From Alphaproteobacteria bacterium (GTDB lineage: Bacteria; Pseudomonadota; Alphaproteobacteria; Caulobacterales; Aquidulcibacteraceae), in NCBI GenBank assembly GCA_027488965.1, contig JAIYAO010000008.1:1-49174 (forward strand): a DNA stretch of 49,174 nucleotides, in the 5' to 3' direction. Each line of letters begins with the position of its first letter. The first letter of the stretch is position 1. Under the pieces are notes generated by a model. That model was not told the DNA's origin. It was given only the letters and a program-made list of their open reading frames with translations, and did not search any database. Of this stretch, positions 1-49,174 are shown one piece after another. The position numbers were made by a program, and so were the translations under genes.

Positions 1-1745
1 GGCCGCAGCCGTGGGACCGGCGCGATGCGGTCCGGCAGCGCGGCCTGGGGCGTCTCGCGCAGCGCGCCGGCGGTCTTCGCGGCGCGCGCCAGCTGCACGA
101 ACTCCGCGCGCCAGCCGAACGGGTCCTCGCCGCGCGCGCCCTGCGCGAGATCGATCACCTGGTCCCAGCCGTAGCCCTTGTCGATGTAGGGATCGCCGCG
201 CAGCATCTGGCCGTAGGCCGCCACCGCCGTGGCGAAGCGCGTGGACTGCGGCGCGCGCGCCAGCGTCGGCTGCACGTCGGCGTCGGTGATGGCCCGCTCG
301 ATCAGGCGTGAGTCCTTCGCGCCCGGTGGCTTCCAGCGGATGCGCAGGAACGCGATCTCGCCCGCCCGGCCCGGCGCGGCGGCGGGCCGCGCGGACTGGT
401 AGCGCAGCGGATCGATGAGCGTGCGCCCGCCGGGCGCGGCCAGTTCATAGATGGCGGTAACGCTGGCGCCCGCGCCGATCTCGCCGGCGTCCACGCGGTC
501 GTTGTTGAAGTCCTCGCGGTTGAGCAGGCGCGTCTCGTAGCCGATGAGGCGATACTCCGCGACGCGGCCGGGATTGAACTCGACCTGGATCTTCACATCG
601 TCGGCGATGGGCAGCAGCGCTGATTGCGCCTGGTCGTGCAGCACCTTGCGCGCTTCGGCCAGCGTGTCGATGTAGGCGGCCACGCCGTTGCCCTTCTGGG
701 CAAGGCGCTGCATCAGCGCGTCGTTGTAGTTGCCGCCGCCGAAGCCCAGCACGGACAGATAGACGCCGCTCTCGCGCTTGCGCGCCACGAAGCCTTCAAG
801 CTCTGCGGGGTTTGTGATGCCCACATTGAAATCCCCGTCCGTGGCGAGGATCACGCGGTTCACTGCGCTGCGGTCGAAGTTTCGTTCCGCCAGCGTGTAG
901 GCGAGCGCCAAACCCTGGCCCCCGGCGGTGGAGCCGCCTGCGGAAAGCTGGTCGAGAGCGGCGAGGATGCGGCTCTTGTCGGCGCCGGACGTCGGCTCCA
1001 GCACCGCGCCGGCGGCGCCCGCATAGACCACGATGGACACCTTGTCGCGCGGCTGCAGCGTGTCGACGAGCATGCGGAACGCGCGCTTCGCCAGCGGCAG
1101 GCGGTTCTCCGGGTTCATCGAGCCCGACACGTCGATCAGCAGCACGAGGTTGAGCGGTGGACGCACGGCGGGCGCGATGTCGTAGCCCTGCAGGCCGATG
1201 TGCAGCAGCGTCTTGCCCGGCGCCCAGGGGCTCGGGACCACCGTGACGGTGGAAGAGAACGGCGTCTCCCGCGCAGGCGGCAGGGGATAATCGTAGTCGA
1301 AGTAGTTGATCAGCTCCTCCACGCGCACGGCGTCGCGCGGCGGCAGGTTTCCGTCCACCAGCATGCGGCGCACGTTGGCGTAGCTGGCGGTGTCCACATC
1401 GATGGAGAAGGTGGAGACGGGCTCGGCGGCCACCGCCTTCACGGGATTGGCGGGCGCGCCGGCGTATTGCTCGCGGGTCTCGCGCTCGGGATCGTAGCCG
1501 GGCGGGCGATAGACGGGCAGGGCGCGCTGCGCCATGGCGCGGCCGCCCTCCACGCGCATCGCGGGCGCCGCCGTGATGCCGCGCGAGAGCATGTCGTTCA
1601 GCGGCGCCGTGGGCGACGGCGGAGAAAGGATCGGCGGCGGTGGTGGTGGTGCGGGCGGCGCCTGCTCGGCCACGGGCGCGGCGCAGGCTGCAAGACACAT
1701 CATGGCCGCCGCCATGAGAAACCGCGCGTGCATGCCGCCGTTCAT
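1..1745 (-). CDS. VWA domain-containing protein, YfbK-like lipoprotein (C-terminus truncated by window edge)
   Basis: Reverse-strand reading open to the window edge: MNGGMHARFLMAAAMMCLAACAAP...STFSIDVDTASYANVRRMLVDGNLPPRDAVRVEELINYFDYDYP...NLVLLIDVSGSMNPENRLPLAKRAF. VWA MIDAS DVSGS and YfbK-type N-terminus; GGAG upstream of the ATG. Confidence 0.9.
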   Translation of the reverse strand, partial: MNGGMHARFLMAAAMMCLAACAAPVAEQAPPAPPPPPPILSPPSPTAPLNDMLSRGITAAPAMRVEGGRAMAQRALPVYRPPGYDPERETREQYAGAPANPVKAVAAEPVSTFSIDVDTASYANVRRMLVDGNLPPRDAVRVEELINYFDYDYPLPPARETPFSSTVTVVPSPWAPGKTLLHIGLQGYDIAPAVRPPLNLVLLIDVSGSMNPENRLPLAKRAFRMLVDTLQPRDKVSIVVYAGAAGAVLEPTSGADKSRILAALDQLSAGGSTAGGQGLALAYTLAERNFDRSAVNRVILATDGDFNVGITNPAELEGFVARKRESGVYLSVLGFGGGNYNDALMQRLAQKGNGVAAYIDTLAEARKVLHDQAQSALLPIADDVKIQVEFNPGRVAEYRLIGYETRLLNREDFNNDRVDAGEIGAGASVTAIYELAAPGGRTLIDPLRYQSARPAAAPGRAGEIAFLRIRWKPPGAKDSRLIERAITDADVQPTLARAPQSTRFATAVAAYGQMLRGDPYIDKGYGWDQVIDLAQGARGEDPFGWRAEFVQLARAAKTAGALRETPQAALPDRIAPVPRLR

Positions 1746-1831
1746 GAACGCATCTCCCCGATTTGAATTGACTGAGAGTGCCGCCCGGTTTTGGGCGCGC
1801 GCGGGTTCGAAGCGTGGCGGAACGGGGGCGG

Positions 1832-3739
1832 CTACTTCCGCTTTCCGTCCTTCGCGATCCAGCCGTCCACCAGCGTCTCCAGCACGGGCAGCGGCACGGC
1901 GCCGTTGGTCAGCACCACGTCGTGGAATTTCTTGAGTTCGAAGCGGGGGCCCAGGCCCCATCGCGCCTTCTCGCGCAGGCGCTCGATCTCGAGGCGGCCG
2001 ATCTCGTAGCCGCTGGCCTGGCCGGGCCACACCGCGTAGCGCTCCGCCTCGCTGGTGGCCACGCCCGGCGCATCGCCGGTGACCGACACGAGATACGCGA
2101 TGGCCTGTTCGCGGCTCCAGCCCTGCGAGTGCAGCCCCGTGTCCACCACCAGCCGCGCCGCGCGCCACAGCCGCCAGCGCAGGAAGCCGATGCGGCCGAT
2201 GGGGTCGTTCTCGTAAAGGCCCATCTCGTCGGCGAGCTGTTCGGCGTAGAGGCCCCAGCCCTCCACGTAGGCGTTGGCGCCGTCGAGGCGGCGGATCAGC
2301 GGCAGGCCCGTCTGCTCCTGCGCCAGCGCGATCTGGAAGTGATGGCCGGGCGCGCCCTCGTGATAGTCCTGCGTGGGCAGGTCGATCTTCGTCATCTCCG
2401 CGAGGCTGCGCAGGTTGATGTAGTAGATGCCGGGCAGCGTCCCCTCGAGGGAGGGCGCCTCGTAGTAGGCGCCGCTCTGGGCGGCTTCCAGCGCGGCGGG
2501 CACGCGGCGCACGTCGAGCTTGGCCTTCGGCAGCGTGGCGAACTGTTGCGGGGCCAGCGCCATGACGCGCGCGATGCGCGCCTGCACATCGGTGAGGAGC
2601 TGCGCGCGGCCTTCGTCGGTATCAGGATACTGGAACGCGGGATTGGCGGTGAGCGCAGACAGGCGTTCGCCCGGCGTGCCTTCGGTGAGCGCCTGCGCGC
2701 GCAGCGCGCCGTCCAGCTCGGCGGTCAGCGCCGCCACCCGCTCCAGCCCGATGGCGTGGATGCGGGCGGGCGTGAGCGCGGTGGTGGTCTGCTGCGCCAG
2801 CGCTGCGGCGTAGTAGGCGGCGCCGTCGGGCAGGCGCGCCACGCCCGCGTCATGCGTCGCGCGCGGCCGGATGGACCGCAGGAACGCCGCCGCCCGCAGG
2901 TGCGCGGGGTAGATCTTCGTGGCTGCCACCTGCTCGGCCTGCGCCAGCAGGGCGCGCGCGCGGGTCACCTCCTGCTTCTGCGCCGCCGTCTGTGCGGGCG
3001 TTTGCGCAGCAGGCGCGGGCGCCGCGCCGGGCGCGGGCGCAACAACCGCATCGAGCGGGCCCACCAGCACTTCCAGCTTGCGGCGCAGCGCCGTGACATA
3101 GACCCAAGAGGCCGGCGGCGTGGCGTTCACCGCATCCAGCAGCGCCAGCGTGCGGTCTATGATGAAGTCGGGCGGGATGACGCCGGCCTCGGCATCGGCG
3201 CGGGCGCGCGCGGTTTCGGCGTCGATGGCCACGGCGGCGGCCCTGAGGCGGCTCACGTAGTCCACGCCGTCGCGCAGCGTCGCCACGCGGTGGCGGGTGT
3301 CGAGGAAATCCGGCAGCGTCAGGAACGCCGCATCGAGCGGGTTGAGCACGTAGGGGCTGAAGCCCGCGGCGTCGAAGCGGCCGTAGGCGAAGCGCGCGCC
3401 GCCGGCGGCGTCGGCGAACTGGCGGGTGAGCACGTCGTACGTGATCGCCTGCGCGGGCGTGAGTTCGGTGCGGTCGAAGCCGCGCACCTGGGCGTCGAGG
3501 CGCAAAGCCGTCGCGCGCCGGCGGTTCACTGCGTCGGCGCTGCGGTCGTCGAGGCGTGCGGCAAACCCCGCGCCGGCGATGTCGGCGCCGAGGCCTGCAC
3601 GGGTGGCGAGTTCGGGGCTGTCGGCGATGAGCGCGCGGGTGGCGTCCTCCACGAACCCGTCGAACGCGTCCGGCGGCGGCGGCGCCTTCGGCGTGCAGGC
3701 GGCGAGAAAGGCGAGGGCGATGAGCGTGATTCGGATCAT
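1832..3739 (-). CDS. DUF885 family lipoprotein
   Basis: [21 protein letters not shown]... lipobox; ...[27 protein letters not shown]...[19 protein letters not shown] motifs typical of DUF885. Confidence 0.9.
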
Positions 3740-3750
3740 CGTTGCACCTT

Positions 3751-3900
3751 ACCCTCTCCCGCTCGCAGGAGAGGGACAGCGTTTGCGGCGCGCAAACGCC
3801 GGGTGAGGGCCCGCAAGGGGACGGCGCGCCTGCGTCTCACTGCCCCTCACCCTGACCTCGCTGCGCTCGGTCGGTCCCTCCCCCGCAGGCGGGGGAGGGT
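3751..3900. repeat. Intergenic palindromic element (nested inverted repeats)
   Basis: accctctcccgctcgcaggagaggg...gggtgaggg ... cccctcaccct...tccctcccccgcaggcgggggagggt; complementary arms between two co-directional genes. Confidence 0.7.
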
Positions 3901-3909
3901 GCGCCGCGC

Positions 3910-5769
3910 CTACTTGCCTTTCCGCTCCGCGATCCAGCCGTCGACATTCGATTCCAGCACCGACAGCGGCGTGGCGCCGTCGAGCAGGATCTTGTCGTGG
4001 AACGCGCGCTGGTCGTAGCCGGCGGCGAGTTCGTTGCGGGCGCGGTCGCGCAGGCGGTTGATGGTCTGGCGCCCCACCATGTAGGCGCACGCCTGGCCGG
4101 GCCAGACGATGTAGCGCTCCACTTCCGTGGTGATGCCGCTGCGCTGGTCGCCCGTCACGCCCACCATGTAGTCGATGGCCTGGTCGCGGGTCCATTTCTT
4201 GTGGTGGAGGCCGGTGTCGACCACGAGGCGCGCGGCGCGGAACGCCATGGACTGCAGGTAGCCGAGGCGATCGACCGGGCGATCCTTGTAGACACCCATC
4301 TCGTCGGCCAGCTGTTCGGCGTAGAGGCCCCAGCCTTCGGTGTAGCCCGAGAAGTTGAGGATCGACGCGCGCAGCAGCGGCAGGCCGGGCGACTCCTGCG
4401 AGATGGCGATCTGGAAGTGATGGCCCGGCAGGGCCTCGTGGTACGTCAGCGTCGGCAGCGAAAGCCGCGGCCATTCCGCCGTGTTGCGCAGGTTGATGTA
4501 GTAGTAGCCCGGGCGCGAGCCATCGAGCGCGGGCGAGTTGTAGTACCCGCCGGGGGAGCCCGCCTCGATCTCCTTGGGCACCCGCTTGATCTCCACCTTC
4601 GCCTTCGGCAGCGCGCCGAACTGCTCGGGCAGGCGCGCCTGCATGACGTTCACCTGGCCCTGCAGGTCCGCCAGCAGCTGCGCCTTGCCGGCGTCGGTGT
4701 TGGGGTAGAGCTGCGCGGGCGTGGCCGACAGGCGCTGCAGGCGTTCGCCCACCGTGCCTTCCGTCAGGCCCTGCGCCTTCAGCAGCGTGTCCATCTCGCG
4801 GGTGGTCTCGGCCACGATGTCGAGGCCCATCTGGTGGATCTCGTCGGGCGTGAGGGTCGAGGTGGTCCAGGCGGCCAGCGCCGCGCGGTAGTAGTTGGCG
4901 CCGTCCGGCAGCTTCCAGGCGCCGGCGTCGGTGGTGGACCTGGCGCGCAGCGCCTCCACCGCCGCGATCTGGCGGCGCAGCGCCGGCTGCACGCCGTCAC
5001 GGACGATGTCGATGGCCTTGCGCGTGAACTCTGCGGCCTGTGCGGGCGTCACGCCCGCGGCCTGCGGCGCACGGGTCTGGATGGAGCGCACCAGCGTCAT
5101 GGTCGGCGCAGGCGCGGCCGCCATCGGGCGCAGCTGCTCCAGCGTGCGGTCGATGATGAACGTGGGCGGGATGACGCCCTTGGCCACGTCGGCGCCCATG
5201 CGCGCCGTTTCCTGGTCGATGACGGCGGCGAACGCGGTGAGCCGCGCAAGGTAGTCCTCGGCGTCCTGCGCCGTCTTCATGGGATGCTGGCTGTCGAGGA
5301 AGTCGGGAATGAACGAGTACGCGCCGGTCAGCTGGCTGACCACGTAGGGCGTGGGTGCGCCGGTGAAGCCGTAGTTGCCGTAGCCGAAGGCGGCGCCCGC
5401 TTCCGCGTTCTTCAGCGCCGCCAGCGCCACTTCGTGGGAAAGCGCGTCCTGCCCGGTGAGCACCGCGCTGTCGATCTCGCCCAGCTTGCCCAGCATGGCG
5501 TCCACGGCGGCTACCTGTGCCGCCAGCCCTTCGGCCGACGCGTCCGACAGGCGGTTGGCGTAGCGCCCGCCGGCGATCTCTTCAGACACCGCCAGCTGCG
5601 TGGCCGTCTCCGGTGAGAAGCGCAGCGCGTTGGTGGCGATCTCGCCCATGGTCGCCGAAAGCTGTGCGGACGCCGCCGCCTGCGCCTTTTCCTTCGTCGC
5701 CTCGGTGTTGCAGCCCGCCACGGCGAGCACGAGTGCGGAGAGCGCGACTGCGCCCAGCTTGTTCCACAT
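3910..5769 (-). CDS. DUF885 family lipoprotein (paralogue of 1832..3739)
   Basis: MWNKLGAVALSALVLAVAGCNTEA lipobox; [26 protein letters not shown]...[19 protein letters not shown] matches the neighbouring paralogue. Confidence 0.9.
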   Translation of the reverse strand: MWNKLGAVALSALVLAVAGCNTEATKEKAQAAASAQLSATMGEIATNALRFSPETATQLAVSEEIAGGRYANRLSDASAEGLAAQVAAVDAMLGKLGEIDSAVLTGQDALSHEVALAALKNAEAGAAFGYGNYGFTGAPTPYVVSQLTGAYSFIPDFLDSQHPMKTAQDAEDYLARLTAFAAVIDQETARMGADVAKGVIPPTFIIDRTLEQLRPMAAAPAPTMTLVRSIQTRAPQAAGVTPAQAAEFTRKAIDIVRDGVQPALRRQIAAVEALRARSTTDAGAWKLPDGANYYRAALAAWTTSTLTPDEIHQMGLDIVAETTREMDTLLKAQGLTEGTVGERLQRLSATPAQLYPNTDAGKAQLLADLQGQVNVMQARLPEQFGALPKAKVEIKRVPKEIEAGSPGGYYNSPALDGSRPGYYYINLRNTAEWPRLSLPTLTYHEALPGHHFQIAISQESPGLPLLRASILNFSGYTEGWGLYAEQLADEMGVYKDRPVDRLGYLQSMAFRAARLVVDTGLHHKKWTRDQAIDYMVGVTGDQRSGITTEVERYIVWPGQACAYMVGRQTINRLRDRARNELAAGYDQRAFHDKILLDGATPLSVLESNVDGWIAERKGK

Positions 5770-5811
5770 AACCCAAACCCCTCTTCATCCGTTCGCGCAG
5801 GCCGTCCGCCC

Positions 5812-6669
5812 TCAGGCCGCCAGCGTCGTCTTGCCGTTCTTGATCACCGTCACCCCGGGCCGTTCCTGCACGCTCGCCTCGAAGGACACAATATTCCCGT
5901 CCTTCCACATGCGGGTCACGATGGTCTCGCCGGGAAACACCGGGGAGGAAAAGCGCACGTCGTGGCCCACGATCCGCGTGGGATCGAAGTCGCAGTAGGT
6001 GGCCAGCACCGCCCGGCAGGTGACACCGTAGGTGCACAGCCCGTGCAGGATCGGCCGCTCGAACCCGGCGGCCTTGGCAAAGTCCGGATCGGAATGCAGC
6101 GGGTTGCGGTCGCCGGAGAGGCGGTAGAGCAGGGCCTGGTCCGGCCGGGTGGGGATCGCGAGCTCCGCGTCCGGGGCGCGGGTGGGCGTGGGGTGGGGCT
6201 GTGGCCCGCCCTCGGGGGAGCCGCCGAAGCCGCCATCGGCGCGCGCGAAGGTGGACGAGACGAGCGTCACCAGCTTCTCGCCGGTGGCCTTGTCCTTCAT
6301 CACCGTCTCGCCCACCAGCACCGCGCCCTTGCCGGCGCCCTTGTCGATCACGTGGATCAGCCGCCAGTCGGTCACCACCGTGCCCCGGTCCGGCAGCGGC
6401 TTGTGGACGGTGAGGCGCTGCTCGCCGTGCACCACCATCATGAAGTTTATCCCCGTCTCCAGCGTCCGCCCGGCGCTGAAGGCGATGACGGTGGCCTGCG
6501 TCGGCAGCACCTTCAGGCCGTTCTCGTAAACGAAGGGCAGTTCGCGGCGGTCCAGCGGGTCGGCGCCCATGCCCACGCCCAGCGCGTAGAGCATCGTCTC
6601 GCGGTCGGTGTACGTGAACTCCTGGCCTTCGGCGCGCAGCGCCAGCGCCTTTTCCAGATCGATGGGCAT
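5812..6669 (-). CDS. MaoC-like / peroxisomal-type 2-enoyl-CoA hydratase
   Basis: MPIDLEKALALRAEGQEFTYTDRETMLYALGVGMGADPLDRRELPFVYE...LSGDRNPLHSDPDFAKAAGFERPILHGLCTYG hot-dog hydratase motif. The internal ATG is preferred over the longer ORF start. Confidence 0.88.
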   Translation of the reverse strand: MPIDLEKALALRAEGQEFTYTDRETMLYALGVGMGADPLDRRELPFVYENGLKVLPTQATVIAFSAGRTLETGINFMMVVHGEQRLTVHKPLPDRGTVVTDWRLIHVIDKGAGKGAVLVGETVMKDKATGEKLVTLVSSTFARADGGFGGSPEGGPQPHPTPTRAPDAELAIPTRPDQALLYRLSGDRNPLHSDPDFAKAAGFERPILHGLCTYGVTCRAVLATYCDFDPTRIVGHDVRFSSPVFPGETIVTRMWKDGNIVSFEASVQERPGVTVIKNGKTTLAA

Positions 6670-6857
6670 CGGCGTGTCCTCTCCCGTTGGTCTTTGGCCG
6701 GCTCCTAGCATGCCCGCCCGGTGCGCGACAGTTCGGCGACGGCCCCGGGCGGGCCTGTCCAAATTCGCGCCCGGACCGTTGCCCCCGCCCGCCTTTCGTG
6801 GTTCACCCGCGCCTTCTGTTTCGCCGTTATCCCCAGCTTGAGCCCAAGGGAGCCTCC

Positions 6858-7649
6858 ATGAGCGCCGAACCGCAACTGTCTGGCCAGGTGATGTTCTATC
6901 GCCAGCCCGAACCGCTCTCCATCGAGAAGCATCGCGGCCTCGGCGTGAAGCGGGTGGACCGTCCGTTCCAGTTCCTGCTGAACGCCCACGTGGTGCCGAT
7001 CACCGTCAACGAGTTCGGCGTCGCCGCCGGCTCCTTCCCCGTGATCTTCGCCGGCGCCACCAAGACGCCGCTCGCGGTCATGGGCGCCCGCTCGGGCGAG
7101 AACGTGTTCGTCTCGCCGCAGGGCGAGGTGGACCCCGAAGTGTATCTGCCGGCGTTCGCCCGCCGCTATCCGTTCGTCTTCGCCGCCGACACCTCCGGCG
7201 AACGCCTGGTGCTGTGCATCGACCGCGCCGCGCCGATGATCGGCGAAAACCCGGACGTGCCGCTGTTCAACGGCAACGAGCCCTCCCAGTACACGCAGGA
7301 GGCCATGGAGTTCTGCAAGGAGTTCGAGCGCCACCGCCGCACCACCGAGAACTTCCTCGCCCTCGTCACCGAGATGAACCTGTTCGAGCAGAAGTCCGTG
7401 TCCATCGCCAACCGCCGCCCCGACGGGACCGAGGAGCAGCAGGTGGTGGCCGAATACTTCGCCATCGACGAAGAAAAGCTCACCAACCTGCCCAACGACC
7501 AGTTCATGCGTCTGAAGGACAACGGTGCGCTGGGCCCCATGTACGCACACATGGTCTCGCTGCTGCAGTGGCCGAAGGTGATCCAGCGCGCAATGTACCG
7601 CTTCCAGGCGATGACGGAAGCCAACCGCGGCGCGACCCCGCTGGGCTAG
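6858..7649 (+). CDS. SapC family protein
   Basis: MSAEPQLSGQVMFYRQPEPLSIEKHRGLGVKRVDRPFQFLLNAHVVPITVNEF..., SapC-family sequence. Confidence 0.85.
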   Translation: MSAEPQLSGQVMFYRQPEPLSIEKHRGLGVKRVDRPFQFLLNAHVVPITVNEFGVAAGSFPVIFAGATKTPLAVMGARSGENVFVSPQGEVDPEVYLPAFARRYPFVFAADTSGERLVLCIDRAAPMIGENPDVPLFNGNEPSQYTQEAMEFCKEFERHRRTTENFLALVTEMNLFEQKSVSIANRRPDGTEEQQVVAEYFAIDEEKLTNLPNDQFMRLKDNGALGPMYAHMVSLLQWPKVIQRAMYRFQAMTEANRGATPLG

Positions 7650-7702
7650 CGGGCGGCGCGCGGGCCTCCGGCCCGCGCGCCCGACCTGGCCTTCGAGAAC
7701 AC

Positions 7703-7734
7703 AAAAAAAAGGCGGCCCGCGGGCCGCCTTTTCC
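7703..7734. terminator. Bidirectional Rho-independent terminator
   Basis: aaaaaaaa-ggcggcccgcgggccgcc-tttt: perfect 18-nt palindrome flanked by A and T tracts between convergent sapC-like gene and gcrA. Confidence 0.92.
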
Positions 7735-7754
7735 GTATTGGTCCGGCCTGTGGC

Positions 7755-8282
7755 CTACATGGCGCTCTGGCGCAGCATGCGGCGCAGTTCGTCGGGCTCG
7801 CCGTAGGCCTTCTTGCGGCGGGGCTGCTGGGGCTGGAAGGCCAGCTGGGCGTGGTCGGCGCAGTAGGGGCCGCTGTGGCCCGCGCCGCGGCCGCAGAACG
7901 CGAAGGTCGCGTCCGTGGGGTCGCCGATCGGCCATTTGCAGACGGTGTCAGAAAGGGTGAGCACCGTGGTGACACTGCCGTCCTCGGCCTTGAGCGGCTC
8001 AAGGTGGGGGACGAGCGCCAGGTACGGGGCGTGCTGCGGCCGGGGACGCTGGCCCATAAGCGCGCCGGTCGTCGCGGCCGAGACGATCCGCGGGCGCGCC
8101 GCCGGGCGCGGACGCTTGGCGGGGCGCGACGGCGTGGCCCGTCCGGCGAGGCCGAGGCGGTGCACCTTGCCGATCACGGCGTTGCGGGTGACCCCGCCCA
8201 GCTGCTTGGCGATCTGGCTGGCCGAGAGGCCCTCGGTCCAGAGTTTCTTTAACGTTTCGACGCGTTCGTCTGTCCAGCCCAT
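7755..8282 (-). CDS. gcrA: GcrA cell cycle regulator
   Basis: MGWTDERVETLKKLWTEGLSASQIAKQLGGVTRNAVIGKVHRLGLAGR: conserved GcrA N-terminus. Confidence 0.97.
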   Translation of the reverse strand: MGWTDERVETLKKLWTEGLSASQIAKQLGGVTRNAVIGKVHRLGLAGRATPSRPAKRPRPAARPRIVSAATTGALMGQRPRPQHAPYLALVPHLEPLKAEDGSVTTVLTLSDTVCKWPIGDPTDATFAFCGRGAGHSGPYCADHAQLAFQPQQPRRKKAYGEPDELRRMLRQSAM

Positions 8283-8438
8283 GGTGGTCAGCCCCTTCTG
8301 CTAACGCCCGGGTCCATCTCCCGGGCCGGACAAGCCAGCCAAGCGTGTCCGTGATTGGATGGTAGCCAAAAACGCGAAGGACACAAGCGGTAGTGTGTCA
8401 CGGATCTGTTTTACTCCACCCCTAGTTCACTTACCGCC

Positions 8439-8551
8439 GAATCGCTCCACGGTTGTGCACAGGCTGGCGACCCCGTAAATCTCTTTGGAGGCCAAGGCGG
8501 ACACCCGCTTATGCACCGTCAATCATGGTTAATGGCCCCTCAAAGTATTAA
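8439..8551. promoter_or_regulatory. Candidate cell-cycle regulatory region upstream of gcrA (GANTC site, DnaA-box-like, TTAA half-sites)
   Basis: GAATC at 8439-8443; TTGTGCACA at 8453-8461; TTAA at 8529-8532 and 8548-8551 in the gcrA / ABC permease divergent intergenic region. Confidence 0.4.
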
Positions 8552-8569
8552 GAATTGGTGAATGCGCCG

Positions 8570-9376
8570 ATGGAGACCCTAACGGCCCCGCCCCAGGCCC
8601 GCCGCTATGCCGGCATGAACTGGCTGGGCCTCCAGACCCTGCTCGAACGGGAAGTGAAACGATTCTGGAAGGTGGCGGCGCAGACCGTCATCGCCCCCCT
8701 GATTATGACGATCCTCTACATCGCCGTGTTCGCGCTGGCGCTGGGCGGGCGGGGGGCGCCCATCGGGGACGTGGCCTACATCGACTTCCTCGCCCCCGGC
8801 CTGATCATGATGGGGGTGATCAACAACGCGTTCCAGAACGCGTCCTCCTCCCTCATCATCGCCAAGATCCAGGGCAACGCCGTGGACTTCCTGATGCCGC
8901 CGCTCTCGGCGCTGGAGCTGACCATCGCCTTCATCGGCGGGGCGGCGGCCCGGGGCGTGCTGGTGGGGCTGTTTTCCGCGGCGGCGGTGGCGCCGTTCGC
9001 CGACATCACGCCCGACCACTGGTGGGCGGTGATCGTGTTCACGCTGGCGGCCTCGGTGATCTTCGGCGCCATGGGGCTGCTGGGCGGCGTCTGGGCCGAC
9101 AAGTTCGACCACCTGGCCGCCTTCACCAACTTCGTGGTGACCCCGCTCACGTTCCTGTCGGGCACGTTCTATTCCGTCTCCGCCCTGCCGGAGCCGTTCC
9201 GCGCGCTGGTGCAGTGGAATCCGGTGTTCTTCCTCATCGACGGTTTCCGCTACGGCTTCATCGGCGCCCCGGACGGGCCCATCGTGGTGGCGGCGTTGGT
9301 GTCGGTGGGGCTGGCGATCGCGCTGTCGGTGCTGTGCTGGGCGGTGATCCGCTCCGGGTGGCGGCTGAAGTCCTGA
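8570..9376 (+). CDS. ABC-2 type transporter permease
   Basis: METLTAPPQARRYAGMNWLGLQTLLEREVKRFWKVAAQTVIAPLIMTILYIAVFALALGGR...FNFVVTPLTFLSGTFYSVSALPEPF-like ABC-2 layout. ORF-track start is TTG at 8555; ATG 8570 is also plausible. Confidence 0.88.
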   Translation: METLTAPPQARRYAGMNWLGLQTLLEREVKRFWKVAAQTVIAPLIMTILYIAVFALALGGRGAPIGDVAYIDFLAPGLIMMGVINNAFQNASSSLIIAKIQGNAVDFLMPPLSALELTIAFIGGAAARGVLVGLFSAAAVAPFADITPDHWWAVIVFTLAASVIFGAMGLLGGVWADKFDHLAAFTNFVVTPLTFLSGTFYSVSALPEPFRALVQWNPVFFLIDGFRYGFIGAPDGPIVVAALVSVGLAIALSVLCWAVIRSGWRLKS

Positions 9377-9465
9377 CGGCGCGTGCATCCAGACGGGCCG
9401 GCAGATGCATCGCTTCACGGCCATCCAGGCGTTACCATCCTGAAGTCCACGGAGGAGCCGCACCC

Positions 9466-10008
9466 ATGCGCATCCCGATCGCCCTTGCAGCCCTAGCCTT
9501 CGGCGCGCTCGCCGGCTGTTCGCCCACGTCCGAGGTTGCCGGCAAGGCCGCCGCGCCCGGCAAGGAGTGGACGATGCAGGTGGTCGGCGACGACGCCGGC
9601 GCGGTCTATGTGATCACCGGCCCCGACGGGCAGACGGCGGCCGCCCGCGTGGCGGACGGCGTCTCCACGCTGGTCGACGACGCCGCCGCGCAGAGCCTGG
9701 TGGGCGAGACCCGCGCGGCGCTGGCGGAGACGCCGGAGGCCCCCGAACGCGTGGACATCGCCGCACCGGGCTTCTCGCTGAAGGTCAACGCCGATGACGA
9801 CTCCGTGGACGGCGCCGAGAGGGGCAAGGTCGCCATCCGGATGGGCGGGGTCAGCGTGGATGTGGACGGCGAGGACGCCGGCGGCGCCGGCCGCGGCGCG
9901 GTCCGCATCTCCGGCGTCAACGCCCAGGCCGCCGGCGACTTCATCGACGAGATCGACGACCTGTCGCCCGAAGTGAAGGCGCAGATGCGCACGAAGCTCG
10001 GCCTCTGA
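9466..10008 (+). CDS. Hypothetical lipoprotein
   Basis: MRIPIALAALAFGALAGCSPTSE lipobox; RBS ggagga upstream; no recognised domain. Confidence 0.75.
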   Translation: MRIPIALAALAFGALAGCSPTSEVAGKAAAPGKEWTMQVVGDDAGAVYVITGPDGQTAAARVADGVSTLVDDAAAQSLVGETRAALAETPEAPERVDIAAPGFSLKVNADDDSVDGAERGKVAIRMGGVSVDVDGEDAGGAGRGAVRISGVNAQAAGDFIDEIDDLSPEVKAQMRTKLGL

Positions 10009-10046
10009 GCGAGGCCGCCTCCCACGCCCCGCTGCTGCGGGTCGAT

Positions 10047-10778
10047 GTGCTGGCGCTGCAGCGCTTCTACGGCGCGCGTCTCGGCGAGATTGCGCGTGCG
10101 GCGGCGCTGCGGCGCATCGAGGCGCTGTGGCCCAGCTGCGGCGGCCTCGATGTGCTCGGCGTCGGCTACGCGCCGCCCTATCTGGAGCCCTTCCGCGCCG
10201 ATGCGCGCCGTGCCGTGGCGTTCATGCCGGCGGCGCAGGGCGCCGAGCGCTGGCCCGCCAGCGGCGGCGTCGCCACGGTGCTGGGGGAGGAGACGCGGTT
10301 GCCCTTTGCGGATGCCGTGTTCGACCGCGCGATCCTCGTGCACGCGCTGGAGGAATCGGAGGCGCCGCGGGTGCTGCTGCGGGAGGTCTGGCGGGTGATG
10401 GCGCCGGAGGGCCGGCTCGTGGTGGTCGCCGCCAACCGGGCGGGCCTGTGGGCCCGCGCCGACGCCACGCCCTTTGGCCACGGCCGCCCGTTCTCGCGCC
10501 GCCAGCTGGCGGGGCTTTTGGGGGATGCGATGTTCGAGCCCACGGCCTCGGCCATCGCGCTGCATGCGCCGCCCGTCGACTGGGGGCCGCTCACGGCGCT
10601 GGCCGACGCCTTCGAGCGCGGCGGCGAGATCGTGCGCGCCCCGTTCGGGGGGCTCGTGCTGATGGAGGCGGTCAAGCGGCTCTACGCCTCCACGGCGAAG
10701 GCGGGGCGCAAGGTGCTGCTGGCGCGCGCGCCCGTGCGGGCGTCGTCGCCCTTGCGCAAGGACGATGCATCGGATTGA
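10047..10778 (+). CDS. Class I SAM-dependent methyltransferase (methyltransferase_11-like)
   Basis: ...LPFADAVFDRAILVHALEESEAPRVLLREVWRVMAPEGRLVVVAANRAGLWAR; methyltransferase post-motifs. Start uncertain (GTG 10047 or earlier). Confidence 0.82.
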   Translation: MLALQRFYGARLGEIARAAALRRIEALWPSCGGLDVLGVGYAPPYLEPFRADARRAVAFMPAAQGAERWPASGGVATVLGEETRLPFADAVFDRAILVHALEESEAPRVLLREVWRVMAPEGRLVVVAANRAGLWARADATPFGHGRPFSRRQLAGLLGDAMFEPTASAIALHAPPVDWGPLTALADAFERGGEIVRAPFGGLVLMEAVKRLYASTAKAGRKVLLARAPVRASSPLRKDDASD

Positions 10779-10786
10779 TTGCCGTC

Positions 10787-11128
10787 ATGAAACTCATCAC
10801 CGCGATCATCAAGCCCTCGCGGCTGGACCCCGTGCTCGATGCGTTGAAGGACGCGGGCGCCACGGGCCTCACCGTCACCGAAGTCCGCGGTTTCGGCCGC
10901 CAGAAGGGCAAGACGGAAGTGTATCGCGGCGCGGAATACGCGGTGAAACTGCTGCCCAAGATGAAGCTCGAAGTGGTCACCCCGGAAGATCGCGCCGACG
11001 CCATCGTGGAGGCGATCGCCGAAGCCGCCCGCAGCGGCAAGATCGGCGACGGCAAGATCTGGGTGTCGGAACTCGACTCCATCCTCCGCATCCGCACCGG
11101 CGAGCGGGACGAGAAGGCCGTCGACTAG
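10787..11128 (+). CDS. P-II family nitrogen regulator
   Basis: MKLITAIIKPSRLDPVLDALKDAGATGLTVTEVRGFGRQKGKTEVYRGAEYAVKLLPKMKLEVV: P-II with T-loop YRGAEY. Confidence 0.96.
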   Translation: MKLITAIIKPSRLDPVLDALKDAGATGLTVTEVRGFGRQKGKTEVYRGAEYAVKLLPKMKLEVVTPEDRADAIVEAIAEAARSGKIGDGKIWVSELDSILRIRTGERDEKAVD

Positions 11129-11178
11129 CGTTACCCCGGTGACGCGCGCGTGCAGGGCGTCGATGGGAGGTTTCGACC

Positions 11179-11544
11179 ATGCGCATGTCCAGGTCCGTTA
11201 ACGTCGCGCGCCTCTTGGCGCTGGCGCTGCTGTGTGCGGCCGCCGCCTGCACCCCGCCGCAACCTGCCGTCACTTCGGCGCCGGACGCGCTCCCCGCCGA
11301 CGCGCCGCCCGGCCTCGTCTACGCCGCGCAGCACTGCGCCAGCTGCCATGCCATCCGTGGCGACCAGCTGCGCTCGCCCCATCCCGGCGCCACGCCCTTC
11401 CGCACCATCGCCAACACGTCCGGCATGACGGGCTACGCGCTCACCGCGTGGATGCGCACGTCCCACCCCACCATGCCCAACGTCGTGGTCGAGTCCGATC
11501 GCATCGAAGAGGTGTGGGACTACATGGTCACGCTGAAGGAGTAG
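11179..11544 (+). CDS. Small c-type cytochrome lipoprotein
   Basis: CxxCH motif CASCH; signal/lipobox ALLCAAAAC. Confidence 0.85.
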   Translation: MRMSRSVNVARLLALALLCAAAACTPPQPAVTSAPDALPADAPPGLVYAAQHCASCHAIRGDQLRSPHPGATPFRTIANTSGMTGYALTAWMRTSHPTMPNVVVESDRIEEVWDYMVTLKE

Positions 11545-11554
11545 GGCCCTGCGC

Positions 11555-11938
11555 GTGTTCCGGCCGGCCGCCGCCTACACCGGCATCGCCTACGCGGCGG
11601 GCTTCCTGTTCGGCGTCGTGCGGACGCTGGTCGTGACGCCCGCGGTCGGCCCGCTCTATGCGGTGCTTCTTGAGGCGCCGCTGATGCTCGCGGTCAGCTG
11701 GCTGGCGTGCGGCTGGGTGATGCGGCGGTTCGCCGTGCCGCCTGCGGCGCGCGTGCGTCTTATCATCGGCGCGCTGGCGTTCGTCCTGCTGATGGGGGTC
11801 GAACTGGCGGTGGCGCTCGTCCTGTTTAACCAGACGCCGGCGACGATCGCGGCAGGGTTCGCCACCGCCGCGGGCCTCGTGGGCCTCGCCGCGCAGGCGG
11901 CGTTCGCGCTGATGCCGTGGCTGCGGACTATTCGATGA
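11555..11938 (+). CDS. Small hypothetical integral membrane protein
   Basis: 127 aa with about four hydrophobic segments; follows the cytochrome gene directly. Confidence 0.7.
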   Translation: MFRPAAAYTGIAYAAGFLFGVVRTLVVTPAVGPLYAVLLEAPLMLAVSWLACGWVMRRFAVPPAARVRLIIGALAFVLLMGVELAVALVLFNQTPATIAAGFATAAGLVGLAAQAAFALMPWLRTIR

Positions 11939-13208
11939 TGTCGGTGCGCAGCGTCCGCGCGGCGCGCCAGAAGTGGACCGCCGCCAGCGCCTGCGGGATC
12001 AAAAGCGCGGCCAGTCCCCAGCGCAGCGAGTCTGCGCCCACCAGCGGCGCAAGGCCCTCGCTCACCACGCCCACCAGCAGCGGCCCCACGCCAAGCCCCA
12101 CCAGCGTGGCCGTGGCGCTCTGCATCGCGGCGGCGCGGGCGCGGGCGTCGGCGGGCGTCATCCGCTGCAGCAGGGCGTAGCCGGGCGCCAGCGTCAAAGA
12201 CCGCAGGAACGCTTCGGTGGGGGAGGTGAACAGCAGCAGCAGCACCACCGGCGCGAACGCGCCGATCGCGCCGAACGGCAGCACCGCCGCCAGCGCGATG
12301 GCCGGCATCCACGCCAGCCAGCGCGTGTCGGTCTTTGCGAAGCGGTCCCCCAGATAGCCGCCCAGCCATGTGGCGATCAGCGCCGCCACTGCGCCGAGCG
12401 TGGCGAACACCGCGCCCGCCTGTCCCGGCGTCCACTCGAAGTAGCGCACCACGAACACGATGCCCCACGCGAGGCCGCCGTAGGACGCCGCAGACCCCCA
12501 CGCGCCCGCCAGCATCAGGTGGCGGAACGCGGGCTTCTTCAGCAGCGCGCGAAAGCCCGCGTCCTCCGCCACGCCTGGCGCGCGCGGCGTGGCGCGGCGC
12601 ACCGGCTCCGGCAGGCCGAACAGCACCAGCAGCGCCACCGCCATGCTCACGCCGCCCAGGATGAAGAACGCGTTGCGCCAGCCATAGGCGTCCGCCAGCG
12701 GCCCGCCGATGAACCCCGCCGCCGCCAGCCCCAGCGGCACGCCCATGGCGTACACGCCCAGCGCGCGGCCGCGCTTTTCAGGAGTCACGTAATCCGAAAT
12801 CAGCGCCTGCGCGCACGGATTGCAGCCCGCTTCCGCCACGCTCATGGTCATGCGCGCCACAGCGAGCTGCGTGAAGCTGGCGGCGAAGCCCGCGGCGCCC
12901 GTCAGCGCACCCCACACCAGCGCGCAGGCCGCGAGGATCCGCACACGGTGCCAGCGGTCCGCCATCCACGCGATGGGCAAGGCCGCCGCCGAGTACAGCA
13001 CCGCAAACAGCGGCCCCGTGAGCAGGCCCAGCTGCGTGTCCGACAGGCCGAGTTCAAGCCGGATCGGCTCCGCCACGATCGCCAGCAGCTGGCGGTCGAG
13101 CAGGTTGAGCGACCACGCCGCGGTCAGCACGAACAGACAGAAATTGACGCGGCCGGGCGACAATTCCTGCGCGGGCGCGGCTGCGCCCTGCGCGCCGATG
13201 ACGGTCAT
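11928..13208 (-). CDS. MFS transporter (spinster-like)
   Basis: NLLDRQLLAIVAEPIRLELGLSDTQLGLLTG...ALISDYVTPEKRGRALGVYAMGVPLG; 12-TM MFS pattern. Confidence 0.93.
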   Translation of the reverse strand: MTVIGAQGAAAPAQELSPGRVNFCLFVLTAAWSLNLLDRQLLAIVAEPIRLELGLSDTQLGLLTGPLFAVLYSAAALPIAWMADRWHRVRILAACALVWGALTGAAGFAASFTQLAVARMTMSVAEAGCNPCAQALISDYVTPEKRGRALGVYAMGVPLGLAAAGFIGGPLADAYGWRNAFFILGGVSMAVALLVLFGLPEPVRRATPRAPGVAEDAGFRALLKKPAFRHLMLAGAWGSAASYGGLAWGIVFVVRYFEWTPGQAGAVFATLGAVAALIATWLGGYLGDRFAKTDTRWLAWMPAIALAAVLPFGAIGAFAPVVLLLLFTSPTEAFLRSLTLAPGYALLQRMTPADARARAAAMQSATATLVGLGVGPLLVGVVSEGLAPLVGADSLRWGLAALLIPQALAAVHFWRAARTLRTDIIE

Positions 13209-13320
13209 GCGGGTGCTCCTCCGGCGGCGCGGTGGGAGCCCGCGCTCTTGTGGAGGTCAGTGTTTCATCGGCAGGGGAGGGCGGCAAGCCGTTCCCGTAG
13301 GGCGCCCCCGCGCGTGCGCC

Positions 13321-14091
13321 TCAGAAGTTCACGCGGTTCGAGATCGCGCCGTCGACGACCAGGTTCGAACCGGTGGTGTAGCTGGAGACGGGGCTGGCCA
13401 GGAACACCGCGGCGTTGGCGATTTCCTGCGCCGTCGCGCAGCGCCCGGTGGGATTGCGCGCCAGCTGCTTCTTGAAGAAGTCCGGCATGTTGGTCTCCAC
13501 CATGTGCCACACGCCGCCCTCGAAATAGACCATGCCGGGCGAGACCACGTTCACGCGGATGCCGGCCCTGGCGTGCTGGCGCGCCAGCCCCTTGGCCATG
13601 TGGATCAGCGAGGCCTTCACCGGCCCGTAGGAGTCCGCCATCTCCGCCACCGCCGCCGAGATGGAGGCGATGATGACGAAGGCGGCGTCGCCCTTCGCCG
13701 TGGCGGCGTCGGCCAGCATCGGCTGCGCGGCTTCGAAGGCGTTGACGGCGCCCAGCACGTCGAGCCGGAAGTTCTGCTCCCAGGCGGACACGTCGTTGCC
13801 CTGCGCCATGGCGCCGGCGTTGGAGACGAGGATGTCGATGCCGCCCAGCTCAGCGCCCGCCGTGGCGATCCACGCCTTCAGCGCGGCCCCGTCCATGATG
13901 TCCACGCTGGCGCCCGTCGCGTTCACGCCGAAGCCCTTCAGCGCCGCCACGGTCTCGGCCACCTGGCCGGCGTTGCGCGCGCATACGGCGACATCCGCGC
14001 CTTCCTTCGCCAGCGTGTCGGCGATCGCGCGCCCGATGCCACGGGTGCCGCCAAGGATGACGGCCTTCTTGCCTTTGAGTCCGAGATCCAT
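13321..14091 (-). CDS. SDR family NAD(P)-dependent oxidoreductase
   Basis: KAVILGGTRGIGRAIAD...ILVSNAGA...SYGPVKASLIHMAKGLARQHA; Rossmann TGxxxGxG-like motif, NAG, YxxxK. Confidence 0.93.
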   Translation of the reverse strand: MDLGLKGKKAVILGGTRGIGRAIADTLAKEGADVAVCARNAGQVAETVAALKGFGVNATGASVDIMDGAALKAWIATAGAELGGIDILVSNAGAMAQGNDVSAWEQNFRLDVLGAVNAFEAAQPMLADAATAKGDAAFVIIASISAAVAEMADSYGPVKASLIHMAKGLARQHARAGIRVNVVSPGMVYFEGGVWHMVETNMPDFFKKQLARNPTGRCATAQEIANAAVFLASPVSSYTTGSNLVVDGAISNRVNF

Positions 14092-14171
14092 GGTGTCCTC
14101 CGGCGCGAGAATCCGCGACTTTTGTAGATTGCGCTTCTGATCTAGACTGGTTCCGTCCGTGGGGGAACGCC

Positions 14172-15416
14172 GTGTTCAGACAACTCCTTCTCGTCGCCGC
14201 AGGGCTGATTCTCGCGCTCCTGCCCGCCAGCGCCCAGCAGGCGCCGCGCCGCGTGGCGCTGATCATCGCCAACGCCACCTATGCCGGGTACCGGCCGCTA
14301 CCGAACACCACCGTCGATGCGGGGCTCGTGGAGGCGGCGTTGCGCCGCGTAGGCTTCGAGGTGCAGAAGCAGACCGATCTCGGCATCGGCCAGATGCGCA
14401 CCGCGCTCGGCGCGTTTCAGACGCGCGCGCAGGGGGCGGATGTGGCGCTGGTGTACTACGCCGGCCACGGCATGGAGGCGGGGGGCAAGAACTGGCTGAT
14501 CCCCACCGACGCACGCCTCGCCACCGACGCCGAACTCGATTTCCAGGCCATCGAAGCCAACCTCGTGATCCGCGCCGCCGGCGGCGCGAAGGCGCGCATA
14601 GTCGTGCTCGACGCATGTCGGGACAATCCGTTCGCTGCGCGAATGCGAGGCACGGGCGTGTATCGCGTGACGCGCAGCACCGGGGGTGGGCTTGGAGCGC
14701 TCGACGTGCAGGCTGCACGGGGAACGTTGCTGATGTACTCAGCCGCTAGCGGCGAATTGGCGGACGATGGCCCCATTGGTCGTGGGAGTCCGTTCGCACG
14801 AGCGTTCTCGCGCTTTATGCCGGAGCCCGGTGTGGAACTACGCGTTGCAGTGGGAAAGGTTGCGGACGCGGTGTACGCTGAGACTGGGCAGCGGCAGTTG
14901 CCATTCACAACGACCAGCCTATCCGGAAATGAGGTGTTTCTGGCTGGTCCACCCGCAGACTATGACGCTAGACAAGCAGAGGCGCTTTACTGGGCATCTT
15001 GTTGCGGTCCTGCGGCAACTGTTTCAGATCTCAACACCTACCTATCAAAGGTCAGTCGCCGCGAGTTGCCGGGATTGTACGCGGAGACAGCCCGGAGTCG
15101 GCTGCGGGCGGTTCAGTCTACAAAGGCGTCCGCAAAAGTGCCCCAGGCCTCGCCCGAACGAAGCCGACTCTTGGGGACTTGGGAAGGGCAAGGCTTGTCT
15201 TGTTGGTCAGGAACGCTGCGCATTCGTCAAGAGAATGGGCGCCTCAGACTTCTAAAGAAAAATCTGAACATTCCAGATTTCATATCGCATGATATTGTGA
15301 TCGCTGATGCCAACACCTTTAGTGCGGGATGGTCGCGCTTCGAATTCGTGGGCGCGGATCGTGTTCGCGAATACCAGCTTGGAATTCCGGGTTGTGTCTA
15401 CCGGCGTTCAGCGTGA
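14172..15416 (+). CDS. Caspase-like (peptidase C14) family protein
   Basis: RRVALIIANATYAGYRPLPNTTVDA...VALVYYAGHGMEAGGKNWLIPTDA...IVVLDACRDNPFA: His (YYAGHG) and Cys (DACRDNPF) dyad. Confidence 0.92.
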   Translation: MFRQLLLVAAGLILALLPASAQQAPRRVALIIANATYAGYRPLPNTTVDAGLVEAALRRVGFEVQKQTDLGIGQMRTALGAFQTRAQGADVALVYYAGHGMEAGGKNWLIPTDARLATDAELDFQAIEANLVIRAAGGAKARIVVLDACRDNPFAARMRGTGVYRVTRSTGGGLGALDVQAARGTLLMYSAASGELADDGPIGRGSPFARAFSRFMPEPGVELRVAVGKVADAVYAETGQRQLPFTTTSLSGNEVFLAGPPADYDARQAEALYWASCCGPAATVSDLNTYLSKVSRRELPGLYAETARSRLRAVQSTKASAKVPQASPERSRLLGTWEGQGLSCWSGTLRIRQENGRLRLLKKNLNIPDFISHDIVIADANTFSAGWSRFEFVGADRVREYQLGIPGCVYRRSA

Positions 15417-15445
15417 GCTTCACCGGTCTGTACAGTTGTACAACT

Positions 15446-16102
15446 TCACGCCCGCAGCGGCACCACGTCCGCGCTCGGCCGCGCCGCCGTCTCGCGCGCG
15501 CGCAGCACGAACACCACGTCCTCCGCAAACCAGTTGGCGCGCCACAGGATGCGCGCGAACGGGCCGCCCGCGTGGCCGCCGCTGATGGGGAAGGCGCGCT
15601 CCACCGTGAGGCCGAGGCTTTCCGACAACGCCGCGAAGTCGCGCACGGTGCACAGGTGGATGTTTTCCGTCTCGTGCCACGGCGCGGGCAGCGACGGGTT
15701 CACCGGCATCTTGCCGGTGAGCAGCAGCGCAAGCCGCGTGCGCCAGTGGCCGAAGTTCGGCAGCGAGACGATGACGCGGTCGCCGATGCGGGCGAGTTCG
15801 GTCAGCACCGCGCCGGGCCGGTGCACGGCCTGGATGGTCTTGGACAGGATCACGTAGTCGAAGCTCTGGTCGGGGAAGAACTGCAGGTCGCGGTCGGCGT
15901 CGCCCTGCACCACCGACAGGCCCTTGCCCACGCACGCGTTCACGCCCGCCTGGGACAACTCCATGCCGCGGCCCTTGACGCGCTTTTCCCGGATCAGCCG
16001 CTGCAGCAGCACGCCGTCGCCGCAGCCCACGTCGAGCACGCGCGCGTGCGCACGCACCTGGGAGACGATCACCTCGTAGTCGGCGCGCTGGGCGGGGGTC
16101 AT
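15446..16102 (-). CDS. metW: Methionine biosynthesis protein MetW
   Basis: VLDVGCGDGVLLQRLIREKRVKGRGMELSQAGVNACVGKGLSVVQGDADRDL...FDYVILSKTIQAVHRP; MetW signature, directly downstream of metX. Confidence 0.96.
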   Translation of the reverse strand: MTPAQRADYEVIVSQVRAHARVLDVGCGDGVLLQRLIREKRVKGRGMELSQAGVNACVGKGLSVVQGDADRDLQFFPDQSFDYVILSKTIQAVHRPGAVLTELARIGDRVIVSLPNFGHWRTRLALLLTGKMPVNPSLPAPWHETENIHLCTVRDFAALSESLGLTVERAFPISGGHAGGPFARILWRANWFAEDVVFVLRARETAARPSADVVPLRA

Positions 16103-16112
16103 GGGGCGCGCA

Positions 16113-17318
16113 TCACCGCCGCACGCCCGCCGGCAGGCCGCGCGCGCTCGCCGCGGAATCGATGAAGCCCGCCAGCGCGTGTTCGAACGCAGGTTCTTCC
16201 AGGAGGAAGGCGTCGTGGCCCTTGTCGGTGTCGATCTCCACGTAGCTAGCCTCCGCGCCGGCGGCGATCAGCGCGCGCACGATGTGCTTTGCGCCCTCCG
16301 GCGGGTAGTGCCAGTCCGACGAGAAGGAGAAGGCGCAGAACTTCGTCTGGCTGTCGGCGAAGGCGTGGGGCAGCGCGCCGCCGAAATCGCCGGCGAGATC
16401 GAAGTAGTCCACCGCGCGGGTGATGTAGAGGTAGGAGTTGGCGTCGAAGCGGTCGACGAAGCTCTGGCCCTGGTGGCGCAGGTAGCTTTCCACCTGGAAG
16501 TCCGCATCGAAGCCGAACGAGATCTTGTCTCGCGCCTGCAGGGCGCGGTCGAACTTGCGGTGCAGCGCGCTCTCCGAGAGGTAGGTGATGTGCGCGGCCA
16601 TGCGCGCCACCGCCAGCCCCTTCGACGGGCGCACGCCCTCGGCCAGATAGTCGCCGCCGCGCCAGTCCGGATCGGCCATGATGGCCTGGCGGCCCACCTC
16701 GTAGAACGCGATGTTCTGGGCGCTGTGGCGCGCCGCCGTGGCGATGGGGCAGCAGGCGAACACGCGCCGGGGATACGCCGCCGCCCACTGCAGCGCCTGC
16801 ATGCCGCCGATGGAGCCGCCGATGACGCAGAACAGCTCCTCGATGCCCAGCGCCTCCACCAGCATCGCCTGCGCGCGCACCATGTCGGGCACGGTGAACA
16901 CGGGGAACCGCAAGCCCCACGGCCGCCCGTCCTCGTGAAACGACGCGGGCCCGGACGTGCCCATGCAGCCGCCGAGCACGTTCGCGCAGATCACGAAGAA
17001 GCGGTTGGTGTCGATCGGCTTGCCCGGCCCCACGATGCGCGGCCACCAGGCCGGACGCCCCGTCACGGGGTTGGAGGACGCCACATACTGGTCGCCCGTC
17101 AGCGCGTGACACACGAGCACCGCGTTGGATTTGTCCGCCGCAAGCTCGCCGTAGGTCTCGTAGCCGATGGTGAGGCCGGAGAGCTTCTCGCCGTTGGAGA
17201 ACTGCAGCGGCTGGTCGGGGCCGAACGTGATGGTGCGCAGGCCGCCGGCGGAGGACCAGGAACGCAAGGGTGAGGGGGCGCGAGTCATTCCTGCCTCGAT
17301 AGCACGCGTCGCGCGCAT
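16113..17318 (-). CDS. metX: Homoserine O-acetyltransferase / O-succinyltransferase (MetX)
   Basis: [32 protein letters not shown]...[21 protein letters not shown]...[10 protein letters not shown]; alpha/beta hydrolase MetX. ATG at 17318 has ggagggg RBS; ATG 17288 is an alternative. Confidence 0.95.
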
Positions 17319-17394
17319 TTCACCCCTCCCGAAGTGAACACAGTTCCCAAGGTTGCGCGGGGGCGCTCCATGGGGTGCACTGAGATTCGTGACC

Positions 17395-18228
17395 ATGTCC
17401 GAGACGCCTCCCCCGGAGGGCCCCATGGAGGCCGCCGCCGACGCCGACGCCCTCGCGGCGGCGCGCGCGGCCATCGATTCCATCGACGACCGCCTGCTGG
17501 CGCTGGTGGCGGAGCGGGCCGGCCTCGCCGCGCGCATCGCCGCCGCCAAGGGCGCGGTGGACGGCTCGCCCTTGCGTCCCGCCCGGGAAGTCGCGCTCCT
17601 GCGCCGCCTCGTGGGCCAGGCGCCCGCGGGCGTCGATCCCGCGCTGATCGTGGAACTCTGGCGCGCCCTGATGGCCGACAACCTGCGCCGGCAGAAGTGC
17701 GTGGAGGTGTTCACCGGCGGCGCGCCCGATCAGGTGCGGCTGTTCGACCTCGCGCGCCGTCACTTCGGCGACGGCGCCCGGATCACGCGGCTGGAAGACG
17801 CCCGCACCACGCTCAACCGCATGGTCGATACGCCGGCGGCGGCGGCGGTGCTGCCGTTTCCCGGCAAGTCGGGCGCGGGCGGCTGGTGGCCGATCCTGTC
17901 GGAACGCCGCTTCCACGACACCCAGCTCGTGGCTGTGCTGCCGATGCGCGACGACGGGCAGGAGCCGGAGGCGGCCGTCATCACGCGCGGCGCGCCGCTG
18001 GAGCCCACCGGCAAGGATGCGACACTGCTGATCGCCTTCGATCCCCATCACCGGCTGGTGCGCGGCTTGAATGAGGCGGCGCTTGCGGGCAAGGAGGTCG
18101 CCCGCGCGAACGCCTCGGTGCTGGTGCACTTCGAGACGTTCGTGGGGCCCAGCGATCCGCGTCTGGTCGCCCTCGCCAGGGCGGGCCTCGATGGCCCGCG
18201 CATCGTGGGATGCTATGCGCGCGTCTAG
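17395..18228 (+). CDS. Chorismate mutase with C-terminal extension
   Basis: [32 protein letters not shown]...[13 protein letters not shown]: AroQ-type chorismate mutase domain, then about 180 aa extension. Confidence 0.9.
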
Positions 18229-18258
18229 AACAGCGTAGCGCGTGAAGGTCAGACATCC

Positions 18259-19335
18259 ATGACGCCCCGGCCGCTTCCCGGCATTCTCGACATCCAGCCC
18301 TACAAGGGCGGTGAATCCGTCATCCCGGGCGTGGCGAAGCCCGTGAAGCTCGCCTCCAACGAAAACCCGCTCGGTGCGAGCGCCGCAGCCCAAGCCGCCT
18401 TCGTGGAGGCGGCGGCCTCGCTGCAGCTCTACCCCGATGGTTCTGCGGCCGCGCTGCGCCGCGCCATCGCCGCGCGCTACGGCCTCGATGCGGACCGCAT
18501 CGTGTGCGGCGCCGGTTCCGACGAGATCTTCCAGCTGCTCGGCCGCGCCTATCTCGCGCCGGGCGATGAGATCGTGCAGTCGCAGTATGCGTTCCTCGTC
18601 TATCGCCTTGTGGCGCAGGCCGCCGGCGCCGTGGTGCGCTCCGCGCCCGACAGGGATTTCACCGTCGATGTGGACGCCATGCTCGCGGCGGTGACGGACA
18701 AGACCAAGATCGTCTTCCTCGCCAATCCCAACAATCCCACGGGAACCTACCTGCCCGTGCAGGAGGTGCGTCGCCTCCACGCGGGTCTGCCGGGCCATGT
18801 GTTGCTCGTGCTCGATGCGGCCTACGCGGAGTACGTGAAGAAGAACGACTACGCCGCGGGCGTCGAACTCGTCTCCGAGTTCGACAATGTGCTGATGACG
18901 CGCACGTTCTCCAAGATTCACGGGCTCGCCGCGCTGCGGCTCGGCTGGGCCTACGGGCCCGCCGGCGTGATCGACGTGCTCAACCGCGTGCGCGGGCCGT
19001 TCAACGTCTCGGCGCCGGCGATGAAGGCGGGCATAGCGGCCATCGAGGATACGGCCTTCGCCGAACGCTCCGCCGAACACAACGCCGCGGAACTCGCGCG
19101 GGTGTCGGCGGCGCTCGAGAAGCTCGGGTTCAACGTCACGCAGAGCGTGGCGAACTTCCTGCTGATCCACCTGCCGCCCGGCAAGGCGGACGCCGCGGAC
19201 GCCTTCATCCGGTCCCGCGGCTTCATCCTGCGCGCGTTGAAGGCCTACGGCCTGCCGGACGCGCTGCGGCTCTCGATCGGCACAGCGGCGGAGAACGACG
19301 GCGTGCTGGCGGCGTTTGCGGATCTCCCGCGGTGA
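18259..19335 (+). CDS. hisC: Histidinol-phosphate / aromatic aminotransferase (HisC family)
   Basis: VKLASNENPLGAS...IVCGAGSDEIFQLLGRAYLAPGDEIVQSQYAFLVY...FLANPNNPTGTYLP...TRTFSKIHGLAALRLGWAYGP. Confidence 0.94.
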   Translation: MTPRPLPGILDIQPYKGGESVIPGVAKPVKLASNENPLGASAAAQAAFVEAAASLQLYPDGSAAALRRAIAARYGLDADRIVCGAGSDEIFQLLGRAYLAPGDEIVQSQYAFLVYRLVAQAAGAVVRSAPDRDFTVDVDAMLAAVTDKTKIVFLANPNNPTGTYLPVQEVRRLHAGLPGHVLLVLDAAYAEYVKKNDYAAGVELVSEFDNVLMTRTFSKIHGLAALRLGWAYGPAGVIDVLNRVRGPFNVSAPAMKAGIAAIEDTAFAERSAEHNAAELARVSAALEKLGFNVTQSVANFLLIHLPPGKADAADAFIRSRGFILRALKAYGLPDALRLSIGTAAENDGVLAAFADLPR

Positions 19336-19355
19336 GGCGCCGCAACGCCATCATC

Positions 19356-19506
19356 CTTCTCCCCCGCGAGGGAGAGAAGGTGGCCCAAGGCCGGATGAGG
19401 GGGCGGGCTGCAGGATCGCGCGCAGCCGCTACGTCGAACTCAATCCTGTGGGACGCCCCCTCATCCGGCCGCTTCGCGGCCACCTTCTCCCCCTCGCGGG
19501 GGAGAA
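19356..19506. repeat. MITE-like long inverted repeat between hisC and tyrC
   Basis: Left arm ttctcccccgcgagggagagaaggtggcc(caa)ggccggatgagggggcg; right arm is its reverse complement with one mismatch in the first 29 nt plus a small inner insertion. Confidence 0.85.
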
Positions 19507-19531
19507 TGGCTGGATCCACGGGGCGCACGCC

Positions 19532-20461
19532 ATGACCTTCGCCACCGTCGCCGTCATCGGCGCGGGCCTCATCGGCTCGTCCATCGCGCGCGCGGCGCGG
19601 GAGAAGGGGGCGTGTGGCGCCGTAAGGATCTTCGATGCGTCGCCCGCCGTGCGCGACAGGGCGCGGGCGCTCGGTCTCGGCCACGTGTGCGACACAGGCG
19701 CGGACGCAGTGTCCGGCGCTGACCTCGTCATCCTCGCCACACCCATCGGCGCGATGGGCGCCGCCGCCGCAGACGTCGCCGCCGCATTGTCCGAAGGCGC
19801 GGTGCTCACCGATGTGGGCTCCACCAAGCGCGCCGTGATCGATGCGCTGGCCGCGCACGCGCCGGCGCATGCGTTCGTCATCCCCGGCCACCCCATCGCG
19901 GGCACCGAGCAGTCGGGGCCCGATGCGGGCTTCGCCTCGCTGTTCGAGAACCGCTGGACGATCCTCACCCCGCTGGACGATCCGCGCCCCGCCTACGCCG
20001 AAGCCGTGGCGAAGCTCGCCGCGTTCTGGGAGGCGCTGGGCGCGCGCATCGAGATCATGGACGCCGACCGCCACGATCTCGTGCTCGCCATCACCAGCCA
20101 CGTGCCGCATCTGATCGCGTTCAACATCGTCGCCACGGCGGAGGATCTGGAGACGGTGACGGAATCGGAGATCGTGAAGTATTCCGCCGGCGGTTTCCGC
20201 GATTTCACGCGCCTCGCCGCCTCCGATCCCACCATGTGGCGCGACGTGTTCCTCTCGAACCGCGAGGCGGTGCTCGAAATCCTCGGCCGCTTCACGGAAG
20301 ATCTCGCCGCCCTGCAGCGCGCCATCCGCTGGGGCGACGGCGAAGCGCTGCACGATCTCTTCACCCGTGCCCGCCGCATGCGCCGAGAGGTGATCGAAGC
20401 CGGTCAGGACACCGCCGCGCCCAACTGGGGGCGCGATCAGTCCGGCGGCGACGGCGCATAG
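19532..20461 (+). CDS. tyrC: Prephenate / cyclohexadienyl dehydrogenase
   Basis: VAVIGAGLIGSSIARAAREKGA...VTDVGSTKRAV-like VLTDVGSTKRAV...VIPGHPIAGTEQSGPDAGFASLFENRWTILTP. Confidence 0.95.
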   Translation: MTFATVAVIGAGLIGSSIARAAREKGACGAVRIFDASPAVRDRARALGLGHVCDTGADAVSGADLVILATPIGAMGAAAADVAAALSEGAVLTDVGSTKRAVIDALAAHAPAHAFVIPGHPIAGTEQSGPDAGFASLFENRWTILTPLDDPRPAYAEAVAKLAAFWEALGARIEIMDADRHDLVLAITSHVPHLIAFNIVATAEDLETVTESEIVKYSAGGFRDFTRLAASDPTMWRDVFLSNREAVLEILGRFTEDLAALQRAIRWGDGEALHDLFTRARRMRREVIEAGQDTAAPNWGRDQSGGDGA

Positions 20462-21342
20462 AGCGGCTTCGCCGGGGCCACGCGCAATCCCGCAAACGTC
20501 CACCAGCCCTCCCCCGCCACCAGCGCCACGGGTTGCGCACCCGCCGGCGTCAGCGTGAGCGTGCCCACAGGCCGGTACAGCGCATCGAGATCGAGCGCGC
20601 CGTCGCCCGTCACCTGCGTGCCGGCGTAGCCCACGTCGAACCGCTCCACGCGCAGCGCGCCGGACCATGTCTGCAGGGGCTGCGCGGTCCCCAGCGTCGC
20701 GTAGTCCGTCACCGCCACGGCGGCGCGGAAATGCGCGAAGGGGCTGAGCCCGTTGAGCGCGGCGAAGGGGGTGGGGCCGGACCAGTCGGCGGCGTCGACG
20801 ATCAGCTGTGCATCGGCGGCGCGGCGCGGATCTGGGCGCAGGTGCACCAGCAGCTTGCCGATCTTCGTTGCCGCCGCGCCCGCGCGCGTGATCTCCGCGC
20901 CCTCCAGATCGAGCGAGAACCGCGCCAGCGCGCCGTCGCTGGTGACGCGGATGCTGAGATCGCCGCGCGCCGTCGTCAGCACCTGCGCTGCGCCGCTCTC
21001 GCCCGTCCAGCGCAGGCCGCCGGCGAGGCCCACGATCAGGTGGCGCGGGTTGGAGAGGTTGATGCTCACGGGCAGCGCGGCCGCCGCGATTTGCAGCGCG
21101 GGCATGCGCGTGGCGGCGCGCGCGTCCGTGAGGGTCAGCGTCAGGCGCAGCGGGAATCCCCCGGCGCGCACGTCGCCGTAGCTCGCCTCCACACCGTGCG
21201 CGCCGCCGTTGGCGATCGCGGCGTCGAGCGCCTTCACCGCCGCGTCCTTCGCGTATAACCAGTAGCCCGTCCAGCACAGGCAGAAGAGCGCAAACAGCGC
21301 CCACGGGACGTAAAGGCCGAGACGGCGGGGGGATGTGCTCAT
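20437..21342 (-). CDS. DUF2125 domain-containing protein
   Basis: MSTSPRRLGLYVPWALFALFCLCWTGYWLYAKDAAVKALDAAIANGGAHGVEASYGDVRAGGFPLRLTLTLTDAR; DUF2125 layout. Tail-to-tail 25-bp overlap with tyrC. Confidence 0.85.
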   Translation of the reverse strand: MSTSPRRLGLYVPWALFALFCLCWTGYWLYAKDAAVKALDAAIANGGAHGVEASYGDVRAGGFPLRLTLTLTDARAATRMPALQIAAAALPVSINLSNPRHLIVGLAGGLRWTGESGAAQVLTTARGDLSIRVTSDGALARFSLDLEGAEITRAGAAATKIGKLLVHLRPDPRRAADAQLIVDAADWSGPTPFAALNGLSPFAHFRAAVAVTDYATLGTAQPLQTWSGALRVERFDVGYAGTQVTGDGALDLDALYRPVGTLTLTPAGAQPVALVAGEGWWTFAGLRVAPAKPLYAPSPPD

Positions 21343-21418
21343 GCGAAACCACCTCTGGGCCGTACCGCCGGCAGCTTGCGAGCTCGGCGGCGCCACATCC
21401 GGTACGGGCGCACTGCGC

Positions 21419-22132
21419 TCACTGCGCCAGCAACGCGTCGGACGCCGTTTCGATCCGGTCTTCCAGCGTGCGCATGAAATCTTCGCGCGAAAGGCCGGGC
21501 GGGATCGCGTCCAGAACTTCGAAGGTCGCCAGCCCCGGGCGGCGGATGAGGCCGCGCGCGGCCCAGATGCGCCCCGTGTCCAGCGCCACGGGCACGCAGG
21601 GCACGCCGAGATCGCGGTAGAGCGCGGCGACGCCGGGCTTCCAGTCCCCCCGCACGCCGGGATCCTGGCGGGTGCCTTCGGGAAAGATCACGATCTGACG
21701 GCCTGCGTCGCGCGCCGGCCGCGCCGCGCGCAGGAGTTTCTTCAGCGCGCTCGCGTGCGCCTCGCGGTCGATGGGGATCATGCCCATGGCCTGCGCGTAC
21801 CAACCCAGCACCGGCGCATTGAGCAGCTCCTGCTTGAGCACAAAAGCCGGGCTGTCGAACATCAGGAACGGCACGAGCGTATCCAGCATCGACTGGTGCT
21901 TGCACGCCACGAGGCTGGCGCCCGGCGGAATCTTGTCGAGCCCCCGGTACTGCACGCGCGCGCCGACGATCCAGCGCAGGCCCCAAACGGAAAGTTTCGC
22001 CCACAAGCGCCCCGCGCCCAGCTCCGCGCGATCTTTTGGCGCCGCAAGCGTGCGCGGCAGCCATACGAGGCCGGCGAACGTCATGGCCCCATAGAGCCAG
22101 ACGACATAGAGAACCGAACGGATCAGGATCAT
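21419..22132 (-). CDS. plsC: 1-acyl-sn-glycerol-3-phosphate acyltransferase
   Basis: VACKHQSMLDTL (HxxxxD), IVIFPEGTRQDPG (FPEGTR). Confidence 0.93.
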   Translation of the reverse strand: MILIRSVLYVVWLYGAMTFAGLVWLPRTLAAPKDRAELGAGRLWAKLSVWGLRWIVGARVQYRGLDKIPPGASLVACKHQSMLDTLVPFLMFDSPAFVLKQELLNAPVLGWYAQAMGMIPIDREAHASALKKLLRAARPARDAGRQIVIFPEGTRQDPGVRGDWKPGVAALYRDLGVPCVPVALDTGRIWAARGLIRRPGLATFEVLDAIPPGLSREDFMRTLEDRIETASDALLAQ

Positions 22133-22752
22133 GCGGCGGGGGGCGACTCTGGCGGCGTGTCCGTCGCCAATACAGCCTCGCGGGCGCGGATGACGAGATA
22201 CTTCACGTATTCCCCGCCCAGCCGCGCCGCCTTGCCGGGGTCCGTCTGCCAGGCGCCGGCCTTCGCGATGGCGGTCTGCACCGGATAGGGGATCAACTGC
22301 GCGTCCGGCATCGCCACGCGCAGCTCGGCGATGCTGCGCGGCATGTGGTAGTCGTCGGTGACGACGATGATCCGGGCAAAGCCGTTGCGTTCGGCCCAGG
22401 CGGCGGTCTCCGAGGCGTTGCCGAGGGTGTCCTCCGCCTGGCGGCCGAGATCGACGCAGCAGGCGATGAGTTCGGCGGGGCCGTCGAGCACGGCGTACAC
22501 TTCCTTGTCGGGCACCTGCGCGTTGACGCCGGAGATCAGCATGCGTCGCCCGCGCCCCTCCGCCAGCAGGCGCATGGCGGTGGTCAGCCGCTCGCTGGTG
22601 CCCCCCGTCAGCGCCACCACCGCATCCGCCTCCGGCAGCGGCGAGGGCGGCCGGGCGGCCTCCACGTTGCGCGCAAAGCTCAGGTAGCCAAGGCCCAGCG
22701 CGGCGATGAAGGCGGTGAGGATCGCCAGCAGGATGCCCCGGATCCAGCTCAT
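22129..22752 (-). CDS. YdcF family (DUF218, SanA/ElyC-like) protein
   Basis: PEADAVVALTGGTSERLTTAMRLLAEGRGRRMLISGVN...NASETAAWAERNGFARIIVVTDDYHMPRS. Confidence 0.92.
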   Translation of the reverse strand: MSWIRGILLAILTAFIAALGLGYLSFARNVEAARPPSPLPEADAVVALTGGTSERLTTAMRLLAEGRGRRMLISGVNAQVPDKEVYAVLDGPAELIACCVDLGRQAEDTLGNASETAAWAERNGFARIIVVTDDYHMPRSIAELRVAMPDAQLIPYPVQTAIAKAGAWQTDPGKAARLGGEYVKYLVIRAREAVLATDTPPESPPAA

Positions 22753-23579
22753 CCGAGCCGGTCCGCGCGGTCATACGCGTCCGCTGCGCCCCAGCGCGCG
22801 CCCACGGCGGCCGCGCCCGCTGCAAGCAGCGGCGCGAGGAGGACGATCGCCGCCTCCATGGAACTGATGCGCGCGACCATGTCCGCCAAGGATACAGGCA
22901 TCGGCAGGCCGGTGAGAACCCCGGCGGCCCCCGCAACCGTCGCCAGCGTCCCCAGAAGGCCCGCAGTGAAGCCGAATTCGGCGCCGGTGCGTCCATAAGC
23001 GGCCAGCACGCGCGCCCGGGGTGCGCCCAGGTCTGCGCCGATGGCCGCCGGCGCGGGCGCCGCGAGTGATGCGGACCGCAGCAGCAGCGCCAGCGCCACA
23101 AGCAGCACCGCCGCGCCCGCGAACCCCGCCGGCCCCGCCAGCGCCGCGGTCCCCGCCGGCGCGGGCGGGGGGGAGATCAGGTCGGCGCGCACGCCGCGTT
23201 CAAGCAACGCCTGCCCGATGGCCCCGTCGGTCGCCAGCGCCGGGTCACGTCCCGCCTCGATCAGACGCACGGGGGGCAGGGTGTCGGGGTCCACAGGCCC
23301 GCCGCCCGCCTGCTCCAGTAGCCGTGCCGCGCGCTGGCGCGTCACCGGCGCGGCGAACCGCACGCCGGGCAGTGCGCGCAGGGCGGCGGCGGCGGTCTCC
23401 ACCGCGGCTTCGGTGTCCGGCGTCCGGACGCGCACCGTGAGCGCGCCGGCGGTGCGGGCGGCGTCGGCGCGGGCGTGGGCCCCCAGCGTCTCGCCGGTCA
23501 GCGCCGCCGCCAGCGCGGCGAGCGTCAGCAGGGCGACAGCGATGAACACGCCCGCCCCCGGGATCGGCGCGCGGCTCAT
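22749..23579 (-). CDS. ftsX: Cell division protein FtsX-like permease
   Basis: FtsX topology with periplasmic loop (TVRVRTPDTEAAVETAAAALRALPGVRFAAPVTRQRAARLLEQ); 4-bp overlap with the upstream ftsE-like gene. Confidence 0.85.
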   Translation of the reverse strand: MSRAPIPGAGVFIAVALLTLAALAAALTGETLGAHARADAARTAGALTVRVRTPDTEAAVETAAAALRALPGVRFAAPVTRQRAARLLEQAGGGPVDPDTLPPVRLIEAGRDPALATDGAIGQALLERGVRADLISPPPAPAGTAALAGPAGFAGAAVLLVALALLLRSASLAAPAPAAIGADLGAPRARVLAAYGRTGAEFGFTAGLLGTLATVAGAAGVLTGLPMPVSLADMVARISSMEAAIVLLAPLLAAGAAAVGARWGAADAYDRADRLG

Positions 23580-24316
23580 GCCGGCGCCTCCGAGAGGCGG
23601 CCGCGGTCGAGGCGCAAGCGCGCGGCGGGGAGGGCGGCGAACAGCTCCGGCGTCTGCGTGGCGATGGCCACCGCCGCCCGCTGGCGCGCGATCTCCGACA
23701 AAAGCCGCAGCACGCGCGCCACGCCGTCGGGGCCGAGGCCCGCCAGCGGCTCGTCCGCCAGCACGATGTCGGGCTGGGCGATGAACGCGCGCGCCACGCC
23801 CACGAGGCGCTGCTGCGTGCCTGTCAACGCCGCCACCGGCTGGCCCGCCACGTCGGAGAGGCCGAGGTAGGCGAGCAAGTCCACCACGTCGCCGGCCATG
23901 CGCGCGTTGAGCGTGGGCGCCGTCAGCCGCAGGGGCGCGGCCACGGCGTCGAAGGTGGTGTCGTCGGCGTCCAGCAGCGGCGTCTGTGCGATGTAGCCGA
24001 TGCGCTGCTTCAGCGCGCGGCGCACTTGCGCCGGCAGCGTCGCCACGTCGGAGCCGAGCAGCAGCGCGCGGCCCGCACGCGGCAGCAGTGCGCCGCGCAG
24101 TACATGAAGCAGAGCGGATTTCCCCGCGCCCGGGCCGCCGTGGACGATGGCCGTGCCGCCCGGCGTGAGGCGCAGGTCGATGTCGTTCAGCACCGGCGGT
24201 TGGCCGCGCCAGCCTGCGGTGACGCCAGCGAGCACGATGGCGGCGCGCGCGCTTTCGGGCGGCGCGGCGGCCGGTGCGCGCAGGCTGTCCTCATCGGCGG
24301 CGGGCGGCGGCGTCAA
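23576..24316 (-). CDS. ftsE: Cell division ATP-binding protein FtsE-like
   Basis: Walker A HGGPGAGKSALLHVLRG; Walker B DIVLADEPLAGLGP; signature region degenerate (LTGTQQRLVGVARA). Confidence 0.88.
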   Translation of the reverse strand: MTPPPAADEDSLRAPAAAPPESARAAIVLAGVTAGWRGQPPVLNDIDLRLTPGGTAIVHGGPGAGKSALLHVLRGALLPRAGRALLLGSDVATLPAQVRRALKQRIGYIAQTPLLDADDTTFDAVAAPLRLTAPTLNARMAGDVVDLLAYLGLSDVAGQPVAALTGTQQRLVGVARAFIAQPDIVLADEPLAGLGPDGVARVLRLLSEIARQRAAVAIATQTPELFAALPAARLRLDRGRLSEAPA

Positions 24317-24381
24317 TGGACAATCCTTATCGAATCAGCGCACTCACGAAATCTAAACCATGGCGCCGAAGAATCCGTAAC

Positions 24382-25305
24382 ATGATCCTAACGTGTCCAT
24401 CGTGCGCGACCCGCTATTATGCAGACGACGGGTCTATCGGGCCGAACGGCCGCTCCGTCCGCTGCGCGTCGTGCACCCACACCTGGTATGTGGAATCCCA
24501 ACTGGTGCTGAATGATGGCGCCGGCGTCCCGGACGCCGAGCCGCCGCTGACGCGCGAGCGCGTGGAGCGCATGCGACGCGCCGCCGCCGCCGCCAACGGC
24601 CCGCCGGTGTCGGCCGCCGCCCGTTTCCGTCAGCAGCAGGCCGAACGCCAGCGCAAGGACCGCATCCGCGCCGCCGTGGTGGCGTGGGGCGCCACCGGCG
24701 TGGCGCTTGCCGCCACCACCACGAGCGCCGTGGCCTTCCGCGAGGACGTGGCGCGGGTCTGGCCCAAGGCGGCCAGCGCCTACGCCGCCGTCGGCCTCGA
24801 CGTGAACATCTACGGCCTCGAGTTCGTGGACCTGCAGGTGGAGCACGTTTTCGACGGGCCGGAGCCGGTGCTCGTGGTCCGCGGCGCGGTGACGAACATG
24901 GGCCGCGACGCGCGCCCGGCGCCGGTGCTGCGCTTCGGCCTGCGCGATCCGTCCGCCCGCGAGATCCAGCACGTGATGGCGCGGATGACCAGCGCCACCA
25001 TTCCCGCCGGCGGGGCCGCGCCCTTCGAGATCCGCATCGAGAACGCCTCCGCCGACGCCGCGGATCTGGAGGCCACCTTCGCCAGCGCCGCCGAAGCCGC
25101 GGCCATGCCCGCGGGCGTTGCGGCCGTGGCGGCCAACGATCCGGCGCTGCAGACGGCGCAGCATCTGCTCGATCCGCCGGGGCCGGACGGGGTCATGACG
25201 CTTGATCCGCTCGTCCACGGCGTTGACGGGCGCGCGGAAGCCTCCCATGACGGGCTCGCGCCGCGGCTGGAAGAGCCGTGGCCCCCGCGCGAGGACCATG
25301 GCTAA
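24382..25305 (+). CDS. MJ0042 zinc-ribbon domain membrane protein
   Basis: MILTCPSCATRYYADDGSIGPNGRSVRCASCTHTWYVE: CxxC...CxxC zinc finger; one TM segment. Confidence 0.92.
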   Translation: MILTCPSCATRYYADDGSIGPNGRSVRCASCTHTWYVESQLVLNDGAGVPDAEPPLTRERVERMRRAAAAANGPPVSAAARFRQQQAERQRKDRIRAAVVAWGATGVALAATTTSAVAFREDVARVWPKAASAYAAVGLDVNIYGLEFVDLQVEHVFDGPEPVLVVRGAVTNMGRDARPAPVLRFGLRDPSAREIQHVMARMTSATIPAGGAAPFEIRIENASADAADLEATFASAAEAAAMPAGVAAVAANDPALQTAQHLLDPPGPDGVMTLDPLVHGVDGRAEASHDGLAPRLEEPWPPREDHG

Positions 25306-25819
25306 GCCACAGATCGACGTCCTGATCGCCGAAGCCGAGATCGCCACGCGCATCGAAACGCTGGCCGACGGGCTTGTGGGCGTCCTGGACGATCGCTGGA
25401 CGATCGTGCAGCTCATGCAGGGCGCAGGGCCGTTCGCGGCGGACTTCATGCGCGCGCTGGCGCGGCGCGACATCCACCCGATCCTCGACTCCCTGTGGCT
25501 GGAGAGCTACCGGGACGAGAAGGTGTCCTCCGGACGCGTGGTCGTACGCGCCGACATCTCCCGCAAGCTGGAAGGCCGCCCGGTCCTGATGCTTGACGAT
25601 GTGTACGACAGCGGCCGCACCATTGCGTTTGCCCGCGCGCATCTGGAGGCCAAGGGCGCCACGGAAGTGAAGGTCTGCGCCTTCATCCGCAAACCCAGCG
25701 CGCTGGGCCTGCCCATCGACTACGTGGGGTTCGACGCGCCGGACAGGTATCTCGTGGGTTACGGCATGGACGACGCGGGGCGTTACCGCGGCCTGCCGTT
25801 CGTGGGCGCGCTCGACTAG
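25298..25819 (+). CDS. hpt: Hypoxanthine phosphoribosyltransferase-like protein
   Basis: PVLMLDDVYDSGRTIAFARAHLEAKGATEVKVCAFIRKP: PRTase PRPP motif; ATG overlaps the previous stop (atggctaag). Confidence 0.85.
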   Translation: MAKPQIDVLIAEAEIATRIETLADGLVGVLDDRWTIVQLMQGAGPFAADFMRALARRDIHPILDSLWLESYRDEKVSSGRVVVRADISRKLEGRPVLMLDDVYDSGRTIAFARAHLEAKGATEVKVCAFIRKPSALGLPIDYVGFDAPDRYLVGYGMDDAGRYRGLPFVGALD

Positions 25820-25878
25820 CCCTCCTCATTGCAGGCGAGGCGCGCGGACCAACATGCGGGCCGGAGGCCCGCGCTCCC

Positions 25879-28446
25879 TCAGGACCCCGTAAACCGGTCG
25901 AGCAGCCTGCGCAGGTATTCCCGCTCTGACTCCGGTCGCGTGGTGTCCTGCGCGCGGCGGCGCAGTTCATCGAGGATTTCTCGCGCACGCTGGCGTTCGG
26001 TTTCCGTCGGCACGGCGGTTTCGTCGCCGCCGTCGCCGGCGGCGCCCATCAGCCGACCGAGAGGATCGCGTTCGCCGCCCTCTTCGGGCTTGCCCTCTTG
26101 GCCGTCGCGGCCCGCACGCTTGGCGATGGCTTCGTTGGACAACTGCTCGGCGCCGCGGCGCAGGTTGCTCAGCGCCTTTTCCTGCTGGCGGCCCGCCTCG
26201 CCCAGATCGCCCTGCTTCAGCGCTTCGGCGGCGCGGTTCATGGCCTCGCCCGCGTCGGCCAGTTCCTCTGCGCCCTGCTCGCCGCCCGCGCCCTGCGCCT
26301 TGCGCTGCGCCTCGCGCAGCTGCTGGCCGAGCTCCTGCTGACGCTCGCCCAGTTCGCCCTGTTGCTGGCCGTTCTCGGCGCGCTCCTGGGCGGACTGGCC
26401 GCCCTCGTTGCGTTCCTGCTCCTCGCGCGCGGTCTCGTCGCGCAGCTGGCGCTGCTTGCCGATCTGTTCGGACAGGCCCTGCACGGCCTGCTCGAGTTCT
26501 GAAGGTTCGCCTTCCTTGCCCTCGCCGCGGTCGCCCTGCGCCAGCGAGATCTCGAGGTTGTTGAGCAGTTGCGCCAGCTGCTGGAGCAGGGCCTGGGCGC
26601 CTTCCGTGTCGCCGGCCTCGGCGCGGCGCTGCACTTCCTTCATCATCTCCTCGATGTCGCGCATCGAGAGGGAATTCTGTTGCTGGGCGTCCTCGGCCTG
26701 CTCCTGCTTGCGGCCTTCGCGGATCGCTTCCTGCACCAGCGCCTGGAGATAGTTCTGCGTGGCCTGCTGCATCGCCTGCGACAGGCGCGCGATCTCCTCC
26801 GGCCCCGCACCGCGGCGGATCGCGTCCGCCAGGCGGCGCTGCGCCTCTTCCAGCGCGCGCTTGGCGTCGGCGCTGTCGCCGTACTCGGCGCGCAGGGCCA
26901 CGCGCCAGAGGATGTCGGCGGCGGCGGTGGTGTCGGCGATCTCGCGCGACACATCGAGCGTGGCGCGCGCGAAGCGGAAGCCGGCGAACACGGCGGCGTC
27001 GCGGAAGTAGCCGTCCTGCGGCGCCATGGTGACGGCGTCGATCATGCGGCCCGCGCGGCGGATGGCGGCGGGCGCGCGGGTGATGCGGGGGTCTTCATCG
27101 TCGGTGCGGATGCCGAAGAGGTCGGCGGCGCCGACGATGCGCGGCGACAGCAGCGGCGGCGCCTTGGCGAAGGCGCGGCGCTCATGGAGGATCATCTTGC
27201 GGATCTCCACCGCCGCCTGCGCCAGCGGCTGCAGGAACACCTTCTCCGGCACGGCCACCATGGCGGCGTCGCTGACGCCCTCCTGGCCCAGCGCGTCGCG
27301 GACAACGAGTGCGGCGGACACCTTCATGCCGGCGTAGGGGTGATCGGCGAGATCGAGCGCGGCGTCGCCCTCGGCGGCGCGCGGATCGCCCGCGGGCGCC
27401 TCGATGGGCGTGTCCACGGGATCGGCGTTCTCAAGGCCGGGCGGCGGGGCCAGGGGCGTCAGGCGCAGGGCAAGGCCCGTGACGCCGAAATCGTCGGTGG
27501 CCTTCCAGCTGAACGTGATCTTGTCGCCTTCGCCCACCGTTGGCGCCTTCACGAACGCGCCGGCGGGCAGCGCGTCGGGCGCAGGCGACACGCGCCACGT
27601 GGCGCGGGTGTGGAAGCGGATGACGCGCAGCACGCCGCCGTTGCCCAGATCGGCCTTCGCTTCCCAGGCGCCATCGGCGGCGCGGGTGAAGCGCACGCGG
27701 CGTTCCGGCTTACCGTCGGGCTTGAAGACCAGCCAGGGCGCAGCGGCGGGCCCCGTCAGCCGCACGGTGGCCTCCGGCGAGGGGGGCGTCTCCACCGTCT
27801 CGCCGACGCGGTCGGACAAGGAGACCGGCGCGCCGCCGGTGTAGGCGGCCGGCGTCACCCAGGCCTCGATGGCCATCGGCTGGTCGCCCACCAGGGGGCC
27901 CGGATCGGGCAGGAAGGCGCGGGCGAGGCGATCCGGCGCCTCCGCGCCGGCCACCAGCACGGCGCCGAGAAGCGCCACAGGCAGGATGAAGCGCAGCCGC
28001 CACGGGTCGGCAGCGGCGAAATCGGGGCGGGCGGGGGCGGCCTTGGCCGTGCTGGCGGCGGCGATGGTGCGTTCCTGCTCGCGCCGCCACAGGGCGAGGC
28101 CGCCGGCGTCGAGGGTGGTGGGGCTGTCGCCCAGCGCCTCCAGCGCGCCGGTGGCGAGGCCGGCGTCGCGGTTCAGCCGGGTGCGGACTTCCGCCGCCGT
28201 GGGGCTGCGCCAACGCACCAGCGCCCGGACCGCCAGCCAGACGAGGCCGCCCAGTGCGGCCAGCCCCAGCAGGGTGGCGGCCAGCGGCGGCGCGTAGGCC
28301 TGCGCGCCCAGCATCGCCGCCGCCATCCAGGCCGCCGTGGCGAACAAGGGGGCCGACGCCAGCAGGCAGATGCGCTCGATGACGAGGGCCCGGCGGGAGC
28401 GGGCGCCTTCTCTGGCGAGGGCGGCGAGGGCGTCGCGGTGCAGCAT
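25879..28446 (-). CDS. DUF4175 (TIGR02302) family protein
   Basis: 855 aa: N-terminal TM region, ...KITFSWKATDDFGVTGLALRLTPL..., Q/E-rich coiled-coil C-terminus. Confidence 0.88.
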   Translation of the reverse strand: MLHRDALAALAREGARSRRALVIERICLLASAPLFATAAWMAAAMLGAQAYAPPLAATLLGLAALGGLVWLAVRALVRWRSPTAAEVRTRLNRDAGLATGALEALGDSPTTLDAGGLALWRREQERTIAAASTAKAAPARPDFAAADPWRLRFILPVALLGAVLVAGAEAPDRLARAFLPDPGPLVGDQPMAIEAWVTPAAYTGGAPVSLSDRVGETVETPPSPEATVRLTGPAAAPWLVFKPDGKPERRVRFTRAADGAWEAKADLGNGGVLRVIRFHTRATWRVSPAPDALPAGAFVKAPTVGEGDKITFSWKATDDFGVTGLALRLTPLAPPPGLENADPVDTPIEAPAGDPRAAEGDAALDLADHPYAGMKVSAALVVRDALGQEGVSDAAMVAVPEKVFLQPLAQAAVEIRKMILHERRAFAKAPPLLSPRIVGAADLFGIRTDDEDPRITRAPAAIRRAGRMIDAVTMAPQDGYFRDAAVFAGFRFARATLDVSREIADTTAAADILWRVALRAEYGDSADAKRALEEAQRRLADAIRRGAGPEEIARLSQAMQQATQNYLQALVQEAIREGRKQEQAEDAQQQNSLSMRDIEEMMKEVQRRAEAGDTEGAQALLQQLAQLLNNLEISLAQGDRGEGKEGEPSELEQAVQGLSEQIGKQRQLRDETAREEQERNEGGQSAQERAENGQQQGELGERQQELGQQLREAQRKAQGAGGEQGAEELADAGEAMNRAAEALKQGDLGEAGRQQEKALSNLRRGAEQLSNEAIAKRAGRDGQEGKPEEGGERDPLGRLMGAAGDGGDETAVPTETERQRAREILDELRRRAQDTTRPESEREYLRRLLDRFTGS

Positions 28447-28571
28447 TCAAACTCAGCCTAGCACGCCGCCACGACAATGCAGCCGCATTGCGGCGATGGG
28501 AGAGTGCTTGTCAGGGCGTGATCCAGTTCATAGCGTCCGCGCCCAATTCGCTCGCATTAAGGATACGCCAG

Positions 28572-29702
28572 ATGGCTGCGCCCTATCGCCTCTACGGGGC
28601 GGACCTTTCGCCCTATTCGATGAAGGTCCTCCACGTTCTGAAGTACAAGTCGATTCCGCATGAATGGATCGCGCGCACCGCCGCGCGGCAGGCGGAGTTC
28701 CAGCGGTTCGCCAAGCTGCCGCTGGTGCCGGTGCTGGTGGGCGCCGACGATTTCTCCCAGCAGGATTCCACCCCGATCATCGAAACGCTGGAGCGGCGCT
28801 ACCCGGAGCCCTCGATCGTGCCGGACGACCCGGCGCTGGCGTTCGTGTCGGCGCTGCTGGAGGACTACGCCGACGAGTGGGTCAACAAGGCGATGTTCCA
28901 CTACCGCTGGACCTACGACGCCGATCAGCAAAGCGCCGCGCACCGCATCGTGGCGGCGATGTTCGAGGGCGATGACCAGATGGACCGCGCCGCCGCCGAG
29001 GCCGCGATCCGCGAGCGGATGACGCAGCGCGTGCACCTTGTGGGCTCAAGCGCGGCCACCGCGCCGGTGATCGAACAGTCGTTCAAGCGCCTCATCGCCC
29101 TGCTGGAAGCCCACCTCGCCAGCCGGTCCTACCTGTTCGGCGGGCGCCCGGCGATCGCCGATTTCGGCCTGGCGGCGCAGCTGGCGCAGCTGCTCTCCGA
29201 TCCCACGCCGGGCGCGCTGCTGCGCGCACAGGCGCCGAAAGTCGCGGCGTGGTGCGCGCGGGTGGCGCAGGCCGCCGTGGAGGGGCCGTTCGAGCCGCTC
29301 GACGCGCTGATTCCGACGCTCGCCCCGCTGCTGCAGGACGAAGTGGCGGGCGTGTACCTGCCGTGGATGGCGGCCAACGCCGCAGCCCTCCAGGCGGGTG
29401 AACAGGTCGATGTGGACCTGCCGGGCGGCGCGTTCACGCAGGCCCCGCAGAAGTATGCCGCGCGGTCCTTCCAGGACATCCGGGCGCGCTATCGCACGGT
29501 CAGCGACGGGTCTCTGGCGGCGCTGATGGCGCAGACGCACTGCGCCGACTGGCTCGCCGCCTCCGCCGAAGACGAGGACGGCGATGGCGACGGCGAGGGT
29601 GACGAGATGCCGGCGCCCGCCAACGACGCAGACGAAACCTCCGCGCGGATCGCCGACGCCACGTCCACCACGGAAATCCTCGACCCCACCGCCGACGCCT
29701 AG
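28572..29702 (+). CDS. Glutathione S-transferase family protein
   Basis: YRLYGADLSPYSMKVLHVLKYKSIPHEWI...LPLVPVLVGADDFSQQDSTPIIETLERRYPEPS: thioredoxin-like GST N-terminal domain. Confidence 0.88.
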   Translation: MAAPYRLYGADLSPYSMKVLHVLKYKSIPHEWIARTAARQAEFQRFAKLPLVPVLVGADDFSQQDSTPIIETLERRYPEPSIVPDDPALAFVSALLEDYADEWVNKAMFHYRWTYDADQQSAAHRIVAAMFEGDDQMDRAAAEAAIRERMTQRVHLVGSSAATAPVIEQSFKRLIALLEAHLASRSYLFGGRPAIADFGLAAQLAQLLSDPTPGALLRAQAPKVAAWCARVAQAAVEGPFEPLDALIPTLAPLLQDEVAGVYLPWMAANAAALQAGEQVDVDLPGGAFTQAPQKYAARSFQDIRARYRTVSDGSLAALMAQTHCADWLAASAEDEDGDGDGEGDEMPAPANDADETSARIADATSTTEILDPTADA

Positions 29703-29716
29703 ACCGTCCTCCACCA

Positions 29717-29752
29717 CAAGAAAAAGCGGCGCGCCCGGGGGAGCGCGCCGCT
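29717..29752 (-). terminator. Rho-independent terminator of the Hsp20 gene
   Basis: Reverse strand AGCGGCGCGC-TCCCCCGG-GCGCGCCGCT-TTTTCTTG: 10-bp perfect stem plus U tract. Confidence 0.88.
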
Positions 29753-29789
29753 GCATTGGGGGATTGGGGAGTTCGGTAGCGTGCGGCGG

Positions 29790-30260
29790 TTACGCGGCGT
29801 CGGCGTCGATGGTCTTGGCCTTGCGGGCCGGGGCCGCGGCGCCGGTGTTGATGGCGATGGTGCGCGGCTTCAGCGCCTCGGGCAGTTCGCGGATCAGATC
29901 GACCACGAGCACGCCGTTTTCCAGCCGCGCGGTGTCGACGCGGACGTAGTCCGCCAGGCCGAAGCGGCGCTCGAAGCTGCGCTCCGCGATGCCGCGGTGC
30001 AGGAACCGGCGCGCTTCCTCTACCGGCGCCTTGCGGCCGGCGACGATGAGCGTGCTGTCCTTGAACTCGATGTGCAGCTCTTCGGGCGCGAAGCCGGCCA
30101 CGGCGAGCTCGATGCGGAAGCCGTCATCGCCGGTCTGTTCGACGTTGAAGGGGGGATAGCCAGGCGCCGCGTCCAACCGCATGGCGTTGTCGATCAGCGT
30201 GTTGATGCGGTCGAAGCCCACCAGCGTGCGGTAGAGGGGGGAGAGATCCTTGGTCTGCAT
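29790..30260 (-). CDS. Hsp20 family small heat-shock protein
   Basis: MQTKDLSPLYRTLVGFDRINTLIDNAMRLDAAPGYPPFNVEQTGDDGFRIELAVAGFAPEELHIEFKDSTLIVAGRK; IbpA-like alpha-crystallin domain. Confidence 0.96.
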   Translation of the reverse strand: MQTKDLSPLYRTLVGFDRINTLIDNAMRLDAAPGYPPFNVEQTGDDGFRIELAVAGFAPEELHIEFKDSTLIVAGRKAPVEEARRFLHRGIAERSFERRFGLADYVRVDTARLENGVLVVDLIRELPEALKPRTIAINTGAAAPARKAKTIDADAA

Positions 30261-30330
30261 GACATGTCCTTTCCAAGCGACACATTGCGCGCTCCCGTCA
30301 TTCCCGGGGGAGGCTGCCGGGCGACGGCCG
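30261..30330 (-). promoter_or_regulatory. ROSE-type RNA thermometer in the Hsp20 5' UTR
   Basis: Reverse strand ...AAUGUGUCGCUUGGAAAGGACAUGUC-AUG: UCGCU pairs with AGGA with bulged G, extended by AUGUG/CAUGU; a second hairpin CUCCC...GGGAG lies upstream. Confidence 0.75.
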
Positions 30331-30505
30331 CGGCCCAGTTGGCGCCGAAGCCGTCCTGCGCACCCTCGACTTGAGCGGTGCACGCGGTTGAGATGGGAAG
30401 CCGTCCAAAGGCGTCAAGAGGCCACACGGGACCTCCCGGGGCCGTGACTTTCCCCCGGCAGGTCAGGCTGGTAAGCCCCGCTCCATAACCCAGAGGATAA
30501 CGCTC

Positions 30506-31357
30506 ATGCTTCGCTCCCTGATCGGCGTCGCCGCCGCCGTCACGCTCGCCGCCTGCGCCACCGCCCCGCAAGCGGCGGCCCCCACGCCCGACGCCGCGCT
30601 CGTGGCCGCCGTGGCCGGCGACTGGCGCTCCGCCGGGGACAAGGCCCGCGACGGCGCGCGCCGCCCGGCCGAGGTGCTGGCGTTCTGGGGCGTGAAGCCG
30701 GGCGCATCGACCCTCGAACTCAGCCCCGGCGGCGGCTACTGGACCGACATCCTCGCGCCCTATGCCAAGGCCACGGGCGGCCGTTACTTCGCCACCGCCG
30801 CAGACCTCTCCAACCCCGCCCTGTCGGAAGGCGCCAAGCGCAACCGCGCCGCCTTCGAGGCCCGCCTCGCCGCGAAGCCCGATGTTTACGGCAATGTGAC
30901 GCTGGTGAACTTCGGCCAGGTCTCCACCTCGCTCGGCGCGCCGAACTCGCTGGACGTCGTCATCACGGCCCGCAACGTCCACAACTGGATGGCGGCCGAC
31001 ATGCTGGACAAGGTGTTCAAGCAGTCCTTCGACGTGCTGAAGCCGGGCGGCGTGTTCGCCGTGGAGGAGCACCGCGCCCCCGTGGGACCGCAGGACCCCA
31101 AGGCCGAGAACGGCTACGTGACGGAGGCGTTCGTCCTCGCCGCCGCCGAGCGCGCCGGCTTCCGCCTCGACGCCCGCAGCGAACTGCTCGCCAACCCGAA
31201 GGACACCAAGGATCACCCCTTCGGCGTGTGGACGCTGCCGCCCGTGGGCCGCACCGCGCCCGCCGGCCAGCCCGCCAACCCCGCCTTCGACCGCACGAAG
31301 TACAACGCCATCGGCGAAAGCGACCGCATGGCGCTGCGCTTCGTCAAGCCGAAGTGA
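30506..31357 (+). CDS. Secreted/lipoprotein class I methyltransferase-like protein (COG4798 type)
   Basis: MLRSLIGVAAAVTLAACATAP lipobox; VLAFWGVKPGASTLELSPGGGYWTDILAPY...LDVVITARNVHNW. Confidence 0.88.
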   Translation: MLRSLIGVAAAVTLAACATAPQAAAPTPDAALVAAVAGDWRSAGDKARDGARRPAEVLAFWGVKPGASTLELSPGGGYWTDILAPYAKATGGRYFATAADLSNPALSEGAKRNRAAFEARLAAKPDVYGNVTLVNFGQVSTSLGAPNSLDVVITARNVHNWMAADMLDKVFKQSFDVLKPGGVFAVEEHRAPVGPQDPKAENGYVTEAFVLAAAERAGFRLDARSELLANPKDTKDHPFGVWTLPPVGRTAPAGQPANPAFDRTKYNAIGESDRMALRFVKPK

Positions 31358-31388
31358 CCCGGACGCCCGTTTGCGGTAGGCTGCGGGC

Positions 31389-31970
31389 ATGATCCGGTCC
31401 CTAACGACCCGCGGCGCGGAAGGCTTCGACCGGCGTGCGTTCACTGTCGACGACGTGCAGCGCATGCTCGAAGCCGGCGTGCTGGATCGGGACGAGAAGT
31501 TCGAGTTGATCCGGGGGGAGATCGTTCCGATGAACGCGCAACTCACCCCCCATGCGATGATCAAGAGCCGAATAGGGCGCTGGCTCGGGTCGCGGCTGGA
31601 CGAGGCGACCTACGACGTCGGCGTCGATGTCACGGTTCGGGTCGGACAGACGGCGCTGTTCGAGCCGGACGTATTCGTCGCTCGGCGATTGGCGATGCTG
31701 GCCCGGGAGTTCCTCTCGGCGCAGTCCGCCTTGCTGGTCGTGGAGGTCGCAGACACGACGCTGAGCATCGACCGTGACGTCAAGGCGCCGGACTATGCGG
31801 CGGCGGGTGTTCCCGAACTCTGGGTGGTGGACATCAACCGGCGCGAGACTCTCGTGTTTCTAGGCGACGGCGGTGGACGGTTTGCGCCGCCTGTCGTTAT
31901 TCCCTTCGCCGGTTCGCTCTCGCCGGGTTTCGCGCCGGAGTTGTCGCTGGTGCTTGCCGCGCTGGAGTGA
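31389..31970 (+). CDS. Uma2 family endonuclease (DUF820)
   Basis: LDRDEKFELIRGEIVPMNAQLTPHAMIKSRI...ALFEPDVFVARR...LLVVEVADTTLSIDRDVKAPDYAAAGVPELWVVDINRRE. Confidence 0.93.
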   Translation: MIRSLTTRGAEGFDRRAFTVDDVQRMLEAGVLDRDEKFELIRGEIVPMNAQLTPHAMIKSRIGRWLGSRLDEATYDVGVDVTVRVGQTALFEPDVFVARRLAMLAREFLSAQSALLVVEVADTTLSIDRDVKAPDYAAAGVPELWVVDINRRETLVFLGDGGGRFAPPVVIPFAGSLSPGFAPELSLVLAALE

Positions 31971-31974
31971 CGCA

Positions 31975-32268
31975 TCACCCCGCCTGCGCGTCGATGGACA
32001 GCGCGTGCAGGCCGGCGTCGAACTCGTCCGCAAGCGCTGAGGTGACGGCGCGGTGGCGGGACACGCGGGTCATGTCAGCGAAGGCGGCTGCGACGATGCG
32101 CACCCGGAAATGCGTCTCGCCCTCGGGCCTGGCGCCCGCGTGGCCGGCATGTTTGTGGCTCTCGTCGATCACTTCGAGGGCGGTCGGTGCGAAACGTGTC
32201 GTCAACGAAGCGCGAATACGCTCGCTTCGGCTTGTCAATTCCTTGTTCGCAGCGCCCATCACGCACAT
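31975..32268 (-). CDS. bolA: BolA family protein
   Basis: RIRASLTTRFAPTALEVIDESHKHAGHAG...ETHFRVRIVAAAFADMTRVSRHRAVTSALADEF. Start ATG 32268 or 32259. Confidence 0.93.
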   Translation of the reverse strand: MCVMGAANKELTSRSERIRASLTTRFAPTALEVIDESHKHAGHAGARPEGETHFRVRIVAAAFADMTRVSRHRAVTSALADEFDAGLHALSIDAQAG

Positions 32269-32277
32269 ACTCCACTC

Positions 32278-32898
32278 ATGGTCGACACGTTCGAATACCG
32301 GCCCAAGTTTGTCGACATCCGCGGCAAGAAGCCGACGCCGGAGACGGTCGAGCGCGCGCCGACGGAACGGCCCTGCGACCAGATAGGGTGCCGCCTCAAG
32401 GGCGCCCACCGGGCGCCGAAGGCGCGCGGCAAGGAAAACACCGAATTCTGGTGGTTCTGCGCCAGCCACGCGGGCGAGTACAACCGCCGCTGGAATTACT
32501 TCGAGGGCATGTCCGACACGGAGCTTCGGGACTACGAGGCCGCCGAGCGGTCGGGGCACCGGCCCACCTGGAAATTCCGCGCCGGCCGGGGCGACCGCCT
32601 CTCCGCCGCGCAGCGCAACTTCGACAAGGGCGCCAGGGTCGATCCCGTCCACCTGTTCCGGGACGGGGCCGCCGCCGCCCGCGCCCCGCGGGAGCGCCAC
32701 CTCGGCCGCCTGCAGGTGCTGGCGCTGGAGGCGCTCGACCTCGACCAACGCGCGACGCCCGAGGTGGTGCGCGCCAAGTACGCCGAACTGGTCAAGCGCT
32801 ACCACCCGGACTCCAACGGCGGGGACCGCACCATGGAAGCCCAGCTTCATAAGGTCGTGCGCGCCTACCAGACCCTGAAGGCCGGCAAGCTCGCCTGA
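32278..32898 (+). CDS. J domain-containing (DnaJ-like) protein
   Basis: C-terminal EVVRAKYAELVKRYHPDSNGGD with HPD motif; divergent from bolA. Confidence 0.93.
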   Translation: MVDTFEYRPKFVDIRGKKPTPETVERAPTERPCDQIGCRLKGAHRAPKARGKENTEFWWFCASHAGEYNRRWNYFEGMSDTELRDYEAAERSGHRPTWKFRAGRGDRLSAAQRNFDKGARVDPVHLFRDGAAAARAPRERHLGRLQVLALEALDLDQRATPEVVRAKYAELVKRYHPDSNGGDRTMEAQLHKVVRAYQTLKAGKLA

Positions 32899-33006
32899 GG
32901 CCCCTTGGCGTTACGGCACTGCGGCTTGTTACCGGGGCGCCCGTGACGGGGCCGCCCAGTCACGCCTATTCTGGCGCCAGACGCCGCTCACCCACGAAAG
33001 ACGCCG

Positions 33007-33993
33007 ATGACCGCCGCCGACGACCTCCTGACCATGAAGCCCGACAAGACCGTCTCCGCGAAGGAGTTCGGCGTGCCGTCCGACATGAAGATCCCGAAGT
33101 TCGCCGCCCGCACGGAGTATGTGCCGGAGGTGGACGAGGCCTACCGCTTCGATCCCCAGACCACGCTGGCGATCCTTGCGGGCTTCGCCCACAACCGGCG
33201 CGTGATGGTGCAGGGCTATCACGGCACAGGAAAGTCCACGCACATCGAGCAGGTGGCGGCGCGGCTCAACTGGCCGATGATCCGCATCAACCTCGACAGC
33301 CACGTGAGCCGCATCGATCTCGTCGGCAAGGACGCGATCGTGCTGAAGGACGGCAAGCAGATCACCGAATTCCGCGAAGGCATCCTGCCGTGGGCGCTGC
33401 AGCGCCCGGTGGCGATCTGCTTCGACGAGTACGATGCTGGCCGCCCGGACGTGATGTTCGTGATCCAGCGCGTACTGGAGGCTTCCGGCAAGCTTACGCT
33501 GCTGGACCAGAACCGCGTGATCAGCCCGCACCCGCAGTTCCGCCTGTTCGCCACGACGAACACGGTTGGTCTCGGCGACACCACGGGCCTCTACCACGGC
33601 ACGCAGCAGATCAACCAGGGCCAGATGGACCGCTGGAACATCGTCACCACGCTCAACTATCTCGACCACGACGCCGAAGCCGCCATCGTGCTCGCCAAGG
33701 CCGGCAAGGACTACGACACGGCGGATGGCCGGAAGACCATCATGGCCATGGTCCGCGTCGCCGACATGACGCGCAACGCCTTCATGAACGGCGACATCTC
33801 CACGGTGATGAGCCCGCGCACGGTGATCACCTGGGCCGAAAACGCCCGCATCTTCGGCGACGTGGGCGCCGCCTTCCGCATGACCTTCCTGAACAAGTGC
33901 GACGAACTGGAGCGGCCCACGGTGGCGGAGTTCTACCAGCGCTGCTTCGGCACGGACCTGCCGGAAGCGGCGACGCGGGTGAAGGTGGCGTAG
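33007..33993 (+). CDS. cobS: Cobaltochelatase subunit CobS
   Basis: [96 protein letters not shown]+ CobS. Confidence 0.95.
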
Positions 33994-34045
33994 GCGTTGC
34001 GGACGGGGCTCTAGACCGCGACCGTACGGCGCGACCGGTGTTCAC

Positions 34046-34882
34046 TCATCCCTTCAGCGCTCGTTCCACCCGCCTCTTGTCCACCCTGCGCGTCGGCGCC
34101 CTGTGGTTTTGCGTGAGATACTCTCTCATGGAGTAGGCGCGCTGCGTCATCTCCCGATGATCCACCGTGCTGCGCTCGATCTCGAGTAGGAGGGCGTCCG
34201 TGAGACGCAGGGACGCGGCATGGTCCGCCGCCTGCGGTGCGAACTCGAGGATCAGATCCACCATCTCCGCGAACACGGGGTTGACGTTGCGGTGGTAGAC
34301 CGAGATCTGGTCCCAGCCTTTGCGCATCAGTTTGGAGAAGTTCGTCGGCGCGTCGTCACGGCGTTCGCGGACGGCTTCGCACAAGGAAAAGACCCAGCTG
34401 CGGATGGTGTCGGGATCGACCCAGTCCGCCATGTAGAAGTCCATCTGGTCGCTTTGCAGGCCCCAGTACCGGCGGAAGTAGCGCCGAACGGATACCAAAG
34501 ACGGGTCGTTGTAGTCGGCACGGCCGTCATACTTGTCGATGCCGGCGGCGCTGCGGTCCTGGTAGAGCTGATCGTAGCGGTTCGCGCAGTGCAGGATCAC
34601 CGTCGCGCGCGTATTGAGAAACGCGATGCGCTCGTTCTCGCTCAGGCTGCGCCAGGCCACGTAGATGGTGGGGAGCAGGAACGCGGCCCCGATGATCTGG
34701 GCGTAATCCTCAGGGCCCGCGCCCGCGAACGATTTCTGGAGGCTCGCCGCCAACGGCGCCGCATCGGGGAAAAACGCCGGCAGCCATGTCATGGCGAGGC
34801 CAATCGTGGCGGCGAAAGCCGACAGCGTGGCGACGACCACAAGCAGGAAAGACGCGAATGTCCGCCACTTCCGCGCATTCAT
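34046..34882 (-). CDS. Hypothetical protein with two N-terminal TM helices and a cytosolic helical domain
   Basis: MNARKWRTFASFLLVVVATLSAFAATIGLAM...IIGAAFLLPTIYVAWRSLSENERIAFLNTRATVILHCANRYDQLYQDR; no recognised family. Start could be 34909 or 34936. Confidence 0.72.
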   Translation of the reverse strand: MNARKWRTFASFLLVVVATLSAFAATIGLAMTWLPAFFPDAAPLAASLQKSFAGAGPEDYAQIIGAAFLLPTIYVAWRSLSENERIAFLNTRATVILHCANRYDQLYQDRSAAGIDKYDGRADYNDPSLVSVRRYFRRYWGLQSDQMDFYMADWVDPDTIRSWVFSLCEAVRERRDDAPTNFSKLMRKGWDQISVYHRNVNPVFAEMVDLILEFAPQAADHAASLRLTDALLLEIERSTVDHREMTQRAYSMREYLTQNHRAPTRRVDKRRVERALKG

Positions 34883-35026
34883 GGATGCGTCCCCCGATCG
34901 CACCAACATTCCAGCGGGGCGGGGGGCCCAAGTCAACGGCCTGTGAGTGTCATCGATGGTTCATGGGGGGCGGCTGGACCGCGCCTAGGCAGCGGCGCAC
35001 AAAACATGCGCCACCACGGAGATCCC

Positions 35027-35374
35027 ATGCCGTCCTTCGCCCATCTCGCCCCACCGCTCATGCTCGTCGCGTCCAACGTCTTCATGACGTTCGCCTGGTA
35101 CGGGCACCTTAGATACAAGGCCGCGCCGCTGGCGCTGGTGGTGATGGCGAGCTGGGGGATTGCGCTGTTCGAGTACTGGCTGGCGGTGCCGGCCAACCGC
35201 ATCGGGCATGCGGTCTATTCGGCGGCGGAGCTGAAGACCATGCAGGAGGTCATCACGCTCTGCGTGTTCGCGGGCTTCTCGGCGCTGTGGCTGAAGGAGC
35301 CGCTGTCGTGGAGCCAGCTGGGCGGCTTTGCCCTGATCGCGGCGGGCGCGGCGCTGGTGTTCTTCAAGCCGTGA
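35027..35374 (+). CDS. DMT family protein (DUF486)
   Basis: LMLVASNVFMTFAWYGHLRYKAAPLALVVMASWGIALFEYWLAVPANRIGHAVYSAAELKTMQEVITLCVF. Confidence 0.94.
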   Translation: MPSFAHLAPPLMLVASNVFMTFAWYGHLRYKAAPLALVVMASWGIALFEYWLAVPANRIGHAVYSAAELKTMQEVITLCVFAGFSALWLKEPLSWSQLGGFALIAAGAALVFFKP

Positions 35375-35383
35375 CCAAGTCCC

Positions 35384-35451
35384 GGAGCATGGACGACCTC
35401 GTCCATGCCACAGTGCTCGGCGCCTGACGCGGACGAGGTCGTCCGCGCTCC
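35384..35451. repeat. Double-palindrome intergenic element between convergent genes
   Basis: GGAGCATGGACGACCTCGTCCATGCC ... GACGCGGACGAGGTCGTCCGCGCTCC: two perfect palindromes (35388-35407 and 35428-35447) that are also inverted copies of each other. Confidence 0.85.
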
Positions 35452-35465
35452 AGGGGCGAAGCGGC

Positions 35466-38153
<2,688 letters not shown>

Positions 38154-38356
38154 GATGGGGGTGTGACCTGTGCGGCGAACTGAGCTTTGGCGTTCCGAGC
38201 AAGATCGGAAAGTGGCGGCGCACCCCCACGGGCGCGCGTGCGAAAAGGCTCTCGACTCGCGCTTCGGCGAGATTTAAGGAGCCGATTACGCGGTGTCAAT
38301 GCGACGTCGGGCACGTGCGCCGTTACCCTCAAGACCACGAATCGAGAGCGAGACGA

Positions 38357-39520
38357 ATGGGCCCAACCACCCGTTTCTGGCGGCCTCTGGCCATCTCCGT
38401 GGCCGTGGTCCTGGCGGTCGGCGCCGTGGGCCTCACGGCTTGCGACAACGGCGCACGGCTGGGGCGCGACGGCGACCGCGCGGCGTCGGCGGCGCCCATC
38501 GTGGCGGCCACCGTCAACGGCAAGCCCATCTACATCTCCGACGTGGAGGCCGAAGCCACCGTGCGGGGCCTCATCCGCGAGGGCGAGGAGTTCGATCCCA
38601 CCTCCGATGAATTCTTCCAGATTCTGGAGGACCTGATCGAGACGCGGCTGTTCGCCATGGAGGCCGAAACCCGCCAGCTCGACCGCAACGCCGACGTTCG
38701 CCACCGGCTGGAGCGCGCGCGGGAACTCATCCTCGCCGGCGCGCTGAACGACCAGATCCGCGATACAGCCCTCGACGAAGCGGCGGTGGAACGGCTGTAT
38801 CGCGATCAAGTCCGGCTCCTCCGCAGCAGCCGCGAGGTCCATCTCCGGCATGCCCTGTTCGCCACGAAAGACGCGGCGCAGGCGGCCAAAAGAAGGCTCG
38901 ATGCGGGCGCAAGCACGTTCGAGGAGATGGCCTACGACGTCTCCATCGACCGGGTGACCGGGGCCGAAGGCGGGGACATGGGCTTCAAGGTGCCCGAGGC
39001 GCTGCCGGACGGGATGCGCGAGGCCGCCGCCGGCACGCCCGTGGGCCAGGTGGCCGGGCCGTTCCAGACCACCGAGGGCTGGCACCTGCTCAAGGTCGAG
39101 GAGCGCCGCGAGGAGGCCCCGCCGTCCATCGACAGCCTGCGCCCCAAGATCGAGCAGTGGCTGATGTTCGAGGAGCAGCGCCGCCTGGTGGAGAAGCTGA
39201 AGGCCCAGGCCCGGATCGAGCGCATCATCGAGGAAAGCGCGGGTGTGGCCGCCGGGCGGGACAATCCGGCCCCCGCCGCCGCCAGCGCCGCCGCGCGCCA
39301 GCGCGGGGAGGCCCGCAAGCGGGACGCCGCCCAGACGCCGATGGGCCCCGGCGGCATCGCCGGCCCCGCGGGTCCGGGCGTGCCCATGATCGAGGCCCCG
39401 GCCGCCGCCCCGCCGCAGACCCCGCCGCGCAAGCGCCCGGCCGCCGCCGCGCCCGCGCCCGAGGAGACGCCCGCCCCGCCGCCGCCGGCGGCGCCCGCCA
39501 GCCCCGAACGGGAAACATGA
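38357..39520 (+). CDS. Peptidylprolyl isomerase (parvulin/SurA-like) lipoprotein
   Basis: VGAVGLTACDNG lipobox; VHLRHALFATKDAAQAAKRRLDAGASTFEEMAYDVSIDRVTGAEGGDMGF: rotamase domain; Pro/Ala-rich tail. Confidence 0.92.
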   Translation: MGPTTRFWRPLAISVAVVLAVGAVGLTACDNGARLGRDGDRAASAAPIVAATVNGKPIYISDVEAEATVRGLIREGEEFDPTSDEFFQILEDLIETRLFAMEAETRQLDRNADVRHRLERARELILAGALNDQIRDTALDEAAVERLYRDQVRLLRSSREVHLRHALFATKDAAQAAKRRLDAGASTFEEMAYDVSIDRVTGAEGGDMGFKVPEALPDGMREAAAGTPVGQVAGPFQTTEGWHLLKVEERREEAPPSIDSLRPKIEQWLMFEEQRRLVEKLKAQARIERIIEESAGVAAGRDNPAPAAASAAARQRGEARKRDAAQTPMGPGGIAGPAGPGVPMIEAPAAAPPQTPPRKRPAAAAPAPEETPAPPPPAAPASPERET

Positions 39521-40758
39521 AGGCCGCGCTCCCGGTCTCGCCGCTCGCGCCGGACGGCTTCCCCGATCTCCCCGCCATCGCGGGCGTCGCCGCGGCCATC
39601 GGGCAGGCGGGGCTCTACAAGCATGCCCGGCCCGATCTCGCGCTCTTCGCCGTCGCCGAGGGCACGCGCGCGGCGGGCGTGTTCACCAGCAACGCCGTGG
39701 GCTCGGCGCCCACGGACTGGTGCCGGGCGGCGTTGAAGGGCAAGGGCCGGGTGCGGGGGCTGCTGGTGAACGCCGGCTGCGCCAACAGCTTCACCGGCCC
39801 CGCGGGCTACGCCGCCGCCACGCGTAGCGCTGCAGCGGCCGGCGCGCTGCTCGGCGCCGAAGCGGAAGAGATGCTGCTCGCCTCCACCGGCGTGATTGGC
39901 GTGGTGCTGGACGACGCCAAGGTCCGCGCCGTGCTGCCGGACATGGGCGACCGCCTCGCCCCGGTGGACTGGCCCGCCGCCGCGCGCGCCATCATGACCA
40001 CCGACACCTTCCCCAAGGGCGCAGGCGAAACCGCCAGGATCGACGGCGTGCGCGTGTCCATCGCCGGCATCGCCAAGGGCTCCGGGATGATCGCGCCCAA
40101 CATGGGCACGATGCTGGCGTTCGTGTTCACCGATGCGGCCATCGCCGCGCCCGCGCTCAAGGCGATGCTGCGGGCCGAGACGGAGACCAGCTTCAACGCC
40201 ATCACCGTGGACGGGGACCGCTCCACCAACGATTGCGTCCTGCTGTTCGCCACGGGCGCCGCGGGGAACGACACGATCAAGGCGGCCGACGATCCGCGCC
40301 TCGACGGTTTCCGCAAGGCGCTGCGCCGGGTGCTGGTGGATCTCGCCATCCAGATCGTGCGCGACGGGGAAGGGGCGACGAAACTCGTCTCCGTGCATGT
40401 AAAGGGCGCGGCGTCCGATGCGTCGGCGAAGATCATCGCGCGCACCATCTGCGAAAGCCCGCTGGTGAAGACCGCCATCGCCGGCGAGGACGCGAACTGG
40501 GGCCGCATCGTCATGGCCGTCGGCCGTGCCGACCAGCCCATCGTGCGCGAGAAGATCTCGGTGAAGTTCGGGCCGCACTGGGCTGCAAAGAACGGCATGG
40601 TCGCCAAGTCCTACGATGAAGCGGCCATGAGCGCCTACATGAAGGGCGCCGAACTCGACATCACCGTGGACGTGGGCGCCGGCGACGGCGCCGCCATGAT
40701 GCACACCTGCGATCTCACGAAACGCTACGTGGAGATCAACGGGGACTACCGGAGCTAG
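39517..40758 (+). CDS. argJ: Bifunctional glutamate N-acetyltransferase / amino-acid acetyltransferase ArgJ
   Basis: GVFTSNAVGSAPTDWCR...LLVNAGCANSFTG...IAKGSGMIAPNMGTMLAFVFTDA...TVDGDRSTND; ATGA overlap with the PPIase stop. Confidence 0.98.
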   Translation: MKAALPVSPLAPDGFPDLPAIAGVAAAIGQAGLYKHARPDLALFAVAEGTRAAGVFTSNAVGSAPTDWCRAALKGKGRVRGLLVNAGCANSFTGPAGYAAATRSAAAAGALLGAEAEEMLLASTGVIGVVLDDAKVRAVLPDMGDRLAPVDWPAAARAIMTTDTFPKGAGETARIDGVRVSIAGIAKGSGMIAPNMGTMLAFVFTDAAIAAPALKAMLRAETETSFNAITVDGDRSTNDCVLLFATGAAGNDTIKAADDPRLDGFRKALRRVLVDLAIQIVRDGEGATKLVSVHVKGAASDASAKIIARTICESPLVKTAIAGEDANWGRIVMAVGRADQPIVREKISVKFGPHWAAKNGMVAKSYDEAAMSAYMKGAELDITVDVGAGDGAAMMHTCDLTKRYVEINGDYRS

Positions 40759-40766
40759 CCGGAGCG

Positions 40767-41771
40767 CTAGCCCTTCGGCTGGCGCGAACAATCACCCATG
40801 GTCATGCCTGCGCCTGCCGGAACCTGGCCCGTGCGCACGAAGCGCTGCCGCGCGCCGCTGTCGCTGCGCCACACCTTCGGATGGAGCGTGCACTGGCCGA
40901 GCAGGCCCGTGCGCAGCGCTGCGGCGTTCGCTTCCAGCGCCGCATAGCGCCCGCCGCCGCCATCGCCGTAGGAGTACGCCACCGCGTATCCCGAACTCAC
41001 CAGCCACGCACCGAGATCGGTGGACTGGTTGCCTAAGATCACCTCGCATACAACCAGCGGCCGGCCGAACGATTCCGTCTTGCGACCCGCGCGGTTCACT
41101 TCCGGCAGGCAGCTCACGATCTTGCCGGCGATGAACACGCCCAGCGCCTCGCGCGCAAACCGTCCACAGTCTGCCAGCGGTCCGTCGCCCGCGCGGCATT
41201 TCTGGCGCAACTCCGGCGCGTCCACATCGAGCAGGCGCACCGATACATCGCCCAGCCAGAACGTGTCGCCGTCATAGACCTTCGCGGGATCACCAAGTCC
41301 CACGTACTGCGAAAGCTTCACCGGCCCGCCCAGCGCGATCGCCACGATGGCCAGCGCCGCCGCCGCGCCCGCCGTGGCGCCCAGCAAGCCAAGCGCCAGC
41401 GGCCGCACAAACGCGCGCTCCAGGAACTCGCCGGGCGTCAGTGCAAGGAACGCCAGCACGCCCAGCACGGCGCCGAACACGATGAGAAGATCCAGCAGCG
41501 GCGTGATGTAGCGCTGCACGGTGGGGGCGTTGGTGCTGAGCGCCTGGAACAGCACGCCCTCGGTGGGGTCGTCTTTCTTGGCCCAGGCGTCGCTGACCGC
41601 GGCGAACACGGCGTCGTGGCCGCCCATCTGGAACGCCAGCAGCGCCGCCAGCGCCAGAAAGCCCGCCCCCGCGATCCAGATCGGCATGCGCAGGAGGAAG
41701 GAACTCTGCTGGGTGCTCGCCAGGAAGGCCATCAGCGACAGCACCACGAACACCAGCACCTGCCCGGCCAT
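40767..41771 (-). CDS. Membrane protein with C-terminal thermonuclease (TNase/SNase-like) domain
   Basis: Four hydrophobic segments, then AKVYDGDTFWLGDVSVRLLDVDAPELRQKCR...RFAREALGVFIAGKIV...GRPLVVCEVILGNQSTDLGAWLVSSGYAVAY. Confidence 0.85.
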   Translation of the reverse strand: MAGQVLVFVVLSLMAFLASTQQSSFLLRMPIWIAGAGFLALAALLAFQMGGHDAVFAAVSDAWAKKDDPTEGVLFQALSTNAPTVQRYITPLLDLLIVFGAVLGVLAFLALTPGEFLERAFVRPLALGLLGATAGAAAALAIVAIALGGPVKLSQYVGLGDPAKVYDGDTFWLGDVSVRLLDVDAPELRQKCRAGDGPLADCGRFAREALGVFIAGKIVSCLPEVNRAGRKTESFGRPLVVCEVILGNQSTDLGAWLVSSGYAVAYSYGDGGGGRYAALEANAAALRTGLLGQCTLHPKVWRSDSGARQRFVRTGQVPAGAGMTMGDCSRQPKG

Positions 41772-41917
41772 GTCGTCCCCCAAGTCCTTGCGCGCACTGG
41801 GTTTTGCGCGGCGCGAACCATAGCGACGGTGGCCGCGGTCGTGCAAATCGGCGCCCCTGCGGGCGGAATCGCGGGTATGGTTGGCCGTCTTCAACCATCT
41901 TCCCCCACGGGTTCTTC

Positions 41918-42343
41918 ATGCATCCCCGGCATACCCTCGGGCCGCGTCCGCTCCTGCTGGTCGTCGCCGCCGCGCTGGTGGACGGCGCCGGCCGGGTGCT
42001 GATCGCGCAACGGCCGGCGGGCAAGAGCCTTGCGGGCCTGTGGGAGTTTCCCGGCGGCAAGGTCGAGCCGGGCGAGGGGCCGGAGGAGGCGCTGGTGCGA
42101 GAACTGCTTGAGGAGCTGGACGTGAGGGTGACGCCCGATGCGCTCATGCCGCTCACGTTCGCCTCGCACGCCTACGACGACATGCACCTGCTGATGCCGC
42201 TTTACGTGGTGCGGCGGTGGTCAGGCGCACCGCGCGCGGTGGAGGCGCAGGCCATCGCCTGGGCCGCGCCCGGCGATCTCGACAGCTATCCCATGCCGCC
42301 CGCCGACGCCCCGCTGGTGGCGCATCTCAGGGGCGCGCTGTGA
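41918..42343 (+). CDS. mutT: (Deoxy)nucleoside triphosphate pyrophosphohydrolase (MutT / 8-oxo-dGTPase)
   Basis: Nudix box GGKVEPGEGPEEALVRELLEELDV; WEFPGGK. Confidence 0.96.
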   Translation: MHPRHTLGPRPLLLVVAAALVDGAGRVLIAQRPAGKSLAGLWEFPGGKVEPGEGPEEALVRELLEELDVRVTPDALMPLTFASHAYDDMHLLMPLYVVRRWSGAPRAVEAQAIAWAAPGDLDSYPMPPADAPLVAHLRGAL

Positions 42344-42510
42344 TGCGGCTCAGGTCCCTTCTGCGCGCCCGCGCCGGCCACACCTCCATCGAGTACGCGA
42401 TGATCGGGGCGTTCGTCGCCGTCGGCATCATCACTGCGCTGGGCTCCATCGGCGTGTCCGTGGAGAAGGCGTTCGCCGACGTCACCGCTGGCTTCACCGC
42501 AACGCCATAA
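42343..42510 (+). CDS. Flp-family type IVb pilin
   Basis: MRLRSLLRARAGHTSIEYAMIGAFVAVGIITALGSIGVSVEKAFADVTAGFTATP: IEYAMIGAFVAV prepilin hydrophobic motif; the start shares one base with the mutT TGA (tgatg). Confidence 0.87.
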   Translation: MRLRSLLRARAGHTSIEYAMIGAFVAVGIITALGSIGVSVEKAFADVTAGFTATP

Positions 42511-42519
42511 CTGTCGGCG

Positions 42520-43653
42520 CTAGCGTGCGCAGGGCGTCGCGTCGCGCGCATCGCCGATGCACGCGCCGAGGCTGCGCGGTGCGGCGAACGTGGAGATGGA
42601 GCGCACCAGTCCGTCGGTGAACTGGTCGCGGAAGACCTCCGAAAGACTCTGGCGACGGAACGAGACGGTGTTGACCGCCGGGCTCCAGATGTCGGCCTTC
42701 TGGCCGAACCGCTCGCGGAAGTACTGCACCATCGGGTCGATCTGGGCGTTGGTGAGCATCGTCATGTCGATGGTCGCGCCCGCCGTCTGGTCGTCGCGGG
42801 ACACCACGATGAACGGTCCCTCGCCGGCGGTGCGCAGGCCCACCTTGTCCATGATCGCCGCCGCGCGGACGAAGTCGTAGTTGCGGACCCGCTGATCGCA
42901 GCTGGCGCCGCCGCCGGCGTCCCGAAGCAGCCAGAACAGCGGCCGGATCGCCGCGTATCGCCCGTTGCCAAGCGCCTCGAGGCCGATCTCGGCCTGCGCG
43001 TAGGTGCGTGTTTCGATCTGGCGCTGGATCGCTTCGCACAGGCGGCGGTTGCGGACCTGCGCGTTGGGGGCCTGCTGCGGGCTGCGCATCAGCACCACGG
43101 CGTGGCCGCCGGCGTTGTCGAGCCGCACTTGCGAGCGATTCAACAGGACGAACCGGATGCGCACATCCGTGACGGCGCCCGTGCCGAGACTGCGGGTGGC
43201 GCCGCCGGCGCCGCCGATGCTGCGGGTGCCGCCCGAAGCCCCCGGCGGGGGCGGCGGCGGCGGCGCCGGCGGGGGCACATCGCGGGCGATGGAGGGGCGG
43301 GGTTCGCCCCGGGGGCCGCCGCTGGCGGCGGCGCGGATGCTGGAAGCGACATGTCGGCCGGGCGCGTCCGCGCGCGGGCACACCGTACCGATCGCCGGCG
43401 GACGTCGCTCCGGCGCGGTTTCGGCGATGAAGAACGTCTTGCACGGGCCGTCCGCGGCGCTGAACTGGATCGTGCCGCTGCGGCCGTTGGCGCTCCACGA
43501 CACGGCTTCGCCGGTGCGCGCGTCGCCCACGGTTTGTTCGGCCACGGCGCCGTAGAACGGGATGTCGACGGGCGAGAGCGCGTCCTGCGCCCGCGCCGTG
43601 CCCGAAAGGGCCAGACCCATCACCGCAACCGCCGCCCAGAATCCCCGCATCAC
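42520..43653 (-). CDS. Hypothetical secreted protein, Pro-rich linker plus unknown C-terminal domain (paralogue A)
   Basis: MMRGFWAAVAVMGLALSGTARAQ signal peptide; PPPAPPPPPPPGASGG linker; C-terminal domain matches 43765..44721. Confidence 0.85.
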   Translation of the reverse strand: MMRGFWAAVAVMGLALSGTARAQDALSPVDIPFYGAVAEQTVGDARTGEAVSWSANGRSGTIQFSAADGPCKTFFIAETAPERRPPAIGTVCPRADAPGRHVASSIRAAASGGPRGEPRPSIARDVPPPAPPPPPPPGASGGTRSIGGAGGATRSLGTGAVTDVRIRFVLLNRSQVRLDNAGGHAVVLMRSPQQAPNAQVRNRRLCEAIQRQIETRTYAQAEIGLEALGNGRYAAIRPLFWLLRDAGGGASCDQRVRNYDFVRAAAIMDKVGLRTAGEGPFIVVSRDDQTAGATIDMTMLTNAQIDPMVQYFRERFGQKADIWSPAVNTVSFRRQSLSEVFRDQFTDGLVRSISTFAAPRSLGACIGDARDATPCAR

Positions 43654-43764
43654 CCTGCTCCCACAACCGGCTTCCCGCCCGCCGCGCGGCGCGCGCGCCT
43701 CATCCCGCTGCGTCTAGCACGCTGCCGCAGCGATGCGGAACGTCCGTTTATCGGCGTCCGCCGC

Positions 43765-44721
43765 CTACGTGCACGGCGCGTCGCGCAGGTCGCCCTGGCG
43801 GCATCCGGCGCGCGCGGCGGGATTGGAGACGAAGCCCAGCGCATTCATGAAGCTTTCCTGGAAGCGCGACCCGAAGAAGCTCGTCAGCACCGCCCGCTTC
43901 TTCGCGGGGTCGTTGCGCGACGGATCCCAGATGTCGTTCTGGAAGGCGAAGCCGTCGCGGAAGTACTCCACCAGGGCCGCCACCTCCGCGTTCGACTTGC
44001 CGGTGAGATCGATCACCGCGGCGGCGCGCTCGTCGGTGCGGGCCACGATGAAGTAGGGGCCGTTGTTCGGCAGGCCGTACTTGTCGCGGATGGTCTTGGC
44101 GCGGGCGTAATCGTAGTTGGCCATGCGCTGGGCGCAGGTGCGCGCGCCGGCGGGCGCGGCGTTGCGGTTGAGCCAGTACATCGGGCGCAGCGCCTCCGTC
44201 GTGCCGTCGGAGGCCTTGCGGATGCCCACACGCACTTCCTGCGTGGTGGCGGTGTCCATCAGCCGCCAGATCACGTCGCAGGTGGCGGTGTTGCGGCTGG
44301 CGGTGGAGGCGGCGTCGGAGAACAGCACCACCGCGGAGCCGCCGTTGGCGGGGCGACGCTCCTGCGTGCGGTCGATCTCGACGATGACGGGCGTCGCGAC
44401 CGGCGCGCGACGGGCGAGGCTGCGGGTGACCGGGGCTTCCGCGGCGCCTGGCGGCGGCGGCTCGGCAGGCGCTGCGGGCGGGGGAGGCGGCGGCGGTGCA
44501 GGCGGCGGCGGCGCTTCCGGCGCGGGGCTGCCCACTTCGGGCTCCGGCGCGAGCGTGGGTTGCTCGGCGGGCGGCTCCATGGCGGGGTCGTCCACCGGGG
44601 CGGTCTGGGCCGGGGCCTCCGCAGCGGGAGGCGGCTCAAGCGGCGCGCCCGTTTCCGACTTCTCGGCGCTGCACGCGGCGAGCGCCGCCGCCATCAGGAT
44701 CGAAATCGCCCAGATCCGCAT
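43765..44721 (-). CDS. Hypothetical lipoprotein, Pro-rich linker plus unknown C-terminal domain (paralogue B)
   Basis: MRIWAISILMAAALAACSAEKSE lipobox; APPPPAPPPPPPPAAPAEPPPPG linker; C-terminal domain matches 42520..43653. Confidence 0.85.
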   Translation of the reverse strand: MRIWAISILMAAALAACSAEKSETGAPLEPPPAAEAPAQTAPVDDPAMEPPAEQPTLAPEPEVGSPAPEAPPPPAPPPPPPPAAPAEPPPPGAAEAPVTRSLARRAPVATPVIVEIDRTQERRPANGGSAVVLFSDAASTASRNTATCDVIWRLMDTATTQEVRVGIRKASDGTTEALRPMYWLNRNAAPAGARTCAQRMANYDYARAKTIRDKYGLPNNGPYFIVARTDERAAAVIDLTGKSNAEVAALVEYFRDGFAFQNDIWDPSRNDPAKKRAVLTSFFGSRFQESFMNALGFVSNPAARAGCRQGDLRDAPCT

Positions 44722-44814
44722 GGCGCATCCCCGTTCTGTGTGTTGTTGCGGCGGCAACCTATCCGGGCAGGGCCGCGCATACAATCACGCGAACATGACG
44801 TTTCTGCTTCTCCC

Positions 44815-45798
44815 CTAGCGCGCAGGGGCGGCGCTCTCTTCCATGCGGCCGATGGCCAGGAACCGCGCCCGGCGCTGCGCCTTGAGGGCGGGGCCTTCCA
44901 TGTCCGTGAGCGCGTCGAGCGCCTTGGCCACAGCGGCGCCCACGGCGGCCACCGCCTGCTCCGGGGCGCGGTGCGCGCCGCCGATGGGCTCCTTGATGAT
45001 CCCGTCGATGACCTTGAACCCCAGGCAGTCCTGCGCGGTGATCCGCATGGCGGCCGCCACGTCCTTCGCGCGGCCGGCGTCCTTGTAGAGGATCGAGGCG
45101 CCGGCCTCCGGGGTGATCACGGAGTACACGGCGTGCTCCAGCATCAGCACCGTGTTGGCGGCGGCGATGGCGATGGCCCCGCCGGAGCCGCCTTCGCCCA
45201 CGATCACCGCCACCATGGGCACGCCCAGCGTCAGGCAGCGTTCCGTGGAGCGGGCGATGGCTTCCGCGCCGCCGCGCTCTTCCGCGCCGAGACCCGGATA
45301 GGCGCCGGGCGTGTCCACCAGCGTCACCACCGGCAGGCCGAACCGGTCGGCCATGTCCATGAGCCGGATCGCCTTGCGGTAGCCCTCGGGGCGCGACATG
45401 CCGAAGTTGTGGGTGATCCGCTCGTGGGTGGTGCGGCCCTTCTCGTGGCCGATGACCATGCAGGGGCGGCCGAGGAAGCGGCCGATGCCGCCCACGATGG
45501 CGGCGTCCTCGGCGTACTTGCGGTCTCCGGCCAGCTCCACGAAGTCGGTGACGAGGGCGGCGACGTAATCCTTGAAGTGCGGCCGCTCCACGTGGCGGGC
45601 CACCAGCGTCTTCTGCCAAGGGTCGAGTCGGGCGTAGATCTCGCCCAGCAGCTTCTCGGCGTTGTTCTTGAGCCGGCTGAGCTGGGGGCTCATGGCGGCC
45701 GCGCCCGCGGACTGGGCGTCGCCGCTCAGGGCGGCGATCTGCTCCTCGATCAGTTTGATCGGCTTTTCGAAGTCGAGGTACTGGGTCAAGGCGTGGAC
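44815..45798 (-). CDS. accA: Acetyl-CoA carboxylase carboxyltransferase subunit alpha
   Basis: YLDFEKPIKLIEEQIAALSGD...RPCMVIGHEKGRTTHERITHNFGMSRPEGYRKAIRLMDMADRFGLPVVTLVDTPGAYPGLGAEERGGAEAIARS. GTG 45798 start inferred; ORF extends to 45867. Confidence 0.98.
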   Translation of the reverse strand, partial: VHALTQYLDFEKPIKLIEEQIAALSGDAQSAGAAAMSPQLSRLKNNAEKLLGEIYARLDPWQKTLVARHVERPHFKDYVAALVTDFVELAGDRKYAEDAAIVGGIGRFLGRPCMVIGHEKGRTTHERITHNFGMSRPEGYRKAIRLMDMADRFGLPVVTLVDTPGAYPGLGAEERGGAEAIARSTERCLTLGVPMVAVIVGEGGSGGAIAIAAANTVLMLEHAVYSVITPEAGASILYKDAGRAKDVAAAMRITAQDCLGFKVIDGIIKEPIGGAHRAPEQAVAAVGAAVAKALDALTDMEGPALKAQRRARFLAIGRMEESAAPAR

Positions 45799-45929
45799 TC
45801 GGGATGGGCCCCAAGGGCGGGGCAGGCGAGGCCGGACAATAGCGCCGCCGCCAGTCAGGGCAAGCAACCCCGTTAACGTGCGCGAAACCCTGTCGGAGCC
45901 TTCAGGCTCGAGCCTTCAGGCCAAGCGCT

Positions 45930-46157
45930 TCAGGCGATGATGTCGGGCGTCAGCTCGTTCTCGATCCAGGCGATCTGGTCCTTGAGGGTGAGCTTGCGCT
46001 TCTTCAGGCGCGCCAGCTGGAGCGCATCGCCGGAGCCGGTGTCGTGCAGGGCGAAGATGGCGGAATCGAGCGCGCGGTGCTCCTCGCGCAGTTCCGCGAG
46101 GCGGTGCAGCAGCGCGCGCGTCTCCTCCGAATCCTCAAAGCCGCCGTCGGCCCCCAT
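45930..46157 (-). CDS. YdcH family protein (DUF465)
   Basis: LLHRLAELREEHRALDSAIFALHDTGSGDALQLARLKKRKLTLKDQIAWIENELTPDIIA. Confidence 0.92.
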   Translation of the reverse strand: MGADGGFEDSEETRALLHRLAELREEHRALDSAIFALHDTGSGDALQLARLKKRKLTLKDQIAWIENELTPDIIA

Positions 46158-46354
46158 GCGACCTCCGTGGTCTGACGCCTTGTTCGCTCAGGAAACCACG
46201 ACCGGGGCGCGCCTGTAAAGCGAACCGCGCCTTGCGGTTAATCCACAGGAACCATGTTTCATGACTTGCGTGAGGCGCCTTTGCAACAAGTTGTGAAGGG
46301 ACAGGGGCGCCCGGAGGTGTTTGCATTCCCGTCGCCCAACCAAGGAGGCGCAGT

Positions 46355-46525
46355 ATGGCCATCGAATCGCGTTTGCGCGAGCTCGACACCAGACACCGGG
46401 ACCTTGAGGTTCGCATCCAGTCCGCGACGAAGCACCCGTCGGTTGACTGGACGGAAATCACGGAGCTGAAGCGCATCAAGCTGAAGCTGAAAGAAGAAAT
46501 CGAAGGTTTGAGACGCCGGCACTAG
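46355..46525 (+). CDS. YdcH family protein (DUF465), 56 aa, absent from the supplied ORF track
   Basis: Hand translation: MAIESRLRELDTRHRDLEVRIQSATKHPSVDWTEITELKRIKLKLKEEIEGLRRRH*; RBS aaggaggcg. Confidence 0.92.
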   Translation: MAIESRLRELDTRHRDLEVRIQSATKHPSVDWTEITELKRIKLKLKEEIEGLRRRH

Positions 46526-46540
46526 CGGCGTCTTTTTTGT
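46511..46540 (+). terminator. Rho-independent terminator overlapping the YdcH stop codon
   Basis: agacgcc-ggcactagc-ggcgtct-tttttg: perfect stem with T tract; 5' arm is in the last codons. Confidence 0.9.
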
Positions 46541-46691
46541 TGGCGGGGTGTGCGTCGGCGCGGCGCTTTGCGGCGTCCTCCGCTCCGCCCTGACCCGGCG
46601 CCATTGTTCGAAACGGGATGCGGTCCCCTGGCCACGTGGCCGGATTGCCGCGCACCCGCCGCCGCCATAGTCTCCCCGCAGAGGGTGACGC

Positions 46692-47093
46692 ATGCCGGAC
46701 ATGAACGAAGCCATATTGTTGTTCCTCCGGCACTTCGGCGCCGGTCTCGTCATGACGGTGCTCTTCGTGGTGGCGTACGCGCTGGTGACGCCGCAGCGGG
46801 AGCTGAAGCTCATCCGGGAGGGCAACGCCGCGGCGGCGCTGGCCATCGGCGGCGCGACGCTCGGCTTCGTCATGCCGCTGGCGCTGGTGATGTCGATCAC
46901 CGCAAGCATCCCTGAGGCGCTCGGCTGGGCCAGCGTGTCGCTCGGTATTCAGCTCATGGGCCTGCTGCTCACCCGCGTCGTCTTGCCGTCGCTGCCGCGC
47001 GACATCGAGGAGGGCCGCATGTCCGCGGCCATCGTGCAGGCCGTCGCCGGCGTGTGCCTTGGTCTGCTGCAGGCGGCGAGCTGGGTGCCCTGA
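46692..47093 (+). CDS. DUF350 (YjfL-like) membrane protein
   Basis: EAILLFLRHFGAGLVMTVLFVVAYALVTPQRELKLIREGNAAAALAIGGATLGFVMPLALVMSITASI. Confidence 0.92.
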   Translation: MPDMNEAILLFLRHFGAGLVMTVLFVVAYALVTPQRELKLIREGNAAAALAIGGATLGFVMPLALVMSITASIPEALGWASVSLGIQLMGLLLTRVVLPSLPRDIEEGRMSAAIVQAVAGVCLGLLQAASWVP

Positions 47094-47440
47094 TGGCGCG
47101 CTGGCGATCGACGTCGGTGACCCTGGTCCTGATCGGCGCGGGGCTCGCAGGCTGCGGCCAGCCGGAGCAGCAGGGCTTCTACCAGCGCAACAGCTACGCT
47201 TCGAAGGCGGACTGCTATCGCGACTACGTTCCCGAAAACTGCCAACCCACGGGCACGGGCGCCGGCTACCTCGGCGCCTACTTCTGGGCGTTCGGCGGCG
47301 TGCGGCCGAGCGGTGATCCCGGGCCGGGCGCGTCGGCGCAGAACGGGCGATCGCAGGTGGCGATCTCCGTGTCGGATCCGGTGCGCGGCGGCTTCGGCGC
47401 CACCGGACGCAGTCGCGGCAGCGCCTACGGACGCGGATGA
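47093..47440 (+). CDS. DUF1190-like (YgiB/YjfM-like) small lipoprotein
   Basis: VTLVLIGAGLAGCGQPEQQGFYQRNSYASKADCYRDYVPENC: lipobox and SKADCxxDY motif; position between DUF350 and the ATP-grasp gene. Confidence 0.78.
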   Translation: MARWRSTSVTLVLIGAGLAGCGQPEQQGFYQRNSYASKADCYRDYVPENCQPTGTGAGYLGAYFWAFGGVRPSGDPGPGASAQNGRSQVAISVSDPVRGGFGATGRSRGSAYGRG

Positions 47441-48543
47441 GACGCGAACCCGTCGCGCCGCGGACGGACTGGGTCAGCCGTCTTGAGGCGATCGACTTCC
47501 ATGTGTGGCGCCATGCCGACGGGCGCCCGTACTGGCGCGAGGACGCGTGCTTCGTCTTCACCGGCGAAGAGATCGAGATGCTGCATGAGGCGGCCGAAGA
47601 CGCCGTCGCCATGATCGGCGAAGCCGTCGCGCGCGCCTTCGACGAGAACCGCCTCGCCGGCCTCGGCGTCGACGGCGTGCTCGCCGACGCCGCGCGCGCG
47701 TCCTGGGCGGCGCAGGCGCCTTCGCTCTATGGCCGTTTCGATTTCGCGTGGGACGGCCGCCATCCGCCGAAACTGCTGGAATACAACGCCGATACGCCCA
47801 CGGCGCTGTTCGAGGCCGCGGTGGTGCAATGGCGCTGGCTGATCGACCACGATCCCGGCGCCGACCAGTACAACGCCATCCACGAGGCGCTGCTCGGCGC
47901 GTGGGACAAACTGCGCGGCCCGCTGGGGGGCGCGGCGCACTTCGCGTGCATGCTGGACGACCCCGACGACCTGCTGACCACGGACTACCTCCGCGATCTC
48001 GCCGTGCAGGCGGGTTTCACCACGAAGCTGCTCGACGTGGCGCAGATCGGCTTCCGGGACGGCCGCTTCATCGACGCCGCCGACGCGCCGATCGGCGCGC
48101 TGTTCAAGCTCTACCCGTGGGAGTGGATGGCGCAGGAGCGCTTCGGCGCGGCGCTCGCGGTCTCCGGCATCCCCGTGATCGAGCCGGCGTGGCGTTGTGT
48201 GGCGTCGAGCAAGGCGCTGCTGGCGGACCTGTGGGAGATGTTCGAAGGCCATCCCGCGCTGCTGCCCGCCGCGCGCGATCCCCGTGCGGTCGCGGGGCCG
48301 GTGGTGGAGAAGGCGTGGTTCGGGCGCGAGGGGGAGGGCGTGCGCGTGCGCCGCGGGCCGGTCCTGGAGCCGCCGCAGGGCGTCGTGTACCAGCAGCGCA
48401 CCGCGATGGCGCAGTTCGACGGTCTCTATCCCGTGTTCGGCGTCTGGGTGGTGGACGGCGCGCCCTGCGGCATGGGCATCCGCGAGGACGCGAACCCGAT
48501 CACGGGGCCCGGGGCGTGCTTCATCCCGCACCGGATCGAGTAG
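47437..48543 (+). CDS. Glutathionylspermidine synthase family ATP-grasp protein (YgiC/YjfC-like)
   Basis: REDACFVFTGEEIEMLHEAAEDAV...FDFAWDGRHPPKLLEYNADTPTALFEAAVVQW...LFKLYPWEWM...VVEKAWFGREGEGVRV. Confidence 0.95.
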   Translation: MRREPVAPRTDWVSRLEAIDFHVWRHADGRPYWREDACFVFTGEEIEMLHEAAEDAVAMIGEAVARAFDENRLAGLGVDGVLADAARASWAAQAPSLYGRFDFAWDGRHPPKLLEYNADTPTALFEAAVVQWRWLIDHDPGADQYNAIHEALLGAWDKLRGPLGGAAHFACMLDDPDDLLTTDYLRDLAVQAGFTTKLLDVAQIGFRDGRFIDAADAPIGALFKLYPWEWMAQERFGAALAVSGIPVIEPAWRCVASSKALLADLWEMFEGHPALLPAARDPRAVAGPVVEKAWFGREGEGVRVRRGPVLEPPQGVVYQQRTAMAQFDGLYPVFGVWVVDGAPCGMGIREDANPITGPGACFIPHRIE

Positions 48544-48648
48544 GGGGCTTACCGGCGCCGGCCGCCTGTACCGCCGGCAACCTGCCGGCACGGTGCTTTC
48601 GCCGCACCGGCCGGCGAAGGGTGGTTCATCGAGGCGAAACAAAGCTTG

Positions 48649-48683
48649 CTGGGGGCTTCGCCCCCAGACCCCCCCCACCAAAA
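48649..48683. repeat. GC hairpin element (terminator-like)
   Basis: ctgggggcttcgcccccag-acccccccc: perfect stem with ttcg-type loop, then C and A tracts. Confidence 0.6.
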
Positions 48684-48770
48684 AAACAACCAGTACGGCA
48701 TCGCCGAACGCGTGCAGTCGCACGCGGGTAAAGAGCTAAAGCTGCAAGCGGTAAGCTTTAGGCCAAGGGC

Positions 48771-49174
48771 CTAAAGCGTCCTGGCGACACGGAAGCCGAT
48801 GAAGTCGATCCGGATGGTGGGTGAGTACCCGCCGCGGAGCGCCGAGCGGAGGATCCGCGGAACGTTGAGCCAGGAACCACCACGGCCGACGCGGCCGGAG
48901 CACGATTGGTTAACAAAAGCTGTACCGTCCGTCGGTGCGCCGGCGTAGCTGTCCTTGTAGCAGTCCTCCACCCACTCCCAGACATTGCCGTGCATGTCGT
49001 GCAGGCCGAAGCCGTTGGCGTTGTAGCGACCAACCGGCGCCGTCCGTTCGCCGACGCCGTCTGAACAAGCCGCGTTCTTCCACGAATAAGACGTCGATTG
49101 ATCGGCGTGGTTGGCGATCCCGCAGAGCTCCGTCTCGGCGCCATTGTTGGAGAAGCGCCCCGACGTGCCAGCCC
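48771..49174 (-). CDS. SUMF1 / formylglycine-generating-enzyme-like domain protein (C-terminal fragment, N-terminus beyond window)
   Basis: Reverse strand: ...FSNNGAETELCGIANHADQSTSYSWKNAACSD...APVGRYNANGFGLHDMHGNVWEWVEDCYKDSYAGAP...RVGRGGSWLNVPRILRSALRGGYSPTIRIDFIGFRVARTL*; GNVWEW, RGGSW and GFRVAR motifs. Confidence 0.92.
   Translation of the reverse strand, partial: AGTSGRFSNNGAETELCGIANHADQSTSYSWKNAACSDGVGERTAPVGRYNANGFGLHDMHGNVWEWVEDCYKDSYAGAPTDGTAFVNQSCSGRVGRGGSWLNVPRILRSALRGGYSPTIRIDFIGFRVARTL

Follow-up and report, generated by a model that had tools for sequence, protein, structure and literature searches.

The leader of the Hsp20 gene in the stretch of alphaproteobacterial DNA analysed here (49,174 nucleotides, referred to as the window) carries a hairpin that we read, with a probability of roughly nine in ten, as a ROSE-type RNA thermometer gating translation of Hsp20 on top of transcription by RpoH. 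The gene lies on the minus strand (29790..30260, ATG at 30260-30258) and encodes an IbpA-type small heat-shock protein of 156 aa (Pfam HSP20, E=3.6e-17); a search of its own genome returned this single match, so that it is the sole Hsp20 copy. Its upstream neighbour, at 30506, is divergently oriented, and an intrinsic terminator-like stem-loop 3′ of the gene (29725..29752, minus strand; 12 pairs followed by TTTTCTTGTG) suggests that the Hsp20 transcript is monocistronic. The closest named relatives are Hyphomonadaceae/Caulobacteraceae metagenome-assembled genomes.

Direct reading of the minus strand gives a leader ending in GCGCAAUGUGUCGCUUGGAAAGGACAUGUC-AUG, within which the hairpin AUGUGUCGCU-UGGAA-AGGACAUGU occupies 30262..30285. 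Its anti-Shine-Dalgarno motif UCGCU (U30280 C30279 G30278 C30277 U30276; 30276..30280), an instance of the ROSE motif U(U/C)GCU (PMC3669281, PMC11342760), faces the Shine-Dalgarno (SD) sequence AGGA (30267..30270), which stands 6 nt from the AUG. The core consists of U30276-A30270, C30277-G30269, C30279-G30268 and U30280-A30267, with G30278 bulged as the one unpaired base, and the loop is possibly closed by U30275-A30271. The first-pass annotation had placed this pairing, and its extension by 30281-30285 against 30266-30262 to sequester the SD completely, at the same bases, and both hold at exact coordinates, subject to two qualifications: the outer pairs (G30281-C30266, U30282-A30265, G30283.U30264, U30284.G30263 and A30285-U30262) include two wobbles, G30283.U30264 and U30284.G30263, and the Hsp20 AUG falls beyond the stem and is roughly half unpaired when modelled. 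The hairpin is the minimum free energy structure at 30 °C whether folded in isolation, within an 80-nt leader or within a 130-nt leader. A second AUG, out of frame, sits in its 3′ arm at 30265-30263 on the minus strand (AGGACAUGUCAUG), 5 nt short of the Hsp20 start codon, and in both same-genus relatives the AUG in this arm is in frame with Hsp20 (ACAUGCCUAUG); it seems too close to the SD to be used.

Recognition by standard covariance models, whose absence the first-pass annotation had named as grounds for refuting the element, was not obtained. No Rfam family reached threshold in the window and a 451-nt stretch yielded none at E<=10, while the scan of a 161-nt stretch returned only irrelevant families and no ROSE. 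None of the three ROSE models (RF00435, RF01832 and RF02523) reached its gathering score at the window locus, and RF02523 and RF01832 produced scattered weak matches only, with none in the window leader. A sub-threshold match to the M23 sRNA was dismissed (16.9 bits vs 41.2). We ascribe the miss to limited model sensitivity. Among 61 genomes, RF00435 passed its cut-off in two, before other Hsp20 copies in one (G017) and at two places in the other (G054). Its best sub-threshold matches fell exactly on the orthologous Hsp20 leader in five further genomes (G003, G009, G021, G043 and G048) and just upstream of that leader in G060. It was equally silent in a Caulobacter vibrioides control genome, although ROSE elements have been reported for Caulobacter crescentus, among the alphaproteobacteria in which they precede small heat-shock genes (PMC3669281). 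RF00435 misses the window element because the model needs 94 positions with specific hairpins on the 5′ side and a stem at the start codon, whereas conservation here is confined to the 3′ hairpin.

The full-length, Rfam-grade elements of these two relatives, both of which have additional Hsp20 copies, lie away from the main Hsp20 gene, at G017:C2:670773-670866, G054:C44:1025-1116 and G054:C24:10871-10965 (loci L097 and L098), the first two directly before a second Hsp20 gene. In both genomes the main Hsp20 orthologue has a shorter form that stays below the Rfam cut-off, giving two ROSE styles per genome.

Since the Rfam models gave no match, conservation was tested directly. Hsp20 homologues were present in 60 of the 61 genomes searched, and their leaders, 83 of them distinct, were collected. 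In 77/83 leaders U(U/C)GCU occurs no more than 35 nt from the start codon, compared with only 1-5/83 for each of the next six 35-nt windows upstream and 3.9 in shuffles. The six leaders without the motif belong to distant or paralogous genes, except that one (L065) reflects a mis-chosen start codon and its real leader does have the motif. In two second-paralogue Hsp20 leaders (L063 and L066, from G042 and G058) a CUGCUUCGGGGGC-like stretch replaces the U(U/C)GCU/AGGA hairpin, the motif apparently having been lost or altered there. Pairing of the SD with a bulged G is possible in 78/78 motif-bearing leaders, and among 66 distinct hairpins UCGCU (42/66) outnumbers UUGCU (24/66). Leaders from the same genus are nearly invariant over the ∼35 nt adjoining the start codon but have diverged over most of their remaining length.

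The stem also covaries, as examined across 41-66 leaders. With the SD located regardless of pairing, each of the first four outer pairs forms at a frequency above all 2000 permutations, and the second outer pair occurs as U-A (33), C-G (11), A-U (8) and G-C (4). Three MAFFT alignments (A1, A2 and A4) misplace a few or many rows, and the models were built from A3 and A5. In A3, where the bulged G is invariant, standard pairs fill 94.0% of cells vs 83.8% after shuffling, both-side changes number 32 cells vs 9.9, and the stem covariation score is 0.333 vs 0.151±0.015, with slid registers all at or below 0.086. Alignment A1 agrees on covariation despite some misaligned rows, and an SD-anchored count, independent of MAFFT, gave the same result. 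On this comparative reading, selection is acting on an RNA helix, and the proposal that U(U/C)GCU with a bulged G marks a ROSE element here is borne out by a motif kept in nearly all leaders and an outer stem with compensatory changes.

Purpose-built covariance models recover the element. With a model of 41 leaders that includes that of the window (R1), the Hsp20 leader was the top match in 8/9 genomes (E 5e-5 to 0.03), all other matches having E>0.6. A held-out model (R2), for which ten leaders were taken exclusively from other families, ranked the window leader first across all 3.28 Mb of the genome (21.6 bits, E 0.079), matched 30258-30288 when run over the window with filters off (E=0.0012) and gave its best match at the Hsp20 leader in eight test loci from the family of the window. 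R2 is not a sensitive whole-genome detector, because its filtered search left out the Hsp20 leaders of four same-family genomes (G001, G002, G003 and G005), which an unfiltered scan does find. Could the pairing nonetheless be chance complementarity around an SD in a GC-rich leader? The loose pattern TCGCT-N-AGGA-N-ATG occurs nine times in the genome (eight besides the window leader) vs four for a reversed control, and Rfam is silent, both of which would fit such an origin. It is refuted, to the point where we give it almost no weight, by the order-wide conservation, the compensatory changes and the first rank of the leader under the held-out model. The comparative evidence thus outweighs the Rfam miss and supports the ROSE interpretation.

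The second rank under R2 (20.5 bits) went to a clean UCGCU-UCAAG-AGGA hairpin (AAUCGCUUCAAGAGGAUU) on another contig (C170:30939-30971, plus strand; around 493-525 of locus L109), immediately ahead of the point where a TonB-dependent-receptor-like gene begins. R1 did not list it, and no close homologue was found in relatives; it may be either a chance match or a second thermometer.

Transcription from upstream of the hairpin is predicted by an RpoH (sigma-32)-type promoter at 30391..30418 on the minus strand (−35 CTTGAC at 30418-30413, N15, −10 CCCATCT at 30397-30391), about 158 nt upstream of the Hsp20 ATG. Its score of 13 was unmatched in 60 shuffles. Most relatives have CTTGAA-N15/16-CCCATCT-like sites at a comparable distance, with a mean score of 10.9 vs 8.3 for shuffled sequence and scores of at least 12 in 29% vs 0.1%; the rhizobial RpoH1 consensus is CTTGAA-N15-16-CCTATAT (PMC4843759). 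From this promoter, transcription would start at about 30383-30386, giving a 5′UTR of about 125 nt that contains the hairpin. The first-pass annotation had named transcription starting 3′ of the hairpin as fatal to its proposal; the conserved predicted promoter points the other way.

Upstream of the thermosensing hairpin the structure of this leader is less distinct. The annotation had described a second stem, CUCCC (30312-30308) with GGGAG (30296-30292), spanning 30292..30312 on the minus strand. This possible auxiliary GC-rich hairpin can form and similar hairpins occupy its place in several relatives, but rival folds compete with it, and leader structure in this region is weakly above chance across relatives (mean fold z −0.62). 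ROSE elements comprise two to four stem-loops in all; further 5′ stems are predicted here, though fold z-scores in this region are weak and the alignment is not conserved.

We followed the predicted response to temperature by nearest-neighbour folding of the 130-nt leader in ViennaRNA. The unpaired fraction of the SD was 0.23 at 30 °C and rose to 0.35 by 50 °C, a modest change in the expected direction and a melting too gradual to prove a thermometer. Nearest-neighbour models do not capture the non-canonical behaviour of ROSE elements. Relatives fold alike (0.23 to 0.32 unpaired), and over 66 leaders SD accessibility at 30 °C was 0.23 vs 0.44 for shuffled leaders. Deleting G30278 in silico lowered the unpaired fraction to 0.01-0.08 at 30-50 °C (0.01-0.03 at 30-42 °C), compared with 0.23-0.35 for the wild type over the wider range. 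In known ROSE elements the imperfect anti-SD helix covers the SD at low temperature and melts as it warms, and induction is weakened or lost when the conserved G is deleted (PMC4288164; PMC11342760).

The small predicted change in SD accessibility between 30 and 50 °C, together with the strong RpoH-type promoter, would also suit a hairpin that merely damps translation at all temperatures, heat induction being purely transcriptional via RpoH. We consider this improbable, since the bulge is conserved: the bulged G and the imperfect pairing weaken the helix, loss of G30278 in silico locks the SD, and a constant damper would not need conservation in 77/83 leaders. The reading we favour is therefore still a thermometer, with temperature-dependent translation of Hsp20 inferred from membership among the ROSE elements. 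RpoH would transcribe Hsp20 from the promoter upstream; at normal temperature the 3′-most hairpin in the ∼125-nt leader would pair AGGA with UCGCU, G30278 bulged, and so block ribosome binding, with a strength of repression that is likewise predicted; heat would then open the imperfect helix, aided by the bulge and the wobble pairs, and allow ribosomes to start translation.

Comparison with characterized systems places the element within this class. ROSE elements of the RF00435 type, such as ROSE1 of Bradyrhizobium japonicum hspA, likewise precede alphaproteobacterial small heat-shock genes, pair U(U/C)GCU imperfectly with the SD around one conserved bulged G and have a predicted multi-hairpin leader; the consensus 3′ hairpin (seven pairs, the bulge, three pairs and a short loop, with UUGCU opposite GGAGGA) has the same geometry as that of the window. 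The window element differs in not being recognized by the model, in upstream hairpins that do not match, in having UCGCU with a C-G pair beside the bulge instead of U.G, and in a start codon that is not clearly in the stem, whereas the RF00435 outer stem covers the AUG. The short ROSE-like thermometers of Pseudomonas ibpA (Krajewski et al. 2013, PMC3669281) resemble it in the U(U/C)GCU placed opposite the SD in the 3′ hairpin, in GC pairs flanking the core, in an unpaired AUG and in RpoH-dependent transcription (here a predicted promoter), although those leaders are about 60 nt long with two hairpins and that of the window is put at about 125 nt. The ROSE-like thermometer of Providencia stuartii oppF shares the bulged G in an SD-paired stem, and deleting that G reduces heat induction (PMC11342760); it belongs to an ABC transporter gene of a gammaproteobacterium and, unlike the window element, has U.G beside the bulge.

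A different role for the same hairpin is suggested by E. coli IbpA, which represses its own mRNA via the 5′UTR thermometer and needs R93 and Y34 to do so, residues reported to be conserved in alphaproteobacterial IbpAs (PMC10474464). The Hsp20 of the window has Y35 (in GYPPFNVE) and R94/R98/R99 (in IAERSFERRF). Of these, Y35 and R94 presumably correspond to Y34 and R93 of E. coli IbpA. The hairpin might accordingly serve mainly as a binding site through which Hsp20 represses itself, heat acting indirectly by drawing the protein onto unfolded clients. As the main function we think this unlikely, though somewhat less so than constant damping: no alphaproteobacterial case was found, and in reporter-tested ROSE elements the U(U/C)GCU/bulged-G design suffices for a temperature response (PMC3669281, PMC11342760). 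Self-repression would in any case complement a thermometer rather than exclude it, and is plausible as an additional layer. Tentatively, and at odds rather worse than even, we suggest that the Hsp20 leaders of the order form a distinct ROSE subtype mostly missed by the three Rfam models (mostly UCGCU, with C-G in place of U.G next to the bulge, a short conserved 3′ hairpin and the AUG outside the stem), in which the hairpin doubles as a feedback site for the Hsp20 protein and so senses heat and chaperone demand together.

ROSE elements are already known in Caulobacter and other alphaproteobacteria, and a ROSE-type thermometer before the Hsp20 gene of the window is an ordinary, expected form of heat-shock control for an alphaproteobacterial gene of this kind. 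Modestly new is that the ROSE elements of the order mostly escape Rfam and more often carry UCGCU than UUGCU. The class is under-annotated, since 77/83 leaders have the motif while RF00435 passes in 2/61 genomes, and a short 3′-hairpin model recovers ROSE elements missed by the standard library model. In the leaders examined, ROSE thermometers would thus be near-universal before the main Hsp20 gene across the order.
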